Below are positions 1-64,000 of a DNA stretch of 64,000 nt, piece by piece (the stretch's first letter is position 1; each line of letters opens with the position of its first letter). The stretch covers positions 310,001 to 374,000 of the forward strand of contig NZ_JAAVUW010000003.1 in assembly GCF_018449605.1 (NCBI RefSeq), in the 5' to 3' direction. Source of the DNA: Luteibacter sp. dw_328 (GTDB lineage: Bacteria > Pseudomonadota > Gammaproteobacteria > Xanthomonadales > Rhodanobacteraceae). The translations under genes were made by a program, and so were the position numbers. Below the pieces are notes generated by a model. That model did not search any database. It was not told the origin of the DNA and saw only the letters and a program-made list of their open reading frames with translations.

Positions 1-1033
1 ACTCGACCGGAAGCTGAATGATGTTCTTGCCGTTGGTGCCGTCGACGACCTTCGGGTTGCCGGCCATGACTTCCTCGACGGTCTCGAGCCAGAGGCGACG
101 ACGCGTGACTTCCGGCGCGGCGCGGTATTCCTTCAGCAACGCATTGAAGCGGTCGACGTCACCGTTGGCGCGTGCGATGCGCTCCACGCGCTCGCCCTGC
201 GCTTCGGCGGCAGCACGCGCGGCATCGCCACGGGCAACCGGCACGACCTGGCTCTCGTAGGCGCGAGCCTTGTTCTCTTCGCTTTGCTTGTCTTCGCGGG
301 CGGCGTTGACGTCGTCGAAAGCGTCCTTCACTTCCTTCGGCGGCGACACGTTCTGGAAGCTCACACCCGTGACCAGGATGCCGGCGTCGTACTTGTCGAG
401 CGTGGCCTGAAGGATGTCGCGCGTCTGCTGCTGCAGGGTTTCCTTCGCCGCCGGAGCGACGCCTGCCACGGGAGCCTGCGCCGGCGTAGGCGTATCGACG
501 CCCGGCGTGGTCAGGATGTTGTCCATGATGTTGGCACCGACGACGGAGCGGACAGCCGCTTCCGACGCATTCTTCATCGTGCCGTTTTCGATGTCGTTGT
601 TCGAATACAGGAACTTGCGCGCATCGGAAACCTGGTACTGCACGTTGAAGTCGATCGCGATGATGTTCTCGTCGCGGGTGAGCATCGACACGTTGTCCGA
701 GATCGAACGGACCTGGGTCATCTCGACCTTGGTGACCGTTTCGATCGGGCTGGGTGCCTTCAGGTGGAAACCGGGCGGAAGTACGCGAGAGAACTGGCCG
801 AAGCGCAGCACCACACCCACCTGCCGGGCGTCGATCACCGTGTAGCTGCTGACCAGCAGCCAGGCCACGACGAAGACGAGGACGACAGCGAGTACGCCGC
901 CGCTCCCCGCGCCGAACTTGCCAAAGCGAGCCTTGAGGCTTTTGAGCATGCCGTCGAGATCGGGCTTGCGCCCGCTCGACCGGTTGCGGTTCCAGGGATC
1001 CTTCTGGCCGTTACCGGGTTCGTTCCAAGCCAT
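1..1033 (-). CDS. hflK: HflK, membrane protease modulator subunit (C-terminus off the left edge)
   Basis: The minus-strand reading starts at ATG 1031-1033 (MAWNEPGNG...) behind an AAGGAG ribosome site. It runs through a Gly/Arg-rich cytoplasmic N-terminus and one membrane segment (GVLAVVLVFVVAWLLV). A band-7/SPFH domain follows (VVLRFGQFSRVLPPGFH, then FNVQYQVSDARKFLY). In the family, HflK pairs with HflC to form a periplasm-facing cage around FtsH and tune its proteolysis. The last residues and hflC would lie to the left of the window. The order hflK-hflX-hfq-miaA, read leftwards, is the usual gammaproteobacterial order inverted and supports the call. Confidence 0.93.
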   Translation of the reverse strand, partial: MAWNEPGNGQKDPWNRNRSSGRKPDLDGMLKSLKARFGKFGAGSGGVLAVVLVFVVAWLLVSSYTVIDARQVGVVLRFGQFSRVLPPGFHLKAPSPIETVTKVEMTQVRSISDNVSMLTRDENIIAIDFNVQYQVSDARKFLYSNNDIENGTMKNASEAAVRSVVGANIMDNILTTPGVDTPTPAQAPVAGVAPAAKETLQQQTRDILQATLDKYDAGILVTGVSFQNVSPPKEVKDAFDDVNAAREDKQSEENKARAYESQVVPVARGDAARAAAEAQGERVERIARANGDVDRFNALLKEYRAAPEVTRRRLWLETVEEVMAGNPKVVDGTNGKNIIQLPVE

Positions 1034-1205
1034 GGGCGACAGTCTCCTTGGGGGACCGGAGGGTGGGCGGCTGGCAAGCCTTCAGGTGAACCCGAACAGC
1101 GGGGATGGGCGGTGGGCGTGGTGGCGCCCGCCGCCGCGCCGAATGGGCACGCAAACGTTGTGAATTCTAGCAGACGGGGGCGGATCGGTGCTCGATGGCG
1201 ACCGA

Positions 1206-2513
1206 TCAGAACTCCGCGTGGGGTGGGTCGATCAGGTCACGGAGCGATCTGGCGTTGGCATCGTCGCCGATCAACGGCGCCAGCACTGAGCGCGGCGCGT
1301 CGATATCCAGGTGCCAGCCGTGCTCGTCGATGGCCTCCCCGGCGATCGCGCCAGCCGCTTTCAAACGGGCATGAAGGCGGCCGGCACTGAGAGGAAGCTC
1401 AAGACCCGCACGAATCCGGTCGCCACCAAGCAACTCGCCCAGCGCCTCACGCAGCCCTTCAAGCCCGGCGCCACTCGCCGCCGAGAGCCAGACCTGGCGT
1501 GGCTTGCCGTCTTCGCCGCGATCGACCCGCGGTTCGGCGTCGATCAGATCGACCTTGTTCATCACCGACAGCTGGGGCACGTCGCCGGCACCGATCTCCT
1601 CGAGCACGTCGTTGACCACCCGGCGAAGCATGTCGCGCTCCTCGTCGGCGGCATCACTGACGTGGATGAGCAGGTCGGCGTCGCGGGCCTCGGCCAGCGT
1701 GGCGCGGAAAGCGGCGACGAGGTCATGCGGCAGTTCCCGAATGAAACCGACCGTGTCGGCGATCACCGCGGGGCCGCAGGACAGGCCGTCGATCTTGCGA
1801 ACCGTGGGGTCCAGGGTGGCGAATAGCTGGTCGGCGACGTAAACGCCGCCGGTGGTCAGCGTATTGAATAACGTGGACTTGCCGGCATTGGTGTAGCCGA
1901 CCAGGGCCACGCGCGGCACCGTGTTGCGCAGGCGCGAGCGACGCTGCTGGTCGCGCTGTGTCTGCACTTTCTCCAGACGCTTGCTCAGCATCTTCACCCG
2001 TTCGGCAAGCAAGCGGCGGTCGGTTTCCAGCTGGGTTTCGCCCGGGCCGCGGTTGCCGATGGCACCGCCGCGCTGGGCGTCCAGATGGGTCCAGCCGCGG
2101 ACCAGGCGAGTCGCGATGTGCTTGAGCTGGGCCAGCTCGACTTCGAGCTTGCCTTCATGGGAGCGGGCGCGCTGGGCGAAGATGTCGAGAATCAGCCCGG
2201 CGCGATCAACGACCCGCGTCCCCAGGTGCTTCTCAAGATTTCGCTCCTGCACGGGCGTGAGCTCGTGATCGACGAGGACCAGATCGGCCTCGAGCGCGCG
2301 CACGGCTTCGGCGACCTCGTCGGCCTTGCCGCTACCTATGTAGAAACGGGGGTTGGGTGACGCCACCCGGGCCGGGATGCTGGCCAGGACCTCGGCGCCG
2401 GCCGAAGCGACCAGTTCGGCGAATTCTTCGCCACGACGAATCGCGTCGCCTTCGCCACGCGAATGCGGCAGGACCAGCACGGCCCGCTCGCCTTTCTTTT
2501 GCCTATCGAACAC
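1206..2513 (-). CDS. hflX: GTPase HflX
   Basis: A 435-aa ribosome-associated GTPase. The HflX-specific N-terminal domain covers about residues 1-195, including the Gly-rich stretch GGAIGNRGPGETQLETDRR near 149-167. The G domain has a P-loop GYTNAGKS at 206-213, DTVG at 253-256 and NKVD further on. In known members HflX splits stalled or hibernating 70S ribosomes. The start is GTG (2511-2513), because no in-frame ATG fits the conserved N-terminus, and the Shine-Dalgarno site is weak. It lies between hflK and hfq on the same strand, as in the classic hfq-hflX-hflK operon. Confidence 0.95.
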   Translation of the reverse strand: MFDRQKKGERAVLVLPHSRGEGDAIRRGEEFAELVASAGAEVLASIPARVASPNPRFYIGSGKADEVAEAVRALEADLVLVDHELTPVQERNLEKHLGTRVVDRAGLILDIFAQRARSHEGKLEVELAQLKHIATRLVRGWTHLDAQRGGAIGNRGPGETQLETDRRLLAERVKMLSKRLEKVQTQRDQQRRSRLRNTVPRVALVGYTNAGKSTLFNTLTTGGVYVADQLFATLDPTVRKIDGLSCGPAVIADTVGFIRELPHDLVAAFRATLAEARDADLLIHVSDAADEERDMLRRVVNDVLEEIGAGDVPQLSVMNKVDLIDAEPRVDRGEDGKPRQVWLSAASGAGLEGLREALGELLGGDRIRAGLELPLSAGRLHARLKAAGAIAGEAIDEHGWHLDIDAPRSVLAPLIGDDANARSLRDLIDPPHAEF

Positions 2514-2605
2514 TTAGGGGGATGACCTCATGCAGAAGAAGGGGTGCACGCTGCCAAAGCATACGCGCACCCGTCCCTTTACATATGGGTTGTCACCGGG
2601 GCCCC

Positions 2606-2866
2606 TCAACCCTCGGCGTCGCCCGCACCCGATTCCGAGTGATTCTCGTGGCCACCGACCCGCACATTGCGACTCGGCACGACCGTCGAGATGGCGTGCT
2701 TGTAGACCATCTGGCTCACCTGATTACGCAGCAGAACCACGAACTGGTCGAACGACTCGATCGTGCCCTGCAGCTTGATACCGTTCACCAGGTAAATGGC
2801 GACCGGCACACGCTCACGGCGAAGCGCATTCAAAAACGGATCCTGCAACGACTGCCCTTTGGACAT
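2606..2866 (-). CDS. hfq: RNA chaperone Hfq
   Basis: An 86-aa Sm-like hexameric RNA chaperone that pairs small RNAs with mRNAs. The Sm1 region ([22 protein letters not shown] starts near residue 11), the Sm2 motif [12 protein letters not shown] and the N-terminal SLQDPFLN are all present. The start was set at ATG 2864-2866 ([10 protein letters not shown]), the family-conserved start, preceded by GGGGAGAAG. An upstream in-frame start would add 17 non-conserved residues. The C-terminal tail is short and acidic. Confidence 0.97.
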
Positions 2867-2956
2867 TTCTTCTTCTCCCCTACGCCTTTCGTACGGGTCC
2901 GGGTAAAAAAACGCCAAATGGCGCCCCAGCCCAAGTGTCTTGAATCTTAACTGCTT

Positions 2957-3937
2957 TTAAACGCCAGCAGGAAGCACCGGACGTGACGACATCGGCATTC
3001 CCAGGAACTGCCCGAGAGCCCTGTCCACTTCCGGCAACGGATCCCCCCGGTCCGGGTCAAACATGCGCGCGTCCAGCTCGCTGCGCAGCCAGGTTATCTG
3101 CCGCTTCGCGAGTTGCCGCGTTGCATAGATACCACGGTCGCGGAGGTTCGTGGCGTCGCCCTGCCCGTCCAGATACTCCCAGGCCTGCCGGTAGCCCACG
3201 GCGCGGATCGCCGGGAGGTCGGCATGCAGGTCACCACGGGCCTTCAGGGCCCTGACTTCATCGAGAAAACCGTCGCCCAGCATGGCGTCGAAGCGCGTGG
3301 CGATGCGCTCGTGGAGGGCCTTGCGGTCGTCGGGCAGAAGGGCGAGCTTGAGCACCCGCCACGGCAGGCGATCGCCAACCGCCTGCTTCTGCAGATCGGT
3401 CAGGCGCTTGCCCGTCAGCGCCATGACCTCGAGGGCGCGCTGGATGCGTTGGGCGTCACCGGGCCGAATACGCTCACCGGCCACGGGATCCAGCGCTGCC
3501 ATACGGGCATGGAGTGCCGCCCAACCCACGATCGCCGCTTCGGCGCCCAGACGTTCGCGCAGCGCGGGATCGGCTTCCGGAAGATCGGACAGACCTCGTT
3601 GCAGCGCCCGGAAGTAAAGTCCCGTGCCGCCGACCAGGAGGGGCGCCTTACCCGCCTCGTTCAGACGCGTCATCGCGGCCAGCGCGTCGCCACGGAAGTC
3701 CGCCGCCGAATAAGGCTGGGCCGGATCGCGGATATCGACAAGTTCGTGCGGATAGCGCGCCAGGGTCGCGGCGTCCGGCTTGGCTGAACCGATATCCAGT
3801 CCGCGATAGACCAGCGCCGAGTCGACACTGATCAGACCTACCGGATAACGATCGGCCAGCGCGCAGGCAAGCGCCGTCTTGCCCGAGGCGGTCGGGCCCA
3901 TCAGGAAAATGGCGAGGGGGCGGGTGTCGAGGCTCAT
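2957..3937 (-). CDS. miaA: tRNA dimethylallyltransferase MiaA
   Basis: A 326-aa enzyme that transfers a dimethylallyl group to N6 of A37 in tRNAs reading UNN codons. The P-loop GPTASGKT is at residues 14-21. The substrate-contacting segments [18 protein letters not shown] and [13 protein letters not shown] are clear. The ATG at 3935-3937 was preferred over an in-frame GTG two codons upstream (3941-3943); both are possible. It sits directly upstream of hfq, the standard neighbour. Confidence 0.96.
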
Positions 3938-4040
3938 GAACACGGACTTCGATCAAACGACCGCAAGGTTACCCCACCCCGGTGACAGGCGCCCGGCGCC
4001 GATGCGAGGATCGACACGCACTCAAAAGGAGAACGGAAGC

Positions 4041-5036
4041 ATGTTGCGTGTGTCGATGGCGCTGGTCGCCCTGCTCGGAACCGTCTTCGCCGCAGATGCC
4101 GCCACGGTCGTCCCGACCGTATACGAGGCGGGTCATTTCTTCGCCACGCCGACGACGAAGGACGGCCACTCACTGCGCATTCTCATCGATACCGGCGCAG
4201 GTGGAAGCAATTTCTGGATAACGCGTGCTGCGGCCGACCGACTGCAACTAAAGCCTTCGGTCTGCCCGAAAGAGCCATGGGAAGCTCAGTCGAAAGCTAC
4301 GTTCGTCACTCGCCCCGAGTACGCCCCACGTGCGGGGATTCCCGCGGCGGCATCCCACTGCGGCGATATCCTCGTGGTGAATACAGGGTCTGCCATCGGC
4401 AACGCGGACGGGCTGGCAGGCGGCACTTACCTCGCCACGCACGCGTGGACCTTCGACTACCCTGCCCGGCAGCTTCGCGTCGAGGATGATGCCTGGCAAC
4501 CTGCGAACGACGCGCATGCGTTTGATCTGGGCATGCAACGCAATCCAGAAGGAGCGCTTACCACCGCCTACCCCCGGGTGACGATCCGCGTCGCCGGAGA
4601 GGATGTCGACGTACTCCTGGATACAGGCGCGACGGCGCAACCGACGAAAGCTGGCGTCGCGGCCATGAAGACGCCAACGATGAACGGCCTGGGCGTCGCG
4701 AGCTACATCACGAGCACCCTCATGAACCGCTGGCACGCCGATCACCCGGAATGGCCCCTGATCGGAGCCGCTGATGACTTGGGAGCGGGGAAAGCCGTGA
4801 GGGCGATCCAGGTGCCGATGGTCGAGATCGCTGGCTGGTCGGTCGGTCCCGTGTGGTTCACGGAACGCGCCGACAGCAATTTCGAGTCGTTCATGTCCGA
4901 ATACACGGACAGCGCTGTTCACGGTGCCGTCGGCGCAAACGTACTCGATGCCTTCGTCATGACACTCGACTACAGGAAGGCGAAGGCGCGGCTTGCGTGC
5001 CCCCGCGCGTGCAGAGCGACACCGGTCAAGCATTGA
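4041..5036 (+). CDS. Secreted bilobed retropepsin-like aspartyl protease
   Basis: A 331-aa protein with a signal peptide (MLRVSMALVALLGTVFAADA) and two aspartyl-protease active-site motifs: LIDTGAGGSN (Asp50) and VLLDTGATAQP (Asp194). Retropepsin-like bacterial proteins usually carry one such motif and dimerise. Two in one chain suggest a pepsin-like two-lobe arrangement. The start at 4041 follows AAAGGAGAACGG, a good ribosome site. Substrate and physiological role are not evident. The stop codon abuts the first unit of the DnaA-box repeat array. Confidence 0.75.
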   Translation: MLRVSMALVALLGTVFAADAATVVPTVYEAGHFFATPTTKDGHSLRILIDTGAGGSNFWITRAAADRLQLKPSVCPKEPWEAQSKATFVTRPEYAPRAGIPAAASHCGDILVVNTGSAIGNADGLAGGTYLATHAWTFDYPARQLRVEDDAWQPANDAHAFDLGMQRNPEGALTTAYPRVTIRVAGEDVDVLLDTGATAQPTKAGVAAMKTPTMNGLGVASYITSTLMNRWHADHPEWPLIGAADDLGAGKAVRAIQVPMVEIAGWSVGPVWFTERADSNFESFMSEYTDSAVHGAVGANVLDAFVMTLDYRKAKARLACPRACRATPVKH

Positions 5037-5042
5037 CCAACA

Positions 5043-5124
5043 CAATGCAAGCTGCCGCTGCATAAGGACGAAACCGACTTATCCACATGGTTATGCAGGG
5101 TGTATCCACACAGCCTGTGGATAT
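5043..5124 (+). repeat. DnaA-box repeat unit 1 of 5
   Basis: An 82-bp unit from a CAAYGCAAG motif to TGTGGATAT. It contains a perfect DnaA-box consensus TTATCCACA at 5079-5087, TTATGCAGG at 5091, GTATCCACA at 5102-5110 and the inverted TGTGGATAT at 5116-5124. The last two form an inverted repeat with a 5-bp spacer. Confidence 0.85.
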
Positions 5125-5172
5125 CGCCCGCGAGTGCTCGTCGTCGTACGCCTGGTCACTACGTGATCACCG

Positions 5173-5254
5173 CAACGCAAGTGCATGGCGGCAAAGGCGA
5201 GAACGAAGTTGTCCACAGGTTTATGCAAGGCCTGTGCACACTCCCTGTGGATAT
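5173..5254 (+). repeat. DnaA-box repeat unit 2 of 5
   Basis: The 82-bp unit aligns without gaps to unit 1. It has TTGTCCACA at 5209, TTATGCAAG at 5221, CTGTGCACA at 5232 and inverted TGTGGATAT at 5246. Offsets from the first box are +12, +23 and +37, as in every copy. Confidence 0.85.
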
Positions 5255-5296
5255 CGCGAAGGTCGGTTTCAGGCTGTGAGCAAGAAGTAAGCAGCA

Positions 5297-5378
5297 CAAC
5301 GCAAGTGCATGGTGGCGAAGGCCGAAACGGACTTGTCCACATGGTTATGCAGGCGCTATCCACATTCCCTGTGGATAT
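5297..5378 (+). repeat. DnaA-box repeat unit 3 of 5
   Basis: 82-bp ungapped copy: TTGTCCACA at 5333, TTATGCAGG at 5345, CTATCCACA at 5356, inverted TGTGGATAT at 5370. Same +12/+23/+37 spacing. Confidence 0.85.
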
Positions 5379-5480
5379 CCCGCGCATGAGAATCAGGGAC
5401 GCCTGACCTCGCACTCTCTACAAGGTGGGGTAGTCTTTGAAAACCCGGCGTCCAACGCACTGATCAAGGCCTGATCAACG

Positions 5481-5562
5481 TAACGCAAGTGCTTGCTCAT
5501 CAAGCCACTAACTGACTTATGCACACGCTTATACAAACTCCGCCCACAGATGCAGTGGATAT
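5481..5562 (+). repeat. DnaA-box repeat unit 4 of 5 (most diverged)
   Basis: 82-bp ungapped copy. It has a perfect TTWTNCACA match, TTATGCACA, at 5517, TTATACAAA at 5529, a degenerate CCGCCCACA at 5540 and AGTGGATAT at 5554. The spacing is kept although the second and third boxes have decayed. It ends about 30 bp before the start of the small gene at 5593. Confidence 0.75.
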
Positions 5563-5592
5563 CCCGCTCATCGCGACGCTGGACTTCCATCG

Positions 5593-5946
5593 ATGACGAC
5601 CGCACAAGCCCATTCGACAGACCGCACCGAGAACGAGCCCACCGAGCGCGAGAAATTCTATGCCGACCTCAATCGCACTCGTGCGGAAACCGACAAGATG
5701 TATGCGGAGGCAAGGCGATTGAATCTCGAGTTCTCTCGGTCCCTGGATGAAACGATGAAGATGCGTGCCGAGAGGGATAAGGCCGACGCCGAGGCGAAAA
5801 AGTTCGCCATGGATACGATGAAGACCCAGCTGGAAATCCGCTGGTATACCCCTGTCGTGAGCGGTTCAATCGCTCTCGCCTGGTTTAGCGCCGGCGCGGC
5901 ATTCGTCACCGTGCTGATCAAGTTGCTGTCAGTTCGAGGCAACTAA
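5593..5946 (+). CDS. Small coiled-coil, C-terminally membrane-anchored protein
   Basis: A 117-aa protein of unknown function. Residues about 15-80 are highly charged and predicted alpha-helical or coiled-coil (repeated AEARRLNLEF, RAERDKADAEAKKF). A hydrophobic segment follows near residues 90-112 (SGSIALAWFSAGAAFVTVLI). Codon use looks coding and the start is ATG 5593. It is unusual in lying inside the DnaA-box repeat array, between units 4 and 5. No family was recognised; similar small helical plus one-membrane-segment proteins are common and uncharacterised. Confidence 0.6.
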   Translation: MTTAQAHSTDRTENEPTEREKFYADLNRTRAETDKMYAEARRLNLEFSRSLDETMKMRAERDKADAEAKKFAMDTMKTQLEIRWYTPVVSGSIALAWFSAGAAFVTVLIKLLSVRGN

Positions 5947-5974
5947 CCCGCTCGTGGTCAGTCACTGACCAACA

Positions 5975-6056
5975 CAACGCAAGCCCTTGCCTGCAAAGGC
6001 CCGATCCGACTTATCCACACGTTTATGCAGGTCGTATCCACAATCCGTGTGGATAA
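5975..6056 (+). repeat. DnaA-box repeat unit 5 of 5
   Basis: 82-bp ungapped copy with two perfect boxes: TTATCCACA at 6011 and its inverse TGTGGATAA at 6048-6056. GTATCCACA lies between them at 6034 and TTATGCAGG at 6023. It lies between the small membrane-protein gene and the 3' end of the S46 peptidase gene. Confidence 0.85.
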
Positions 6057-6089
6057 CGCCTGACGTTCGCCTGCCGTTCGCCTGCCGCG

Positions 6090-8243
6090 CTACTTAGCCG
6101 GAACACCCAGCTCCTTGAGCAGCGACGGCGATGGATACACCTTGTCCATCAACCAACGCATGTAGCGCATATCGACGTGGATCGCGCGCTTGTAGCGTGG
6201 GTCGTACATCCAACTGGCGCTGACGGCTTCCCAGTTACTGTCGAAGTTGAGGCCAGCCAGCTCACCCTTTGCGTTGAGCACCGGTGAACCCGAGTTACCG
6301 CCCGTCGTGTCGAGGTTGCTCAGGAAGTCGACCGGCATCGCACCCGTCTTCGGGTCGGCGTAGCCGGCGAAGTCACCCTTGTGAATAGCGTCGAGCAGCG
6401 GCTTCGGTGCATCGAACGGGGCAACGCCCGTGTTCTTTTCCACGATGCCCTGCACTGTCGTGACGGGCGCGTAGGTGACGGCATCGCGTGCGTTAAGCGG
6501 TGTGACCTTGCCGAAACTCACGCGCAGTGTGGAGTTGGCATCCGGATACACCGCCTTGCCCTGCTTCTCGCGATAAGCGATCAGCGCCTGCATATAGGAA
6601 GGACGCAGGCGCAGGAGATCGCCTTCGCGCGCTTTGCGTTCATCCTCAATGCGAAGGAGTGCGGGACGCAGCGCGCGGGCCGCGACCAGCAAAGCGTCGT
6701 CACTCTTCTCGATATCGGCCGGCGCCGCCGCGAACAGTCGCGTCCGCTCGGCCTCGTCGCCAAACGTCGTCGCTCCGTAGATGTGATCGAGCGCTTTCGC
6801 GAGTTCCGCTGACGTCCGGCCGAAGACCTTGTCGACTTCAGGCAGGCGCTGTGCGTCCGGCAGCTTCTGATAGCGCGTGATGAGCGACGTGACCAGCGCC
6901 TTTTCCACGCGCGCATCGTAACGGCGCTGGATCTGCTTCAGCTGGCTCTGGATGAGCTCCTCGTCGCGCTTCTGATAGCCGGACTCGCGTTCGGCGTCCG
7001 CCTTGGGACGCTCCACGGCGAGGCGATCGACCGACAATGCCCCACGCATCAGCTGCGTCTGGCTCGACAGCAGGCCCACGAGCAGGTCGCGCTCGCGCAC
7101 GCCCTTGCCTTGTGCGATGAGTGCCATGGCCTGGTCGATCTGAGGCTTGAGCGTCTTCGCATCGGATTGCGTAGCGAGCCAGGCGAGCATCGCCGCCTCG
7201 TCCTCGCGACGAACCGTGACCGCATCGCTGCGCTCGAGGCCCTCCAGTTCGCCGCTGAATCGCTTGATACCGTTCTTCAGGGTCTGAAGCTGGGAGGCGT
7301 AGCGGATGCCCGCCTCCTTGTCGGTCCTGCCCTCGGCCTCGATCACGTCCTGCAGGGCCTTCAACACCGCAACCGAGGTTGGCAGTCGCCACTCGATCTG
7401 GTCGGCGAATTCAGCGGCCGTGCGGTGACGATACGTGGTGCCTGGATAGCCGGCGAGCATGACGAAGTCGCCCTCGGCCACGCCTGCCGTGGCGATCTGC
7501 AGATGCGACGGCGGGTGATAGGGCACGTTGTCCGGCGAGAAATCAGCCGGTTTGCCGTCCTTGCCGACATAGGCGCGCAGGATGGTGAAGTCGCCGGCGT
7601 GGCGCGGCCAGACGAAGTTATCGACCTCGTCGCCGTAATTGCCAATGGCGCGCGGTGGCGCGTAAACGAGGCGGATGTCGCGCAGCTCGAGCTGGCGAAC
7701 CAGATAGAAGTCGCGGCCATAGAACATGTTGGCCACGCTGCATTTGATGCCGGCTTCCGCCTCGCACTCGGCGACCAGCGCCTTGCTCGCCGCGTCCACC
7801 GCATCGTAATACGCCCTGCCCGTCTTGCCCCGGGCACCGGCGAGCACGCGGTCGGTAACTTTCTCGAAGCCGACCGTGACGCGGAGGCGGTAGTCCGGAT
7901 TGGCCGGTAGTTCGCCCGCACGGTCCGCGGCCACGTAACCGTTGGTGATGAGATCACGGTCCGGCTTCGAGTTGTACTGGATGACGCCGAAGGCCACGTG
8001 GTGGTTGGTCACCACCAGGCCGTCCGCCGACACGAACGAGCCGGTGCCGCCACCGATGCGGACCACCGCGTTCAGGGGCGCCCGAGTGAGGTCGGCGAGG
8101 TCCTTCGGGTTGCCGCGGAAACCGGCGTCCTTGAGATTCTTCGCAATTCCGGGCAACTGCGACGGCAGCCACATGCCTTCGTCTGCCTTCGCATCCAGCG
8201 CCAGCGCCATGGCTGCTCCCAGCATCATCGAGCGGATCCGCAT
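6090..8243 (-). CDS. S46 family dipeptidyl peptidase (DPP7/DPP11 type)
   Basis: A 717-aa exported serine exopeptidase that releases dipeptides from peptide N-termini. The trypsin-like triad is visible: TNHHVA (His81/82) near the N-terminus and GGNSGSP (Ser651) near the C-terminus, with the Asp between them. The start was set at ATG 8241-8243 ([20 protein letters not shown]), which leaves a signal-like hydrophobic N-terminus; an upstream extension would remove it. In the segment GLNFDSNWE, the position that is Gly in DPP7 and Arg in DPP11 is Ser here, so P1 preference cannot be assigned with confidence. Confidence 0.9.
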
Positions 8244-8347
8244 TATTTCGTTGCCCCTGTCGGCCATCAAGTCCGCCCGACCATAGAGGGTTCCCTCCGG
8301 AGGTGGCAATGCCGCGCCGCACAAGCGCCGGCAACGGCCCACGGGAC

Positions 8348-8353
8348 TATAAT
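8348..8353 (+). promoter_or_regulatory. Candidate -10 box of tdh
   Basis: A perfect TATAAT lies 52 bp upstream of the tdh start, in the divergent gap between the S46 peptidase gene and tdh. No convincing -35 hexamer was found at the usual distance, so this is only a candidate. Confidence 0.4.
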
Positions 8354-8404
8354 CCCCGTTTGGGTCCGCGCCGCGGACCGTCCCCACGACAATCCTGGAT
8401 AACC

Positions 8405-9439
8405 ATGCAGCAGACGATGAGAGCGCTGGTGAAGCGCAAGCCCGAACAGGGCATCTGGATGGAAGAAGTGCCGGTTCCGCAGGTCGGTCCGAACGAGGTC
8501 CTGATCAAGGTCGAGAAAACCGCCATCTGCGGTACCGACCTGCACATCTATAAGTGGGACGAGTGGTCCCAGCGCACGATCACCCCGGGCCTGACCATCG
8601 GCCACGAGTTCGTCGGCCGCGTGGTCGACATGGGCCCCGGCGTCACCGGCTACAAGATCGGCGATCGCGTATCGGCGGAAGGACATATCGTTTGCGGTCA
8701 TTGCCGCAACTGCCGCGCCGGCCGCCAGCACCTTTGCCCGAACACGGTCGGCATCGGCGTGAACCGTAACGGCGCCTTCGCCGAATACATGACCATGCCG
8801 GCCTCGAACCTGTGGCCGATCCCGGATCAGATTCCGTCCGAGCTGGCCGCCTTCTTCGACCCGTACGGCAATGCCGCCCACTGCGCGCTGGAATTCGACC
8901 TGATCGGCGAAGACGTGCTGATCACGGGAGCGGGCCCGATCGGCATCATCGCCGCGGGCATCGCCAAGCACGTCGGCGCGCGTAACGTCGTCGTGACCGA
9001 CGTCAACGACTATCGCCTGAAGCTGGCCGCCGACATGGGCGCCACGCGCGTCGTCAACGTCGCCAACCAGTCGCTCAAGGACGTGGTCAAGGACCTCCAC
9101 ATCGAGGGCTTCGACGTTGGCCTGGAGATGAGCGGCAACCCGCGCGCCTTCGGCGACATGCTCGACTGCATGTACCACGGCGGCAAGATCGCCATGCTCG
9201 GCATCATGCCGCGCGGCGCCGGCATCGACTGGGACAAGGTCATCTTCAAGGGCCTCACCCTGCAGGGTATCTACGGCCGCAAGATGTACGAGACCTGGTA
9301 CAAGATGACCCAGATGGTGCTGACGGGCTTCCCGCTGCAGAAGGTGCTCACCCACCAGATCGCCATCGACGACTTCCAGAGGGGTTTCGACCTGATGGAT
9401 GCAGGGCAGAGCGGCAAGGTCGTCTGCTCCTGGACCTGA
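8405..9439 (+). CDS. tdh: L-threonine 3-dehydrogenase
   Basis: A 344-aa zinc-dependent medium-chain dehydrogenase that oxidises L-threonine to 2-amino-3-ketobutyrate with NAD+. It has [19 protein letters not shown] with the catalytic Zn Cys, GHEFVG, a structural-zinc cluster ([15 protein letters not shown]) and a Rossmann [13 protein letters not shown]. The product is the substrate of Kbl, encoded at 13219. The start could also be the second ATG at 8417 (MRALVKRK), closer to the E. coli N-terminus. Confidence 0.96.
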
Positions 9440-9539
9440 GCCCCGCACGTGGCTGATATTCCGTAAGGCACCGCCCGCCCACGCATGCCCCCGACGAGTA
9501 CACTTTCCGTCGGGGGCAATACAGTGAAGGGGCGGGAGT

Positions 9540-12500
9540 ATGGATACACGCATCGCGTGGCGGAACATCCGCTGGGACAAGGGCCGCGACCAGGCCCTGG
9601 CCGTCTATCGGTCGCGCCGCAGCCGGCGCATCGGGCTCGGCGTCCTCATTGCCGTGATCCTCTTTGGCTTGCTGGGCTTCCTTGCCGCACCGTCGCTCAT
9701 TCGCTCACAGATCGCTTCCCGCGCCAGCACCGCGCTCGGACGTCCGGTCACCGTCGGCGATGTCAGTCTGAACCCGTTCACCCTGAAGCTCGTCATCGAG
9801 CGCCTGCACATCGCCGAGGCCGACGGCCATACCGCGTTTGTCGAAATCGACCGGCTCACCGCGAACGCCTCGTGGGCATCGCTGTTCCGGGCGGCACCGA
9901 TCCTCGACGAATTGCGCATCGAGTCGCCGCGCGTGCACCTCCAGCGGACCGCGCCGCAGCGCTTCAACTTCACCGACATCCTCGAGCGTCTTTCGAGCCA
10001 GCCGGCGGCGCCGGATACGGGTCCAGCGCGTTTTGCCGTGTCGAACATCGCCCTGCACGGTGGTCAGATCGATTTCGACGACCGCCTCCTGAATGCGACG
10101 CATCGCGTCGATCACCTCGAGCTCGGCATCCCCTTCATCGCGAGCCTGCCCAGCGACACCGACATCTTCGTGCAGCCGCTGCTGGCAATGAACGTCGACG
10201 GCAGTCCGCTGAAAGCGCAGGGCCAGACCAAACCCTTCGCCAGCAGCCGCGAGTCGTCGATTACGTTCCGGCTCGATCACCTGGACCTCGCCCGCTACGT
10301 CGGTTTCGTTCCCACGCCGCTGCCCGTCGCCGTGCCGAGCGGCAAACTTTCCGGGGTCCTGGCCCTGAACTTCGTGATGGCCGAGGCGCATCCCAGCATC
10401 CGCCTCAACGGCCGGCTGGCGCTCGACGAACTGAAGGTCACCGGTAGGGACGGCGCGGCGTTGCTGGAGCTGGGCCATGGCGACGCGGACCTCACCGTGC
10501 TCGAGCCGCTCACGTCCCGTTATCGGCTCGGCGCGGTGACCCTCGAACGCGCATCGGTGCGCTATGCGAGCCTGCCGGGTGGCAGGAGCAATATCGACGC
10601 ACTCACGGCATCGGGCCCGGCGACGCACGCGCCCCCTTCCGATGCCAAAGCGGCGCCCATGGATGTGCGCATCGACAGCCTCACGCTGAAGGATTCGCAC
10701 CTCCAGTATGCGGACCTCTCCGGGCCTTCGCCCGCCCACCTGGATCTCGACCACATGCAAGGCAGCTTGCGTGGACTGAGCACGGTGAAGGCGCAGGCGG
10801 CGATGCTGGACGTGTCGGCGCAGATGGCCGGTGGCTCCGTGTCGACGCAGGGTAAGGTGGATCTACCCGCAGGCAGCTTCCTGGGCAAGCTCACCCTCAA
10901 GAATGTCTCGCTGCCGGCGCTGATGCCGCTGGCACCGCCCCTGCTCAACGCCGATATCACCGGGGGCAACGTCGGCGCAGAAGGTACCCTGGCGCTAGGC
11001 TGGCACGATGGCGTCACGCTTCGCCTCACGAACACCAAAGCCCGCCTGGACGAATTTACGCTCGTACCACGCGGCGGCCGCGCCTCGCCGGTCACGTGGA
11101 CGTCGCTGTCGGCAACGATCGCGCTGGTCGACCTCGCCACCCGCGAAGCCCGCGTGGACGAGCTGCTGCTGGGGGGCCTGGCTCTCGACGTGCAGCGACT
11201 GGTCAACGGCAACGTCGACCTGGCAAGTGTGATGCCGCCCTCCTCGTCGGCCGCCCACCCCGCCGGCTCGGACTGGCACTGGAGCGTCGCCCATCTGGGC
11301 CTGAACGATGGCAAGCTCAGCCTGCGCGACGCGAAGACGCCGGGTAAGCGCAGCGCGGTGACGATGACCGCGAATGCCTTCAGCGTCGATGGACTCTCCG
11401 ACGATCTTCGCAAGCCGCTCAAGCTCGATCTCAAGGGCGCACTCGGCGACGGCAGCTTCGCCGTCGTCGGTACGATCAAGCCCGAACCGCTGGATGCCGA
11501 TCTGAAGATCCAGGGCACGCGTATCGACGTGGCGCCACTGCAGACCCTGGTGACCGTGCCGCTCAACGTTCGCGTGGGAAGCGGCCTGCTCAGCCTCGAC
11601 GGCCAGGTCCGCTACAGCGCGCTGAAGGACACGGCGCGGATCGGCTATCGCGGAAAGGCGACGCTGGGTCGCGTACGCGTGCTCGACAAGGTCACCAACG
11701 ACGACTTCCTCCGCTGGACATCCCTCAGCGCCAGCAACATGGTTGTCGCCCTCGGCGACGGCGTGCCTCGCGTGGCGATTGGCGGCCTGGCACTGGACGA
11801 TTTTTACGCCCGCGTCATCGTCAACGCGACGGGGCGGCTCAACGTGCAGGATGTCGTCGCCAATCCCGAAGCGCCGGGCGCCGTGTCGGTGACCCAGGCC
11901 CAGGCGAATCCCGCACCGAAGACGGCACCCGCCGCGGCGCCGGTCCCGGTCCCCGGCGCTAGCGGACCCGATGCCGATATACGCATTGGCCAGATCACGC
12001 TGACCCGCGGCCAGCTGAACTACACCGACAATTTCATCAAGCCGAACTACACCGCGGATGTCACCCAACTCACCGGCAAGATCGGCGCGTTCGGCACGGC
12101 GGGGGGCGCCCCGCCCGCCGCGCTTACGCTGCAGGGTCAGCTGGACAGCAATGCACCGGTCGACATCGAGGGAACCATCAATCCGCTCGCGCCGGTCGCC
12201 TTTCTCGACATCACGGCGAAGGCCGAAGGCATCCAGCTCACTAACCTGTCGCCCTACTCAGGCAAGTACGCGGGGTACCCGATTGCCAGCGGACGGCTCA
12301 ACGTCGATGTGCATTACACGCTCGACCAGCGCAAGCTCGCCGCGGACAACCACATTTTCATCGACCAACTCACCTTCGGCGATCGCATCGAGGGACCCGG
12401 CATCAGCCACCTTCCGGTCAAGCTCGCCGTGGCATTGCTCAAGGACAGCCAGGGACGGATCGATGTCCACGTGCCGGTATCCGGCTCGCTCGATGACCCG

Positions 12501-13139
12501 CACTTCAGCGTCGGCGGCCTGGTCTGGCGAGCCATCGGCAACCTCATCGTCAAGGCGGTGACCTCCCCGTTCCGACTGCTCGCCTCCATCGGTGGTGGCC
12601 GCGAGGACCTCGGCTACGTGGAGTTCGCGCCAGGCTCGGACGTGCTCGACGCGGCGGCCCAGGACAAGCTCGGCCAGATCGTCAAGGTTCTGGGTGACAA
12701 GCCCTCGGTGAGTCTGGACATCATCGGTCGCATCGACATGAGCAAGGATGAATCCGGCCTGCGCAAGGTCATGGTCGAAGATCTCATTCGCAAGGAGCAA
12801 GTGAGCGCCAAGGGCGACGACACATCGGCGCCCACCGCCGAGGAACAGGACAAGTATCTCGAGCGCGCCTATCGCCACGCCGACTTTCCCAAGCCGAAGA
12901 ACGTCATCGGCCTGACCAAGTCTCAGCCGCCGGAGGAGATGCGTACGTTGATGGAAACCCATATGCCGGTCGATGCCGATGCCTTGCGCCATCTGGCCGA
13001 GCGCCGTGCCAACGCGGTGCGGCAATGGCTACAGGGGAAAGTCGACGACAAACGATTGTTCGTGCTGGCGCCGAAGCTCGATCCGAAGGGGATCGACGAC
13101 GGCGGGAAGACCACCCGCGTGGATTTCGGACTTCACTGA
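9540..13139 (+). CDS. DUF748 / AsmA-like large envelope protein
   Basis: A 1199-aa protein with an N-terminal cytoplasmic stub and one membrane segment (about residues 31-53, [20 protein letters not shown]). A long beta-rich periplasmic body carries repeated AsmA-type motifs ([33 protein letters not shown]). The C-terminus ([21 protein letters not shown]) resembles an OmpA-like tail. DUF748/AsmA proteins form hydrophobic grooves thought to move lipids across the periplasm; that role here is inferred. It lies between tdh and kbl on the same strand, splitting the usual kbl-tdh pair. Confidence 0.85.
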
Positions 13140-13218
13140 CACGCCAAGGGGTTCTGCGGGTTTTCTCATCGGGCGGGAGGCCTCACAATTGAGAATTCCT
13201 CCCACCGGACTTCCGACC

Positions 13219-14418
13219 ATGACCTATCCGGGCCAGACGCGCTTCGCCAGCGAACTCGACTCCATTCGCGAACAGGGTCTGTTCAAGAGCGAGCGCATCA
13301 TCGTTTCGCCGCAGTCCGCCGAGATCGAACTCGAGGGCGGCCGCAAGGTGCTCAATTTCTGCGCGAACAACTACCTGGGCCTGGCGGATCACCCCGAAGT
13401 GATCCAGGCGGCCAAGGACGCGCTGGATACCCACGGCTTCGGCATGGCCAGCGTGCGATTCATCTGCGGCACGCAGGACCTGCACAAGGAGCTGGAAGCG
13501 AAAATCGCCGCCTTCTTCGGCAAGGAAGACACCATCCTTTACGCGGCGTGCTTCGATGCCAATGGCGGCTTGTTCGAACCGCTGCTTGGCGAAGAAGACG
13601 CGATCATCTCCGACGCGCTGAACCATGCTTCCATCATCGATGGCATCCGTCTGTGCAAGGCCAAGCGCTTCCGCTATGCGAACTGCGACATGGCCGACCT
13701 TGAAGCACAGCTCCAGGCCGCCGATGCCGCCGGAGCGCGCACCAAGCTGATCACCACCGACGGCGCCTTCTCGATGGACGGCTTCGTCGCGCCGCTCGCC
13801 GACATCACGGCACTGGCGAAGAAGTACAACGCCCTCGTCCATATCGACGAATGCCATTGCACCGGCTTCCTCGGCGACACGGGCCGCGGCTCCGCCGAGC
13901 TGCACGGCGTGCTCGACAAGATCGACATCATTACCGGCACGCTCGGCAAGGCTCTCGGCGGTGCGCTCGGCGGCTTCACCACCGGCCGTCGCGAGGTGAT
14001 CGAGCTGCTGCGCCAGCGCTCGCGGCCCTATCTCTTCTCGAACTCGCTTCCGCCGCACGTCGTTGCCGCCGGCAGCAAGGTGTTCGACATGCTGGACGCC
14101 GCCGGCGACCTTCGCGACAAAGTGAAGGAAAACACGCGTTACTTCCGCGAAAAGATGACCGAGGCCGGTTTCGACATCCGCCCCGGCCAGCACCCGATCG
14201 TCCCGGTGATGATCTACGACGCCAAGCAGGCCCAGGCCATGGCCACCGCGCTACTCGACGAAGGCATCTACGTCACGGGCTTTTTCTTCCCGGTCGTCCC
14301 GCAGGGGAAGGCGCGTATCCGCACGCAGATGAGCGCGGGCCATACGCGCGAGCACCTGGACAAGGCGATTGCTGCGTTTACCAGGGTGGGCAGGCAGTTG
14401 GGTGTGTTGAAGGGCTGA
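13219..14418 (+). CDS. kbl: Glycine C-acetyltransferase (2-amino-3-ketobutyrate CoA ligase)
   Basis: A 399-aa PLP enzyme of the alpha-oxoamine synthase family that cleaves 2-amino-3-ketobutyrate with CoA to glycine and acetyl-CoA. The PLP lysine is K244 in [15 protein letters not shown]. The start ATG 13219 gives [20 protein letters not shown], matching the family N-terminus; upstream extension is not conserved. Together with Tdh it converts threonine to glycine. A second alpha-oxoamine synthase, of CqsA type, is encoded at 29594. Confidence 0.96.
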
Positions 14419-14426
14419 GGTTGACC

Positions 14427-14448
14427 GGTCCGCGCTGGCGCGCGGACC
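14427..14448. terminator. GC-rich hairpin between convergent genes
   Basis: Perfect 8-bp arms (GGTCCGCG / CGCGGACC) with a 6-nt loop lie between the kbl stop and the stop of the convergent pseudouridine synthase gene. There is no T-tract, so termination activity is only suggested. Confidence 0.35.
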
Positions 14449-14451
14449 GCC

Positions 14452-15222
14452 TCAGCGCCGCCTGAGGGCGGCGACCTCGGCATCGGAGAGGTGCCGCCAC
14501 TGCCCCTTGGCCAGCTCGCCTAACACCAGGTCACCGATCGCCGTGCGCAGCAACCGCCGGACATCGAAACCCAGCGCGGCCAGTAACCGGCGGATATGCC
14601 GGTTACGCCCCTCGTCGAGGGTCACCTCCAGCCAGGCATTCCGTTCGCCCTGGCGCAGTAAGGAAACAGCCGTGGCCCGCAGCGTCTCGCCTGCCTCGAC
14701 GACGCCTTCCAGCATGGCGTTAACGGTCGCCTCATCCGGCTGCCCCTCGACCTGGACGTGATAGGTCTTCGCGACGTGCGTCGCCGGTTCGGTAATACCC
14801 GCCGCCCAGACCGTGTCGTTGCTGAGCAGCAGCAAGCCCTCGCTCGCCTTGTCGAGCCGGCCGACCGGGCCGATCCACGGTAGCTTCGCGCCTTCGAGCA
14901 GCGAATAGACCGTATCGCGCCCACGCTCGTCGGCCGCCGAAACGACGAGACCGCGTGGCTTGTTCATGGCGATATAGACAGGCGCGGCCGACTCCGCAGC
15001 CGCACCGTCGAGTTCAATCCGCTCGTGCCCGGCCATCGGAAACTCGGGGTCGCGGATGATCTTGCCATCCACGCGGACCCTGCCCTCACGGGCAAGCTTC
15101 TCGCCTTGGCTACGCGAGCAGATGCCGCGCTTGGACAGCACGCGGGCAAGGCCGAAAACGGGTGTCGCAGGACGGCGCGACCGAGGACCGGGCGCGTAAG
15201 GAGGCTGACGGGGCATCGACAT
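14452..15222 (-). CDS. rRNA pseudouridine synthase, RsuA/RluB/E/F family
   Basis: A 256-aa enzyme that isomerises uridine in ribosomal RNA. An N-terminal S4 RNA-binding domain (LSKRGICSRSQGEKLAREGRV) precedes the catalytic domain. The catalytic motif is GRLDKASEGLLLLSND, with the active-site Asp in GRLD, and EGRNRHIRRLLAALG lies near the C-terminus. The family is certain; the subfamily and target nucleotide are not. The start was taken at ATG 15220-15222; an ATG two codons later is equally possible. Longer in-frame extension would overlap the upstream terminator and peptidase gene. Confidence 0.9.
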   Translation of the reverse strand: MSMPRQPPYAPGPRSRRPATPVFGLARVLSKRGICSRSQGEKLAREGRVRVDGKIIRDPEFPMAGHERIELDGAAAESAAPVYIAMNKPRGLVVSAADERGRDTVYSLLEGAKLPWIGPVGRLDKASEGLLLLSNDTVWAAGITEPATHVAKTYHVQVEGQPDEATVNAMLEGVVEAGETLRATAVSLLRQGERNAWLEVTLDEGRNRHIRRLLAALGFDVRRLLRTAIGDLVLGELAKGQWRHLSDAEVAALRRR

Positions 15223-15249
15223 AGGATACCGCCCGGCCGGAACGGCAGA

Positions 15250-15281
15250 CAAAAAAAACGGCATGCCGGAGCACGCCGTTT
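15250..15281 (-). terminator. Rho-independent terminator of the NlpC/P60 gene
   Basis: On the minus strand, AAACGGCGTGC-loop-GCATGCCGTTT is followed by a run of T. It begins 27 bp after the stop codon of the NlpC/P60 peptidase gene. Confidence 0.8.
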
Positions 15282-15307
15282 CGGAAATAGTCGTTGAAGG
15301 GCTTCCG

Positions 15308-16024
15308 TCAGATCTTTGCGATACCTTCGGGACGCTTGGCGCCGACGAAGTGCTGGGCCCAGTAGGCCTCATTCAGGCTGTCCACGCGCACCGTCTTGCC
15401 AGCCGACGGGGAGTGGATGAACTGACCATTGTCGATGTAGATACCGACATGCGAGATGGCCTTGCCGCGGGTGCGGAAGAAGACCAGGTCGCCGGTCTTC
15501 ATGTCGTTGCGCTTGACCTTCAGGCCAGCGAGGAACTGGCTGGCCGAGTTGGTCGGAAGATCGAGGCCGATGCTGTGGATGAACACGTAGCGGACGAAGC
15601 CGCTGCAATCGAAGCCGGTGGAGGGCGCACGGCCACCACGCTGGTAACGGATGTCGCGGAGCTTCATGGCGAAGGCCAGGAGCGCCTCGCGAGCATGACC
15701 GTCGACGTGGCCGGCCAGTTTTGCGGTGGCGGCGGCGACGAGGCTGTCGTCGTCATCGGCGGTCTGGTTGTCGGTATCCGAATCGGTGGAAGCGAGCTTG
15801 ACGGTGGCGGCGGCCGGCGCCTTGGGCGCGGTCAGGATCGCAAGGTCGGGAATGGTGGACTGCGCGAGCGCCGTGGCGGGTGCGAACACCGGCAGATCGG
15901 TCAACAAGAGCGCTGCGGACTGGTCCAGACCCTGTGAAGGCGTGACCGAATCGGCAAAAGCAGGTGTTACAGCGGCGAAACAAATGGTGGCTAACGCGAG
16001 AGCGGTCAGTCGCTTTAAAAGCAT
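15308..16024 (-). CDS. NlpC/P60 (C40) cell-wall peptidase, exported
   Basis: A 238-aa protein with a signal peptide (MLLKRLTALALATICFAAVTPAFA), an Ala/Thr/Asp-rich linker (about 60-105) and a C-terminal NlpC/P60 domain. Cys140 is in GFDCSGFVRY, His192 in SHVGIY and His204 in FIHSPSAG, the three catalytic positions. Members cut D-Glu-mDAP or related bonds in peptidoglycan stem peptides. A clear terminator follows. The upstream 266 bp is AT-rich and probably holds its promoter. Confidence 0.92.
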   Translation of the reverse strand: MLLKRLTALALATICFAAVTPAFADSVTPSQGLDQSAALLLTDLPVFAPATALAQSTIPDLAILTAPKAPAAATVKLASTDSDTDNQTADDDDSLVAAATAKLAGHVDGHAREALLAFAMKLRDIRYQRGGRAPSTGFDCSGFVRYVFIHSIGLDLPTNSASQFLAGLKVKRNDMKTGDLVFFRTRGKAISHVGIYIDNGQFIHSPSAGKTVRVDSLNEAYWAQHFVGAKRPEGIAKI

Positions 16025-16290
16025 GAGCGATAAGGCCTTTTCATCGGAAAGTTAAGCCGCCAAAGTGTGGGACGACCGTGAACGAGGGGTGAAGTTATCA
16101 AACCCCATCCATTTAGTTGTTGGCATAAAGTTAAAAAATGCCATTCCTAGGAAATATTCAGAGAAGTCGCAAGAAGTCGCGGGCTGCGAGACGGAAAACT
16201 GAATGGATATAAAGGGTTGCTTTCACATTCGTGACCAGATAAGGGGGTCGTCACGACCGCCTGACCGGTAATTACCCTTGTTGGACACCG

Positions 16291-16991
16291 CTAGGGCTTG
16301 GCGTTCCTTGCCCCAAAGATGGCACTGCCGATTCGCACTTCGGTACTGCCCTCACTAATCGCCAGGGCGAAGTCGCCACTCATGCCCATGGACAGCCGTT
16401 CGACGGAAAATCCTGCGTCCCGAGCCCTGTTACGCCACTGATACAGGGTCCGAAAACATCCCCGCACGACCTCCTCGTCCTCCGAGGCCTCGGCCAGGGT
16501 CATCAGCCCGCGTACTCGCAACGACGAGAACGCGCTCATCTGGTCGAGGAAGGCGAGTAGCCCGTCCGGATCCAGCCCGAACTTGCTCTCTTCCCGCGAG
16601 GTCTTCAGCTGGATAAGTACGTCGATGCCCCTGCCCTGGGCCTGTAGCGCCCTGTCCAGGGCCACGGCGAGGTCGAGGCGGTCCAATGACTGCACTTCGC
16701 TCGCGATCGCCGCTACGGGCTTCGCCTTGTTCGTCTGCAGGTGGCCGATGACAACCCAGTCCAATGCCTCGGCGGCCAGGGCCACCGACTTCGCCTGGAT
16801 CTCCTGGACCTTGTTCTCTCCGAAACGACGCAGCCCCAACCCCACCGCCTCGCGCACGACCTGGGCCTCGAACGTCTTGCTCACCGGAAGCAGGGTCACC
16901 TCGGCCGGATCGCGCCCGGCTTGCACACAGGCCGCCCCGATCGCCGCCCGCACGGCCGCAAGGCGGCCGTCGAGCGTGGCGAGGTCCGCGG

Positions 16992-16995
<4 letters not shown>
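16291..16995 (-). CDS. yggS: YggS/PLPBP family pyridoxal-phosphate homeostasis protein
   Basis: A 234-aa single-domain PLP-binding barrel protein. The PLP lysine is K40 in LLPVSKTFEA; FGENKVQE, WVVIGHLQTNK and LSMGMSGDFALAI are family motifs. It acts in vitamin B6 and amino-acid homeostasis rather than as an enzyme. The ATG overlaps the stop of the M20 peptidase gene by 4 bp (ATGA), so the two are translationally coupled. Pairing with an M20 peptidase rather than the pilT/proC neighbourhood is a minor oddity. Confidence 0.94.
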
Positions 16996-18434
<1,439 letters not shown>

Positions 18435-18640
18435 GGCGAGGGGGACTCGTGAGGTCAAAGCGGGATTGTAACAGCGCCTCGTCGGGGCGCCGACAGGGTG
18501 GCCCCACCCAAGGTAGGCGCGGGAGCCGCGCACGCCGCGTCGGGCGCGCACATCGAGTACGTCACCCCGCCGGTTCGCCGGTTCCGGACCGCGGCGCAGA
18601 GTGCTTCGGCGTCATCCGGCGCATTCAACCAGGAGGCTTT

Positions 18641-18973
18641 ATGAAACCCCTCGCTCTCACCCTCGCCCTGACCGCCCTGCTTTTCGCCATGCCCGCCGTG
18701 GCCGGCACGCCGGTCAACATCAATACGGCCGATGCCAACGCGCTCGCCCAGTCCCTCGATGGCGTGGGGCTCGCCAAGGCCCAGGCCATCATTGCCTGGC
18801 GGGAGGCCAACGGCGATTTCGACAGCGCCGACCAGCTCACGTCGGTCAAGGGCATCGGCCAATCACTGGTCGACCGCAACCGGGAATCCATCCTCGTCGA
18901 CGCCGCCAAGCCGACGAAAAAGACCCGTCCCGCCCGCCCGGCGAAGGCCAACACCGCCAGCACGGACGACTGA
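18641..18973 (+). CDS. ComEA-like helix-hairpin-helix protein, exported
   Basis: A 110-aa protein with a signal peptide (MKPLALTLALTALLFAMPAVA). It carries a double helix-hairpin-helix domain (VNINTADANALAQSLDGVG and FDSADQLTSVKGIG) and a basic tail. ComEA proteins bind incoming DNA in the periplasm during transformation, so a DNA-uptake role is plausible. A strong AGGAGG site at 18631 sets the start. It stands alone, divergent from the M20 gene. Confidence 0.88.
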   Translation: MKPLALTLALTALLFAMPAVAGTPVNINTADANALAQSLDGVGLAKAQAIIAWREANGDFDSADQLTSVKGIGQSLVDRNRESILVDAAKPTKKTRPARPAKANTASTDD

Positions 18974-19079
18974 CGACCCGGCCCACCCCCTTCCGTCGCC
19001 GGCCGAACGCGCTACACTCGCGCCCCGTGCCGGCGGCGCTTTCTCGCCCTGCCGGTGGGAACAGGGGCCAGATGATCCG

Positions 19080-19541
19080 ATGATCCTGCCGCGTTACCGT
19101 ATCGCCGCTTCGGGCATTCCCGGGGCTGGCAAGGGCTTGTTCGTCGACGAACCCGTCGACGCCGGACGCATCGTCACCGCGCCCGATGCCATCGACCGTA
19201 CGCACTCCTGGGCGGACATCCTCGCCACGCCGGCCCTGGCCGCCAACCAGTACGCTGCGGCCCGCTGGTTTGAGGACCGCTACACCGTTTCGCCCGAGTG
19301 GCCAGACGAATGTTTCGTCAACCACAGCTTCGAACCGACCGGAATCTGGCATCTGGGATTTATTTTTGCCGCGAAGAACCTACCGCAAGGCACTGAAATA
19401 ACAGTTGATTATCGGCATCTCCTTCCGCCAAATGAGAACGAGAGCTTTAATGACGCGGCAACTGGTGAGAAAATAACCGGCTTGTCCTGGCAGGACAGTC
19501 TCGCGCTGAGCACGCGCGCCCTAGCCGCCCTGCTCGGCTGA
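19080..19541 (+). CDS. SET domain protein
   Basis: A 153-aa protein that is essentially one SET domain. It has IPGAGKGLFVDEPVDAGRIV at the start, then CFVNHSFEPTGIWHLGF and FAAKNLPQGTEITVDYRHL, corresponding to the NHS-pseudoknot and GEEITxDY motifs. SET domains are lysine methyltransferases; bacterial targets are mostly unknown. The start ATG 19080 follows GGGGCCAG. Confidence 0.8.
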   Translation: MILPRYRIAASGIPGAGKGLFVDEPVDAGRIVTAPDAIDRTHSWADILATPALAANQYAAARWFEDRYTVSPEWPDECFVNHSFEPTGIWHLGFIFAAKNLPQGTEITVDYRHLLPPNENESFNDAATGEKITGLSWQDSLALSTRALAALLG

Positions 19542-19557
19542 TTCCTTGGTCACTTCG

Positions 19558-20100
19558 ATGGCAATGTCCGATATCCCTGTTCTGGAAACGCCGCGCCTGC
19601 GGCTTACCGCCCTCACCGAACGCCACTTCGACGACTACGCGAAAATGCTCGCGGACGCCGAAAGCACGCGCTGGATCGGTGACGGCCAGCCCCTGGACCG
19701 CATGAACGCGTGGCGATCCATGGCCATGCTGCTTGGGCACTGGGCACTCCGCGGCTGCGGCATGTGGGCCATCGAACTGAGACACAGCGGCGAGTTCATC
19801 GGCCGCGCCGGCCTGATGAAGCCGGAAGGCTGGCCCGACCTCGAGCTGGGCTGGATGCTCAAGCCGGAACACCGTCACCACGGCTACGCCACGGAAGCCG
19901 GTGAAGCCATCCTCGCGTTTGCATGGAACGAGATGCACGCGCAGCGCGTGATCAGTCTCGTGCGCATCGGCAATGAAGCCTCCGACCACGTGGCCGAGCG
20001 TCTTGGCGGCGAGCACATCGACAACATCGATTTCCTCGGCGGCGCGACGCATCTGTTCGCTTACTACCCGCCCCATCGCGAAGTCCGCCGCGCGAGCTGA
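19558..20100 (+). CDS. GNAT acetyltransferase, RimJ/RimL type
   Basis: A 180-aa N-acetyltransferase. It opens with ETPRLRLTALTERHFDDYAKML, typical of the RimJ/RimL group. The acetyl-CoA binding segment is ELGWMLKPEHRHHGYATEAG, and the last strand is ISLVRIGNEASDHVAERLGG. Target unknown. A TTG four codons upstream could be the start; ATG 19558 is preferred. It follows the SET gene by 16 bp and may be cotranscribed. Confidence 0.88.
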   Translation: MAMSDIPVLETPRLRLTALTERHFDDYAKMLADAESTRWIGDGQPLDRMNAWRSMAMLLGHWALRGCGMWAIELRHSGEFIGRAGLMKPEGWPDLELGWMLKPEHRHHGYATEAGEAILAFAWNEMHAQRVISLVRIGNEASDHVAERLGGEHIDNIDFLGGATHLFAYYPPHREVRRAS

Positions 20101-20127
20101 TCGCACGCACGGCGGCAACGCCCGCCA

Positions 20128-21042
20128 TCAAAGGGCCGGCGCGAAATCCGTGCGACGGCGGCGGTGTGCCGGATTGACCGCAGCGATGCCCGCCAGGGCG
20201 AGCAAGCGCGCCGTGCGCATCCACGCAATCACGATCACGCCCGCCTGCACGATCAGGAACGCGACGAAGAGGCCGCCTCCCACCGCCACCGTGTGGCCCC
20301 GCCACGCCGCGATCAATACAGCCAGCGCCATGCCGACGAGAGTGATCACGAGGTAGACCAGCAAGCTGGCGAACGGCCGCCGAACGAACTGCATGAATCC
20401 GCGACCGAGCGCCCGGAACGCCGAACGCAGCCCGATATCGGCAACGAACTGGGCACGCGCCGATTCGACCACCGCCTGTGCGATCACGAAGAACAGCAAG
20501 GCGACGGCGAGTGCACCATGCGAGTACATGTCGGCCGTGGCGGGAAGCAGTGCCGTGTCGATCCTGTCGTCCGCGAAGGACGATGCCGCTTTCGCTATGA
20601 GGGCGAACAGGCCGTAGGGAATCAAGGCCAGCAAAAGCAACCGCAGCATGCGGCCGTACTCGGTCGCGCCGCCCTGTAGCAGGCCACCAAAACTCAATGC
20701 ACGCCCCGCACGTCCACCGGCCACGGCCATGCCCGTGAGAAAGGGCGAAACGGCCAGCGTCAAGATCGCGCCCGCGACGAAGGCCATGCCCATCCACGGA
20801 TTGTCGCGGTTGAGCGCAACGAAGACATCGCCGAACATCAGTCCGTCGAAATGCTTCGCCCAGGCCTCGGCGTGGACGGAATGACCCAGTAGCGTATCGA
20901 GCGTGCTCCACAGCGGCAGCGCCACGACGAGCGTCGGCAACAGCGAGATGAGTATCCACAGCAGAAGCAGCCGCCATTGAAGGCCGCCGACGGCGCCGTG
21001 ACCGATGGCTGCGAAAGCCGAACGTTTGGAATGGCTGTTCAT
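20128..21042 (-). CDS. Polytopic membrane protein of unknown function
   Basis: A 304-aa protein with about six hydrophobic segments (for example LLLWILISLLPTLVVALPLW, MGMAFVAGAILTLAVSPFL, LLVYLVITLVGMALAVLIA). Family not recognised with certainty; the layout resembles BPSS1780-type or DUF4013-like membrane proteins. The ATG overlaps the stop of the upstream M1 peptidase gene by 4 bp, so the pair is likely coexpressed and possibly functionally linked. Confidence 0.75.
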   Translation of the reverse strand: MNSHSKRSAFAAIGHGAVGGLQWRLLLLWILISLLPTLVVALPLWSTLDTLLGHSVHAEAWAKHFDGLMFGDVFVALNRDNPWMGMAFVAGAILTLAVSPFLTGMAVAGGRAGRALSFGGLLQGGATEYGRMLRLLLLALIPYGLFALIAKAASSFADDRIDTALLPATADMYSHGALAVALLFFVIAQAVVESARAQFVADIGLRSAFRALGRGFMQFVRRPFASLLVYLVITLVGMALAVLIAAWRGHTVAVGGGLFVAFLIVQAGVIVIAWMRTARLLALAGIAAVNPAHRRRRTDFAPAL

Positions 21043-23267
21043 AGCGTCCCCAGCATGGTGTAGATACCCTGCAGAAGGGCGGCAAAATCCGAACCCCAAC
21101 GATTCGAGGCGGCATGATTTTCGTCGACGGTGCGACTGTCGTTTAGCTTGTTCGCGTCGAGATAGATCTTGCGCTCCGGGTCGAGTTCGGCCGAGGTAGC
21201 CTTGACCGGTCGGGTGAAGACAAACCGCGCCCACCGACGGTCGTCGTCCCAGCGAACGGTGTCCACCGAGCCGTTGGCGAACGTCACCTTCAGTATCTGC
21301 GGCACCTGAGAACCGTCGCGACGCACGGTCACCGTGGTCTTCCATGGAAACGGGCCCGTGCCTGGTCTTGCATCGGGATGAGCTTTCTCCCAATTCTTGC
21401 GCTGCTTCTCGATGGCTTCGTCGTTATCGTCGTTGCTCAACTCGACGCGCTTGCCGTCCTTGATCGACGTACCTGCCAGTGGGAGCACTTCGTCGCTGAC
21501 GATGTCGCCGACGCGATCGTCCACGGTGTCGGTGCCGTACACATACTGCTCGAAGACCTGGGCCACGACGGCAGGCTTGCCCGACGATTCAGCGAGGCTC
21601 GCCTGGAGATCGGCAATCGAGGGATGACGGAAATGCCAGGTGGCGTAGTAGTCGCGGAAGGCCTTCTCCATCACCGGTTTGCCCAGGCGCTCCTCGAGAT
21701 CGTGCATGGCCGTGGACGTTCGCGAATACACCGTGGCGTAAGCCGAGCTCGACAAGCGGTCCCATGAATTCTGGCCGAGTGGATCCGCCGGATGCGCCAA
21801 CGTGGCCATCATGCGCTCGAGCATGAAGCCGCCCATGGGTGCCTCGACGCCGAAGAACTTCCACATCGGCGTCGTGAGGTAGACCAGCTGGTTCCGCTCA
21901 CGCAGCATGCGTCCATCCCAATACTCGTTCAGCCCCTCGTCGAGCATTGGCTCCTCGAACTCGTTCGAGGCCAGAAGCCCATAGAAATAGCCGTGTCCGA
22001 ACTCGTGGATCGTCACGAAATCCAGCAGGAACTCGTTCAAGGTCTTCGGCGCAACCGGACTGTAGTTGTCGGCGGTGAAGAACGTCGGATACTCCATGCC
22101 GCCCGCTTCACTCGCGTTGAACGGCGGCACGACGGCGGTCAGCGTCTTGTACGGATACGCGCCGAGTGTCTGCGAGAAATAGGCGATCGAGTCGATCGAT
22201 GCCTTGAGTACCGGCTTGGCGTCCCCTTCATACTCGGACGGGTAGATCACGCGGACTTTGACCCTCGGGCTGCCGGGGCCGGTGTACTCGCCGTCGAGCG
22301 TCTTGTAACCGGGGGCGGCCATCCAGGCGAAGTCATGCACGTCCGCCTGGATGAAATGCCAGTTGAGATCGTTACCTTCCGGCGTGGGATCGCCCTGCTG
22401 CTCGCCCACGGCGCCGACGACGTAGTCTTTGGGCACCGTCATGTGGACGTCGTACTCGCCGAAGTCCGCGTAAAACTCGCTGTTGAAGTGGAACTCGTGC
22501 ACGTTCCAGCGCGGCTCCGTGGCCCCGCGCTCACCCGGCAGCTCGAGCACGCCGATCTTCGGGAACCACTGACCGACCAGATGAAACGTGCCGACGTAGC
22601 CGGTGCGCTCGATCACGCGTGGCAGTTGACTGTGGAAGTTCATGTCGAGGGTGACGCTGCCGCCCGCGGGCACCGGCTGCGCGAGATCGACGCGAACGAC
22701 GGTGTGATCGGTGGCGGGACCGCCGTCCGGATGCACATAGCGCCACTTCAGCGCTGCACCGTCCTGATCGATACCGCCCAGGTCGATGTGACCCCACTCG
22801 CCTTTCTTCACCTCGGCGATGCCGCGTGAGCCGCCGTGGGCGGCAAGCACGCCACGCTCGGTAAAAAAGGTACTGCCCTGGCCCTCGAAGGCGTTGAGGT
22901 AAAGATGCAGGAACACCGCGTTCACCGGCCGATCGCTGCGATTGCGCCAGGTCAGCTGCTGCTGGCCGTCGACCGTGTGCTTCTCGGGATCGAGACGCGC
23001 CTGGATGCGATACGACACGACGCGGTCGGACAACGTCGCTTCACTGCCGGTGCGAGGGCCGCCCCAGGCCGTCGTCGCGCTGGGCGTCCTGACGAAGGCG
23101 GCGTGTGGCGACGCAAACGGAATCTCGGCGGGAAACGCCGGGACAGGCGTCGCAGCAGGTGTCGCGGCAGGCGGCGGAGGCACCCCATTCTGGGCCCAGG
23201 CAGCGGCGGCGCTTAATAACGCGCCCACCGCAACGCAACGAACGACTCTGGCTGCCTTACGGCGCAT
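21039..23267 (-). CDS. M1 family zinc metallopeptidase, exported
   Basis: A 742-aa protein with a signal peptide and an N-terminal beta domain (about 80-340). A gluzincin catalytic domain follows: GGMEYPT at 389-395, HEFGH at 421-425 and the third zinc ligand Glu444 in PMLDEGLNEYW. M1 enzymes are aminopeptidases; the export signal places this one in the periplasm or outside. A membrane protein gene overlaps its 3' end. Confidence 0.92.
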   Translation of the reverse strand: MRRKAARVVRCVAVGALLSAAAAWAQNGVPPPPAATPAATPVPAFPAEIPFASPHAAFVRTPSATTAWGGPRTGSEATLSDRVVSYRIQARLDPEKHTVDGQQQLTWRNRSDRPVNAVFLHLYLNAFEGQGSTFFTERGVLAAHGGSRGIAEVKKGEWGHIDLGGIDQDGAALKWRYVHPDGGPATDHTVVRVDLAQPVPAGGSVTLDMNFHSQLPRVIERTGYVGTFHLVGQWFPKIGVLELPGERGATEPRWNVHEFHFNSEFYADFGEYDVHMTVPKDYVVGAVGEQQGDPTPEGNDLNWHFIQADVHDFAWMAAPGYKTLDGEYTGPGSPRVKVRVIYPSEYEGDAKPVLKASIDSIAYFSQTLGAYPYKTLTAVVPPFNASEAGGMEYPTFFTADNYSPVAPKTLNEFLLDFVTIHEFGHGYFYGLLASNEFEEPMLDEGLNEYWDGRMLRERNQLVYLTTPMWKFFGVEAPMGGFMLERMMATLAHPADPLGQNSWDRLSSSAYATVYSRTSTAMHDLEERLGKPVMEKAFRDYYATWHFRHPSIADLQASLAESSGKPAVVAQVFEQYVYGTDTVDDRVGDIVSDEVLPLAGTSIKDGKRVELSNDDNDEAIEKQRKNWEKAHPDARPGTGPFPWKTTVTVRRDGSQVPQILKVTFANGSVDTVRWDDDRRWARFVFTRPVKATSAELDPERKIYLDANKLNDSRTVDENHAASNRWGSDFAALLQGIYTMLGTL

Positions 23268-23354
23268 GGATCCACCCTCCCCTGTTATCCCGCGAGATTG
23301 CTGGCTGCGACCCCGGCCTGATATAGGCCAGAGGTCACGGTCGGGGAAGAAAAC

Positions 23355-24251
23355 TCAGCCGGGGAAGGCGCGCTCACGCATCCACTTGGTCACGATCCAC
23401 TTCTCCCCCCGAAGCACGGGCGCACCGCCGTGCAGGGATAGCGGATCGAGCGAGCCATCGGCGTCCGTGTACTCGAAGTACAGGGCCTGGCCCTTGCGCG
23501 GCACGTAACTGAAATCAATGCGCGGAAAGATTGTTTCCCCACCGGCTTCGACGTCGTGCAGGTACATGATCAGCGTGGACACGCGTTGGCCGCCGGTAGC
23601 AAGGTGCGGCTGGCTGCCCTTCTCGCCCGGTTCGAAGTAGTCGAAGTGCGGCAGGTATTCGCCACCCAGGCCGTAACGCATCACCTGAAGTCCTTCACCG
23701 CGGTCTTCCGGCAAGCGCATGATCGCCGCGGTACGCGCATCGATACGGCGGATCAGCTCGTTCTCGGCGCGCTGGAAATACGCGCCATCGCTGGTGCGGA
23801 TGTCCATGACGGTGTTCACCCCGTCAGCGACACCCACCACCGCCGAGCGCTCGAGCCGCGGGACGGCCATGTGCATCAACGCATCGCATTCCTCGTCGCT
23901 GAGCACACCATCCAGCACGGCGATGGTCGGTCGAGCGATCCGCAGCAGGACACGAACGTCGCGATCGGGCGTATGCAGCACGTGGCCCTCAGCCAGCCGA
24001 CCGTGGAACGGTGTCAGGGCCGAGGCGTGCGCCGCCACCGGGGCTACCGCGCTCCCGAACAACGCGGTGACGATGGCCTCGCGGGCCACACCTTCGTCGA
24101 ACTGGTTTTCCTTCATGGTCAGGAGCAGGTCGGCCGGCGCGTTCCCTGAGGCGAGGGCATCGCGAATCCAGTCCTGCCAGTCCTGCGTCACCTTGGTGTG
24201 GAAGCGCGTTTGCAAATGCTTTTCCTGCGTCGTGGCGGTGCTTTCGGTCAC
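23355..24251 (-). CDS. Prolyl 4-hydroxylase-like 2OG-Fe(II) oxygenase
   Basis: A 298-aa oxygenase. The iron ligands are His202 and Asp204 (LPHFDYF) and His274 (SLHGGAPV), with Lys284 (GEKWIVTKW) binding 2-oxoglutarate. This is the full P4Hc set. An N-terminal helical region of about 100 residues precedes it. It probably hydroxylates prolines in a bacterial protein; target unknown. The start is GTG 24249-24251, overlapping the stop of the GIY-YIG gene by 4 bp (GTGA). Confidence 0.9.
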
Positions 24252-24538
24252 ATTGTGCCGTTATCGGCGGTCGACGTGGGGTGCGAGGGCACGCTGTCGC
24301 CCTCGTTCAACCATGCGAGTTTCCGTGCCCTGGGCAAGCGCTTCACCGCCCACTCGGCTTTCGAGGCGGCGGAGCGGTCGGCGAAGGCGCGCGAACCGAG
24401 CAGGCGTACCGGTGGATTGGCCCGCGTGTAGCGAGCACCCTTCCCGGCGACGTGCGCGGCATAGCGCGCGGGCAGATCGTTGGTGATCCCCGCATACCAG
24501 GCGCCGTTGCGGCATTCGATGAGATAAACGCACCACAT
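24248..24538 (-). CDS. GIY-YIG nuclease-domain protein (YhbQ/UPF0213 type)
   Basis: A 96-aa single-domain GIY-YIG protein. It starts [20 protein letters not shown], where VYLIE...WYAGIT corresponds to the GIY...YIG strands. An Arg and Glu of the active site follow ([14 protein letters not shown]). Small members are thought to nick DNA; roles are poorly known. Its stop overlaps the start of the oxygenase gene. Confidence 0.88.
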
Positions 24539-24574
24539 GACGTAAGCGTACCCGCTGCCACCTACAATGGCTCG

Positions 24575-25639
24575 ATGAACGCCCACTACGACCTGGCCGT
24601 CAACCTCCCGCTGCGAGACGCCACCGCGGAGCGCCTGGCCGCTGCCCTGGCCGCTTTTCCCGTCAATCCAACACTGCTGGCCTACCCATCGATGGAAGGC
24701 AGCCTGGGCGCGCGCGAAGCGATCGCCGGCTGGATGCGCCGTCGCTGCGGCCACGTCGTCGTCGACCCCCGCCGCCTGATCGTCACCCTCGGCGCGAGGC
24801 ATGCCTTGTCCCTCGCCCTGGACGAAGCCTGCGCGCCCGGCGACACACTCCTCGTGGAATCGTCCACTTATCATGGCTTCCGGGCCAGCGCCGAGGCGCG
24901 TGGCATTCACGTCGCCGGCGTGGGCATGGATAGCGACGGCATGCTGCCGGCCGAGCTCGAACGCCTGGCCGACACGACCGGCGCGCGCTGCCTGTACGTG
25001 CAACCTACGCTGCAGAACCCGACCACCTCGACGATGCCGTTGGCACGTCGGCGCGACATCGCCACGGTGGCGATGTCGCGGGACCTGACGATCATCGAAG
25101 GCGATGTCTACTCGCCGCTGGCATGGCACGACCGCGACGAACTTCCGCCTCTCGCCGAGCTCGCGCCGGACCGCTGCCTGCACGCTGGCGGTATCGGCAA
25201 GGTGCTCGGGCCCGGACTTCGCGTCGGCTGGTTGCTGCTTCCGGATGACGCGAGCCACCAGCGCGCGGCGTCGACGATACGGCTCGCCACCGATGGACTG
25301 CCCGCCCTGTTTCCGTCCGTCGTTGCCGGCTGGATGGCGGATGGCACCGCCGACGAACTACTGGCGACCCTTGCCGGGCGGATGGTTGAACGCAACAGAC
25401 TCGCCCGCGCCATCCTCGGCGGCGACCTGGTCACGGCAAACGGACTGCATGCGTGGCTGCCCTGCGGAAACGCGGCCGAGATCGAGGCGAGAGCGCTAGC
25501 GCGTGGCGTACGCGTCACGCCTTCGAAGCCCCTCGCCGCCGATGGTGAGCACGCCGTCGGCCTGCGGCTGTGCCTCGGCGCCGAGGAAGACATCGACCGT
25601 CTGGAAGCCGCCTTGCGAATCGTTGCCGCGGTTCGCTGA
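24575..25639 (+). CDS. Fold-type I PLP aminotransferase, MocR-like but lacking the wHTH domain
   Basis: A 354-aa aminotransferase. PLP-contacting residues are in LQNPTT (Asn148), IEGDVYS (Asp177), [14 protein letters not shown] (Lys209) and the C-terminal LRLCLG. This pattern is that of the aminotransferase half of MocR/GntR regulators or of Aro8/LysN-like enzymes. There is no upstream winged-helix coding sequence: the start ATG 24575 lies 36 bp after the divergent GIY-YIG start. Either a genuine 2-aminoadipate-type transaminase or a regulator that lost its DNA-binding domain. Confidence 0.82.
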
Positions 25640-25642
25640 GCG

Positions 25643-26458
25643 TCAGCTCCGGGGAGCCGTCAACTTCTCGAGGGCCTTGCCGACCGCGGCAAAGGCAAAC
25701 GCACCGGTAACGTGCGTGGCCGCTCCGAGGCCGCCGCCGCAGTCGAGCTTCAAGGCATCGCTACCCGGGGGCCGCACGCCACAGACGCTGCCGTCGGCCT
25801 GCGGGTATTGTACGTTCTGCATCGAATACACGGCCGAAACGCCAAAGAAACGGTCGGGGTTACGCGGGAAGCCATGCTCCTGGCGGAGCTTCTTCCGGAT
25901 CATGCTGAGCATGGCGTCGTGTTCGGTGCGCGAGAGATCGCGAACCCGGATGAGGGTCGGATCGGTGCGTCCGCCGGCGGCGCCCACGGTGACCAGGGGC
26001 ACCTTGCGCCGACGACACCACACAACGGTCTCCAGCTTGACTTTGAGCGCATCGCAGGCGTCGATGACCACGTCGTACTTGCGGTCGAGGAGTTCGTCCA
26101 GCGTGGATGGCGTGAGGAACCGCTCCATGGCCTCGAGCCGGATGGTCGGGCTGATGGCGTGCGCCCGCTCGGCGACCACGCCGACCTTGGGCTTGCCGTA
26201 CTGGCCATCCAGGGCGTGCATCTGCCGGTTGGTGTTGGAGAGGCAGACATCGTCGCCGTCGATCAGCGTAAGCCTGCCGATGCCACTGCGAGCCAGCGCT
26301 TCGGCCGCCCACGAGCCGACGCCACCCACGCCGATGACGCACACATGCGCGTTGGCGAGGCGGTCCAGGGTGCCGCGGCCATAGAGCCGCTCGATGCCGG
26401 CGAAACGTTCGGCCTGGGCCGTACTCACGGGTGTCCCGGTCTGCGGTAATGTGCTCAT
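25643..26458 (-). CDS. tcdA: tRNA threonylcarbamoyladenosine dehydratase TcdA
   Basis: A 271-aa E1-like enzyme that cyclises t6A37 to ct6A in tRNA. The nucleotide-binding GVGGVGSWAAEALARSG, the metal/ATP segment LIDGDDVCLSNTNRQ and DACDALKVK are clear. CsdL/TcdA family length fits. It converges with the aminotransferase gene with a 3-bp gap. Confidence 0.93.
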   Translation of the reverse strand: MSTLPQTGTPVSTAQAERFAGIERLYGRGTLDRLANAHVCVIGVGGVGSWAAEALARSGIGRLTLIDGDDVCLSNTNRQMHALDGQYGKPKVGVVAERAHAISPTIRLEAMERFLTPSTLDELLDRKYDVVIDACDALKVKLETVVWCRRRKVPLVTVGAAGGRTDPTLIRVRDLSRTEHDAMLSMIRKKLRQEHGFPRNPDRFFGVSAVYSMQNVQYPQADGSVCGVRPPGSDALKLDCGGGLGAATHVTGAFAFAAVGKALEKLTAPRS

Positions 26459-26522
26459 TGTCTCATATTGAAAGAATGGAACCGTCCGTTATGCTGACGG
26501 TCCGGAAAGCCATGGATCACCG

Positions 26523-26912
26523 ATGCGCGCGCTGCTTCTCGTCGTCCTGGGACTGGCCGTAGGTGCCATGGGCGCCACCTTTGCCCTGTCGGCCCTTCGT
26601 CAGGGCACACCGTTCCACAGTGGGGTGATGGCCGTCATGCAGCACCACATGGGCGTACTGCGGGGCAACGTGCGGGCGAAACAGTGCGATGCCAAGGGCA
26701 GCGCCGACCATCTGTCTCGCATGCGCGAGACGGCCGGTGATATTCGCCAGGCCTTCCCGGACATGGAACCCGCGTTCTTCCAGGCCGACGACGGCCTGCT
26801 TAAAGCCCTCGACGGTGCCGTCGCCGCCGCGCCTGGCACCTGCGAGGCCCTCGTCGCTGCCTTGAAACCCGTGGGGGACGCCTGCCAGTCCTGCCACCAG
26901 CAATTTCGCTGA
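26523..26912 (+). CDS. Exported c-type cytochrome, class II (c'-like)
   Basis: A 129-aa protein with an N-terminal hydrophobic segment (MRALLLVVLGLAVGAMGATFA) and a helical body. A single C-terminal heme-c site CQSCHQQFR gives the class II (c-prime or c556) layout, in which the heme motif is at the C-terminus. It ends 1 bp before the ATG of the sensor kinase gene at 26914, so it is very likely the first gene of that operon. Confidence 0.85.
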   Translation: MRALLLVVLGLAVGAMGATFALSALRQGTPFHSGVMAVMQHHMGVLRGNVRAKQCDAKGSADHLSRMRETAGDIRQAFPDMEPAFFQADDGLLKALDGAVAAAPGTCEALVAALKPVGDACQSCHQQFR

Positions 26913-26913
26913 G

Positions 26914-28284
26914 ATGACGGGAACCCCTCCCGAGAGGCCCGCTGGCTTCATACGCATGCAGTGGTGGCTGCTGGTGCGCGCCATGGCGCGCTTCGAAACC
27001 ACCATGTTCCTGCGCACGCGCTATTCGCAGCCCAAGATGGTCGCGATCGGCGTGGTCGGCAGCTTCTGCCTGGCCGTCTATTACCCGGTCTGGGCCTATC
27101 TCTTCCCGCAGCCGTACGAAAACCTGCCGATGCGCCTGGTCTGCAGCGCCACGTTCATCCCGCTGGCCTTGCTGCCCTGGTGGCCGCGCCGACTACGCAC
27201 GCACCTGCCGACCTACTGGTACTTCGCCATGACGGTGGCGATGCCCTTCTTCGTTGGCTATATGACCCTGCGCAACGCCACGCCGGCGTGGCTCATGACC
27301 CATCTTGCCTGCGTGATGCTACTGATGATGCTGTTCGACATCGTCAGTTTTCTGCTTGTTTTCAGCATCGGAAGCCTGCTCGCCGGCCTGGTCTTCGTGC
27401 TTTCCCCCGAGGCGCACCTGCACACGCAGACGATGCTCGAGTACCTGCCCCTGCTGTTATTCGGCATGGTCGGAGGCGCCACCTGCACGGTCTCCTCGAC
27501 GATGGCCGAACAGTCGCGCATCGAAGCGCTGACCGCCGCCTCGAACAACATCGCCCACGAACTGCGCACGCCGCTCGGCTCACTGCGCATCGCCGCGCGC
27601 GCCGTCGCCCGCTTCATGCCCGACCTCATCCGCAGCCATCGCCTGGCCGAGGGCGAGGGCCTGCCCGTTCCGGAACTGCGCGCTCAAAACCTGCATGCGC
27701 TGGAGCGCAGCATCGGCGTCATGGAGCGCGAGGTGACCTACGCGAACACGATCATCGACATGCTGCTGCTCTCCGCCCGACCGATCGGTGAGGTGCCACT
27801 GATTCCCCTCACCGCCCGCGAATGCGTGGAGCAAGCCCTGCGCCGCTTCCCGTATGGCTCGCGCGCGGAACGCGAGCGGATCACCCTGTCACCCACGGGC
27901 GACTTTCGGCTCCTCGGCGAGGAGAGCCTGGTGGTCCACGTACTGTTCAATTTGCTGCGCAATGCACTTTTTCATACCGATCGGGCGGGCAAGGGCGACA
28001 TCGGCGTGTTCATCGAGCCCGGCGAGCGGGCCAGCCGCATCCGTGTCCATGACACGGGTCCGGGCATCCCGCCGGACGTCGTTCCCCGTATTTTCAACCG
28101 CTTCTACTCGTATTCGAGCGATAGCCCGGGAACCGGATCGATCACCGGGCTAGGAATAGGTCTCGCTTTTTGCCGCGCGGCGATGGAGCATATGGGAGGT
28201 GGCATCGTCTGCCGAACCAATCTGGGTGAATTCACCGAATTCACCCTAACCTTTCCGCATGCGGAGACCGGGGACCGGCAGTGA
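26914..28284 (+). CDS. CqsS/LqsS-like sensor histidine kinase
   Basis: A 456-aa kinase with about six membrane segments in residues 42-190. A dimerisation/phosphoacceptor box NIAHELRTPLGS (His215) and a complete ATPase domain follow (N-box LLRNALFH, DTGPGIPP, GLGIGLAF). The segment VYYPVWAYLFPQPYENLPMR closely resembles the membrane entry of Vibrio CqsS (YYFIWEYWFPQSYENL, from memory). That is the receptor of alpha-hydroxyketone autoinducers. Unlike CqsS there is no C-terminal receiver, matching Legionella LqsS. The synthase gene two genes downstream supports the role. Confidence 0.85.
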   Translation: MTGTPPERPAGFIRMQWWLLVRAMARFETTMFLRTRYSQPKMVAIGVVGSFCLAVYYPVWAYLFPQPYENLPMRLVCSATFIPLALLPWWPRRLRTHLPTYWYFAMTVAMPFFVGYMTLRNATPAWLMTHLACVMLLMMLFDIVSFLLVFSIGSLLAGLVFVLSPEAHLHTQTMLEYLPLLLFGMVGGATCTVSSTMAEQSRIEALTAASNNIAHELRTPLGSLRIAARAVARFMPDLIRSHRLAEGEGLPVPELRAQNLHALERSIGVMEREVTYANTIIDMLLLSARPIGEVPLIPLTARECVEQALRRFPYGSRAERERITLSPTGDFRLLGEESLVVHVLFNLLRNALFHTDRAGKGDIGVFIEPGERASRIRVHDTGPGIPPDVVPRIFNRFYSYSSDSPGTGSITGLGIGLAFCRAAMEHMGGGIVCRTNLGEFTEFTLTFPHAETGDRQ

Positions 28285-29321
28285 TGACGTTGAACTCGCA
28301 GGGCGATATCCAGCCCTTCCACTTCCCAACAACGACCTTCCTCGTGGATGACCACGAGGAGTACCTCGATGTCGTGCCTCTCCTGCTCGATCCGATGGTC
28401 CGTGTGCGCACCTTCAGTTCGCCGCGCAGCGCGCTGGCCACCCTGGGCAACAATGGCAGCCGCCCCGTTCCCGGCGGCGGCTGGCTGTATCGCTGGAAGG
28501 ACCGCCCGTCGGAAACACAGGAACTGGTGGCGCTCGATATCGACTCGATCCACCGGGTGGTTTACGACCCCGAGCGTTTTGCCGAGATTTCCGTGGTGGT
28601 GGTCGACCAGGCCATGCCCGAGATGGACGGCATCACCTTCTGCAAGCGCTTGCCGAATCCGCATATCGGCAAGATCCTGCTGACCGGCCGCGCCGACGAC
28701 GCCACGGCCATCGACGCCTTCAATTCGGGCGTGATCGACCGCTTCATCCGCAAGAACGACCCGCTAGCCATCGAAAAGCTGCAAACGGCCATCACCGAGC
28801 TGCAGCGCCGCTATTTCGAACGCGCCAGCGCCTTTGTCGCCGAAACCCTGGCACTGGGCAATTTCCGTTTCCTGCGTGACCCGGCCTTTCGCGAAGTGCT
28901 GCAGAGCGTAACCGCCACCTTCCAGCCGGTGGAGTGCTACGTGCACTGCAATCCGACCGGCCTGCTGCTGATCGACGCCTGGGGTATCGGCCGCTTCCTC
29001 CTCGTCCAGACCGACGAGGACCTGCGCACCCACTATGAAATTGCGGCAGATCTCGGCGCCCCCCAGACCGTGCTCGACGCCCTCCGCGGTGGCGAAGCCC
29101 TGCCCTGGTTCCGCTCGCGCGACGGTTTCTACCACAAGGGCGTGGAGAATCCGGAAGCCCACATGTACCCCGCCACCGCAGTCTCCGGCGAACAGTGGTA
29201 CTACTACGCGCTGATCGACGACGTGGAGCGCTTCCGGTTGCAACACATCAAGTCGTACCGGAGCTGGCTGCGTGAGCAGGACCTCAGCCTCTCGGCCGAC
29301 AGCCGGCCGCGCTTCATCTAA
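28281..29321 (+). CDS. Response regulator, LqsR-like, with atypical receiver and unknown output domain
   Basis: A 346-aa protein. The receiver acidic pair is Asp23-Asp24 (LVDDHEEY), the phosphoacceptor Asp109 (VVVVDQAMPEMDG), Thr135 (LLTGRAD) and Lys158 (FIRKND). About 50 residues are inserted between the first and third strands (about 50-100). The C-terminal half (about 170-346) matches no DNA-binding family I recognise, in keeping with LqsR-type regulators, whose output domain is not a classic HTH. GTG 28281 overlaps the kinase stop (GTGATGA); ATG 28284 is the alternative. Confidence 0.75.
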   Translation: MMTLNSQGDIQPFHFPTTTFLVDDHEEYLDVVPLLLDPMVRVRTFSSPRSALATLGNNGSRPVPGGGWLYRWKDRPSETQELVALDIDSIHRVVYDPERFAEISVVVVDQAMPEMDGITFCKRLPNPHIGKILLTGRADDATAIDAFNSGVIDRFIRKNDPLAIEKLQTAITELQRRYFERASAFVAETLALGNFRFLRDPAFREVLQSVTATFQPVECYVHCNPTGLLLIDAWGIGRFLLVQTDEDLRTHYEIAADLGAPQTVLDALRGGEALPWFRSRDGFYHKGVENPEAHMYPATAVSGEQWYYYALIDDVERFRLQHIKSYRSWLREQDLSLSADSRPRFI

Positions 29322-29356
29322 TCGGGCTCGTTTCTCAATAAGGAGGACGCCTTCGT

Positions 29357-29371
29357 ACCGGATCATCCGGT
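29357..29371. promoter_or_regulatory. Perfect inverted repeat upstream of the synthase gene
   Basis: ACCGGAT-C-ATCCGGT, 7-bp arms with a 1-bp centre, lies 223 bp upstream of the synthase ATG and 36 bp after the response-regulator stop. It is not followed by a T-tract, so it looks more like an operator than a terminator. An AAGGAGGAC sequence just upstream has no usable start codon after it. Confidence 0.4.
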
Positions 29372-29593
29372 GCGTCAGGTGTCCTTTGTCGTGCGTGGTC
29401 CCACGGTCGTTCCGACGCGTGGGCGCCACGACGTCTCTCTTGGTAATGGCACGAGGCCGGCATCCGTACGCGGATTCCGTAGGACGCCTCTCTCATCTTC
29501 ATGCGTCTGCCTGGGCGAGGCAGACGTGCGTGCGTCATCCGCAGGGATGTCGCCGTGGATATCGCCCATCCCCCTTGCCAGAGAGAGATAGTC

Positions 29594-30856
29594 ATGGAAA
29601 ACGTTTCCGTCCTGCATCGCATTGCCAAAGCACCGACGCTTCCTGAATTCGTTCAACGCAGGGTCGACAAATTTCACAACGAACGGGTTGCCATCGACTG
29701 GGGCGGCCGTCACATTTTGCGGGGCCGGCAATCGACGGATGCCGACCTGATGCTCCAGAGCAACGATTACCTGGCCATCGCAGGGCATCCCGCTATCGTC
29801 GAAGCGCAGCGCGAGGCGCTGGCCAGCGGCGGCCTCGGCATGATGATGTCGGCGCTGTTCCAACAACACGCGGATGACCCGCTGCATCGTGTCGAGGGTG
29901 AGCTCGCCCGTGCGGTCGGCAGCGAGGACGGCATCCTCGCCCAGTCCGGCTTTGCCGCCAACGTGGGACTTATTCAATCGATCGCGGGTGAGCGCGTACC
30001 CGTCTACGTGGACATGCTGGCCCACGCTTCGCTGTGGGAAGGCATTCGCAGCGCCGGTGCCAGGGCGGTCTCCGTCCTCCACAACGACATGACCCACCTC
30101 GAGCGACAGGTGATGCGAAATGGCCCCGGCGTCATCGTCGTCGACGCCGTATACAGCACCAACGGCAGCGTGGCACCGCTGGTCGAGATTGCCCGCGTCG
30201 CCCATGAGCACGGCTGCGTACTGGTCGTCGACGAGTCCCATTCCCTGGGTACGCATGGCGTGCGTGGCGAAGGCCTGGTGGCCAGCCTCGGCCTCAATCA
30301 CCGCGTCCACTTCATCACCGCCAGCCTGGCCAAGGCGTATTGCTCGCGCGCCGGCTTCATCGCCTGCACCACGGCGTTCAAGGACTACTTCGGCTGCGAG
30401 GCCCTCCCGGCGATCTTCAGTTCCTCCCTGTTGCCCCATGAACTGGCCGGTCTTTCCGCTTCGCATCGGGTCATCCAGTCGGAGGGCTGGCGTCGCCAGC
30501 GCCTGAGGCAGGTCACGCGACGCGTGCGCAGCGAGCTGACCGAACTGGGCTATCCCATCGCCGACGGCACCGAGCAGATCGTCGCGTTCGAAGCCGGCGT
30601 GGAGATCCTTACCGGGCGCGTGCGCGACGTCATGGAACACCACGGCGTGTTCGGTTCGGTGTTCAGTGCGCCTGCCACCACGGCCAACCGCTCATTGCTG
30701 CGCCTGACCCTGAATGCAGGCATGAGCGACGCCGATGTGGAGCGTCTGATCGACGTGTGCCGCGTGGCACGCGATGCCCTGGACCTGCCTGCATGGAGTG
30801 CCACGCGCCGGTTGTCTCGAGAGGCGGCCCGATCACTGTCGACCGAAGTGGCCTGA
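29594..30856 (+). CDS. cqsA: CqsA/LqsA-type alpha-hydroxyketone autoinducer synthase
   Basis: A 420-aa alpha-oxoamine synthase. It matches CqsA closely by eye: LPEFVQRRVDKF, LQSNDYLAIAGHP, YVDMLAHASLWEG, GPGVIVVDAVYSTNG and VDESHSLGTHG. The PLP lysine is Lys247 (ITASLAKAYCSRAG), and PAIFSSSLLPHELAG plus NGVFGSVF-like HHGVFGSVFSAPAT follow. CqsA condenses an acyl-CoA with S-adenosylmethionine to make CAI-1-type signals; LqsA makes LAI-1. It is separated by 272 bp from the kinase-regulator operon, so it may have its own promoter. Distinct from Kbl at 13219, which has glycine-acyltransferase motifs. Confidence 0.9.
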   Translation: MENVSVLHRIAKAPTLPEFVQRRVDKFHNERVAIDWGGRHILRGRQSTDADLMLQSNDYLAIAGHPAIVEAQREALASGGLGMMMSALFQQHADDPLHRVEGELARAVGSEDGILAQSGFAANVGLIQSIAGERVPVYVDMLAHASLWEGIRSAGARAVSVLHNDMTHLERQVMRNGPGVIVVDAVYSTNGSVAPLVEIARVAHEHGCVLVVDESHSLGTHGVRGEGLVASLGLNHRVHFITASLAKAYCSRAGFIACTTAFKDYFGCEALPAIFSSSLLPHELAGLSASHRVIQSEGWRRQRLRQVTRRVRSELTELGYPIADGTEQIVAFEAGVEILTGRVRDVMEHHGVFGSVFSAPATTANRSLLRLTLNAGMSDADVERLIDVCRVARDALDLPAWSATRRLSREAARSLSTEVA

Positions 30857-30884
30857 CCTCAGGCGCGGGCGCATCCCTTTGCAC

Positions 30885-31190
30885 TCAGTGCAACGAGACG
30901 CGCCCGCGCAGGATGTCCCAGAACATCGCCCAGTCACCCATCAAGCTATACAGGGGATGCTTGAAGGTGGCGGGGCGATTCTTCTCGAAGACGAAATGCC
31001 CCACCCATGCGAAGCCGTAGCCGCCGACCAGCGCCAGCCCTAACCAGCGCAGCTGGCCGGTGGCGACGAGCATCGCCAGCGCCGCCAGCACGACCCAGCT
31101 TCCGGCGAAATGCAGGCGCCGGCAGCGGACGTCGGCGTGCTCGCCCAGGTAGTAGGGATAGAAGTCGCGGAAACTGGCAAAGCGTGCCAT
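30885..31190 (-). CDS. DUF962 / Mpo1-like membrane protein
   Basis: A 101-aa protein beginning MARFASFRDFYPYYLGEH. Two hydrophobic segments and the motifs CRRLHFAGSW and WVGHFVFEKNRPATFKHPLY hold the conserved His residues of the DUF962 family. The yeast homologue Mpo1 is a dioxygenase acting on 2-hydroxy fatty acids; that activity here is inferred only. It lies 13 bp downstream of the pirin gene. Confidence 0.85.
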   Translation of the reverse strand: MARFASFRDFYPYYLGEHADVRCRRLHFAGSWVVLAALAMLVATGQLRWLGLALVGGYGFAWVGHFVFEKNRPATFKHPLYSLMGDWAMFWDILRGRVSLH

Positions 31191-31203
31191 CACGAAGCTC
31201 CGT

Positions 31204-32073
31204 TCAATACGTGGGCAGGGGAATCCGCTCGTACGCATCGCCGGGAACGATCGGAAAACGACCTTCCGACCACTCCACCTTGGCCGCCTCGATCAACGCC
31301 GGCGAACTCGCGACAAAATTCCACCACAGATGGCGCTCGCCATCGAGTGGTGCGCCGCCGAACAGCATGATCAGGGAAGCCTCGCGAGCCGTGAGCACGG
31401 GAGGCTCGCCGTCGACGGCCACGCCCATATCCAACGCACCGAGCTCGAGGTCGCCAAAGCGCGCGGCTCCTTCGACCACATAAGCGCCCCACTCTGCATG
31501 CTGCTCCGGCATGGTCAGCGTCGCTCCCGCCTCGAGACGCGCTTCGACGAAGAACATCGGCGCGTAGACATGCACGGGAGACGTTACGCCGAAGGCATCG
31601 CCGGCAATAACCACCAGCCTGGCGCCATCACGCGTCACCCTCGGCAGCGTGTCGGCGCCGTGGTGGTGGAACTCGGGATCGATGCGCTCGTGGGATTTAG
31701 GCAGGGCCACCCACACCTGGATGCCGTGCAGGTTCTGCCCATGGTGACGCTCGTCCGGCGGCGTGCGTTCGGAGTGCACGATCCCACGCCCCGCCGTCAT
31801 CCAGTTCACGTCACCCGGATGGATATCGACGGCGCTGCCCAGACTGTCGCGGTGGCGGATCGCGCCGGCGAACAGCCAGGTGACCGTGGCCAGCCCGATG
31901 TGCGGATGCGGGCGCACGTCCATGCCGGTGTCTTCGCCAAAGGCGGCCGGGCCCATCTGGTCGAAGAAGACGAACGGCCCGACATGCCTGGCCTTCAGGT
32001 GCGGAAGCATGCGCCGCACGACGAACCCGCCACCGAGATCGCGCTGCTTACCGTCGATGGGGACCGTGGTCAT
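31204..32073 (-). CDS. Pirin family protein
   Basis: A 289-aa bicupin. The iron-site residues lie in RPHPHIGLATVTWLF and GIVHSERTP, with a pirin C-terminal cupin after residue 165. Bacterial pirins include quercetinase-like dioxygenases and redox regulators. The start ATG 32071-32073 was chosen over an extended reading with an Arg-rich leader. Confidence 0.92.
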   Translation of the reverse strand: MTTVPIDGKQRDLGGGFVVRRMLPHLKARHVGPFVFFDQMGPAAFGEDTGMDVRPHPHIGLATVTWLFAGAIRHRDSLGSAVDIHPGDVNWMTAGRGIVHSERTPPDERHHGQNLHGIQVWVALPKSHERIDPEFHHHGADTLPRVTRDGARLVVIAGDAFGVTSPVHVYAPMFFVEARLEAGATLTMPEQHAEWGAYVVEGAARFGDLELGALDMGVAVDGEPPVLTAREASLIMLFGGAPLDGERHLWWNFVASSPALIEAAKVEWSEGRFPIVPGDAYERIPLPTY

Positions 32074-32150
32074 GGTGACGTCTCTTCGCTGGCCGGAGGT
32101 AAGCAAGCGTAGCCGATGCACCGTGGGCGAAGCTTGTTTCCGTCCACGGG

Positions 32151-33029
32151 CTAGTGGGCGCGCATCCATCCGGCAACGCGACGCGCTATATCCGTCGGCA
32201 CCTTCATCCAGGCGAAATGGTCCGCAGGCGCGCCGGCGATATCTTCCGGTGCAATCACTTCGACGCGCCGCGGCGCCTCCGGCATCTTGCCGAGCAGAAA
32301 ATCCAGCGATGCTTCGGGACCGAACCAGTCGTCGCGCAGACGCAACGCGAGAACGGGGCGGTGTTGTCGGCGCAACGCCGCTTCCAGATCCATGTCGATG
32401 CCTCGACCGGCGTAGCGTCCGGTGCGACCTGTACGTGCCCAGTCACTGATAACGCCTCGCGCTTCGTTGCCGCCGAAACCTACCCGGCGGCCCGGCAGTC
32501 GGCCCACCAGGTTGGCAAGCAGTGGCGCGGCGACCAGCGCCAGTCCGACCCACAGTTTGAAACAGCGCCAATAGGGGGATCCGCTACCAATCAGAACCAG
32601 GCCAGCCAACGGGTGCGGGGTGGTCGCGGCAAGCAGGGTCGCCATTTGTCCGCCCAGGCTGTGTCCGCCGACGTAGAGCGGCACGTCCGGGATCGCCGCG
32701 CGCAGGGCGTTCAGACTGGTCGGTAGGTCGTCGGTAAGGAGTTCGCGGTAACCCCAGTTGGCGCGTCGGCTGGCTCGGCGATCGCTGGATCCGATGCCAC
32801 GCCACTCGTGCACCGCAACGGCGATGCCCTGGGCAGCGAGGGCCACGGCGAGGGGTTCGTAATGACGGGCGGCCACGCCGAGTGCGGGCACCCAGAGCAA
32901 GGTGGCGAATGCGTCCCCATCGGGGCGATGAAGGACCAGATCGGCGAAAGCGCCGTCGGCCGTATGCAACCCGATCACCTCGCACGGAGGGCGTTCCAGG
33001 GTGGCGGTTATTTCGGGATGATCAGTCAT
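32151..33029 (-). CDS. Alpha/beta hydrolase
   Basis: A 292-aa serine hydrolase. The nucleophile elbow is VGGHSLGGQMA (Ser in GHSLGG), the oxyanion region is WVPALGVAARHY, and the late His is in APADHFAWMK. Substrate unknown. Confidence 0.88.
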   Translation of the reverse strand: MTDHPEITATLERPPCEVIGLHTADGAFADLVLHRPDGDAFATLLWVPALGVAARHYEPLAVALAAQGIAVAVHEWRGIGSSDRRASRRANWGYRELLTDDLPTSLNALRAAIPDVPLYVGGHSLGGQMATLLAATTPHPLAGLVLIGSGSPYWRCFKLWVGLALVAAPLLANLVGRLPGRRVGFGGNEARGVISDWARTGRTGRYAGRGIDMDLEAALRRQHRPVLALRLRDDWFGPEASLDFLLGKMPEAPRRVEVIAPEDIAGAPADHFAWMKVPTDIARRVAGWMRAH

Positions 33030-33113
33030 GCAGCCAAAAGCCCCCTCGGAGCGCGAGCACCGAGAGGGCTGAAGTCTTGCAAGAACGAGCGGCGTTAGCC
33101 AGCCCGAACAGAG

Positions 33114-33317
33114 TTACTTCGGATTGACGTTGTCCGCCTGCGGGCCCTTCTGGCCCTGGGTCACGGTGTACTCAACCTTCTGACCTTCCTGCAGCGACTT
33201 GAAGCCGTTGCCCTGGATCGAACGGAAATGGACGAACACGTCCGGGCCGCCCTCATCCTGAGTGATGAAGCCAAAGCCCTTTGCATCGTTGAACCACTTA
33301 ACAGTACCAGTTGCCAT
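33114..33317 (-). CDS. Cold-shock protein, CspA family (copy 1)
   Basis: A 67-aa single cold-shock domain. RNP1 is KGFGFI and RNP2 is VFVHF, in an otherwise canonical [19 protein letters not shown]. It binds single-stranded nucleic acid. A long AT-rich upstream region (33318-33586) is typical of the long leaders of csp genes. Confidence 0.95.
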
Positions 33318-33586
33318 CACACACACCTCTATCCAACACTCGAAAACCCGGCTCGCGAGCCGGCGACTTACTGGGAATGCAGGACCGGGTGAGGCGATGG
33401 AGCGTAAACTTCGCGCTTACATCGGGCCACTCTCGTGACCGCGCAGACACAGTAAGGTGGATAATAACCATATTTCGCGCGAGTTATGTAGGGGAATGCC
33501 TACATTGGACGATATTTTGACGTCCATCACGACTTTTTTCGTGAAATAGACAGGTTTCTTAGGAATTATTCGGGGCGCTTCGCGCC

Positions 33587-33607
33587 TTCGCCGATGAATC
33601 GGGTCCC
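33587..33607 (+). repeat. Half REP-like unit
   Basis: TTCGCCGATGAATCGG followed by GTCCC matches one arm of the palindromic element at 37785-37867 (which has CGCCGATGAATCGGCTCC). The opposite arm is missing. Confidence 0.6.
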
Positions 33608-33619
33608 AAAACAGGCATG

Positions 33620-33649
33620 AAAAAAGCCGGGCGTTTCCGCCCGGCTTTT
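33620..33649 (-). terminator. Rho-independent terminator of csp copy 2
   Basis: A 12-bp stem (AAAAGCCGGGCG / CGCCCGGCTTTT) with a small TTTC loop starts 24 bp beyond the stop of csp copy 2. It is A/T-flanked on both sides, so it could work in both directions. Confidence 0.85.
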
Positions 33650-33673
33650 CATGCAGCGAGAGTGTCAGCAGGC

Positions 33674-33883
33674 TTACGCCTTGTTGACTTCCTCAGCCTG
33701 CAGACCCTTCTGGCCGTTGACGACCTTGAAGGAGACCTTCTCGCCTTCGGCGAGGGACTTGAAGCCGTTGCCCTGGATAGCGCGGAAGTGAACAAACACG
33801 TCCGGGCCGTTCTCACGGGAGATAAAGCCGAAGCCCTTGGCGTCGTTGAACCACTTGACGGTGCCGATTTCACGATCCGACAT
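33674..33883 (-). CDS. Cold-shock protein, CspA family (copy 2)
   Basis: A 69-aa cold-shock domain protein, [20 protein letters not shown], with RNP1 and RNP2 intact. It is a tandem paralogue of copy 1 on the same strand, with its own promoter and terminator. The start is ATG 33881-33883. Confidence 0.95.
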
Positions 33884-34216
33884 AGAAACACTCCAATACA
33901 TTGTGTAGCGAATAAAACCGACGATCGAAGTGACCGTCGCTGGAACTGGTGTGCAAGGAAACGCGAGGAGCGAAGCGATGTTGCGGATACGTGATCAGCT
34001 GCATCGGGTCAACATAACTCTATGACCCCGGCAAACACAGTCGGCGAACTATACTCGTCCCTACGATAAATAGCGACGGCAGCGCCCCGGGGCCCTTCCG
34101 GGGGTGCCCTGACGCTACGTTCACCCCCTCGCGGCCCATGCTTGCGTCCCGTCGCACCCACCGGTGCGACTTTTCGCCTACCATCCTTTCGCTAACCCAA
34201 AGGGGGACCGACGACC
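33884..34216. other. Gene-free interval upstream of csp copy 2 and the lipoprotein gene
   Basis: It holds the candidate csp promoter (33984-34012) and about 100 bp of leader before csp copy 2. There is also a GC-rich stretch of short inverted G/C runs near 34083-34110. No coding sequence supported. Confidence 0.5.
33984..34012 (-). promoter_or_regulatory. Candidate promoter of csp copy 2
   Basis: On the minus strand, TTGACC, a 17-bp spacer and TATCCG lie about 100 bp upstream of the start codon, in line with the long leaders of cspA-type genes. The -10 match is only partial. Confidence 0.5.
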
Positions 34217-34696
34217 ATGACCCGACATCTCACCCGCTTCCTGCCGTTGGCTGTCTGCGCACTGGCCCTCGCTGCCTGCGCCGACCACAAGCCGAAGCCG
34301 GCCACCACCCAGACCGTGACCGCTTCGCCGTCCAGCACGAGCACCACCAAGTCGCGCGCCGCGACGACAAGCGTCACCAGCGTGCCGGCAAGCAAGAACA
34401 AGGCGGGGACGACCCCGGCGGCCGCTAACGGACCGCTGCCCGACAGCACCGGCATCGCGGCTTGTGACGAATACCTGGCCAGCTACAAGAGCTGCCATCT
34501 GGCTGCCGGCGTGTTCGCTCGCGACCAGATCGAACCGCGCTACGAAATGATGCGCACCAGCCTGCTCCGTCAGTCCCAGGATCCGGACATGCGTGACCAG
34601 TTGCAGAATCGCTGCGTATCGCTCGCCTCTCAGCTGAAGGATGCCCTGCACGGCAAGTCCTGCGCGGACACGCCCGCACCCGCCTCCACGCGCTGA
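34217..34696 (+). CDS. Lipoprotein of unknown function
   Basis: A 159-aa protein with a lipobox (PLAVCALALAAC, predicted lipid on Cys21) and a Thr/Ser/Ala-rich linker to about residue 70. A C-terminal helical domain has four cysteines (ACDEYLASYKSCHL, NRCVSLASQLK, GKSCAD), which could form two disulfides. Family not recognised. It converges with the ycaQ-like gene with no gap. Confidence 0.75.
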   Translation: MTRHLTRFLPLAVCALALAACADHKPKPATTQTVTASPSSTSTTKSRAATTSVTSVPASKNKAGTTPAAANGPLPDSTGIAACDEYLASYKSCHLAAGVFARDQIEPRYEMMRTSLLRQSQDPDMRDQLQNRCVSLASQLKDALHGKSCADTPAPASTR

Positions 34697-35965
34697 TCAG
34701 TCCTCCAGCGCAGCGCGAATCAGCCTGGCCAGCCCTCGTGGCTGGCTGAGCTGGATGGCGATGCGCGGTGTGCCATGCCACGCCGCGCACTCCTCGAGGG
34801 CCGAGGCCACGCCCGCGACGAGGCCCGGTGCGGCGACGACATCCGCCTCCAGCCAGACACCGATCACCTCGAACAAGCCCTCCTGTCGGTGCGCCTTCGC
34901 ATCGAGGCGACCGACGAGCCGTCCGCGATGGAGGATGGGCAACACGTAGTAGCCGTAGATTCGCTTCGGCGCCGGCGTGTAGCACTCCAGGGTGTATTCG
35001 AACCCGAACAGATCCATCGCACGGGCGCGGTCCCAGACCACCGGATCGAAAGGCGAAAGCAGGGTCGTGCGCGTCGCACGAAGGAGATTGCCCGCGGCCT
35101 CGCCCAATAGTGAGGCGTGGTCCCGGTGCACGTACGCGATGTCGTCCCAGCCGTCGACCGTCACCTCGATCAGCAGGCCGTCGGCGACCAGCGGAGCCAG
35201 TTCCGCGTCGGTGACCCTCGGACGGAGCCGGAAGTAGTCCGCGATCCAGCGGGCTTTGGCGATCCCCAGCGCACGAACGCTCTGCAGGACGAAGTGACGA
35301 CGTACCTCCGCCTCCTCCAGAGTGCCCACGGCAGGCGGCTCGACCCAGCGCGCGGTGACCCGTTCGGCGAGGTCGTAAACGCGCTGAAACCGGTCACGTC
35401 GCGTCACCATGAGGGCACCAAGCGCGAACCAGGCCTCCAGCCAGCGCTTCTCCGGCTTCCAGCCCCACCAGCCTTTGACGGCGGGTGCATCGCGTTCGAA
35501 GTCCGCGGCGCGCAGCGGCCCTTCGCTACGGATGCGTTCCAGCAAACGATCCATGTCGGCGCCAGCCTCGGCCCGCGTGCGCTCCGCGCTCTTCTGGGCC
35601 CAGTGGCCTCCGCGTCCAGAGCGATAATCGCGGTGGAAGCGATATTCGGACGAAGGCACAAACGACGCTTCGTGTGCCCAGCATTCGGCGATCGCACCCT
35701 CGGCCAACGCGTCGTCCAGCCAGTCGTTCCGATACGCACCGAGTCGCGAAAACAGGACCATATACGGGCTTCGCGCCACGACGTTGATGGTGTCGATCTG
35801 CAGGATGCCCATGTGCGCGATGGTCTCGGCAACGTCCGCGCGTTTCGCCTTGCGGCTGCGTCGACGGAGAAGGCCCTGCGCAGCCAGGTGAAGCAACTGC
35901 GCCGATCGCAGGGAAAGACGGAGCACGTCTTCCGTGGAGGAGCCGTCGGATACGCGTGATGGCAC
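34697..35965 (-). CDS. ycaQ: YcaQ/AlkX-type DNA glycosylase
   Basis: A 422-aa protein of the HTH_42 / AlkZ-like family. The catalytic QxD motif is at Gln56-Asp58 (GILQIDTINVVARSPYMV). Tandem winged-helix domains follow, then a beta-barrel tail with YGYYVLPIL. E. coli YcaQ unhooks DNA interstrand crosslinks and removes bulky alkylated bases. The reading starts at GTG 35963-35965. Confidence 0.88.
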   Translation of the reverse strand: MPSRVSDGSSTEDVLRLSLRSAQLLHLAAQGLLRRRSRKAKRADVAETIAHMGILQIDTINVVARSPYMVLFSRLGAYRNDWLDDALAEGAIAECWAHEASFVPSSEYRFHRDYRSGRGGHWAQKSAERTRAEAGADMDRLLERIRSEGPLRAADFERDAPAVKGWWGWKPEKRWLEAWFALGALMVTRRDRFQRVYDLAERVTARWVEPPAVGTLEEAEVRRHFVLQSVRALGIAKARWIADYFRLRPRVTDAELAPLVADGLLIEVTVDGWDDIAYVHRDHASLLGEAAGNLLRATRTTLLSPFDPVVWDRARAMDLFGFEYTLECYTPAPKRIYGYYVLPILHRGRLVGRLDAKAHRQEGLFEVIGVWLEADVVAAPGLVAGVASALEECAAWHGTPRIAIQLSQPRGLARLIRAALED

Positions 35966-36058
35966 GGTATAGGCCTGTTTGCAGTTGGGCCGCCATTACA
36001 TCGTCCCTTGCTAGCGTCGGCAATGTGCCCAACCACCGCTGACCAAAGGAGGCTTTCG

Positions 36059-36562
36059 ATGAATAAGCAAGTTCGCGCCGTTGCACTCGGCGCATCGCTG
36101 CTGCTGGCAGGCGCGGCATTCGCTCAGGACGTTCCGCCGGCCACGAGGGTCCCGCCGCCGCCACCGGGCGAGGCTACCCCTCCGCCCCCGCCCGCCCATA
36201 CGCCGCCGGGCTCCCTGCCACCGCCGGCTGCTGACGCCGCGGGCATGCCGCCCCCGGCATCGGATGCGCCGCCTCCCCCGCCGCCACCGGCGAGCCCCGA
36301 AGCGGGCGCGACGAGTACGACGATGCCTGGCGCGCAGGGGCCAGTCACCGTCAACAGCAGTCCCGCTCCGGCCAAACCGTCGGGTCCGGCGCCTGACTTC
36401 GCCACGCTTTCCGGCGGCAAGGGCTTTATCACCGCCACGCAGGCATCGGCGTTCCCCTTGCTGGCGAACGACTTCCAGTATGCCGACGCCAACCGCGATG
36501 GAAAGATCAGCAAGGCCGAATACCAGCGCTGGGTGCAGCACTCGGGCGCCAGCGGCCAATGA
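36059..36562 (+). CDS. Exported proline-rich protein with an EF-hand
   Basis: A 167-aa protein with a signal peptide (MNKQVRAVALGASLLLAGAAFA) and a Pro-rich region (about 24-85, several runs of Pro). The C-terminal domain has one clear EF-hand loop DANRDGKISKAEY, a calcium site. A strong AAAGGAGG ribosome site sets the start at 36059. The Pro-rich part may be a wall-spanning linker. Confidence 0.8.
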   Translation: MNKQVRAVALGASLLLAGAAFAQDVPPATRVPPPPPGEATPPPPPAHTPPGSLPPPAADAAGMPPPASDAPPPPPPPASPEAGATSTTMPGAQGPVTVNSSPAPAKPSGPAPDFATLSGGKGFITATQASAFPLLANDFQYADANRDGKISKAEYQRWVQHSGASGQ

Positions 36563-36710
36563 TTGACTAGGCATCGGCTGACGTAGGGCCGGGTGATGGC
36601 TCTACGTCTTTTCTTGCGATTAACGACAGCAATGCACGTTATTCACACATTCGTGGCGGCTACACTCCCCGCTCGCCGTGCCGTATCCGGTATGCAGGGA
36701 GTGACACCAC

Positions 36711-37778
36711 ATGAAGCGATTCCATGCCGCAGGCGCCCTGAGCGTCTATGCATGCCTACACGCAGGCCTCGCCTTCGCGCAAAATCCGAGCCCCATCGAT
36801 ATCCGGGCATGCTCGGCCATCGAGACCGATGCGCAGCGCCTGCTCTGCTACGACAAGGCCACAGGACGCGACAAGCTTCCACAGGCTGCGAAGAAGAAAG
36901 ACGAGAAGGGCGAATCGGTGAGCGTGGATCTGGCCACGCGCAACTCGAACGACGTCGCTCGCCCCGTCTCCCTCCTCGATAGCCGTTGGGAGCTCTCGCC
37001 CGACAGCAAACTCGGCACATTCAACCTGCGTGGCTACAAGCCCACCTATGCGCTGCCGTTCTTCGGCACGACCAAGCAGAACAAGACACCGTCCAGTCCA
37101 GCGCCGGACCACACCGTGACCGAGCCGCAGGAATTGCAGAATGTCGAGGCGAAATTCCAGATAAGCCTGAAAACCAAAGTCTGGGAAAACATCTTCGGCG
37201 ACAACGGCGACCTGTGGGTCGGTTATACCCAGTCGTCGCGCTGGCAGGTCTACAACAAGGAAAACTCGCGCCCGTTCCGTGAAACGAACTACGAGCCCGA
37301 GGCGTTGCTGGTGTTCAACACCAACTACAACATCTTCGGCTGGAACGGACGGATGGCCGACATCGGGCTGAACCATCAGTCCAACGGCCGCGCCGATCCG
37401 CTGTCACGCAGCTGGAACCGGGTGGTAGCCGACTTCGGCTTCGAGCGGGAGAACTGGGTGGTGAATCTGCGGCCGTGGTGGCGCATTCCCGAGGGCGGCA
37501 AGGAAGACGATAACCCCAACATCCAGGACTACATGGGGCGCGGGGAAGTTCAGGTCGTCCACGAGATGGGGGCCAACGAGTTCGCGCTGACCGCCCGCCA
37601 TTCGTTCCGAACAGGCGATCGCTCCCACGGTTCGCTGCGCGGCACCTGGAGCTTCCCGGTGGTTCACAACCTGCGCGGCTACCTCGAGGTGTTCAACGGC
37701 TACGGCGAAAGCCTGATCGACTACAACCACAAGGCGACCTACCTCGGCATCGGCGTCTCGCTACTCGACTGGTATTGA
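36711..37778 (+). CDS. pldA: Outer membrane phospholipase A
   Basis: A 355-aa protein with a signal peptide and a Lys-rich N-terminal extension. A beta-barrel begins near residue 145. The catalytic His222 and Ser224 are in LNHQSNGRADPLSRSWNR, the OMPLA signature. It ends in an aromatic residue (LLDWY), as usual for barrels. It hydrolyses phospholipids in the outer leaflet as a calcium-dependent dimer. A REP-like palindrome follows 7 bp after the stop. Confidence 0.93.
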   Translation: MKRFHAAGALSVYACLHAGLAFAQNPSPIDIRACSAIETDAQRLLCYDKATGRDKLPQAAKKKDEKGESVSVDLATRNSNDVARPVSLLDSRWELSPDSKLGTFNLRGYKPTYALPFFGTTKQNKTPSSPAPDHTVTEPQELQNVEAKFQISLKTKVWENIFGDNGDLWVGYTQSSRWQVYNKENSRPFRETNYEPEALLVFNTNYNIFGWNGRMADIGLNHQSNGRADPLSRSWNRVVADFGFERENWVVNLRPWWRIPEGGKEDDNPNIQDYMGRGEVQVVHEMGANEFALTARHSFRTGDRSHGSLRGTWSFPVVHNLRGYLEVFNGYGESLIDYNHKATYLGIGVSLLDWY

Positions 37779-37784
37779 TAAAAA

Positions 37785-37867
37785 TGTAGGAGCCGATTCA
37801 TCGGCGATCCCGCGGCAGCGGGCCAGGGTGCGACGAGCACCCATTCGCCGATGAATCGGCTCCTACA
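37785..37867. repeat. REP-like palindromic element
   Basis: An 83-bp element with long complementary arms: TGTAGGAGCCGATTCATCGG at the left, matched by CCGATGAATCGGCTCCTACA at the right. An internal GGGTGC/GCACCC hairpin is also present. It lies between the convergent pldA and slyD-like genes and could also stop transcription from both. Same family as 54128-54209 and the half-unit at 33587. Confidence 0.85.
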
Positions 37868-37893
37868 ACGAGCCAGCAGCCGGAAAACGCCGC

Positions 37894-38376
37894 TTAGTGG
37901 TGGTGACCACCCTCACCGTGGATATGGCCGTGGGCGAGCTCTTCCTCGCTGGCATCGCGCACGCCGGTGATCTCGACGGCGAAGTGCAGCGTCTGGCCGG
38001 CAAGCGGATGGTTGCCGTCGACGGTGACGTTGTCGCCTTCGATCTTGGACACGGTCACGTTGATGCTGCCCTGGTCGTTACGACCCTGGAACTGCATGCC
38101 CGGCTGCAGGTCTTCCACGCCCTGGAACGCGGCTTTGGGAACCACCTGGACCAGCTCGTCGTGGCGCACGCCGTAGCCTTCCTCGGGGCTCACGTCGACC
38201 TTGAACTGATCGCCGACCGACCGACCTTCCAGCGCCTTTTCCAGACCCGGCACGATGTGGCCTTCGCCGTGGATATAGGCCAGCGGCTCGCGGCCATCCG
38301 AGCTGTCGATGACGTTGCCCTGGTCGTCGGTCAGCGTGTAATGGAAGGAAACGGCATGGCGGTTGGCAATCTGCAT
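37894..38376 (-). CDS. slyD: FKBP-type peptidyl-prolyl isomerase SlyD
   Basis: A 160-aa FKBP with an inserted flap domain (VSPEEGYGVRHDELVQVVPKA), typical of SlyD. A His-rich tail (HGHIHGEGGHHH) could bind metal. It works as a folding helper and metallochaperone in the cytoplasm. The start ATG 38374-38376 gives MQIANRHAVSFHYTL; upstream residues are non-conserved. Confidence 0.94.
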   Translation of the reverse strand: MQIANRHAVSFHYTLTDDQGNVIDSSDGREPLAYIHGEGHIVPGLEKALEGRSVGDQFKVDVSPEEGYGVRHDELVQVVPKAAFQGVEDLQPGMQFQGRNDQGSINVTVSKIEGDNVTVDGNHPLAGQTLHFAVEITGVRDASEEELAHGHIHGEGGHHH

Positions 38377-38566
38377 GAAAATTCTCGCTATGAAGAGTAA
38401 AGAAAGGACGTGTGGGCGACCTTGGGGGCCCTCAAGGCTAGGCGACCGGCCGCCTGACTGCAAATCACGGGGCCTTCGCGATGCTGCGGCGCAACCCGCC
38501 GCTACCGCGTAATCTGCTAGTTTTCCCGCCTTTCCCTTCCCCTTTCGACGCCCCACCGGGAGCCGC

Positions 38567-40561
38567 ATGTTCGACTGCATTCTGATCGCCAACCGTGGCG
38601 AGATCGCCTGCCGCGTGATCCGGACCTGCCGGCGCCTGGGCATCCGCACCGTGGCCGTGTATTCCACGGCCGACGCCGATGCCCAGCACGTACGCCTGGC
38701 CGACGAAGCGTGGCCCATCGGTGGCCCGCGCCCCGCCGAGTCCTACCTGCGTGGCGACGCGATCATCGAGGTGGCCCTGAAAACCGGTGCCCAGGCGATC
38801 CACCCCGGGTACGGCTTCCTCTCTGAAAACACCGATTTCGCGCGTGCCTGCGCCACGGCCGGGATCGCCTTCATCGGCCCGCGCCCGGAAAGCATCGACG
38901 CCATGGGTTCCAAGGCGGCCGCGAAGGCGCTGATGGAGACGCACGCGGTACCGCTGGTCCCCGGCTACCACGGCGCCGACCAGGATCCGGACCGGCTCGC
39001 GAAGGAAGCGGCCAGCACGGGATTCCCCCTGATGATCAAGGCGGCGTCCGGCGGCGGCGGCAAGGGCATGCGCATTTGCCGCGATGCCGCCGGCTTCGCC
39101 GACGCACTGGCCTCGGCCCAGCGCGAAGCGGCGAATGCTTTCGGTGACACCCGCGTCATCCTCGAGCGTTATGTGGAGCATCCGCGGCACATCGAGTTCC
39201 AGGTGTTCGGTGACACCCACGGCAACATCATCCATCTCAACGAGCGCGAGTGTTCGGCGCAGCGCCGCTACCAGAAGGTACTCGAAGAGACGCCTTCGCC
39301 CTTCCTCGACGAAGCGCGTCGCGAACGCATGGGTGCGGCAGCGGTCGCCGCCGCCCGCGCAGTGGACTATGTCGGCGCGGGCACGGTCGAGTTCATCGTG
39401 GCCCAGGACGGCGAGTTCTTCTTCATGGAGATGAATACGCGCCTGCAGGTCGAGCATCCGGTCACCGAGGAGACCCTGGGCCTGGACCTCGTCGAATGGC
39501 AGCTACGTGTGGCGGCGGGTGAGCCGCTGCCGCTGGGCCAGCAGGATATTCACGCCCAGGGCCACGCCATCGAGGTACGCCTTTACGCCGAAGACCCGGA
39601 AGCGAATTTCCTGCCGGGCTCCGGCCGCCTGCAGTCGCTCAACCTGCCGACGCCTTCGCGCCATGTCCGTCTCGACGGTGGCGTGATCGCCGGCGACACC
39701 GTAACGATTTTCTACGACCCGATGATCGCCAAACTCATCGTCCACGACCGAAATCGCGAGCAGGCACTCGAGCGGCTGCGCGAAGCCTTGGCCGTCATCG
39801 ACATCATCGGACCGAAATCCAACGTTGGATTCCTCGAGCGGCTTGCACGTCATCCGGCTGTGGTCGAGGGTCGCATCGACACGGGCTATCTCGATCGCCA
39901 CCTTGAGGAATTCCTCACCGCAGACAGCGTCGCGGGCAGCACCGAGCTGTTCGCCGCGGCGACCGCCGTGCTGATGGCCGACGAACTGGCGCAGCAAGGC
40001 GCCGCAGCCGACCCGCATTCGCCGTGGGCCAGTGCCGACGCATGGCGCATCGGTCATTCGGGCAAGCGCGTCGTCGCCCTGATGGAAGGTAACGTGCGCC
40101 ACGAGATCGACGCGCACGGCCATGGTGGCGACTATGACCTTCGCAGCGGCGACGCCTCCTGCACGGTGGCTGGCGCGCGGCTGGGCAGTGGCGTGCTTTC
40201 GGCACGTTTCGACGGCCAGGCACGGCGTCTGCCACTTGGCCTGCTTGGCGTTCGGATCCGCGTGCACGACGAAGCCGGTCGTCGCTGGAACTTCGAGCGC
40301 GCCCCCGCCTTCGCATGGGCCGGCGCCAAAGGCGCGGCTGCCCGTCATCTCGCCGCACCGATGCCGGGACGCATCGTCCTGGTCCGCGCCGCCGTCGGCG
40401 ACGTGGTCGAGGAAGGTCAGGAACTGCTGGTGATGGAAGCGATGAAGATGGAGCTCGCCTTGAAGGCACCGCGTGCCGGCACCATCGAATCGATATCCGC
40501 CGCACAAGGTGATTTTGTGGACGCCGACGCGATCCTCGTCCGCTTCGCCGAACCGGCCTGA
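38567..40561 (+). CDS. Acyl-CoA carboxylase biotin-containing alpha subunit (methylcrotonyl-CoA type)
   Basis: A 664-aa protein with a biotin carboxylase domain (about 1-445; ANRGEIACRVIRTCRRLG, GGGGKGMR, MEMNTRLQVEHPVTE). A linker and a C-terminal biotinyl domain follow, with EAMKMEL (Lys627). The HMG-CoA lyase gene 5 bp downstream points to leucine/isovalerate degradation, so 3-methylcrotonyl-CoA carboxylase alpha (LiuD/MccA) is most likely. The beta subunit and isovaleryl-CoA dehydrogenase genes are not upstream, where slyD faces away. Confidence 0.92.
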   Translation: MFDCILIANRGEIACRVIRTCRRLGIRTVAVYSTADADAQHVRLADEAWPIGGPRPAESYLRGDAIIEVALKTGAQAIHPGYGFLSENTDFARACATAGIAFIGPRPESIDAMGSKAAAKALMETHAVPLVPGYHGADQDPDRLAKEAASTGFPLMIKAASGGGGKGMRICRDAAGFADALASAQREAANAFGDTRVILERYVEHPRHIEFQVFGDTHGNIIHLNERECSAQRRYQKVLEETPSPFLDEARRERMGAAAVAAARAVDYVGAGTVEFIVAQDGEFFFMEMNTRLQVEHPVTEETLGLDLVEWQLRVAAGEPLPLGQQDIHAQGHAIEVRLYAEDPEANFLPGSGRLQSLNLPTPSRHVRLDGGVIAGDTVTIFYDPMIAKLIVHDRNREQALERLREALAVIDIIGPKSNVGFLERLARHPAVVEGRIDTGYLDRHLEEFLTADSVAGSTELFAAATAVLMADELAQQGAAADPHSPWASADAWRIGHSGKRVVALMEGNVRHEIDAHGHGGDYDLRSGDASCTVAGARLGSGVLSARFDGQARRLPLGLLGVRIRVHDEAGRRWNFERAPAFAWAGAKGAAARHLAAPMPGRIVLVRAAVGDVVEEGQELLVMEAMKMELALKAPRAGTIESISAAQGDFVDADAILVRFAEPA

Positions 40562-40566
40562 ACGGG

Positions 40567-41472
40567 ATGTCCATGAACGCATCGAACCACGTACGTATCG
40601 TCGAAGTCGGTCCCCGTGACGGCTTGCAGAACGAGAAGGCCATGCTCGCCGCCGCGGTGAAGATCGAGCTGATCGACCGCCTCTCTGCAACGGGATTGGC
40701 GACGATCGAGGCAACCAGCTTCGTCAGCCCGAAGTGGGTGCCGCAGCTTGCCGATGCCGCCGAGGTCTTCCTTGGCATTCGCAAGGCGCCCGGCGTGGTT
40801 TATCCGGTGCTCGTGCCGAACCTGCAGGGCTACGAGCGCGCCCGCGAGGTGGGTGCCACGGAAGTAGCGGTCTTTACAGCCGCGTCCGAGGCATTCAACC
40901 GCAAGAACATCAACGCATCCATCGACGAGTCCATCGAACGCTTCGTTCCCGTCATGGAGCGGGCACGCGCCGATGGCGTTGCCGTGCGCGGTTACGTCTC
41001 CACGGTGCTCGGCTGCCCGTATCAGGGCGAGGTTGCCGTCGCCGACGTGGTGCGTGTGGCCCGGCGCCTGCACGAGCTCGGCTGCCATGAGATTTCGCTC
41101 GGTGACACGATCGGCGTCGGTACGCCAGCCAAGGCACGCGACATGCTGCGCGCCGTGGCCAGCGAGGTGCCGATGAGCGCCCTCGCCGTCCATTTCCATG
41201 ACACTTACGGGCAGGCGCTGGCCAACATCCTGTCCTGCCTGGAAGAAGGCGTCCGCGTGGTCGACAGCGCGGTCTCCGGTACCGGCGGTTGTCCGTACGC
41301 CAAGGGCGCGACCGGCAATGTCGCTAGCGAAGACGTGGTGTACATGCTCCATGGCATGGGCATGACTACGGGAGTGGATCTCGATCGGTTGGTCGAGACC
41401 GGGGCGTGGCTTGCTGGTCAGTTGGGCAAGGATACGGCCAGCCGCGTCACCCGAGCACGCACGGCAGTTTGA
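40567..41472 (+). CDS. Hydroxymethylglutaryl-CoA lyase
   Basis: A 301-aa TIM-barrel lyase that splits HMG-CoA into acetoacetate and acetyl-CoA, the last step of leucine breakdown. It has EVGPRDGLQNE near the start, LAVHFHDTYGQ with the metal His pair, and the signature GTGGCPYAKGATGN with the active-site Cys242. Only 5 bp separate it from the carboxylase gene. Its last 107 codons are duplicated at 42761-43086, beyond an integron cassette array. Confidence 0.95.
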   Translation: MSMNASNHVRIVEVGPRDGLQNEKAMLAAAVKIELIDRLSATGLATIEATSFVSPKWVPQLADAAEVFLGIRKAPGVVYPVLVPNLQGYERAREVGATEVAVFTAASEAFNRKNINASIDESIERFVPVMERARADGVAVRGYVSTVLGCPYQGEVAVADVVRVARRLHELGCHEISLGDTIGVGTPAKARDMLRAVASEVPMSALAVHFHDTYGQALANILSCLEEGVRVVDSAVSGTGGCPYAKGATGNVASEDVVYMLHGMGMTTGVDLDRLVETGAWLAGQLGKDTASRVTRARTAV

Positions 41473-41491
41473 AAGATTCCCATAATCCGGT

Positions 41492-41534
41492 AGCTTTCGG
41501 CTTCATGTGCGGATAGGCAACCCGGCTGAAAGCT
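41492..41534 (+). terminator. Stem-loop downstream of the HMG-CoA lyase gene
   Basis: AGCTTTCGGC and GCTGAAAGCT can pair (one G-T) around a 23-nt loop, followed by CTCTTG. It is weak as a terminator because the T-run is poor. It lies between the lyase stop and the first attC site. Confidence 0.35.
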
Positions 41535-41556
41535 CTCTTGGGCACGTTCGCAAGAG

Positions 41557-41613
41557 TTCTAACTATTCGTTCAAGGCGGATGGCTTCGCCGCCGCTTACC
41601 TCCAGCGTTATGC
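41557..41613 (+). repeat. attC site A (59-base element)
   Basis: 57 bp from R'' TTCTAAC to R' GTTATGC, with the palindromic core GGCTTCGCC between. The 3' part CTCCAGCGTTATGC is the standard cleavage side (G^TTATGC). It opens the two-cassette array. Confidence 0.85.
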
Positions 41614-41631
41614 CTCAAAGGGAGAATCGTC

Positions 41632-42036
41632 GTGAGTTGGGACATAAGCATTCAACGCTTCAGTCGCGTCTACACCTCGCTTCAACAAATTCCCAACGAC
41701 GAGCGTTGTGTTCCTCTTGGCTCGCAAGCCGAGGTGCGAGCTGCCATTTCTGAGGTGTTTCACGGCACCGATTGGAGCGATCCGACTTGGGGCAACTATG
41801 ATTCCCTTGGTGGCTCGATCGAGTTCAACATGGGCAAGTCCGAGCCAAACGACGGCTTCATGCTCCATGTCCGCGCATCGGAGCAAGTCGTCCCTCTTAT
41901 CGTTACCCTGTGTATTCAAAATGGTTGGCAAGCCTTGGACGGTGGTAGCGGTGAGTTCCTTGAGCAGTCCAACGAACCGGCATCCGGTCAAAGTGCTTGG
42001 GTCGCTTACCGGACTCAAGTTCTCGGCAAGGCATAA
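41632..42036 (+). CDS. Cassette 1 gene, unknown function
   Basis: A 134-aa soluble protein starting at GTG 41632 behind AAAGGGAGAA. It contains WDISIQRFSRVYTSL and a central DWSDPTWGNYDSLGGSIEFN. Family not recognised; small acidic proteins of this kind are common in cassettes. The TAA stop lies inside R'' of attC B, the usual tight cassette packing. Confidence 0.75.
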   Translation: MSWDISIQRFSRVYTSLQQIPNDERCVPLGSQAEVRAAISEVFHGTDWSDPTWGNYDSLGGSIEFNMGKSEPNDGFMLHVRASEQVVPLIVTLCIQNGWQALDGGSGEFLEQSNEPASGQSAWVAYRTQVLGKA

Positions 42037-42087
42037 CCATTCGTTCAAGGCGGACGGCTTCGCTGCCGCTTAACTCCAGCGTTAGGC
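42031..42087 (+). repeat. attC site B
   Basis: 57 bp from R'' GCATAAC to R' GTTAGGC, core GGCTTCGCTGCC. It is near-identical to sites A and C, indicating cassettes from one integron lineage. Confidence 0.88.
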
Positions 42088-42101
42088 TCACAGGGGAGCT
42101 T

Positions 42102-42689
42102 ATGGCTAACTTCATTGAAACAGATACAGCCAAGGCGTTGACTCTTGGTATCGTTGTACTCGTACTGATCGCGACGTACTTCGCCAACTTGGTTATCAAT
42201 ATCTACCTACCCGAGAGTGCGCGAATCGCTCATAAAAAGGCGGCAGCAGATGGCGTTGTTAAAACCGTAATCATGCTATTCGGCGGTGCAGCGGGATTTC
42301 TTGCGTCTTTGGCAGCTTCGAATAGCAATCGAGCCACAGCCCTTGCCCTTTTTGGCATATGCATAGCTGCATCGCTAACTGCGTTCTGGACCACGCGTAA
42401 GAATAGTCTGCAGATCAAAGAGTCGAGAGACAAGAGTCTGAGTGGTGGACGAGCAAATCGCATAACAGACATCGATTCCATCAATCGCGCGTGTGGGCGC
42501 TTGGCAATAATTTCTGTTGTTGTCGGCATCACCGGCACAATCGTTACCGTCAAGCTAGGCAACATGATTGGTTGGCTATGGTTTATCGCGTTCTTCTGCA
42601 CCTCATTGCCCATACTGGCTTCTAGGTTTAGCGACGCAGCCAGTCTGGCAATTGCCCCGTACGCAAGAGACAGCAATCATGGCGTGTAA
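42102..42689 (+). CDS. Cassette 2 gene, membrane protein of unknown function
   Basis: A 195-aa protein with about four membrane segments (LGIVVLVLIATYFANLVI, VIMLFGGAAGFLASLA, ALFGICIAASLTAFW and a C-terminal pair near LAIISVVVGITGTIV). The start ATG 42102 follows AGGGGAGC. No family recognised. It ends directly before attC C. Confidence 0.75.
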   Translation: MANFIETDTAKALTLGIVVLVLIATYFANLVINIYLPESARIAHKKAAADGVVKTVIMLFGGAAGFLASLAASNSNRATALALFGICIAASLTAFWTTRKNSLQIKESRDKSLSGGRANRITDIDSINRACGRLAIISVVVGITGTIVTVKLGNMIGWLWFIAFFCTSLPILASRFSDAASLAIAPYARDSNHGV

Positions 42690-42746
42690 ACCTAACAATT
42701 CATTCAAAGCGGACGGCTTCGCCGCTGCTTAATTCCAGCGTTAGCC
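42690..42746 (+). repeat. attC site C
   Basis: 57 bp from R'' ACCTAAC to R' GTTAGCC, core GGCTTCGCC. Its R'' complements R' of site B at 6 of 7 positions. The duplicated HMG-CoA lyase fragment starts 14 bp after it. Confidence 0.87.
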
Positions 42747-42760
42747 AGCATATGAATCAT

Positions 42761-43086
42761 TGCGCGCCGTGGCCAGCGGGGTGCCGATGAGCGCCCTAGC
42801 CGTCCATTTTCATGACGCTTACGGGCAGGCGCTGGCCAGCATCCTGTCCTGCCTGGAAGAAGGGGTCCGCGTGGTCGACAGCGCCGTGTCGGGGACGGGT
42901 GGTTGCCCGTACGCGAAAGGCGCAACGGGCAATGTAGCCAGTGCGGATGTCGTCTACATGCTCCATCGCATGGGCATGACTACAGGAGTGGATCTCGATG
43001 GGTTGGTCGAGACCGGTGCGTGGCTTGCTGCGCAGTTGGGCAAGGATACGGCCAGCCGCGTCACCCGAACGCGCACGGCAGTGTGA
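42761..43086 (+). pseudogene. Duplicated 3' end of the HMG-CoA lyase gene
   Basis: This covers the last 107 codons of the lyase gene, from RAVASGVPMSALAVHFHDAY to the stop. By eye it differs at 8 of 107 residues from the intact copy, including Glu-to-Gly and Gly-to-Arg changes, but keeps GGCPYAKGATGN. It has no N-terminal two-thirds, so it is not a functional lyase. Its 5' boundary is the attC C junction. Confidence 0.9.
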
Positions 43087-43181
43087 GACATCCCCATAGT
43101 TGCGACAGCGGCACCGACTATGAGGATCGCTCGGTGACATCTTTGCGGGCCCGACTCGCGGTTGTGCGAAGGCACATGGGT

Positions 43182-43235
43182 GAGCAGGGGATTGAAAATC
43201 CCCGTGTCGGCGTTCGATTCCGTCCCGAGCCACCA
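43182..43235 (+). repeat. tRNA-Phe 3' fragment, left attachment-like copy
   Basis: GAGC of the D stem, an intact anticodon arm GGGGATTGAAAATCCCC (anticodon GAA), a T arm and CCGAGCC-A-CCA are present. The 5' acceptor strand and 5' D stem are absent upstream. The T-arm has a 1-nt deletion (GGCGTTCG) relative to the right copy. 47 bp (43193-43239) are shared with 47312-47359. Confidence 0.75.
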
Positions 43236-43300
43236 TTTACCAACGCTTGCAGACCTTCGCAAAAGCGCCTCTGGTAAAAACTATCCCTATTGCTAAAAAC

Positions 43301-43822
43301 TCACAGCTTCTTCGGCTTTGGCACGTGGAAGTATCGCGCGCGCTTGCTGAGCATCGATCGACCTTCGTCACGACCGAACGTCGAGCGGATCGCGAAGTCG
43401 TGAAGTCCATCAATGAGCAGGTGCGCCGAGAGATCAAGGAAGTCCCAATTGGGCAACGTCAGCGAACCGTTGACGATGTATCGAAAGCGATGCCCCCTGT
43501 ACGGATAGGACAACAGATCGATCGAGTGCATCTCAAAGTCGTGAAGCTGGATCAACCGGTGCAGGCTCAGCGCCCTGGCTTCCTGCAGGGCTCGGGACAG
43601 ATCATGTCCCACCTTCCGGCTGAGATAGGTCATCTCGACCCCACGCGCCCTCAGAAAAGACTTGAGTGCCAGTTCTATAGCCTGCCCCATGAGGGAGTAG
43701 GCGGGCATCGATGCATGGGCAAAGAGCGGCGAGGCGTGCACCACGCCTGCAGCGACCCGGTAGTCGTATGCAAACCGGAGCATCCCGTACGGCGACGTTC
43801 TTCCCCACTTCGCCAAGGTCAT
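43301..43822 (-). CDS. HEPN-like protein of unknown function
   Basis: A 173-aa mainly helical protein. The segment YSLMGQAIELALKSFLRARG followed by KVGHDLSRALQEARA is typical of HEPN-type proteins, where a buried helix pair precedes a GHDL motif. No RxxxxH RNase motif was identified, so nuclease activity is not claimed. The start is ATG 43820-43822 behind GGGAGGGCG. The 3' part is Phe/His/Arg-rich (HRFRYIVNG, KRARYFHVPKPKKL). Confidence 0.65.
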   Translation of the reverse strand: MTLAKWGRTSPYGMLRFAYDYRVAAGVVHASPLFAHASMPAYSLMGQAIELALKSFLRARGVEMTYLSRKVGHDLSRALQEARALSLHRLIQLHDFEMHSIDLLSYPYRGHRFRYIVNGSLTLPNWDFLDLSAHLLIDGLHDFAIRSTFGRDEGRSMLSKRARYFHVPKPKKL

Positions 43823-43840
43823 AACTGCGCCCTCCCATGG

Positions 43841-43917
43841 GCCATGGCGCAGCCTATCCGATAGAGCACTTGACTGTTAATCGGGGGTCGTTGGTTCGAG
43901 TCCAACTTCGGGCGCCA
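43841..43917 (+). pseudogene. tRNA-Asn(GUU) remnant
   Basis: The 3' two-thirds reads as tRNA-Asn: GAGCACTTGACTGTTAATC (anticodon GTT), a T arm TTGGTTCGAGTCCAA and GGGCG-CCA. The anticodon stem needs two G-T pairs, the D arm is malformed, and the 5' acceptor strand pairs poorly (about 3 of 7). Likely a scar of integration at tRNA-Asn rather than a working tRNA. Confidence 0.55.
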
Positions 43918-43924
43918 GGCCTTG

Positions 43925-43958
43925 AAAGGGCTTGCAGTGATGCAGGCCCTTTTCTTTT
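43925..43958 (+). terminator. Terminator after the tRNA-Asn remnant
   Basis: AAAGGGCTTGCA-GTGA-TGCAGGCCCTTT, one G-T pair, followed by TCTTTT. It has the position and form of a tRNA terminator. Confidence 0.75.
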
Positions 43959-44028
43959 GCCTGTTGTGTAAATTGATGTGTGAAAAAGACCCGCCCATGG
44001 CTATTAGGCGGGCCGAATACCCGACTCT

Positions 44029-45237
44029 TCAGACGCCGTCGTGATCCCAGAGGCCGTCGGTGTGACCCTTCATGATGATGTACGGACGCATCATCGGACT
44101 GGTGAACCGGTATCGCCACCGGCGCTGCGTGCCCTCCCGGGCGAGCACATGGCCTCGCTGCTCCTCACTGAACTGCTTGAGATGTGCGGCGAAGTTCGGG
44201 ATCTCATACTCACGACCCGTGATGTCACGAAGAGGCGTGCGCACGTTCGCTGCGGTGAAGTACCCGAGTTCGTCGACGTCGCTGAGTGCGCACGCCAAAA
44301 GGACTTCGCGGTAAATGTTGCCCGGCTGGGGGCTCTTGGTCGCGTCGTAATAGGTTTTCTTAATGGACGCGTGCCACTGATCGAGAGAAGCGGATATGCC
44401 GAGCTTCACGTTATCGGTGCTGACACTGCTCGACCCGGCGGCGATCGCCGACTTGAAGCAGTGCAGGCCAAGAAGGTGAGCAACGTACGGCACGCCTTGG
44501 GACAACTTGACGATCATCGATCTGGCTGCCGGGGCTACATGCATCTTCAGGACCCCAGCCCCCTTGTCGATGATCTGTCCGATCTCTTCATTCGACATCC
44601 GCGGCATCGGGATCTGAACAAGGGCCCGCTCAATCGACTGATGCCCCTCGATCAGGTCGCTCACCGAGTCCGCCACACCGATCAACATCAGAGTCGCATT
44701 CGTTCCGTTGTCCGAGAGGACCTTGATCGTGTCCGAAATCAAGGTCGACGTCAGCTTATCGATGATCCGGTCGTACTCGTCGAGGATGATAAGTACCGTC
44801 TTATCGGCCGCCAGCGAGGCCAGCATGCGTCGAACGTCATCGGGGTTTGTGACGTCCGGCAGGAAATCAGAAAGAGCCGCCACCGTCGCTTCTGGCGTCG
44901 GGGAGAAGCCGATGCCGGCCTTTGGAGTCGTATACGTGATCTCCTTGAAGGCTTTCTTCCAAATGGAAGTGAAGTTATCACCCGCATCGCAGGTGACCTT
45001 GGCAATGAGAACGCCGGGGCTGTTGCTATAGATGCGCGAGGTGAAGTTCGCCAGGGACGTCTTGCCGACACCTCGTTCGCCGTACAGAACGACGTGATAC
45101 CCGCGCTGGGTGACGCCGCCGAGAATCTTCTGGATCTGCTCGATGCGCCCTGAAAACAGGTCCTGATTGTTGACCGGCGAGCCCGGGGTAAACGCTTCAC
45201 CCAGCGCGACCAATCGTTCCATGTATTCGTTTTGCAT
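44029..45237 (-). CDS. AAA/STAND-type ATPase
   Basis: A 402-aa protein. It has GREEN-like DLFSGRIEQIQKIL, Walker A GERGVGKT (53-60) and Walker B LIILDEYDR (149-157). A sensor region TLMLIGVADSV, a lid and a C-terminal winged-helix-like region follow. It resembles Orc1/Cdc6-like and archaeal-type ATPases common on plasmids and islands. Function unknown; no partner gene overlaps. The start ATG 45235-45237 follows CGGAGC. Confidence 0.75.
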   Translation of the reverse strand: MQNEYMERLVALGEAFTPGSPVNNQDLFSGRIEQIQKILGGVTQRGYHVVLYGERGVGKTSLANFTSRIYSNSPGVLIAKVTCDAGDNFTSIWKKAFKEITYTTPKAGIGFSPTPEATVAALSDFLPDVTNPDDVRRMLASLAADKTVLIILDEYDRIIDKLTSTLISDTIKVLSDNGTNATLMLIGVADSVSDLIEGHQSIERALVQIPMPRMSNEEIGQIIDKGAGVLKMHVAPAARSMIVKLSQGVPYVAHLLGLHCFKSAIAAGSSSVSTDNVKLGISASLDQWHASIKKTYYDATKSPQPGNIYREVLLACALSDVDELGYFTAANVRTPLRDITGREYEIPNFAAHLKQFSEEQRGHVLAREGTQRRWRYRFTSPMMRPYIIMKGHTDGLWDHDGV

Positions 45238-45264
45238 GCTTAAGCTCCGATACTTAACGCATAA

Positions 45265-45292
45265 GTTATAAGTATTGATGCATATGTGTCAA
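45265..45292 (-). promoter_or_regulatory. Promoter of the ATPase gene with overlapping inverted repeat
   Basis: On the minus strand, TTGACA, a 16-bp spacer and TATAAC lie 28-55 bp upstream of the ATG. The adjacent ACTTA-ACGCA-TAAGT (45252-45266) and TACTTA...TAAGTA (45251-45274) overlap the -10 and could be an operator. Confidence 0.65.
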
Positions 45293-45475
45293 CTAACCTG
45301 TTAAAAGCTCCAAGTAGATGCGTGATCGCTGGTCGCTGGCTGTGAGACGACACTGATGGATCCTTTCGGGATAGATTCCTTCCAACGCATTGCGCGCGAC
45401 ATGCGCGAGCAGCGCCAGGAACTGAGCCGATCCTCCTCGGATGCCGGTCGCGGCTTTCGCTTCTTCGCTCGCCAT
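45293..45475 (-). CDS. Possible small protein upstream of the ATPase
   Basis: 60 aa, MASEEAKAATGIRGGSAQFL... with a plausible amphipathic middle and an ELLTG end. Its stop abuts the ATPase promoter. Composition looks more protein-like than the opposite frames, but the ribosome site is weak. No family recognised. Confidence 0.3.
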   Translation of the reverse strand: MASEEAKAATGIRGGSAQFLALLAHVARNALEGIYPERIHQCRLTASDQRSRIYLELLTG

Positions 45476-45809
45476 AGTCTTCGCTACGCCGTTGGCAAGC
45501 CCTGCCCCTCCTGCTTCCCGATGTCGCCCTCGGGTCGATTCGTGGGTCGGCGCTGATGGGCAACAGGCGGGCTGCGCAGAGCGCACGGGCAGCAGAAAGC
45601 CGCCTGGCAACCGAATGGCTCGTTTGCCCCAAGCACGGCGGCTATTGCCCCAACGTGCCTTCTCGATATGGATGGTGCCGGCGGGACTGCCCTGGGTGTG
45701 ATCGCGATCGCTATGAAGCCGGATCGTCGGCGCAGGCCGCGGCTCTGGGCTGATTACGAGCGCTCGTCCGAGCCCTTAGGCTTCCTGGGCTTGATGCCCT
45801 CATGGGGCA
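45476..45809. other. Interval with no convincing gene
   Basis: Two plus-strand ORFs (45356-45556 and 45556-45753) touch through TGATG, and the second is Cys-rich (CPKHGGYCPN, CRRDCPGC). The first overlaps the better minus-strand frame. Neither has a good ribosome site or a recognisable fold, so they are not called. Confidence 0.35.
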
Positions 45810-46064
45810 TCACCAGACGCCCTGCGCCGGCACGATCCGGGCGTGGTTGATTCGGGCCCAGGCTTCCACGTACTTCTTCCCTTGGGCCTCGGACCTGACG
45901 TAGGCGCCGATGCTCTGCCTATCGTCTGTACCGCGAAGAAAGATGGACACACGCCAGCGTCCGTCTGCAAAAGCCGTTTCTGTCACGTAGCCGAAGGTTG
46001 TGCCGTCCCACACAGCGAATATCGCCGCGCCGGGTACGCTTGGTGGTTTCCAGACGAGTGCCAT
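45810..46064 (-). CDS. Small hypothetical protein
   Basis: 84 aa, MALVWKPPSVPGAAIFAVWD..., with FADGRWRVSIFLRGTDD and a basic end. Composition is that of a real soluble beta-rich protein. No family recognised. The start was chosen as the first ATG giving a natural N-terminus. It lies just left of the broken integrase, on the other strand. Confidence 0.5.
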   Translation of the reverse strand: MALVWKPPSVPGAAIFAVWDGTTFGYVTETAFADGRWRVSIFLRGTDDRQSIGAYVRSEAQGKKYVEAWARINHARIVPAQGVW

Positions 46065-46140
46065 CGAGGCAGGGTAACGTGCACCCGTCTCAGGGCGTGA
46101 TCGCCGGACCAATGACGGGCCAGCATTCACCGCGAGGCTT

Positions 46141-46893
46141 GGTCAAGGGATACCTGAGCCATCAAAGCACATCGACAAGCTGCGCCAGGTGTTCGGTGCC
46201 GTGCGGATCCTCGATGTCGATGTGTCCATCCTGGTGAAGTGGCGGGATGTCCGCGCCAGCCAGTCGCCGACGCAATTCAACCTTGAGCGCACCAACCTGC
46301 TGGGGGCCTTCAAGATCGCGATCGAGCGCGGCATGGTCACGTCGAACCCGGCGGCCAACCTGAAGCGCGCGGTGACGCGGCCGCGGGACCAATAAACGTC
46401 GACCGAGCACGTCAGTATCATCCTGCGGTACGCGACCCGGCAGCTGCAGGCGGCAATTATCCTTGCGGTGTCCACGGGACTGCGCCAGGGCGATATCCTG
46501 CGCCTGAAGCGGTCCGAATTCACTGACGCTGGACTCACGTGCAAGCCGAGCAAGACGAAGGGTCGGACAAAGAAGGCGCTCCACTTCCCATGGTCGCCCG
46601 GTATCCGCCTGGCCTACCAGCTAACGGCGCACAAGGTCGCCAGCTTCGACGGCTTCTGGCTGGCCACCACGCGTGGGACGCCTTATACCGAGGCCGGATT
46701 CCGGACGATGTGGAGCCGAGCTCGAGACCAGGCGCTCAAGGAGCACCCTGATCTCCCGAGCTTCACGTTCCACGATCTCCGCGCGAAGGCAGGGACCGAC
46801 GGAGACGACTGGCAACTGCTAGGCCATCTCGACCAGAAAACGCATTCCCGCGTCTACGACCGGAAGCCACTTATGGTCAAGCCCGCGCGTTAG
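46141..46893 (+). pseudogene. Tyrosine recombinase (phage-type integrase), 5'-truncated with in-frame stop
   Basis: The reading from 46141 (GIPEPSKHIDKLRQVFG...) covers the SAM-like core-binding domain. It hits TAA at 46393-46395 and continues in frame through the catalytic domain. That domain has STGLRQGDIL (Arg I), FTFHDLRAKAGTD (HxLR) and LLGHLDQKTHSRVYDR (GH and nucleophile Tyr). The N-terminal arm-binding part is missing. The catalytic residues are intact but the gene is broken. It lies about 0.4 kb from the right attachment-like repeat. Confidence 0.85.
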
Positions 46894-47165
46894 GGCGCAA
46901 CGTAGCCTCGGAGCCACCCGACCGCTGGCGGCCGCGGAAGATGCGTCGCCCAACCTGAGCCCATCTTGAGCTCCAGCACGACAACACTGTCATCGGGATC
47001 TAGCCAGGAGAGAACGTTGTCCCTCACCTCAATCGCTGTCTGGCCGAGGTTGGCGAGCCAAAACGACTCAAGCGCCTCGATCGCGCCAGCATCCCTCAAT
47101 GCCTTGATGAGCGGCGTGTATATGCGGACCTTGTGCAGGTCATAACTGATGACGTACAGAGCCAT
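46890..47165 (-). CDS. Cas2/VapD-like (SinR-type) small protein
   Basis: 91 aa, MALYVISYDLHKVRIYTPLI..., a ferredoxin-like fold. The first strand YVISYDL and SFWLANLGQTAIEVRDNV recall the Cas2/VapD superfamily and the 'SinR family' proteins found on plasmids. The conserved Asp in YDL would correspond to the Cas2/VapD active-site position. It has a perfect AGGAGG site, which sets the start at 47163-47165. No cas1 or CRISPR array is nearby, so an RNase or toxin-like role is more plausible than adaptation. Confidence 0.65.
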   Translation of the reverse strand: MALYVISYDLHKVRIYTPLIKALRDAGAIEALESFWLANLGQTAIEVRDNVLSWLDPDDSVVVLELKMGSGWATHLPRPPAVGWLRGYVAP

Positions 47166-47182
47166 GATCAACCTCCTATGTT

Positions 47183-47254
47183 TGCTAAAAACCCCGGTCC
47201 CTACCCACACCTTATGGGGTTTTTTGGCGCATAGGGAAGTGTTTGTTTTTAGCA
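47183..47254. promoter_or_regulatory. Inverted repeats upstream of the Cas2/VapD-like gene
   Basis: TGCTAAAAAC (47183-47192) and GTTTTTAGCA (47245-47254) are perfect 10-bp inverted copies. Nested inside is AAAACCCC...GGGGTTTT (47187-47226), ending in six T, which can also act as a terminator. The strong ribosome site of the Cas2-like gene lies directly beside it. Confidence 0.5.
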
Positions 47255-47311
47255 GAAAATGAACTAGATTACGGCGGCTTTCAATGACTTACGTAAAACT
47301 GGGCATCGAAC

Positions 47312-47359
47312 TGAAAATCCCCGTGTCGGCGGTTCGATTCCGTCCCGAGCCACCATTTA
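47312..47359 (+). repeat. tRNA-Phe 3' end, right attachment-like copy
   Basis: 48 bp from TGAAAATCCCC to CACCATTTA, matching 43193-43239 except for one extra G. The anticodon stem is not restored on the 5' side (CGAAC instead of GGGGA). A strong terminator follows, so this side carries the original tRNA 3' flank. Confidence 0.75.
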
Positions 47360-47362
47360 TTC

Positions 47363-47392
47363 AAAGACTTGCTCTGTAGCAAGTCTTTCTTT
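47363..47392 (+). terminator. Rho-independent terminator after the right tRNA-Phe end
   Basis: An 11-bp perfect stem AAAGACTTGCT / AGCAAGTCTTT with loop CTGT, then CTTT. It is the expected tRNA terminator. Confidence 0.85.
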
Positions 47393-47584
47393 CGTCTGGA
47401 AGAACTGCTCCGTGCCCGCTCGGTGCCCGATTTCCTCACAGTACAGTGCCCCTTGAGCGATCGCGTGAGTATGCGACCTCGATATAAGTAGTACTTCGTC
47501 TAACTTGAGAGGTTCTTCGCGCGCTCTAGCGATGCTTCGTTCGGCTTTGCGGCGAGCATCCTTTCCTTATGTAAGTCCGTCGAA

Positions 47585-47953
47585 CTACAACGAGGCTAAA
47601 GAATCGAGCAGCTCTCTACGCAACTGCTCGCGCGAGTCCCATAGTTTTTTGCGAGCCACCAATAACGTCTCATACTCACCCCGGGCATGATCAGGCCAGC
47701 TCCATATGGGCTCACTGCCGTGCTTTTTCTGAAGCTCGTCGATTCGCTCCCCGAACAACGCAGCCAGTTCGGCAGCCTGAAGAAATTGTGCTCCGCTTCG
47801 CCACGTAGCGTCGCTAGCAGACATTGCGATGCTCGACGTCAAGCGCGAAACGATCTCGGCAGTAAGCGTGCGCCCAGAGACCTCAGCGCTTTGCTGAAGC
47901 TGGTCGCGGAGTTCAGTGGGCATCCGGAAGTTGACTTGAGATTCGGCTTTCAT
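47585..47953 (-). CDS. Arc-family ribbon-helix-helix DNA-binding protein
   Basis: 122 aa. Residues 1-40 (ESQVNFRMPTELRDQLQQSA, then GRTLTAEIVSRL) form an Arc-type ribbon-helix-helix with strand VNFRMP. The rest is helical with Trp-rich IWSWPDHARGEYETLL. Arc-like proteins repress phage and element promoters. It is divergent from the 48048 gene across an operator-like pair of repeats. Confidence 0.85.
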   Translation of the reverse strand: MKAESQVNFRMPTELRDQLQQSAEVSGRTLTAEIVSRLTSSIAMSASDATWRSGAQFLQAAELAALFGERIDELQKKHGSEPIWSWPDHARGEYETLLVARKKLWDSREQLRRELLDSLASL

Positions 47954-47960
47954 ACTTAAT

Positions 47961-48016
47961 TATAGCAAAGTGCTTGACAGGGTGGTGCACGCGTGCTGAT
48001 ATAGCAATGTGCTTGA
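47961..48016 (+). promoter_or_regulatory. Divergent promoter with two 17-bp direct repeats
   Basis: TATAGCAAAGTGCTTGA (47961-47977) and TATAGCAATGTGCTTGA (48000-48016) differ at one base and start 39 bp apart. The first overlaps a TTGACA -35 (47974-47979). With a 17-bp spacer the -10 (TGATAT, 47997-48002) runs into the second repeat. They are likely operators for the Arc-type repressor. Confidence 0.7.
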
Positions 48017-48047
48017 ATTTGCTTGCACGCATAAAGGAGTGGAATAG

Positions 48048-48317
48048 ATGGCCCTGCACAGCCCGATTTTTCGCGAGGTAAACTACGGACGCATCACTAC
48101 GCTTCGCGAGCATTTCACTGATGCGACCGTTGCCCGGATCGTAAGCGAGCACACCGGCAGCAAAGTTTCCGCCTCAGATATTCGCGGTTACGTAAAGCTC
48201 AACAAGGTTGGATCGAGGCGAATGCTCGTCTCAAGCACCGTCATTAAGGAAATGACCGGGACTTCGCGAGGAGCCGATGATTTCCTACACGGTGGCGGAC
48301 CCACGCAAGTCGCGTAA
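48048..48317 (+). CDS. Small element-encoded protein, unknown
   Basis: 89 aa, MALHSPIFREVNYGRITTLR... with EHFTDATVARIVSEHTGSKVSASDIRGYVKLNKVG, which looks like a helical DNA-binding protein. An AAAGGAGTGG site sets the start. It is under the divergent promoter opposite the Arc-type gene, the position of an early phage or element gene. Confidence 0.65.
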   Translation: MALHSPIFREVNYGRITTLREHFTDATVARIVSEHTGSKVSASDIRGYVKLNKVGSRRMLVSSTVIKEMTGTSRGADDFLHGGGPTQVA

Positions 48318-48459
48318 GCGCGTGAATCGTTCGCAATGCGTAGAAATTGCGCACGTCATGATCGGTGCGTTCTGGTCTCTCGCTGCGATCGCTAACGATG
48401 CAGAAATGAATCGACATTTTTTTGAGCAGTTGCGTTCCGTGGGCTCGCCGACGCAATGA
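48277..48459 (+). CDS. Small protein overlapping the previous gene
   Basis: 60 aa, MISYTVADPRKSRKRVNRSQ..., with a hydrophobic middle (HVMIGAFWSLAAIAND). It overlaps the preceding gene by 41 bp and has its own GAGGAG site, suggesting translational coupling. Unknown function. Confidence 0.45.
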   Translation: MISYTVADPRKSRKRVNRSQCVEIAHVMIGAFWSLAAIANDAEMNRHFFEQLRSVGSPTQ

Positions 48460-48493
48460 GTCACAGCAGTACAAATGCGCCAAGGCGAAGTGT

Positions 48494-48889
48494 CTACCAT
48501 GCCTCTAGTGGTAAGAAGCAACAGCATGCCCTGTAGAGAGCTACGAAGCGAAAAACTCCTTCTTCTGCCCGTCGGGGGTGAAGCGCCCCGCGACGGACGC
48601 TCTGATCCGGATTCTCTCGCGTCAGCGTCAGCGCCGTCGCCACTAAAGCTGATCGAAGATGCCCGCGAAATTTGCCGCGGAAGTTCCAGGCCAACCTCCA
48701 GCTGCGTCCCCGGACTGGGCAATAAGTACGAGGAGTCACAGTCCATTCTGGCAGTAGCTTGCTATCTTCGGTCGAGCGAATCCTAGCGCGGTCCGCATAC
48801 TCGGGCTGAAACTTGCTAATGTCCGGCGACGAGCTGAAGGTCGGCATTAATGCCGACTTGGGCTTGCCGCTCTTAACGGCACGCCGCAT
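48494..48889 (-). CDS. Possible third gene of the serine recombinase module
   Basis: 131 aa, overlapping the end of the preceding gene by 17 bp on the same strand. The first 70 residues (DISKFQPEYADRARIRS, EWTVTPRTYCPVRGRSW) look protein-like. The C-terminal part is Arg/Cys-rich and may be past a frameshift. No family recognised. Confidence 0.4.
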   Translation of the reverse strand: MRRAVKSGKPKSALMPTFSSSPDISKFQPEYADRARIRSTEDSKLLPEWTVTPRTYCPVRGRSWRLAWNFRGKFRGHLRSALVATALTLTRENPDQSVRRGALHPRRAEEGVFRFVALYRACCCFLPLEAW

Positions 48890-49289
48890 GCAGAGCTGCG
48901 AGTTCTCTTGGATGGTGGCAGGACAACCAGCGGGTCAGATCCCCGTCGGACAAGATCCTCGCAATCAACGCGGCAAGCACCACACCTTCGAGCACCGCCA
49001 GACCATCAGCCGTTCCACTCTCCGGAAGACGTGAGGATCGTCCAAGGGCAACCCGGCACAACCCGTGACGCGTGAGCAAAGGGGCAGCTCTGGTGTCCGC
49101 AAAGAGAGCAGTCAACGCCTTTGTTACCTTGTGGAACCGGGCCTCCGCCTTGGCCGCCTCCGTAGCCAAGAGCAGCGCTTCGTGCCGCCGAATCCATGCC
49201 CGCTCTGTGTGGCTTATCCACACAGCTGCGATTCCATCCGGGACAACCGGGCGAGATCCCGAAGGATGGATAAAGATCCATATCGGCAA
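48873..49289 (-). CDS. Recombinase-associated protein, unknown
   Basis: 138 aa. Its start overlaps the recombinase 3' end by 76 bp. Its C-terminus DGLAVLEGVVLAALIARILSDG, then LTRWLS and HPRELAALHAA, is repeated in diverged form at 51670-51870. This shows a conserved family that travels with this type of recombinase. A role in recombination directionality is only a guess. Confidence 0.6.
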   Translation of the reverse strand: MPIWIFIHPSGSRPVVPDGIAAVWISHTERAWIRRHEALLLATEAAKAEARFHKVTKALTALFADTRAAPLLTRHGLCRVALGRSSRLPESGTADGLAVLEGVVLAALIARILSDGDLTRWLSCHHPRELAALHAACR

Positions 49290-50770
49290 CTCTCAAGCAT
49301 CGGTTTGTTTCGGGTGTAGAAGCAATTGGGAAACTCAGGGAACAGGACCTTGGGAAGGACGAAATAGTCCATTGGCCCGGGTTCGCCGTAGACCGAGCGA
49401 GCGAAGACCACGATATCTGTATCTTCGGCCTTCCGGTGGTTGAACCACTGCTGCATATTGCCGGCTGGCCTAGATCCGTGAACAACGACAAATGACAATG
49501 TCCACGCACCATCGACCTTCAACTGCCATCCCTCCCGCTGGACGATCGATCCGCTGTCCTCCAGGAGCTCTGCAGCGAAGTCAGTCAGGCTCTCGCGCCA
49601 CCGACTAAGCCAGAGGCGAATGTCGGCATATCTCGCGTGTCTGAGCGGTGTGAAACCAACCAATCGATACAATGCAGTGAGTCCACCGAATCGGCGGGCC
49701 AAGACCTGGCTTGATAGCAGGCGAGGATCTGCATCGATCAGGGGCGCGGTCAGGCGACCTCGCTCCCGATAAAGGCAACGCACGCGGTCGAGCAATTCGA
49801 CGTTTGTCAGATGTCGGCGCATCGACACGCGGCGGATCTGCACCGCGTTGAACATTTCAGTCGAGACCAGCGGCTCGTAAGCATCATCCTTCCGAACCCA
49901 TTCGGTCTCCGGATTCTGGGTTAACCGGCCGGCAAGCTTCTTGCTCGACCGGCAGTAAACGGCCCGGCCTGCGTACTTTTCACTATCGAGAATCGTCCGT
50001 ACGGTGGCATAGACCCAGCACTTGCCGCGATGGGTCAGGACACCCTTGCGGTTTAGCTGACGCGCAATCTCGCTGCAGCCGTTTCCATCCAGGTATTGCT
50101 CAAATATCCAGCGGACCATCCTCACTTCCTCAGGTGGGCCCGGCACAAGAATGATTCTGTCAGACGCTAGGCTCTTGCGGTCACCATCGGCAAGCAAAAA
50201 CTTTGCCTCTCCATCAGCGCTGACGAGAAGCCGTCGCAAGCCATAGCCTGCAATCGCACCCTGTCGATATCCCATCCTTGCCAGGCGGCGCTGCCCCGCT
50301 GAAACCTTAGCGGAAAGCTCCCGGCTGTATTCGGCAGCCATGGCCCTCTTGATACCTTTGAAGACTAGCGAGAACGGGCTTTGGTCGTTTTCAAAAGACT
50401 CGCCGACGTACAAAACCTGGACCCCTGCCCGCCAGCACATGAACTCATAGAAAGCACGTTCGTCGGTGTTCTGGAACCGGCCCCACCGGGAAACGTCGAG
50501 TACCAGCACCGCTTCGAAGGCCGCTCGCCCCGATCGAATGTCTTCCATGAGGGCAGTCAAGCCCGGGCGATGCTCTATCGTCAGGCCGCTGCGGCCTTCG
50601 TCCCGGTACTCGCGGACAATCGACATGAGGTGATCGGCTGCATAAGCAGCGATGGCGGCCTTTTGATTTGCAAGGGAGTACTGTTGCATGTCCGTGGACA
50701 TGCGCATGTACGCGGCGACAAAGACCGGCAGGGCACTGGAACCGGGCACTGGTCGGGTAGACACGGGCAT
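49214..50770 (-). CDS. Large serine recombinase
   Basis: 518 aa. The N-terminal resolvase domain has the nucleophile Ser in AAYMRMSTDMQQYSLANQ and DVSRWGRF. A recombinase domain follows (GPPEEVRMVRWIFEQYLDGN, YAGRAVYC). There is no classic zinc-ribbon and coiled coil. Instead the C-terminal part (about 340-518) is a domain with EGWQLKVDGAWTLSFVVV and EDTDIVVFARS, which is also found in the decayed copy at 51008. It should catalyse integration or excision of an element; the att sites were not identified. Confidence 0.85.
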   Translation of the reverse strand: MPVSTRPVPGSSALPVFVAAYMRMSTDMQQYSLANQKAAIAAYAADHLMSIVREYRDEGRSGLTIEHRPGLTALMEDIRSGRAAFEAVLVLDVSRWGRFQNTDERAFYEFMCWRAGVQVLYVGESFENDQSPFSLVFKGIKRAMAAEYSRELSAKVSAGQRRLARMGYRQGAIAGYGLRRLLVSADGEAKFLLADGDRKSLASDRIILVPGPPEEVRMVRWIFEQYLDGNGCSEIARQLNRKGVLTHRGKCWVYATVRTILDSEKYAGRAVYCRSSKKLAGRLTQNPETEWVRKDDAYEPLVSTEMFNAVQIRRVSMRRHLTNVELLDRVRCLYRERGRLTAPLIDADPRLLSSQVLARRFGGLTALYRLVGFTPLRHARYADIRLWLSRWRESLTDFAAELLEDSGSIVQREGWQLKVDGAWTLSFVVVHGSRPAGNMQQWFNHRKAEDTDIVVFARSVYGEPGPMDYFVLPKVLFPEFPNCFYTRNKPMLESCRYGSLSILRDLARLSRMESQLCG

Positions 50771-51007
50771 GGCACCGTACAGCGATCAACGGGAGACCTG
50801 CCGACTGTAGGCCGACTTAAGTCGTGCGGAAACCCTGTCTCAGCCGTGAAACAGTTCCCCATGCACCCCGTCGAGTTCGGCGGCGGCCTGGAACACGGCC
50901 AGCGCAGCCGGATGGTGGCGTGCGAGCTATTCCACTGGCGGCGCGTGCGCCATTAGGGATGCAACCCTGGCCTCGAAGCACGATCATGCCCAACGTGGGG
51001 CGTGGAA

Positions 51008-51660
51008 TCACTCGCCGTATGGACGCCCTCGTGTCCCTGGCTGCGCTGCCAGGACGGCGGCAACTGCCCTGGAAGCGCATAGCAAGGCCTCCGAAGCTCC
51101 GTGCACCCGGATCATGTGCCTGCGGTACGCTCCCGCCGTTTCAGCGAGAGCCCTCGAAAGGTCATTTGTGTCGTCATCGGTGGTGTGTCCAGCCGAAGGC
51201 AGCGGGCTTGGGTGCCCCAACTGCGCCAACGTCGTCAGGGAGAAGGTGTAAGCAACGACGTCCGGAAAGCCGCTCGGCGACAATTTCTTTGGATGTGCCC
51301 CACGAACGACCCGAGGCGCGAAAACGAAAGCCTCAATGGCGGTGCCACCCCCTGACATGCGGGCAAAAACCACGATATCGGCATCCTCCGGTCGCTGCCG
51401 GACGTACCAGCGGCTACGGTTGCGGTAGAACGATGCCTGCACCACCGTGATCGACACGGTCCAGCCATCATCGACACGCAGCTGCATGCCCTCTGTCACC
51501 ACCATTACGCCGTTGGACGAAAACTGTGCCGTTTACCTGCGCTATCAGTTCCACCCGCAAATCCTGCAGGCGATATCTCACGTCCACATAGTTGAGGTCT
51601 TTGTTAGCAACGAAACCCAGGTGGCTGTAGATCTATCGCAAGCAACCAAACCGTCGTACC
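51008..51660 (-). pseudogene. Decayed second copy of the recombinase C-terminal half
   Basis: Minus-strand frames match the intact recombinase. ALVRRFGCLR then a stop then IYSHLGFVANKDLNYVDVRY aligns with VLARRFGGLTALYRLVGFTPLRHARYADIR. After a frameshift near 51525, EGMQLRVDDGWTVSITVV and EDADIVVFARM align with EGWQLKVDGAWTLSFVVV and EDTDIVVFARS. The catalytic N-terminus is absent. Confidence 0.75.
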
Positions 51661-51669
51661 AATGCGGGG

Positions 51670-51870
51670 ATGGAGAGCGCATCGGGCTCGTTACCGGAGA
51701 ACGGAAATGCGGAAGCCTTCGCAGTTCTCGAAGGCGTCATGCTCGCGAGAATGGTCGCCAAGCTGCTGTCGGACGGTGAATTGACTCGGTGGTTGTCTTG
51801 GGATCACCCAAGGGAGTTGGCGGCCTTGCATGCGGCCGGCCAGCGCGGGTACGAGCGGCATGAACGATGA
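51670..51870 (+). pseudogene. Inverted remnant of the recombinase-associated gene
   Basis: 66 residues, FAVLEGVMLARMVAKLLSDG, LTRWLSWDHPRELAALHAAG. They match the C-terminus of the 48873 gene but lie on the opposite strand relative to the recombinase remnant. So the second copy of the module was broken by an inversion at about 51665. Confidence 0.7.
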
Positions 51871-51944
51871 GCAAGCCTTTACCAGCTACCACTCAGAGTC
51901 GATGCACCGATAGCCACATCGAGCAATACACGAACACGATAGGC

Positions 51945-52226
51945 CTAGAGGGGAGTGAAGCCAATGCGATCCAACTCATTGGCGATCCGTAACATTCCCG
52001 CGCCGTATCCAGAATGCGGGGGCGTACCCATCGGGCCCAAGGTATACATCAGATGCGCGCCTGCCCGCACGAGATCCGAATGGCCTGCTGCGTCGGCTTT
52101 GCCCACGATCAGCTTTGCCCGAAATCTCGCCTCATCGAAGTCCCCGGCAAGCGCTGCGTCATTCATAGCAGCCGAATCGCGAAGAATCTCCGCAATGGCC
52201 AGTATCGATTCTTCATTTCTATCCAT
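51945..52226 (-). CDS. Small hypothetical protein
   Basis: 93 aa, MDRNEESILAIAEILRDSAA..., entirely helical, with ARFRAKLIVGKADAAGHSDL and GYGAGMLRIANELDRIGF. Family not recognised. It lies at the right edge of the accessory region. Confidence 0.55.
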   Translation of the reverse strand: MDRNEESILAIAEILRDSAAMNDAALAGDFDEARFRAKLIVGKADAAGHSDLVRAGAHLMYTLGPMGTPPHSGYGAGMLRIANELDRIGFTPL

Positions 52227-52573
52227 ACACGAATTCTAACCATTCTCTAAAGCCTTGAGATGTTGACTCCCGTTCACTCGCTTTAGTTCTTGTGCCGTCA
52301 GATGTCGTGACCCTGAGTGGTCGAAACTCAGCGCCACTCCGGATGCGTGTTTCTTTCCGTTTGATGATCTTCCTGCTGTTCACTCTGAGTCTCTTGGCAT
52401 GCGAGAGCGTCGGCACGTTTCAAGGCTTCCGTGGCACACATGATTGTGGCAAGAGGCTACTGGTGGCCCCCCGATGAATCGCTGGTTCGTATCGGCACCG
52501 GAAATCCAAGGCCGCATCCCGGCGAGGAATTTCCGTGATTCCGCAACGGGGCTTTCCGTGGCACGATCAGGTC
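52227..52573. other. Right boundary of the accessory region, no convincing gene
   Basis: A short plus-strand reading from ATG 52343 has a hydrophobic start and a lipobox-like LSLLAC, which could be a small lipoprotein of about 44 aa. No ribosome site supports it. Nothing else is visible. Confidence 0.35.
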
Positions 52574-53545
52574 ATGCGCACCGATTACATGATCCGCCCC
52601 ATTGAAACCCGCGACGATGCCGACATGGCCGCCGTGATCCGTAACGTCATGCCTGAATTCGGCGCCGACGGCCCCGGGTTCGCTATCCATGACCCCGAAG
52701 TGGGTGCACTTTCCGCCGCCTACGCACGGCCGCGCCATGCCTACTTCGTTGTCGAAAAGGACGGCCATGCGATCGGCGGCGCAGGCATCGCCCCACTGGA
52801 AGGCGGCGACGACGATACCTGCGAGCTTCGCAAGATGTACTTCTTACCCAAGGCACGCGGCATCGGCGCGGCCTCACGGCTCATGCGCCGCTGCCTGGAT
52901 GCAGCGCGCCGCGCGGGCTTTCAGCGCATCTACCTGGAAACGCTGACCGGCATGGACGCGGCGCAGGTGCTTTACCTGCGTCATGGTTTTGCGCGCATCG
53001 ATGCGCCGATGGGCGGCACCGGCCATTTCAGCTGCGATCGCTTTTTCCTGCGTCATCTCAACGACGGCGACCTGATCGTGGCGCCGGAGCCGCCGACCCT
53101 GTTGTTCGCGATCGACGACCCGGGCCGCGAGGACGTGCTGCCCTTGATCGAGCAATTGCACGGCTACCTCTCCGACCTCTATCACCAGCCCCTGCCCTAC
53201 CACGTGGGCGTGGAAAGCCTGCGGCAACCCCACGTGACCTTCATGACGGCGCGCGTCGATGGAACGCCGCTGGCATGCGGTGCAGGTGTGGACCACGGCG
53301 ATTACGTGGAACTGAAGTACATGTATGTCGTGCCAGCGTGCCGCGGCATGGGGCTGGGCAAGGAAATGCTGGAAGCGCTCGAGGCCCAGGTACGTGCCGC
53401 AGGCGGGACGAAGGTGAAGCTGGAAACCGGCACGGCGCAGACCGAGTCGATCGAACTCTACGAGCGCTCCGGCTATCGCCGCTGCCCGCCCTTCGGCGAT
53501 CATCACGCCCATCCCGCCAGCATCTTCATGGAAAAACCGCTTTGA
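52574..53545 (+). CDS. Tandem GNAT acetyltransferase
   Basis: 323 aa with two GNAT domains. The first covers about 5-165 (LRKMYFLPKARGIGAASRLM), the second about 175-323 (YVELKYMYVVPACRGMGLGKEML), each with the acetyl-CoA P-loop region. Both look intact. Targets unknown. The start is ATG 52574 (MRTDYMIRPI); ATG 52589 is an alternative. The next GNAT gene overlaps its stop. Confidence 0.88.
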   Translation: MRTDYMIRPIETRDDADMAAVIRNVMPEFGADGPGFAIHDPEVGALSAAYARPRHAYFVVEKDGHAIGGAGIAPLEGGDDDTCELRKMYFLPKARGIGAASRLMRRCLDAARRAGFQRIYLETLTGMDAAQVLYLRHGFARIDAPMGGTGHFSCDRFFLRHLNDGDLIVAPEPPTLLFAIDDPGREDVLPLIEQLHGYLSDLYHQPLPYHVGVESLRQPHVTFMTARVDGTPLACGAGVDHGDYVELKYMYVVPACRGMGLGKEMLEALEAQVRAAGGTKVKLETGTAQTESIELYERSGYRRCPPFGDHHAHPASIFMEKPL

Positions 53546-54111
53546 TCCGCATCGCCACCGGGGCACACGCCGCCGCCTGCCACGCCATTTACGCACCCAT
53601 CGTCGAGACCAGCGCGATCACCTTCGAGACCGAGCTGCCCGGCGAAGACGCCATGCGCGGCCGCATCCTTACACGTCTGGCCACTCACCCCTGGCTCGTC
53701 TGGGAAGAAGACGGCGCCGTGCTCGCCTATGCGTACGGCGGACGCTTTCGCGAGCGCGCGGCCTACGACTGGATCGCCGAGACCTCGATCTACGTGGACG
53801 AAAAGGCCCGCCGCCGTGGCATCGCCCGACGGCTCTACGGCGCTGTGCTTGGCGCCATGCGCCTGCAGGGCATCAACCAGGCCGTGGGCGTGATCACCCT
53901 GCCCGGCGACACCAGCGTGGCGATGCACGAGGCGATGGGTTTCGCGCCTGCCGGCATCTGGCCGAAGGCCGGCTACAAGCTGGGGCAGTGGTGGGACGTG
54001 GGAGTGTGGAGCCTGTTCCTGTCGGAGCCCGAGACGCCGCCGGTGGCGGTGATTCCGTTTGCGGAGCTGGCCGCCTCCGGGGCTGTCGATCGGTTCCTCA
54101 AAGACCTCTGA
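53542..54111 (+). CDS. GNAT acetyltransferase, phosphinothricin-acetyltransferase-like
   Basis: 189 aa. IYAPIVETSAITFETELPG and AETSIYVDEKARRRGIARRL, with MHEAMGFAPAGIWPKAGYKLG, are typical of the PAT/YncA group, which acetylates phosphinothricin-like compounds or methionine analogues. It starts at TTG 53542, overlapping the previous stop (TTGA), so it is coupled to the tandem GNAT. Confidence 0.88.
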   Translation: MIRIATGAHAAACHAIYAPIVETSAITFETELPGEDAMRGRILTRLATHPWLVWEEDGAVLAYAYGGRFRERAAYDWIAETSIYVDEKARRRGIARRLYGAVLGAMRLQGINQAVGVITLPGDTSVAMHEAMGFAPAGIWPKAGYKLGQWWDVGVWSLFLSEPETPPVAVIPFAELAASGAVDRFLKDL

Positions 54112-54127
54112 ACTTTCGGGGACGCCC

Positions 54128-54209
54128 TGTGGGAGCCGCTTCAGCGGCGATGCGTTCTGGCCGTAGCCTGGCCCGCTGCCGCGGGATCGCCGCTGAAGCG
54201 GCTCCCACA
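54128..54209. repeat. REP-like palindromic element
   Basis: An 82-bp element with 24-nt perfect complementary arms (TGTGGGAGCCGCTTCAGCGG at the left end and its complement at the right). It has a central GGCCCGCTGCCGCGGGAT. It is a variant of the 37785 element, differing by compensated changes in both arms. It lies between the GNAT and SDR genes. Confidence 0.85.
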
Positions 54210-54321
54210 CTATTCGGGCTCGCCACAGGAGCGGAGCCCTCCCTGCCGCGGCGCGGCAAGCCGGCCGGGTGGCCCCTCGGCTAAGATTGGCTTCTTTGCC
54301 AGTCGTACCAGCGGAGTATTC

Positions 54322-55089
54322 ATGCAGCTCGAACAGGTCAGGGCCGTCATCACCGGCGGCGCATCCGGTCTCGGCCACGCCGTCGCGCAGCGCCTCGTCG
54401 CCGCGGGCGCGAAGGTCGCCCTCTTCGACGTGAACGAAGAAAAGGGCCATGCGGCCGTCGCCGCCCTCGGCAAGAACGCGAGCTTCCAGCGCACCGACGT
54501 CACCTCCGAGGAAGGCGTGACGGCCAATGTCGCCGCTGCGCAGGCCGCGATGGGTGGCCTCAATGTCGTGGTCAACTGCGCCGGCATCCTCGGCGCCGGC
54601 CGCGTGCTCGGCAAGGAAGGCCCGATGCCCCTGTCCACCTTCTCGGGCACGGTCATGGTGAACCTGGTAGGCAGCTTCAACGTGGCCAAGGCCGCTGCGC
54701 AGCTCATCCAGGCCAATGCCGCCGGTGAAGACGGCGAGCGTGGCGTGATCATCAACACGGCCTCGGTCGCCGCCTATGAAGGCCAGATCGGCCAGGCCGC
54801 CTACTCCGCCTCCAAGGGAGGCGTCGTCGGCATGACGCTCCCTATGGCTCGCGAACTGGCGCGCTTCGGCATCCGCGTGAACACCATCGCGCCGGGCATC
54901 TTCTGGACGCCCATGGTCGACGGCATGCCGCCAGCCGTGCAGGAGTCTCTGTCCGCCTCGATTCCCTTCCCGTCGCGCCTTGGTCGCCCGGAGGAATTCG
55001 CCGACACCGTGGCCTTCATCATCAACAGCCGCTATCTCAACGGCGAAACGATCCGTCTTGACGGCGCCGTCCGCCTCGCCCCGAAATAA
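54322..55089 (+). CDS. Short-chain dehydrogenase, 3-hydroxyacyl-CoA dehydrogenase type 2-like
   Basis: 255 aa. It has the NAD-binding [27 protein letters not shown], the catalytic Ser in [18 protein letters not shown] and [14 protein letters not shown]. The overall sequence resembles HSD17B10-type enzymes, which oxidise short branched 3-hydroxyacyl-CoAs. That would fit isoleucine or fatty-acid breakdown, but the context is neutral. Confidence 0.88.
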
Positions 55090-55133
55090 TCGCTCCCGCG
55101 CAATCCACTCCAAAGACATCGAAGTCGAACGCC

Positions 55134-55700
55134 ATGAAAGCATCTGATGTGAAGAAAGGTAATGTCGTCGAGCACGACGGCACCGTGTACCAGGTCCGCG
55201 ATATCGAACGCAGCTCGCCCTCGGCGCGCGGCGGCAACGTGACCTTCCGGTTCACGCTGTACTCGATCCCGGGCCAGCGCAAGTTCGACCTGAGCCTTCG
55301 CGCCGAAGACGACCTGAAGGAGGTCAGCCTCGAGCGCCGCCAGGCAAAATTCTCGTACATGGACGGCGACAACTTCGTCTTCATGGACGACGAGGACTAC
55401 ACCCAGTACACGCTCGGTCCCGATGTGGTCGGCGAGAACGCCGGCTATGTCGTAGAAGATATTGAGGGCTACTACGTGCAGGTGATCGACGAAGCACCGG
55501 TCGGCCTGCAGGTTCCGACGTCGGTCGTCCTGTCCGTGATCGATACGGCTCCGGAGCTGAAGGGCTCCAGCGCCACCAAGCGCAATAAGCCGGCCAAGCT
55601 GCAGACCGGCATCGAAGTGCAGGTCCCCGAATACATCACCAACGGAGAGAAGGTGACGGTGAATACGCTTACCGGCGAGTTTGCGGGCCGCGCTTCGTGA
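55134..55700 (+). CDS. yeiP: Elongation factor P-like protein EfpL (YeiP)
   Basis: 188 aa with three beta-barrel domains. The loop that in EF-P carries the modified Lys reads SPSARGGN with Arg, as in the EfpL/YeiP group. The C-terminal [20 protein letters not shown] is conserved. It helps ribosomes past proline-rich and other stalling motifs. Start at ATG 55134. Confidence 0.92.
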
Positions 55701-55704
55701 TCGC

Positions 55705-57774
55705 ATGACCAAGAGCTATTCGTTCCGCGCCAGCGTCATCGACACGTTGATTCGGACGAAGCGGCCCGATGTTCCCATGCGGGTCGCACTGCGCAACACT
55801 GCTGCGGTGGTGTTGCCGCTTGCCGCGGGCATGTACACCGGGTACCCGCAGGTCGGCATCGGCATCGCCGCCGGTGCGCTGGACACGATGTTCTCGGACC
55901 AGCCCGGTCCGTACCAGCAACGCCTCAACCGTCTCTTCCTGGCGGCACTGGCAGCTGGCGTCGCTTCGCTGGTCGGCTTCCTGATCGGCGACGACGTGCT
56001 ACCGATGTGCGTCGCCTGCGCGCTGTGCGGTTTCTTCGGTGGCCTGCTCGTCGTCTTCGGTGCGGACATCGCTCGGGTGGGCATGACCAGCATGCTGCTG
56101 TTGGTGATCACGGCCGCCACGCCACAAGACGTCCGCGGTGCACTCTCCGGCGGCGGCCTGATTTTCGCCGGCGGCATGCTTCTGGCGGTGTTCTCCATCG
56201 CGGCATGGCCGCTGCAACGCTATCGGCCGGAACGGGCCGCGCTCGCCCTGGTGTATCGCGGGCTCGCCGATCTCGCGCGCAAGCCGCACAAGGATGGCGA
56301 AGCTCCCGGCATCACCGATGCCATGAACGCCCTGCAGCTCACCCTGCTCGGCCGCCACCACGCACACGGACGTGCGATGGAAGCCTTTCGCGTGCTGCTC
56401 GAGCTTGCGGAGCGCATTCGCCTGGAGCTGGTCGCCATGGCCGAGCTCGAAGTGAAGCGCGAAAGCATGGGCGAGATGTTCCGCAATGATGCCGCCCGCG
56501 TTCTCACCGCCACCGCGGACGCCCTCGACGCGGCGGAGCCGCCGCAACGCGCCGAGCGCGCGCTGGCGACGCTTCAGGCGAGCGAACGCGCCCTCCTGGC
56601 CGGCACGACCGGCACGGGCATCGGCGCCCACATCCAGGCGCTGTCGGGCCAGCTCGCCGCCGTGGTCCGCAATACGAACTGGGCGGGCAGCCGCGGTGAA
56701 GAACGCGCCCAACGTGCGGAAACCAGCCTCCCGGAGACGTTGCGCAGCGCGTCGCCGCTGGCCACGCTACGGGCGAATATCACGCCGCACTCCGTGGCAT
56801 TTCGTCATGCCGTGCGCTGCGCGGTGGTGCTCACGCTGGCTTTCGCCGTGTCGCGTTATTTCCACCTGCCACATGGTTACTGGCTGCCGATGACCGCTGC
56901 CATCGTGCTGCGCCCGGATTTCGCCGCCACCTTCAACTTCGGCCTGCTGCGTGTCGTCGGCACGGTGCTCGGCCTCATGCTGACCACCTTCGTGCTGCGA
57001 CTGACACCGGACGTGGTCTGGGCGCATATCGCCGTGATGGGCGTACTGTGCGTGGCCTTCCGCTACCTCGCCGGGGCGCATTACGGCATTGCTGTCGCCG
57101 CACTGACCGGCACGGTCGTCGTGCTGCTCTCGTTCGAAGGCGTCGATCCGTTCAACGCGATGTCCGATCGCGTGCTCAATACCGCGCTGGGCAGCGCCAT
57201 GGCCTTGCTGGCCTACGTGCTGTGGCCGTCGTGGGAGCGTAGCCGTGCGCGCATCGCCTTGTCGGAGATGCTCGTCGCCTATGCGGACTACCTCGACACC
57301 CTGGTCGAGCCGGCAGATCGCGGCACACGGCACCAGGTGCGCAATGCCACCCGAACCGCGCGCACCAATGCGCAGGCCTCGGTCGACCGCCTGCGCGCCG
57401 AGCCCGGCACGCCCGCAGTGCTGCAGGAACTGGCCGAAACCCTCTACGCCAACGGCAACCGCCTGGCGCGTACGGCGATGACGCTGGAAGCCCTCATCGA
57501 TGTCGACGACGTCCCGGAGGAATGGGTCCATGTCGGGCCCTTCATCCGCGAGGCTTCCATGGCATTGCGCGAACAGGGTGAGGCCCTCACCGTGGCCGAA
57601 GGCGCGACGGTGCCGCCCGACCTCCGCGAGCACCAGCGGGCGCTGGTGCAGGCCCTGGCCCGGACGAAAGACCGGGAACTGGCCGAAGCGATAGGGCGCC
57701 TCACGGACCGCCTGACGGACAACGTGGATACGGTGGCGCATGTGGTCACCCGACGCTCCGTCACGCCCTCCTGA
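55705..57774 (+). CDS. FUSC family transporter (YccS/AaeB-like)
   Basis: 689 aa with two blocks of membrane segments (about 25-160 and 370-520), each followed by a cytoplasmic helical region. The second block opens with FRHAVRCAVVLTLAFAVSR and HGYWLPMTAAIVLRPDF, the FUSC signature. Members export aromatic carboxylic acids. The start was set at ATG 55705, 4 bp after the efpL stop. Confidence 0.9.
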   Translation: MTKSYSFRASVIDTLIRTKRPDVPMRVALRNTAAVVLPLAAGMYTGYPQVGIGIAAGALDTMFSDQPGPYQQRLNRLFLAALAAGVASLVGFLIGDDVLPMCVACALCGFFGGLLVVFGADIARVGMTSMLLLVITAATPQDVRGALSGGGLIFAGGMLLAVFSIAAWPLQRYRPERAALALVYRGLADLARKPHKDGEAPGITDAMNALQLTLLGRHHAHGRAMEAFRVLLELAERIRLELVAMAELEVKRESMGEMFRNDAARVLTATADALDAAEPPQRAERALATLQASERALLAGTTGTGIGAHIQALSGQLAAVVRNTNWAGSRGEERAQRAETSLPETLRSASPLATLRANITPHSVAFRHAVRCAVVLTLAFAVSRYFHLPHGYWLPMTAAIVLRPDFAATFNFGLLRVVGTVLGLMLTTFVLRLTPDVVWAHIAVMGVLCVAFRYLAGAHYGIAVAALTGTVVVLLSFEGVDPFNAMSDRVLNTALGSAMALLAYVLWPSWERSRARIALSEMLVAYADYLDTLVEPADRGTRHQVRNATRTARTNAQASVDRLRAEPGTPAVLQELAETLYANGNRLARTAMTLEALIDVDDVPEEWVHVGPFIREASMALREQGEALTVAEGATVPPDLREHQRALVQALARTKDRELAEAIGRLTDRLTDNVDTVAHVVTRRSVTPS

Positions 57775-57851
57775 CGCCGATACGGCGCGCCGGCGGCGGC
57801 GTGTTGCAGCGCGAGAGGTCCCCGGCCCCCGCCGGCGCTACACTCGACCCC

Positions 57852-58877
57852 ATGCTGAAGATCGACACCCACGCGCACATCCTGCCCCGTGACTGGCCCG
57901 ATCTCGCGGCCCGCTACGGCGACGACCGCTTCCCCGTGATGACCCATTCCAGTGGCCACCACCGGATCTACAAGGACGGGCGGTTTTTCCGCGAAGTCTG
58001 GGAGTCCGCCTTCGACGCGGAGCACCGGATCGCCGACTACGCGCGCTTCGGCGTCGGCGTCCAGGTGGTCTCAACGGTGCCGGTGATGTTCTCTTACTGG
58101 GCGAAGGGCCATCAGGCCCTTGAGCTGCACACGCATCTGAACGACGACATGGCTCGGGTCTGCCAGGACCACCCGCGTCACTACGCGGGCATCGGCACGG
58201 TACCCCTGCAGTCGCCCTCGCTGGCAATTCGCGAGCTGGAGCGCTGCATCGACGAGCTCGGGCTGCAGGGCGTGCAGATCGGCTCGCACTGCAACGATTG
58301 GAACCTCGATGCGCCCGAGCTGTTTCCGTTTTTCGAGGCGGCCGCCGACCTCGACGCCGCCGTGCTCGTCCACCCGTGGGACATGATGGGCGCCGACACG
58401 ATGCCCAAGTACTGGCTGCCCTGGCTGGTCGGCATGCCCGCCGAACAATCCCGCGCGGCCTGCGCGTTGATCTTCGGCGGCGTACTCGAACGCCTGCCAT
58501 CGCTGAAGATCATGCTCGCTCACGGCGGCGGCAGCTTCCCTTATTCCATCGGCCGTATCGAGCACGGCTTCCGTATGCGTCCGGACCTCGTCGCCACCGA
58601 CAACGCGCGCAACCCACGCGAGTATCTCTCGCGGATGTACTTCGATTCCTGCGTGCACGACGACGCCGCGCTGCGTTACCTGCTCGAGGTGGCCGGCACC
58701 GACCGCGTGATGCTCGGCACCGACTACCCATTCCCCCTGGGGGAACAGGAGCCAGGCAGCGGCATCGAAGCCCTCGGGCTCGACGACACCTCCCGGGCGC
58801 GGCTGTTCCACGGAACGGCCCTGGAATGGCTGGGTATCCCGCTGTCGCGCTTCCAGACCATGTCCGCCGTCGCGTGA
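57852..58877 (+). CDS. 2-amino-3-carboxymuconate-6-semialdehyde decarboxylase
   Basis: 341 aa, amidohydrolase fold. Zinc ligands are in IDTHAHILP (His7, His9), VLVHPWDMMG and MLGTDYPFPLG, with the catalytic HGGGSFPY. ACMSD draws kynurenine-pathway flux away from quinolinate/NAD towards glutarate. The start ATG 57852 gives the family N-terminus. The kynU gene lies just downstream. Confidence 0.93.
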   Translation: MLKIDTHAHILPRDWPDLAARYGDDRFPVMTHSSGHHRIYKDGRFFREVWESAFDAEHRIADYARFGVGVQVVSTVPVMFSYWAKGHQALELHTHLNDDMARVCQDHPRHYAGIGTVPLQSPSLAIRELERCIDELGLQGVQIGSHCNDWNLDAPELFPFFEAAADLDAAVLVHPWDMMGADTMPKYWLPWLVGMPAEQSRAACALIFGGVLERLPSLKIMLAHGGGSFPYSIGRIEHGFRMRPDLVATDNARNPREYLSRMYFDSCVHDDAALRYLLEVAGTDRVMLGTDYPFPLGEQEPGSGIEALGLDDTSRARLFHGTALEWLGIPLSRFQTMSAVA

Positions 58878-58975
58878 CGCAACGCACACTGTCGCGGGCC
58901 ATGCACGACAGGGCGCTGTGCAAGAATGCCCGCGTTGCGCCGCGCCGCCGCGGCCTCTACGGGGAACCCCTGATC

Positions 58976-59473
58976 GTGAAACGCCTCCTGCGTACCATTC
59001 CGTTTGCCTTCCTGTTGGCCAGCCCGTTCGCGACGGCCGCCGATGTATCCATGGCGGGCGGTGCCCTCCACGTGTCCGTCCCCGATACCTGGGTGCCGAT
59101 CATGCAGTCCGAAGGCGAGACGGAGACCCAGGTATTCCAGGTACCCGGTTCCACCGGGGCGGACGCGACACTGGCGCGGGTGTCGATCACCCTCCAGAAG
59201 GTGCCCAACCTCAACGGTTTCCAGCAGTTCTCGGGAAACATGCGTAGCCGCGCCTCCGGCCTGACCGAATACGCCGCCGGCAAGGCGACCTCGCCCACCG
59301 AGCACGTCTACACGGCGAAGGAAGGCAAGGTAAAACTCGACTACTTCGAGCGTTATTTCTACAGTGGTGGCTATGCGATCCAGCTCCGCTGCGTCCGCCC
59401 GACCGGCGATGCCAAGTGGAATGCCTCGTTCGACAAGGGTTGCGCCGACGTAGCAGCCCGTATGCCCTCCTGA
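58976..59473 (+). CDS. Exported protein of unknown function
   Basis: 165 aa from GTG 58976 with a signal peptide (MKRLLRTIPFAFLLASPFATAADVSM if GTG is read as Met, the second residue being Lys). The mature domain is beta-rich (ALHVSVPDTWVPIMQSEGE; FQQFSGNMRSRASG). No family recognised. It lies between ACMSD and kynU and may only be a passenger in that operon. Confidence 0.65.
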   Translation: MKRLLRTIPFAFLLASPFATAADVSMAGGALHVSVPDTWVPIMQSEGETETQVFQVPGSTGADATLARVSITLQKVPNLNGFQQFSGNMRSRASGLTEYAAGKATSPTEHVYTAKEGKVKLDYFERYFYSGGYAIQLRCVRPTGDAKWNASFDKGCADVAARMPS

Positions 59474-59492
59474 TTCCCAAGGTAGTCAACGT

Positions 59493-60773
59493 ATGACCGG
59501 TTTCGAAGCGACGCGCGGTTGGGCCCAAGCCCAGGATGCGGCCGATCCCCTGCGCGCGTTCCGCGACGAATTCCACATCCCGCCGCACCACGGGCGGGAA
59601 ACCCTGTACTTCTGCGGCAACTCGCTGGGCCTGCAACCGAAGGGTGTTCGGGCGGCGGTTGAAGCGGAGCTGGCCGACTGGTCGGAGCTGGCGGTCGAGG
59701 CGCATTTTCGCGGCCGTTCGCCATGGATGCATTACCACGAGTACGTGCGTGACGCGATGGCGGAGGTGGTCGGCGCGCAGCCGCACGAAGTCGTTGCCAT
59801 GAACACGCTGGGCGTGAACCTGCACCTGATGATGGTGAGCTTCTATCGGCCCACCGCCGAGCGCCCGGCCATCCTCATGGAAGCCGGCGCGTTCCCCACC
59901 GACCGTTATGCGCTCGAGTCACAGGTGCGTTTTCATGGCTTCGATCCTTCGACGGATCTGATCGAGATTCAGCCTGATGGCCCCGGCGGCACGCTGTCGA
60001 TGGCGGCCATCGAGGAAGCCATTGCGGAGCATGGGCATCGAGTGGCGCTCGTCATGTTGCCGGGGGTGCAGTACCGCACCGGCCAGGTCTTCGACCTCGC
60101 CGCGATCGTAAGGCTGGCGCGTGCGCAGGGTTGCCTCGTGGGTTTCGATCTGGCCCACGCCGTGGGCAACCTGCCCCTGGCGCTGCATGACAGCGGCGCG
60201 GATTTCGCGGTGTGGTGCACGTACAAGTACCTCAACGCCGGTCCCGGTGCAGTCGCCGGCTGCTTCGTGCACGAGCGCCACGCGAACGCCGACGTACCGC
60301 GCTTTGCCGGCTGGTGGGGCCACGACAAGTCCACGCGCTTCCAGATGGGCCCGCAGTTCGTGCCCACGCCGGGTGCGGACGGTTGGCAGCTGTCGAATCC
60401 GCCGATCCTCGCGCTGGCGCCACTGCGCGCGTCGCTGGATGTGTTTACGCGTGCAGGCATCGACAACCTGGTGGCGAAGAGCCGCCGCCTCACCGCCTAC
60501 CTCGACTGGCTCATTCGTAGCCGACTCGACGAGACGCTCGACATCGTCACGCCGAACGATCCCTTGCAGCGTGGTGCGCAGCTTTCGGTGCGCGTGCGTG
60601 CCGGGCGTGATGCGGGACGTGCCTTGTTCGGTTATCTCGAACAGCAGGGGATCATCGGTGACTGGCGCGAGCCCGACGTCATCCGTCTTTCGCCCACGCC
60701 GCTGTACAACCGCTTCGCGGATTGCCTGGGCGCCGTGGAAGCGATCGAAGCGTGGCGCGGGACGCAGGCGTGA
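59493..60773 (+). CDS. kynU: Kynureninase
   Basis: 426 aa PLP enzyme that cleaves kynurenine or 3-hydroxykynurenine to (hydroxy)anthranilate and alanine. It has YFCGNSLGLQPKG, GFDLAHAVGNLPL and the PLP Lys245 in WCTYKYLNAGPG. With ACMSD nearby it indicates a bacterial kynurenine pathway, known in Xanthomonads as a route to NAD. Confidence 0.95.
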   Translation: MTGFEATRGWAQAQDAADPLRAFRDEFHIPPHHGRETLYFCGNSLGLQPKGVRAAVEAELADWSELAVEAHFRGRSPWMHYHEYVRDAMAEVVGAQPHEVVAMNTLGVNLHLMMVSFYRPTAERPAILMEAGAFPTDRYALESQVRFHGFDPSTDLIEIQPDGPGGTLSMAAIEEAIAEHGHRVALVMLPGVQYRTGQVFDLAAIVRLARAQGCLVGFDLAHAVGNLPLALHDSGADFAVWCTYKYLNAGPGAVAGCFVHERHANADVPRFAGWWGHDKSTRFQMGPQFVPTPGADGWQLSNPPILALAPLRASLDVFTRAGIDNLVAKSRRLTAYLDWLIRSRLDETLDIVTPNDPLQRGAQLSVRVRAGRDAGRALFGYLEQQGIIGDWREPDVIRLSPTPLYNRFADCLGAVEAIEAWRGTQA

Positions 60774-61471
60774 GCGCGCAGGAGCTCTTTCCGACGCCGT
60801 ACAGCGAGCGGGGCAATGGGTTTGCCGTGCAGGCGGTGACGCATTGGTTGCGTGTCGCACCAGGGCGCGTGATGCTGGGTCTGAAGGCAGGTGGTTTGCC
60901 GGTCGCCTTGCCCGACCGTCCTGCGACGGTGTCACACCGCGGCATCGAAGCGAAGTCGGATGGTCACGTCACGGCCATCGAAGATGTCAGCAGCGTGTGG
61001 CTGCGCGAGCATCCGGATGTCACCTCACGCTACATCGCAGCGCTACGCAGCGTGTTGAAGAATCCACGTATCCGCCTCGACGGCTACGCGACACATGCCA
61101 TCTTCACCGGGTCGATAGAGCTTTACGCGGGCTCACGTATGGACAGTATCGCGTTCGAACTCGACGATGAGGACGGTTCGTACGAGCGAGTGATCGAACT
61201 TCTGCGTCATGCACCACGCGACGCCCGCACCGCCTTCGCGATGCCGCCCGAACCCGGCATGGGCAGCTTCGAGGATCCGCTCTTTCTCGCGGGCGATCAG
61301 GCGTGGATAGATGGGCAGCGGGTACTCATCGAATACATCCCTGACGAAGGCGGTCGTGCGGAGACAGTGGCGCTTGATCGTGATGCGTTGGCGGACGCGG
61401 TTGAGCGGGCGTGGTACGCCATGATCGACGTGGCCGAGCGGATACGCACGGACCTTGGTCGGCCGACTTAA
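60770..61471 (+). CDS. Protein of unknown function coupled to kynU
   Basis: 233 aa starting at GTG 60770, overlapping the kynU stop by 4 bp (GTGA). Soluble, with charged DGYATHAIFTGSIELYAGSR and a helical C-terminus (ALADAVERAWYAMIDVAERI). Family not recognised. The overlap suggests co-expression with kynU. Confidence 0.65.
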   Translation: MSAQELFPTPYSERGNGFAVQAVTHWLRVAPGRVMLGLKAGGLPVALPDRPATVSHRGIEAKSDGHVTAIEDVSSVWLREHPDVTSRYIAALRSVLKNPRIRLDGYATHAIFTGSIELYAGSRMDSIAFELDDEDGSYERVIELLRHAPRDARTAFAMPPEPGMGSFEDPLFLAGDQAWIDGQRVLIEYIPDEGGRAETVALDRDALADAVERAWYAMIDVAERIRTDLGRPT

Positions 61472-61526
61472 GCGGGAGAACCCAGACCGGTACGGAGTTC
61501 GGATGCCTTGGGGGCGAGCCTGAACG

Positions 61527-62096
61527 TCATATCAAATCATATCCGTGCCGCAAGGCGTCTAGGCTCTCTTGAGCTGCGGCGCGTACATCGGAATCAGGGT
61601 CCGTTGCGAGAACCGTTAGTGCGGCAACGGAGCGTTCCGACCCGTCCATGAATTCCAACAGGAAGGCAACGACCCCTCGGACGTCGGGCGACGTGTCCGT
61701 CGCTGCCGAAAGGATCGCGTCCCAGGCGTCATCCCCCCGAAGATGCCCGAGAGACGATATCGCCGAGAGTCGGACCTCGTCGTCCATGTCGTGCGCCATG
61801 CGCGACAGTAGCGGAACGCTCAACGCGCGAAACGGATAATCAGGCGTCCCGAACTGGCCGAGCACATAGGCGGCCACTTCGCGCACGTAGGCGTCGGCGT
61901 GAGATGCAAGTCCGACAATTCGATTGAAGTCCTCGCTATCGCCGCCCGAAATATGAAGGAGGAAACCGGCTGAACTTCGCACGATCTGATCGCCATCCGT
62001 CAGGAGGTTGATCAACTCCGACGTGCTGCAGTCACTCATACCCTTGCGTACGAAATAGCGCGAGAGTTTCTCAGTTTCGTCGTCACTATCCAGCAT
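61527..62096 (-). CDS. HEAT-repeat protein
   Basis: 189 aa made of helical repeats (AAYVLGQFGTPDYPFRAL, RLSAISSLGHLRGDDAWD, DVRGVVAFLLEFMDGS, DVRAAAQESLDAL), at least four HEAT/PBS-lyase-like units. Likely a protein-binding scaffold. Partner unknown. Confidence 0.82.
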   Translation of the reverse strand: MLDSDDETEKLSRYFVRKGMSDCSTSELINLLTDGDQIVRSSAGFLLHISGGDSEDFNRIVGLASHADAYVREVAAYVLGQFGTPDYPFRALSVPLLSRMAHDMDDEVRLSAISSLGHLRGDDAWDAILSAATDTSPDVRGVVAFLLEFMDGSERSVAALTVLATDPDSDVRAAAQESLDALRHGYDLI

Positions 62097-62127
62097 CTGA
62101 TCGCTCCTTAAGTCTCACGTCAGCACC

Positions 62128-63390
62128 TCACTCTGAACGGGGATGCCGAACCTGCCCTACCCCACGGACTACGAAGCGCTCGACTGTCAACGACTCCGCA
62201 CCCATCGGACCGTACGCATGCAAACGCGTCGTCGAAATGCCGATCTCCGTTCCGAGACCGAGTTCACCACCGTCACTGAAGCGCGAGGAAGCGTTGACCA
62301 TGACGACTGCGGAGCGGATGGCACGGACGAACTTATCCGCTGCGTAGGAATCGCGTGTTGCAATCACTTCGGTGTGGTCCGAGCCATAGCGACGAATGTG
62401 TTCAATGGCTTCGTCGAGACTGTCGACCACGCGCACGGCAATGATGAGATCGAGGAACTCCGCGGCGTAGTCGTCTTCGCTGGCGGGTTCGGCGTCGTCG
62501 ATAAGCATGCGAGTCGCCTCGTCACCACGGATCTCGACACCCAGGTCGCGCAACTCCCTTGAGGCTCGCGGCAGGAAGCTCGCCGCGATGTCTTTATGCA
62601 CGAGGAGCGTTTCCAGCGCATTGCAGACGCCAGGGCGGCTGGTCTTACCATCCACGAGAAGCCGCAGTGCAAGCTCCGGATCAGCATCGCGATCAACGTA
62701 AAGGTGACAGACGCCCTTGTAATGCTTGATCACGGGCACACGCGCGTGCTCCGCGACGAATCGAATCAGGCCTTCGCCACCTCGCGGAATCGCGAGATCA
62801 ACGATGTCGGTGAGCTGAAGTAGTTCGACCATTGTTTCGCGACGGGGATCATCGATCAGCGTCAGGGCCGCTTCGGGCACCCCGCTCGCCTTGAGCGCAC
62901 GTCGCAGCGCGGCGGCAATCGCGACATTGGATTGCATGGCGTCGGAACCCCCGCGCAGGATCACCGCATTGCCCGCCATCAGGCACAACGCGGCGGCATC
63001 GGCGGTGACGTTCGGCCGTGCCTCATAGATCATCGCGATCACGCCGAGCGGAATGCGCACACGCTCAACGACGATACCGTTGGGGCGCGTCTCGCGTCGC
63101 GTCGTGATGCCAACGGGATCAGGCAGCGTCGCCACCTCGCAGATCGCAGCGACGATGCCGGCGATGCGCGAGGCATCCAGACGCAGGCGATCGAGCATCG
63201 CGTCACTGGTGCCATTCGCGCGGGCAGCATCCATGTCCCTTGCGTTGGCGTCGAGCACGACACTTTCGTCCGCGGCAAGTGCACTCGCCATGGCATGAAG
63301 GAGGCTTCGCTTGGCCTCGGTATCGAGGCTGGCGATTGCCGCCGCGGCGTCCCGGCAGGCAAGCGCCTTATCACGCAGGGAAGAAGTCAT
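62128..63390 (-). CDS. proA: Glutamate-5-semialdehyde dehydrogenase
   Basis: 420 aa NADPH-dependent enzyme of proline synthesis that reduces glutamyl-5-phosphate. The active-site Cys is in [43 protein letters not shown] and the C-terminal ETEIGIST-like [18 protein letters not shown] fit the family. ATG 63388-63390 was preferred over TTG 63403-63405, which would overlap the proB stop. Confidence 0.96.
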
Positions 63391-63401
63391 CGGGGCCTCG
63401 G

Positions 63402-64000
63402 TCAATGCGTCAGGGCGACGAGATCGTCGCGGTGGACGACGTTCTCACCGTAGCTATAACCGAGCGTCGTTTCGATATCGCGGGTGTGACGCCGCGCGAT
63501 GCGGCGCACGTCGGCGGCCGAGTACTGCGCGATGCCACGTGCAAAGGGTGCTTGTTCATCGGCGATATCAATCACGTCGCCACGGGCGAAGTCGCCTTCG
63601 GCCGCGACCACGCCACCAGGGAGCAACGAGGCGCCACGGGAGCGCAAGGCTTCGCCCGCGCCGGCATCGACCGTGATCTTGCCTGTTGGCGGCGCGTGGC
63701 GCAGCCAGTACTTGCGGGCCGCCAGTGGTGTCCTCGGCGCGCGCAGGCGCGTGCCGGTGAGGATCCCGTCCGCCAACTGCTCTATGCATGCCGCATCACG
63801 GCCGTCGAAAAGGAGGGTCTCGATGCCGGCCGCTGCGGCCTTCCCTGCCGCTTCGAGCTTCGTTCGCATACCGCCGGTGCCTGCCGCGCTACCGGCGCCG
63901 CCCGCGCTGGCCAGGTGTTGCTCGGTAACTTCCGCGACATCGTCGATGGGCTGTGCAAGCGAATCGGTACGGGGGTTCGCCGTGTACAAGCCTGCGACGT
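63402..64000 (-). CDS. proB: Glutamate 5-kinase, C-terminal part (right edge cuts the 5' end)
   Basis: About 199 residues are present, from [12 protein letters not shown] through [20 protein letters not shown] (amino-acid kinase C-terminus) to a PUA domain ([21 protein letters not shown]). ProB phosphorylates glutamate, the first and feedback-controlled step of proline synthesis. Its stop lies 11 bp before the proA ATG, so they form an operon. The N-terminus is outside the window. Confidence 0.95.

Follow-up and report, generated by a model that had tools for sequence, protein, structure and literature searches.

A predicted Lqs-type quorum-sensing circuit with a structured leader RNA ahead of its autoinducer synthase gene in Luteibacter

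Analysis of a 64,000-nucleotide stretch of the Luteibacter sp. dw_328 genome (hereafter the window) placed lqsS, lqsR and lqsA, genes of the alpha-hydroxyketone (AHK) signalling family, together at positions 26914-30856, all on the plus strand and in the order lqsS-lqsR-leader-lqsA. Judged from their sequences, these genes are a complete Lqs-type AHK quorum-sensing circuit that is core to the genus Luteibacter, and at the protein level the circuit belongs to the already known AHK type. The lqsA leader, in our comparative prediction, is a conserved structured RNA built of two hairpins and a pseudoknot that covaries, with a further helix (P0) closing over the Shine-Dalgarno sequence in 26 of 33 leaders. 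We consider it likely that this genome combines a complete Lqs circuit with translational leader control of the LqsA dose and has no RpfF-made DSF alongside. The initial annotation had described a kinase, an overlapping regulator and a synthase side by side in a Xanthomonadales-like genome; all three genes lie where it placed them and on the same strand, and the assignment of the host to the Rhodanobacteraceae is supported. The structured leader, the conserved insertion site and the relatives that have the receptor but no synthase go beyond that annotation.

The product of lqsA (29594..30856, plus strand; 420 aa) is a predicted PLP-dependent autoinducer synthase of the AHK type. It scored 536.2 bits against NF005526, the curated NCBIfam model of AHK synthases (cut-off 428), and 232.6 bits against the BioF model, below the cut-off of 426.45, and its best PDB matches were the V. 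cholerae CqsA structures 3hqt and 2wk8 (354 bits). In a tree of 29 AHK-type and 14 BioF/Kbl-type sequences, separated by a branch with 100/100 support, LqsA fell on the AHK side, so that the proposed CqsA/LqsA-type identity, as opposed to BioF/Kbl, held; the Rhodanobacteraceae clade was sister to a group containing Cupriavidus (95/94). The lysine of the TASLAK motif is K247, which by homology with CqsA we take to be the PLP lysine. By analogy with its relatives, we infer that LqsA would make an alpha-amino- or alpha-hydroxyketone. The 3' end of the gene is as initially annotated, and its start is best placed at ATG 29594, preceded by GAGAGAGA, rather than at the in-frame ATG 29501, because species differ in the length of the intervening stretch by numbers of bases not divisible by three. 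A PHROGs search with the synthase gave no match.

The putative receptor gene lqsS (26914..28284, plus strand; 456 aa) was assigned from profile matches and alignment to CqsS/LqsS, and codes for a membrane histidine kinase containing the segment YYPVWAYLFPQPYENL, already singled out in the initial annotation. Its HATPase_c domain scored above the cut-off and HisKA slightly below (23.6 versus 26.9), the kinase has H215, and the hydropathy profile has six peaks, two of which overlap each other. The homology to CqsS/LqsS covers the membrane domain as well as the kinase domain: residues 36-195 are 20-34% identical to those of 16 receptors from outside the Rhodanobacteraceae, and W60, Q66, R74, N121 and F183 are kept in all 20 aligned receptor rows. 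A Pfam profile search found no receiver domain in LqsS. The stop codon of lqsS overlaps the start of lqsR as ATGA, placing the lqsR ATG at 28284 (alternative start GTG 28281). The 345-aa LqsR (28284..29321, plus strand) is a response regulator with an LqsR-type C-terminal part; its receiver scored 39.1 bits against PF00072 (cut-off 30.2), the phospho-acceptor D108 is retained, and residues 10-335, nearly the full length, align to PDB 6sy9 (E 3.9e-50). This entry carries the label 'Response regulator', and we take it to be Legionella LqsR. The domain search and the 6sy9 match thus bear out the idea of an LqsS-like kinase without a receiver working with a separate LqsR.

The circuit shares features with several known systems. 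As in Legionella Lqs, the same three protein families are present, the kinase is without a receiver and an LqsR-type regulator with D108 is encoded by a gene of its own. The strand arrangement differs: all three genes share one strand in the window, while in L143, a Legionella-like locus, lqsA runs against lqsR and lqsS. For L. pneumophila, PMC3376566 places hdeD between lqsS and lqsR. With two named Vibrio loci, the Luteibacter synthase shares 43-45% identity and the membrane part of the receptor 29-32%, but both Vibrio kinases carry a receiver, which the Luteibacter kinase does not, and neither locus yielded an LqsR homologue. Residues W126, T129, F183 and C191 of LqsS correspond to W104, S107, F162 and C170 of V. 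cholerae CqsS. Among the CqsS ligand-site positions, W104 and F162 are therefore kept and position 170 is Cys, the residue reported there, while S107 is replaced by Thr, F160 by Leu and F166 by Gly. The W104 position is Ser in L143 and, according to PMC3376566, in Legionella LqsS, unlike the Trp of Luteibacter. Since Trp is present at W104 and Cys at the tail-length position 170, our best guess from the sequence is a ligand with a C10-like tail. The jqsA-jqsS-jqsR genes of Janthinobacterium and the Cupriavidus cluster resemble the Luteibacter genes as environmental AHK clusters, and PMC3566124 reports that violacein is altered when jqsA is deleted and that either cqsA or lqsA complements the deletion.

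The synthase was above the cut-off in all 23 sampled Luteibacter genomes. In the family as a whole lqsA was present in 31 of 197 sampled genomes, and all 24 genomes sampled from the order's remaining families lacked it. The cassette occupies a conserved insertion site in the Rhodanobacteraceae. A gene for a CxxCH-containing cytochrome c'-like protein (26523..26912, plus strand; PF01322, 37.7 bits, cut-off 26.5) ends one base before lqsS, and such a gene precedes lqsS, co-oriented with it and separated by no more than 402 bases, in 17/17 covered family loci (the window included) and 0/13 outside. We considered this gene as a part of the circuit, providing a nitric-oxide input to LqsS, and rejected it because it occurs in 171 of the 197 family genomes, in all 26 genera. 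Its wide occurrence, together with its position directly before an Mpo1-like gene in 10 of 12 loci that have no lqsA, makes it a marker of the insertion site; the gene is probably outside the circuit, and a nitric-oxide link to LqsS seems only remotely possible. A promoter scan returned a single promoter-like site, at 26468-26495, 5' of the cytochrome c' gene (chance level 0.7), and none 5' of lqsA. Two genera, g6 and g4, retain lqsS-lqsR at the conserved site without lqsA (ten such loci), and their LqsS proteins have lost pocket residues that are invariant elsewhere (R74H and F183L in g6, F183M in g4).

Our results do not support the suggestion that AHK signalling is a second channel beside DSF. 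Using the RpfF-type model NF006452, the best score in this genome was 91.3 bits, under the cut-off of 177; this cut-off was exceeded in 37 of the 197 family genomes and in 3 of 5 genomes sampled elsewhere in the order, and a control match, L168, reached 319 bits with the RpfF structure 3m6m. The 31 lqsA-carrying genomes of the family and the 37 with an RpfF-type match above the cut-off did not overlap. From this distribution we propose that the AHK circuit would replace, rather than accompany, RpfF-made DSF in this genome. A search of the same genome for LuxI-type synthases gave no match, and was uninformative since the control was equally silent.

Between lqsR and lqsA lies the predicted leader RNA, a 114-nt match to our covariance model R1 (29483..29596, plus strand; 102.6 bits, the window's own leader being a training row of the model). 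The 5' strand of P0, CTCTCTC (29488..29494), would pair with 29581-29587 of the Shine-Dalgarno-like sequence GAGAGAGA at 29581..29588. Hairpin P1 spans 29503..29527 (29503-29511 paired with 29519-29527), and its loop GGGCGA (29513..29518) is the 5' strand of the pseudoknot, whose 3' strand is TCGCCC at 29562..29567. Hairpin P2 (29528..29556) lies within the third loop of the pseudoknot; all these elements are on the plus strand.

These pairings are supported by comparative evidence of several kinds. Identical spacers were collapsed to 27, of which 24 formed alignment A1 (three being without the loop motif); A2 held 30 rows, without L014, L019, L020 and L021. The model then recovered L014 (67.2 bits; 95% identical to training row L010), L019 (35.0 bits) and L020 (49.6 bits), the latter two sharing 71% and 65% identity, respectively, with the training rows closest to them. 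A3 comprised 36 model matches, from which A4 (33 rows) drops three low-scoring reverse-strand ones, including the sole match of L021. P0 is misaligned in several rows of A1 and A2 owing to the variable spacer before P1, and A4 was realigned with the model and leans towards the model structure; one tally of paired cells comes from such a model-fitted alignment. On a MAFFT alignment that was not fitted to structure, RNAalifold returned one helix, the pseudoknot, and did not return P0, P1 or P2. With one inner pair added by hand, 93.3% of the 179 pseudoknot cells pair, a value reached by none of 500 shuffles, which like all our leader shuffle tests take no account of relatedness; two of five measures were not above shuffles (both-side pair changes, 389/500; further pair types, 138/500), and few events may lie behind the pseudoknot changes. 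The pseudoknot pairs at 3-4 of 6 positions only in L022, L045, L105 and L101, and compensated differences between genera were seen in the alignments. When the strands were slid as a control, the share of paired cells dropped to 36-49% in the pseudoknot (93% unslid) and to 35-54% in the structure as a whole (74% unslid). The P0 strands pair over 7.58 bp within a species versus 6.56 bp when swapped (0/5000 as long); this helix is the least paired (70.6% of cells in the model-fitted alignment, 65.6% in a second tally), falling short of six contiguous pairs in 7 of the 33 leaders and reaching 10-12 bp in some species. Folding z was below -1.645 in 24 of the 33 leaders and about 0 in L052, L014, L011 and L018.

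The leader follows lqsA closely. Matches of at least 35.8 bits were found in 29 of the 197 family genomes, all 29 directly 5' of lqsA by coordinates, and none in the 166 family genomes without lqsA. In Pinirhizobacter (L021, G032) lqsA is present and the leader position has no model match. No leader was found in the seven of the ten receptor-only loci that were searched (best 11.2 bits, at another place), nor a convincing one in 24 loci from other families (best 16.3 bits), a set that does not include Janthinobacterium. Among the loci searched, the Rhodanobacteraceae alone have a convincing leader match, unlike the AHK clusters read outside the family. A possible second copy in the dw_328 genome (24.1 bits, the next best) was taken as chance. 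Rfam gave no family at its gathering threshold over the window, and the best nearby candidate, weev_FSE, was rejected at 20.6 bits against a threshold of 40.

By family resemblance, LqsA would form an aminoketone or hydroxyketone from an acyl-CoA and an S-adenosylmethionine-type substrate, and the LqsS membrane domain would bind this product and set the phosphorylation of LqsR at D108. The leader would fix the LqsA dose at translation through P1, P2, the pseudoknot and P0 on the Shine-Dalgarno sequence, the folded form giving little LqsA until some cue opens P0. It is improbable that the pattern in the leader reflects just shared ancestry in a GC-rich spacer with no selected RNA structure: the shuffle tests are inflated by relatedness, four species fold about like their own shuffles and the pseudoknot stands alone in the unfitted consensus, but the fall in the slid controls, the compensated differences between genera and the species-matched P0 strands all argue against it. 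Hardly more probable is that the synthase makes a non-signal acyl aminoketone (an antimicrobial, for example) while LqsS and LqsR answer something else. Such a product would fit the two genera with lqsS-lqsR and no lqsA, as well as the extra lqsA-like gene in two Luteibacter genomes, which has no lqsS or lqsR match within the 11 kb read around each copy. However, a synthase is adjoined by an lqsS homologue in 19 of the 20 loci read and by an lqsR homologue in 11, and the altered invariant residues of LqsS where lqsA is absent are what would be expected if the LqsA product were the LqsS ligand.

As to what the leader responds to, a thermometer in which P0 melts to expose the Shine-Dalgarno sequence is about as improbable as the non-signal product. 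P0 does pair this sequence directly, and according to PMC11237717 Legionella Lqs regulates 'temperature-dependent cell density', but the leader, with its additional hairpin and a pseudoknot that covaries, is more elaborate than a thermometer requires, and P0 is the least paired helix, yet reaches 10-12 bp in some species. A docking site within the same Lqs circuit for a base-pairing sRNA or an RNA-binding protein, for example CsrA/RsmA, contacting the conserved P1 loop, in place of a leader that does its own sensing, is a real though minority possibility. Strong leader matches before one gene only are what gene-specific control predicts, and at low density V. cholerae represses its CAI-1 production, 'presumably via the Qrr sRNAs' (PMC5467912); against this, the loop changes in step with another strand of the leader itself, something that contact with an external partner alone would not call for. 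More tentatively still, the leader may be a new ligand-sensing RNA class, a riboswitch with an H-type pseudoknot through which a metabolite controls whether the quorum signal is made, with lineages that lost synthase and leader having kept the receptor and retuned its pocket to another ligand; the cue would then most likely be a substrate or by-product of LqsA, such as S-adenosylmethionine, its breakdown products or acyl-CoA. SAM-II and preQ1-II are H-type pseudoknot translational riboswitches, and, as in the predicted leader, in both a hairpin loop pairs with a downstream strand and the Shine-Dalgarno sequence is masked, preQ1-II also sharing the hairpin in the third loop. Unlike them, the Luteibacter leader has its strong matches before one gene only, and neither is among the four Rfam matches up to E 10 around it.

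Together these results make AHK signalling a core trait of a genus whose order is known for DSF signals, and one family offers a natural contrast of AHK genera, DSF genera and receptor-only genera, in which receptors that have lost the synthase and carry altered invariant residues are pointers to the ligand site. Through the leader, output of an autoinducer synthase would come under control at translation; its compensated pairings make a directly testable model and, if the riboswitch reading is true, the cell would signal only when it can afford to.

The circuit occupies three genes on the forward strand of the window (C15:310001-374000 of a 5.05 Mb genome): the receptor kinase gene lqsS (26914-28284, +), the response regulator gene lqsR (28284-29321, +), which overlaps lqsS as ATGA, and the alpha-hydroxyketone (AHK)-type synthase gene lqsA (29594-30856, +). 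The coordinates, gene order and receptor segment quoted in the initial annotation were all correct. A cytochrome c'-like gene (26523-26912, +), which is core in the family Rhodanobacteraceae, ends 1 base before lqsS, a placement that could allow the two to be translated together. The order ThiF-family gene (tcdA-like, -), cytochrome c' (+), lqsS, lqsR, lqsA and Mpo1-like gene (-) is common to the window and loci L009, L021 and L022, and L155-L157 differ from it at one flank or at both.

LqsA scored 536.2 bits against NCBIfam NF005526 ('alpha-hydroxyketone-type quorum-sensing autoinducer synthase'; cut-off 428) and 232.6 bits against the BioF model, below its cut-off of 426.45. Its best solved-structure match was the CAI-1 synthase CqsA (354 bits), and its closest named relative came from Luteibacter sp. 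OK325 (93% identity), on which basis the genome was assigned to Luteibacter within Rhodanobacteraceae. In a 43-row tree, in which 12 of the 40 inner branches were open and some branches were long, a 100/100 branch parted 29 AHK-type from 14 BioF/Kbl-type rows, upholding the proposed CqsA/LqsA-type grouping. There the window LqsA fell inside a Rhodanobacteraceae clade of nine rows (100/100), whose sister was a group of six rows, Cupriavidus among them (joint branch 95/94), and neither the Vibrio nor the Legionella-like rows. The Legionella-like genome G100 has, besides its lqs locus (L143), a second synthase-like gene (L081; 371 bits, under the AHK cut-off) that sits on a long branch. Two Luteibacter genomes (G021, G020) also carry a second lqsA-like gene (L226:5028-6197 and L227:5301-6485), with 54% (L226) and 49% (L227) identity to the window LqsA, and no lqsS or lqsR match was found around either within the stretch read; since they share only 47% identity with each other, they were probably acquired separately. 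In another Luteibacter synthase gene (L062, G017:C1:27022-28215) an in-frame TGA represents either decay or an assembly error.

A synthase over the cut-off was present in all 23 sampled genomes of the genus (including G017, with its in-frame TGA), in 3/14 other family genomes, one per genus, and in 0/24 genomes drawn from other Xanthomonadales families, giving 26/61 in all. In wider samples, which overlap and include the genome studied here, a synthase was found at E 1e-100 in 31 of 197 family genomes and 5 of 26 genera (30 of the 31 exceed the cut-off, G892 having a fragment below it), in 8/369 genomes of the class and in 16/398 of the phylum. The initial annotation had proposed AHK signalling as a second channel beside the fatty-acid signal DSF. 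NF006452 (PRK08788), which we take to be the RpfF-type model, was over its cut-off in 3/5 genomes sampled from the order's other families, one of them matching the RpfF structure 3m6m with 319 bits, and in none of the four family genomes tried. The best match in the genome studied here reached 91.3 bits against a cut-off of 177, so no RpfF-type synthase was found in it and the second-channel proposal fails there as regards RpfF-made DSF; a LuxI-type search was uninformative, its control being silent too, and LuxI-type signals or DSF made by another route may still be present. Across the 197 family genomes, NF006452 was over the cut-off in 37, from 5 genera, and none of these was among the 31 with lqsA, the two draws being taken as the same sample because handles agree where listed. 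This non-overlap is striking at the genome level; among the 26 genera, where lqsA occurs in 5 and NF006452 in 5 others, it could be chance.

LqsS aligns with CqsS/LqsS across both its membrane and kinase parts, and its residues 36-195 share 20-34% identity with 16 receptors from outside the family. It has no receiver, whereas both named Vibrio kinases carry one. Residues W60, Q66, R74, N121 and F183 are present in 20/20 rows of the receptor alignment. The residue roles used for comparison, including that of position 170 in setting tail length, are those of CqsS in section 11 of PMC3376566. CqsS W104 is kept as W126 and F162 as F183, and the F160 and F166 positions hold Leu and Gly. The position of S107 is Thr (T129) in 14/14 loci of the Luteibacter-Pinirhizobacter-Oleiagrimonas group and Ser in 19/19 other rows, and position 170 is Cys (C191) in the same 14/14 loci, as in V. 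cholerae. Taken together, these ligand-site positions may point to a CAI-1-like, C10-like ligand.

Residues 10-335 of LqsR align with the solved structure 6sy9 ('Response regulator', E 3.9e-50), presumably Legionella LqsR; its printed letters are, judged by eye, close to the L143 regulator, and this resemblance is why L143 is termed Legionella-like. The phospho-acceptor is D108, and that of Legionella LqsR bears the same number in the review PMC3376566. Of the three proteins, LqsR varies least across the five Luteibacter loci compared: it has 345/345 residues in common with L009 and L056 despite differences at 22.0% and 19.7% of third positions, a pattern that points to strong selection at the protein level.

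The stretch separating lqsR from lqsA carries a leader RNA (29483-29596), which is absent from the initial annotation. In Luteibacter this spacer holds hairpin P1 with loop GGGCGA, then hairpin P2, then TCGCCC shortly before the ribosome-binding site, a plan shared by other family genera with different letters. Run on 30 leaders aligned by MAFFT without fitting to any structure, RNAalifold gave a single consensus helix, five pairs forming a pseudoknot between the P1 loop and the strand after P2, and did not return the closing helix P0, P1 or P2. The pair types of the pseudoknot include G-C/G-U/A-U, G-C/C-G and A-U/G-C/G-U. With one skipped inner pair that we added, and in shuffle tests that ignore kinship among leaders, the pseudoknot paired in 93.3% of 179 cells versus 82.4% when shuffled (0/500 shuffles as high), with a covariation score of 0.410 versus 0.231; sliding it by 1-3 columns left 36-49% pairing. 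Both-side changes (3) and further pair types (7) were not above shuffles (389/500 and 138/500), and the changes may reflect few events. The pseudoknot is complete in 23/30 rows, and seven have 3-5 of 6 pairs. For the whole structure, the same alignment and tests gave 74.3% of 953 cells paired versus 68.1%, a covariation score of 0.228 versus 0.143 (0/500) and 35-54% pairing in slid versions; a model-fitted alignment of 33 rows gave 73.0% versus 66.1%, with both-side changes in 18/27 pairs.

In P0 a CCTCTC-type 5' strand pairs with the GAGAG Shine-Dalgarno, for example CTCTCTCGTT/AACGAGAGAG, ACCTCTCACG/CGTGAGAGGT and GACTCTTTCG/CGAGAGAGTC, and the helix is longer when both strands come from one species than after swapping (7.58 versus 6.56 bp, 0/5000). 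At least six contiguous pairs form in 26/33 leaders, and P0 is short in seven (L052, L018, L016, L066, L047, L010 and L014). Folding z averaged -2.91 and lay below -1.645 in 24/33 leaders, those of L052, L014, L011 and L018 folding about like their own shuffles. In predicted folds of genus g14 (L100, L102, L106) the P1 3' side (GGACC) can also pair with a downstream GGTCC, an alternative that would exclude P1 and is a possible switch. Upstream of the leader, many Luteibacter have a second conserved block (29430-29457; GTCTCT...GGTAATGGCACGAGGC), which may be the lqsA promoter or operator and was not called by a sigma-70 promoter scan.

R1, a covariance model of the leader, had a single strong match in the genome studied here (102.6 bits; next 24.1). 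Searched with stricter filters, at the loss of some weak matches, the 197 family genomes gave matches of at least 35.8 bits in 29, all directly upstream of lqsA when coordinates were compared, and in 0/166 genomes without lqsA; 13 weaker matches (24.7-30.3 bits) were scattered and were taken as chance. Because most of the 29 leaders had trained R1, the informative part is the absence elsewhere together with the matches at L019 and L020, which were not in the training set. R1 had no match at the Pinirhizobacter lqsA leader and nothing convincing in 24 loci outside the family, and no Rfam family matched the leader. That the leader is tied to one gene favours a role in regulating translation of the synthase specifically. 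Its pseudoknot, with a first loop of 1 base, no second loop and a third loop holding a hairpin, resembles H-type pseudoknot riboswitches such as preQ1-II in its layout.

The Mpo1-like gene directly follows cytochrome c' in 10/12 lqsA-less loci, the remaining two retaining lqsS-lqsR. Twenty further loci comprised seven with lqsS-lqsR without lqsA, two of these from genomes already counted, and 13 with none of the three genes; three additional g4 loci hold lqsS-lqsR only. Receptor-only genomes account for 6/6 read in genus g6 and 4/4 in genus g4, and lqsA was found in neither genus in the 197-genome sample. In g6 the Mpo1-like gene comes after lqsR; in g4 the two are separated by a peptidase M28 gene (L209). 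No leader turned up in the seven receptor-only loci searched. Receptor-only loci retain the kinase His and the regulator Asp, two g6 regulators stopping six residues early. R74 and F183 are invariant in the 20 receptor rows that have a synthase; the g6 receptors (6/6 loci) carry R74H, Ala for T129, F183L and Ala at 191, and those of g4 (4/4 loci) Ile for T129, F183M and Ala at 191. The simplest reading of these sequences is that the synthase was lost and the receptor pocket then drifted or was retuned.

The sequence shows the three protein families and their arrangement, and comparison between genomes supports the leader pairings. Judging from the families, the LqsA product would be a ketone, LqsS would sense it, and phosphotransfer to LqsR D108 would follow; from its structure, P0 would mask the Shine-Dalgarno and LqsA dose would be controlled. 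Homologous clusters are described in environmental bacteria in PMC3376566 and PMC3566124. A non-exhaustive literature search covering few subscription papers found no report on Luteibacter or its family that deals with AHK signalling and, judged by titles, none on a cqsA leader RNA. At the protein level the circuit is a further member of the already known AHK type, and what is new here is the leader RNA before lqsA and the existence of relatives with lqsS-lqsR but no synthase.
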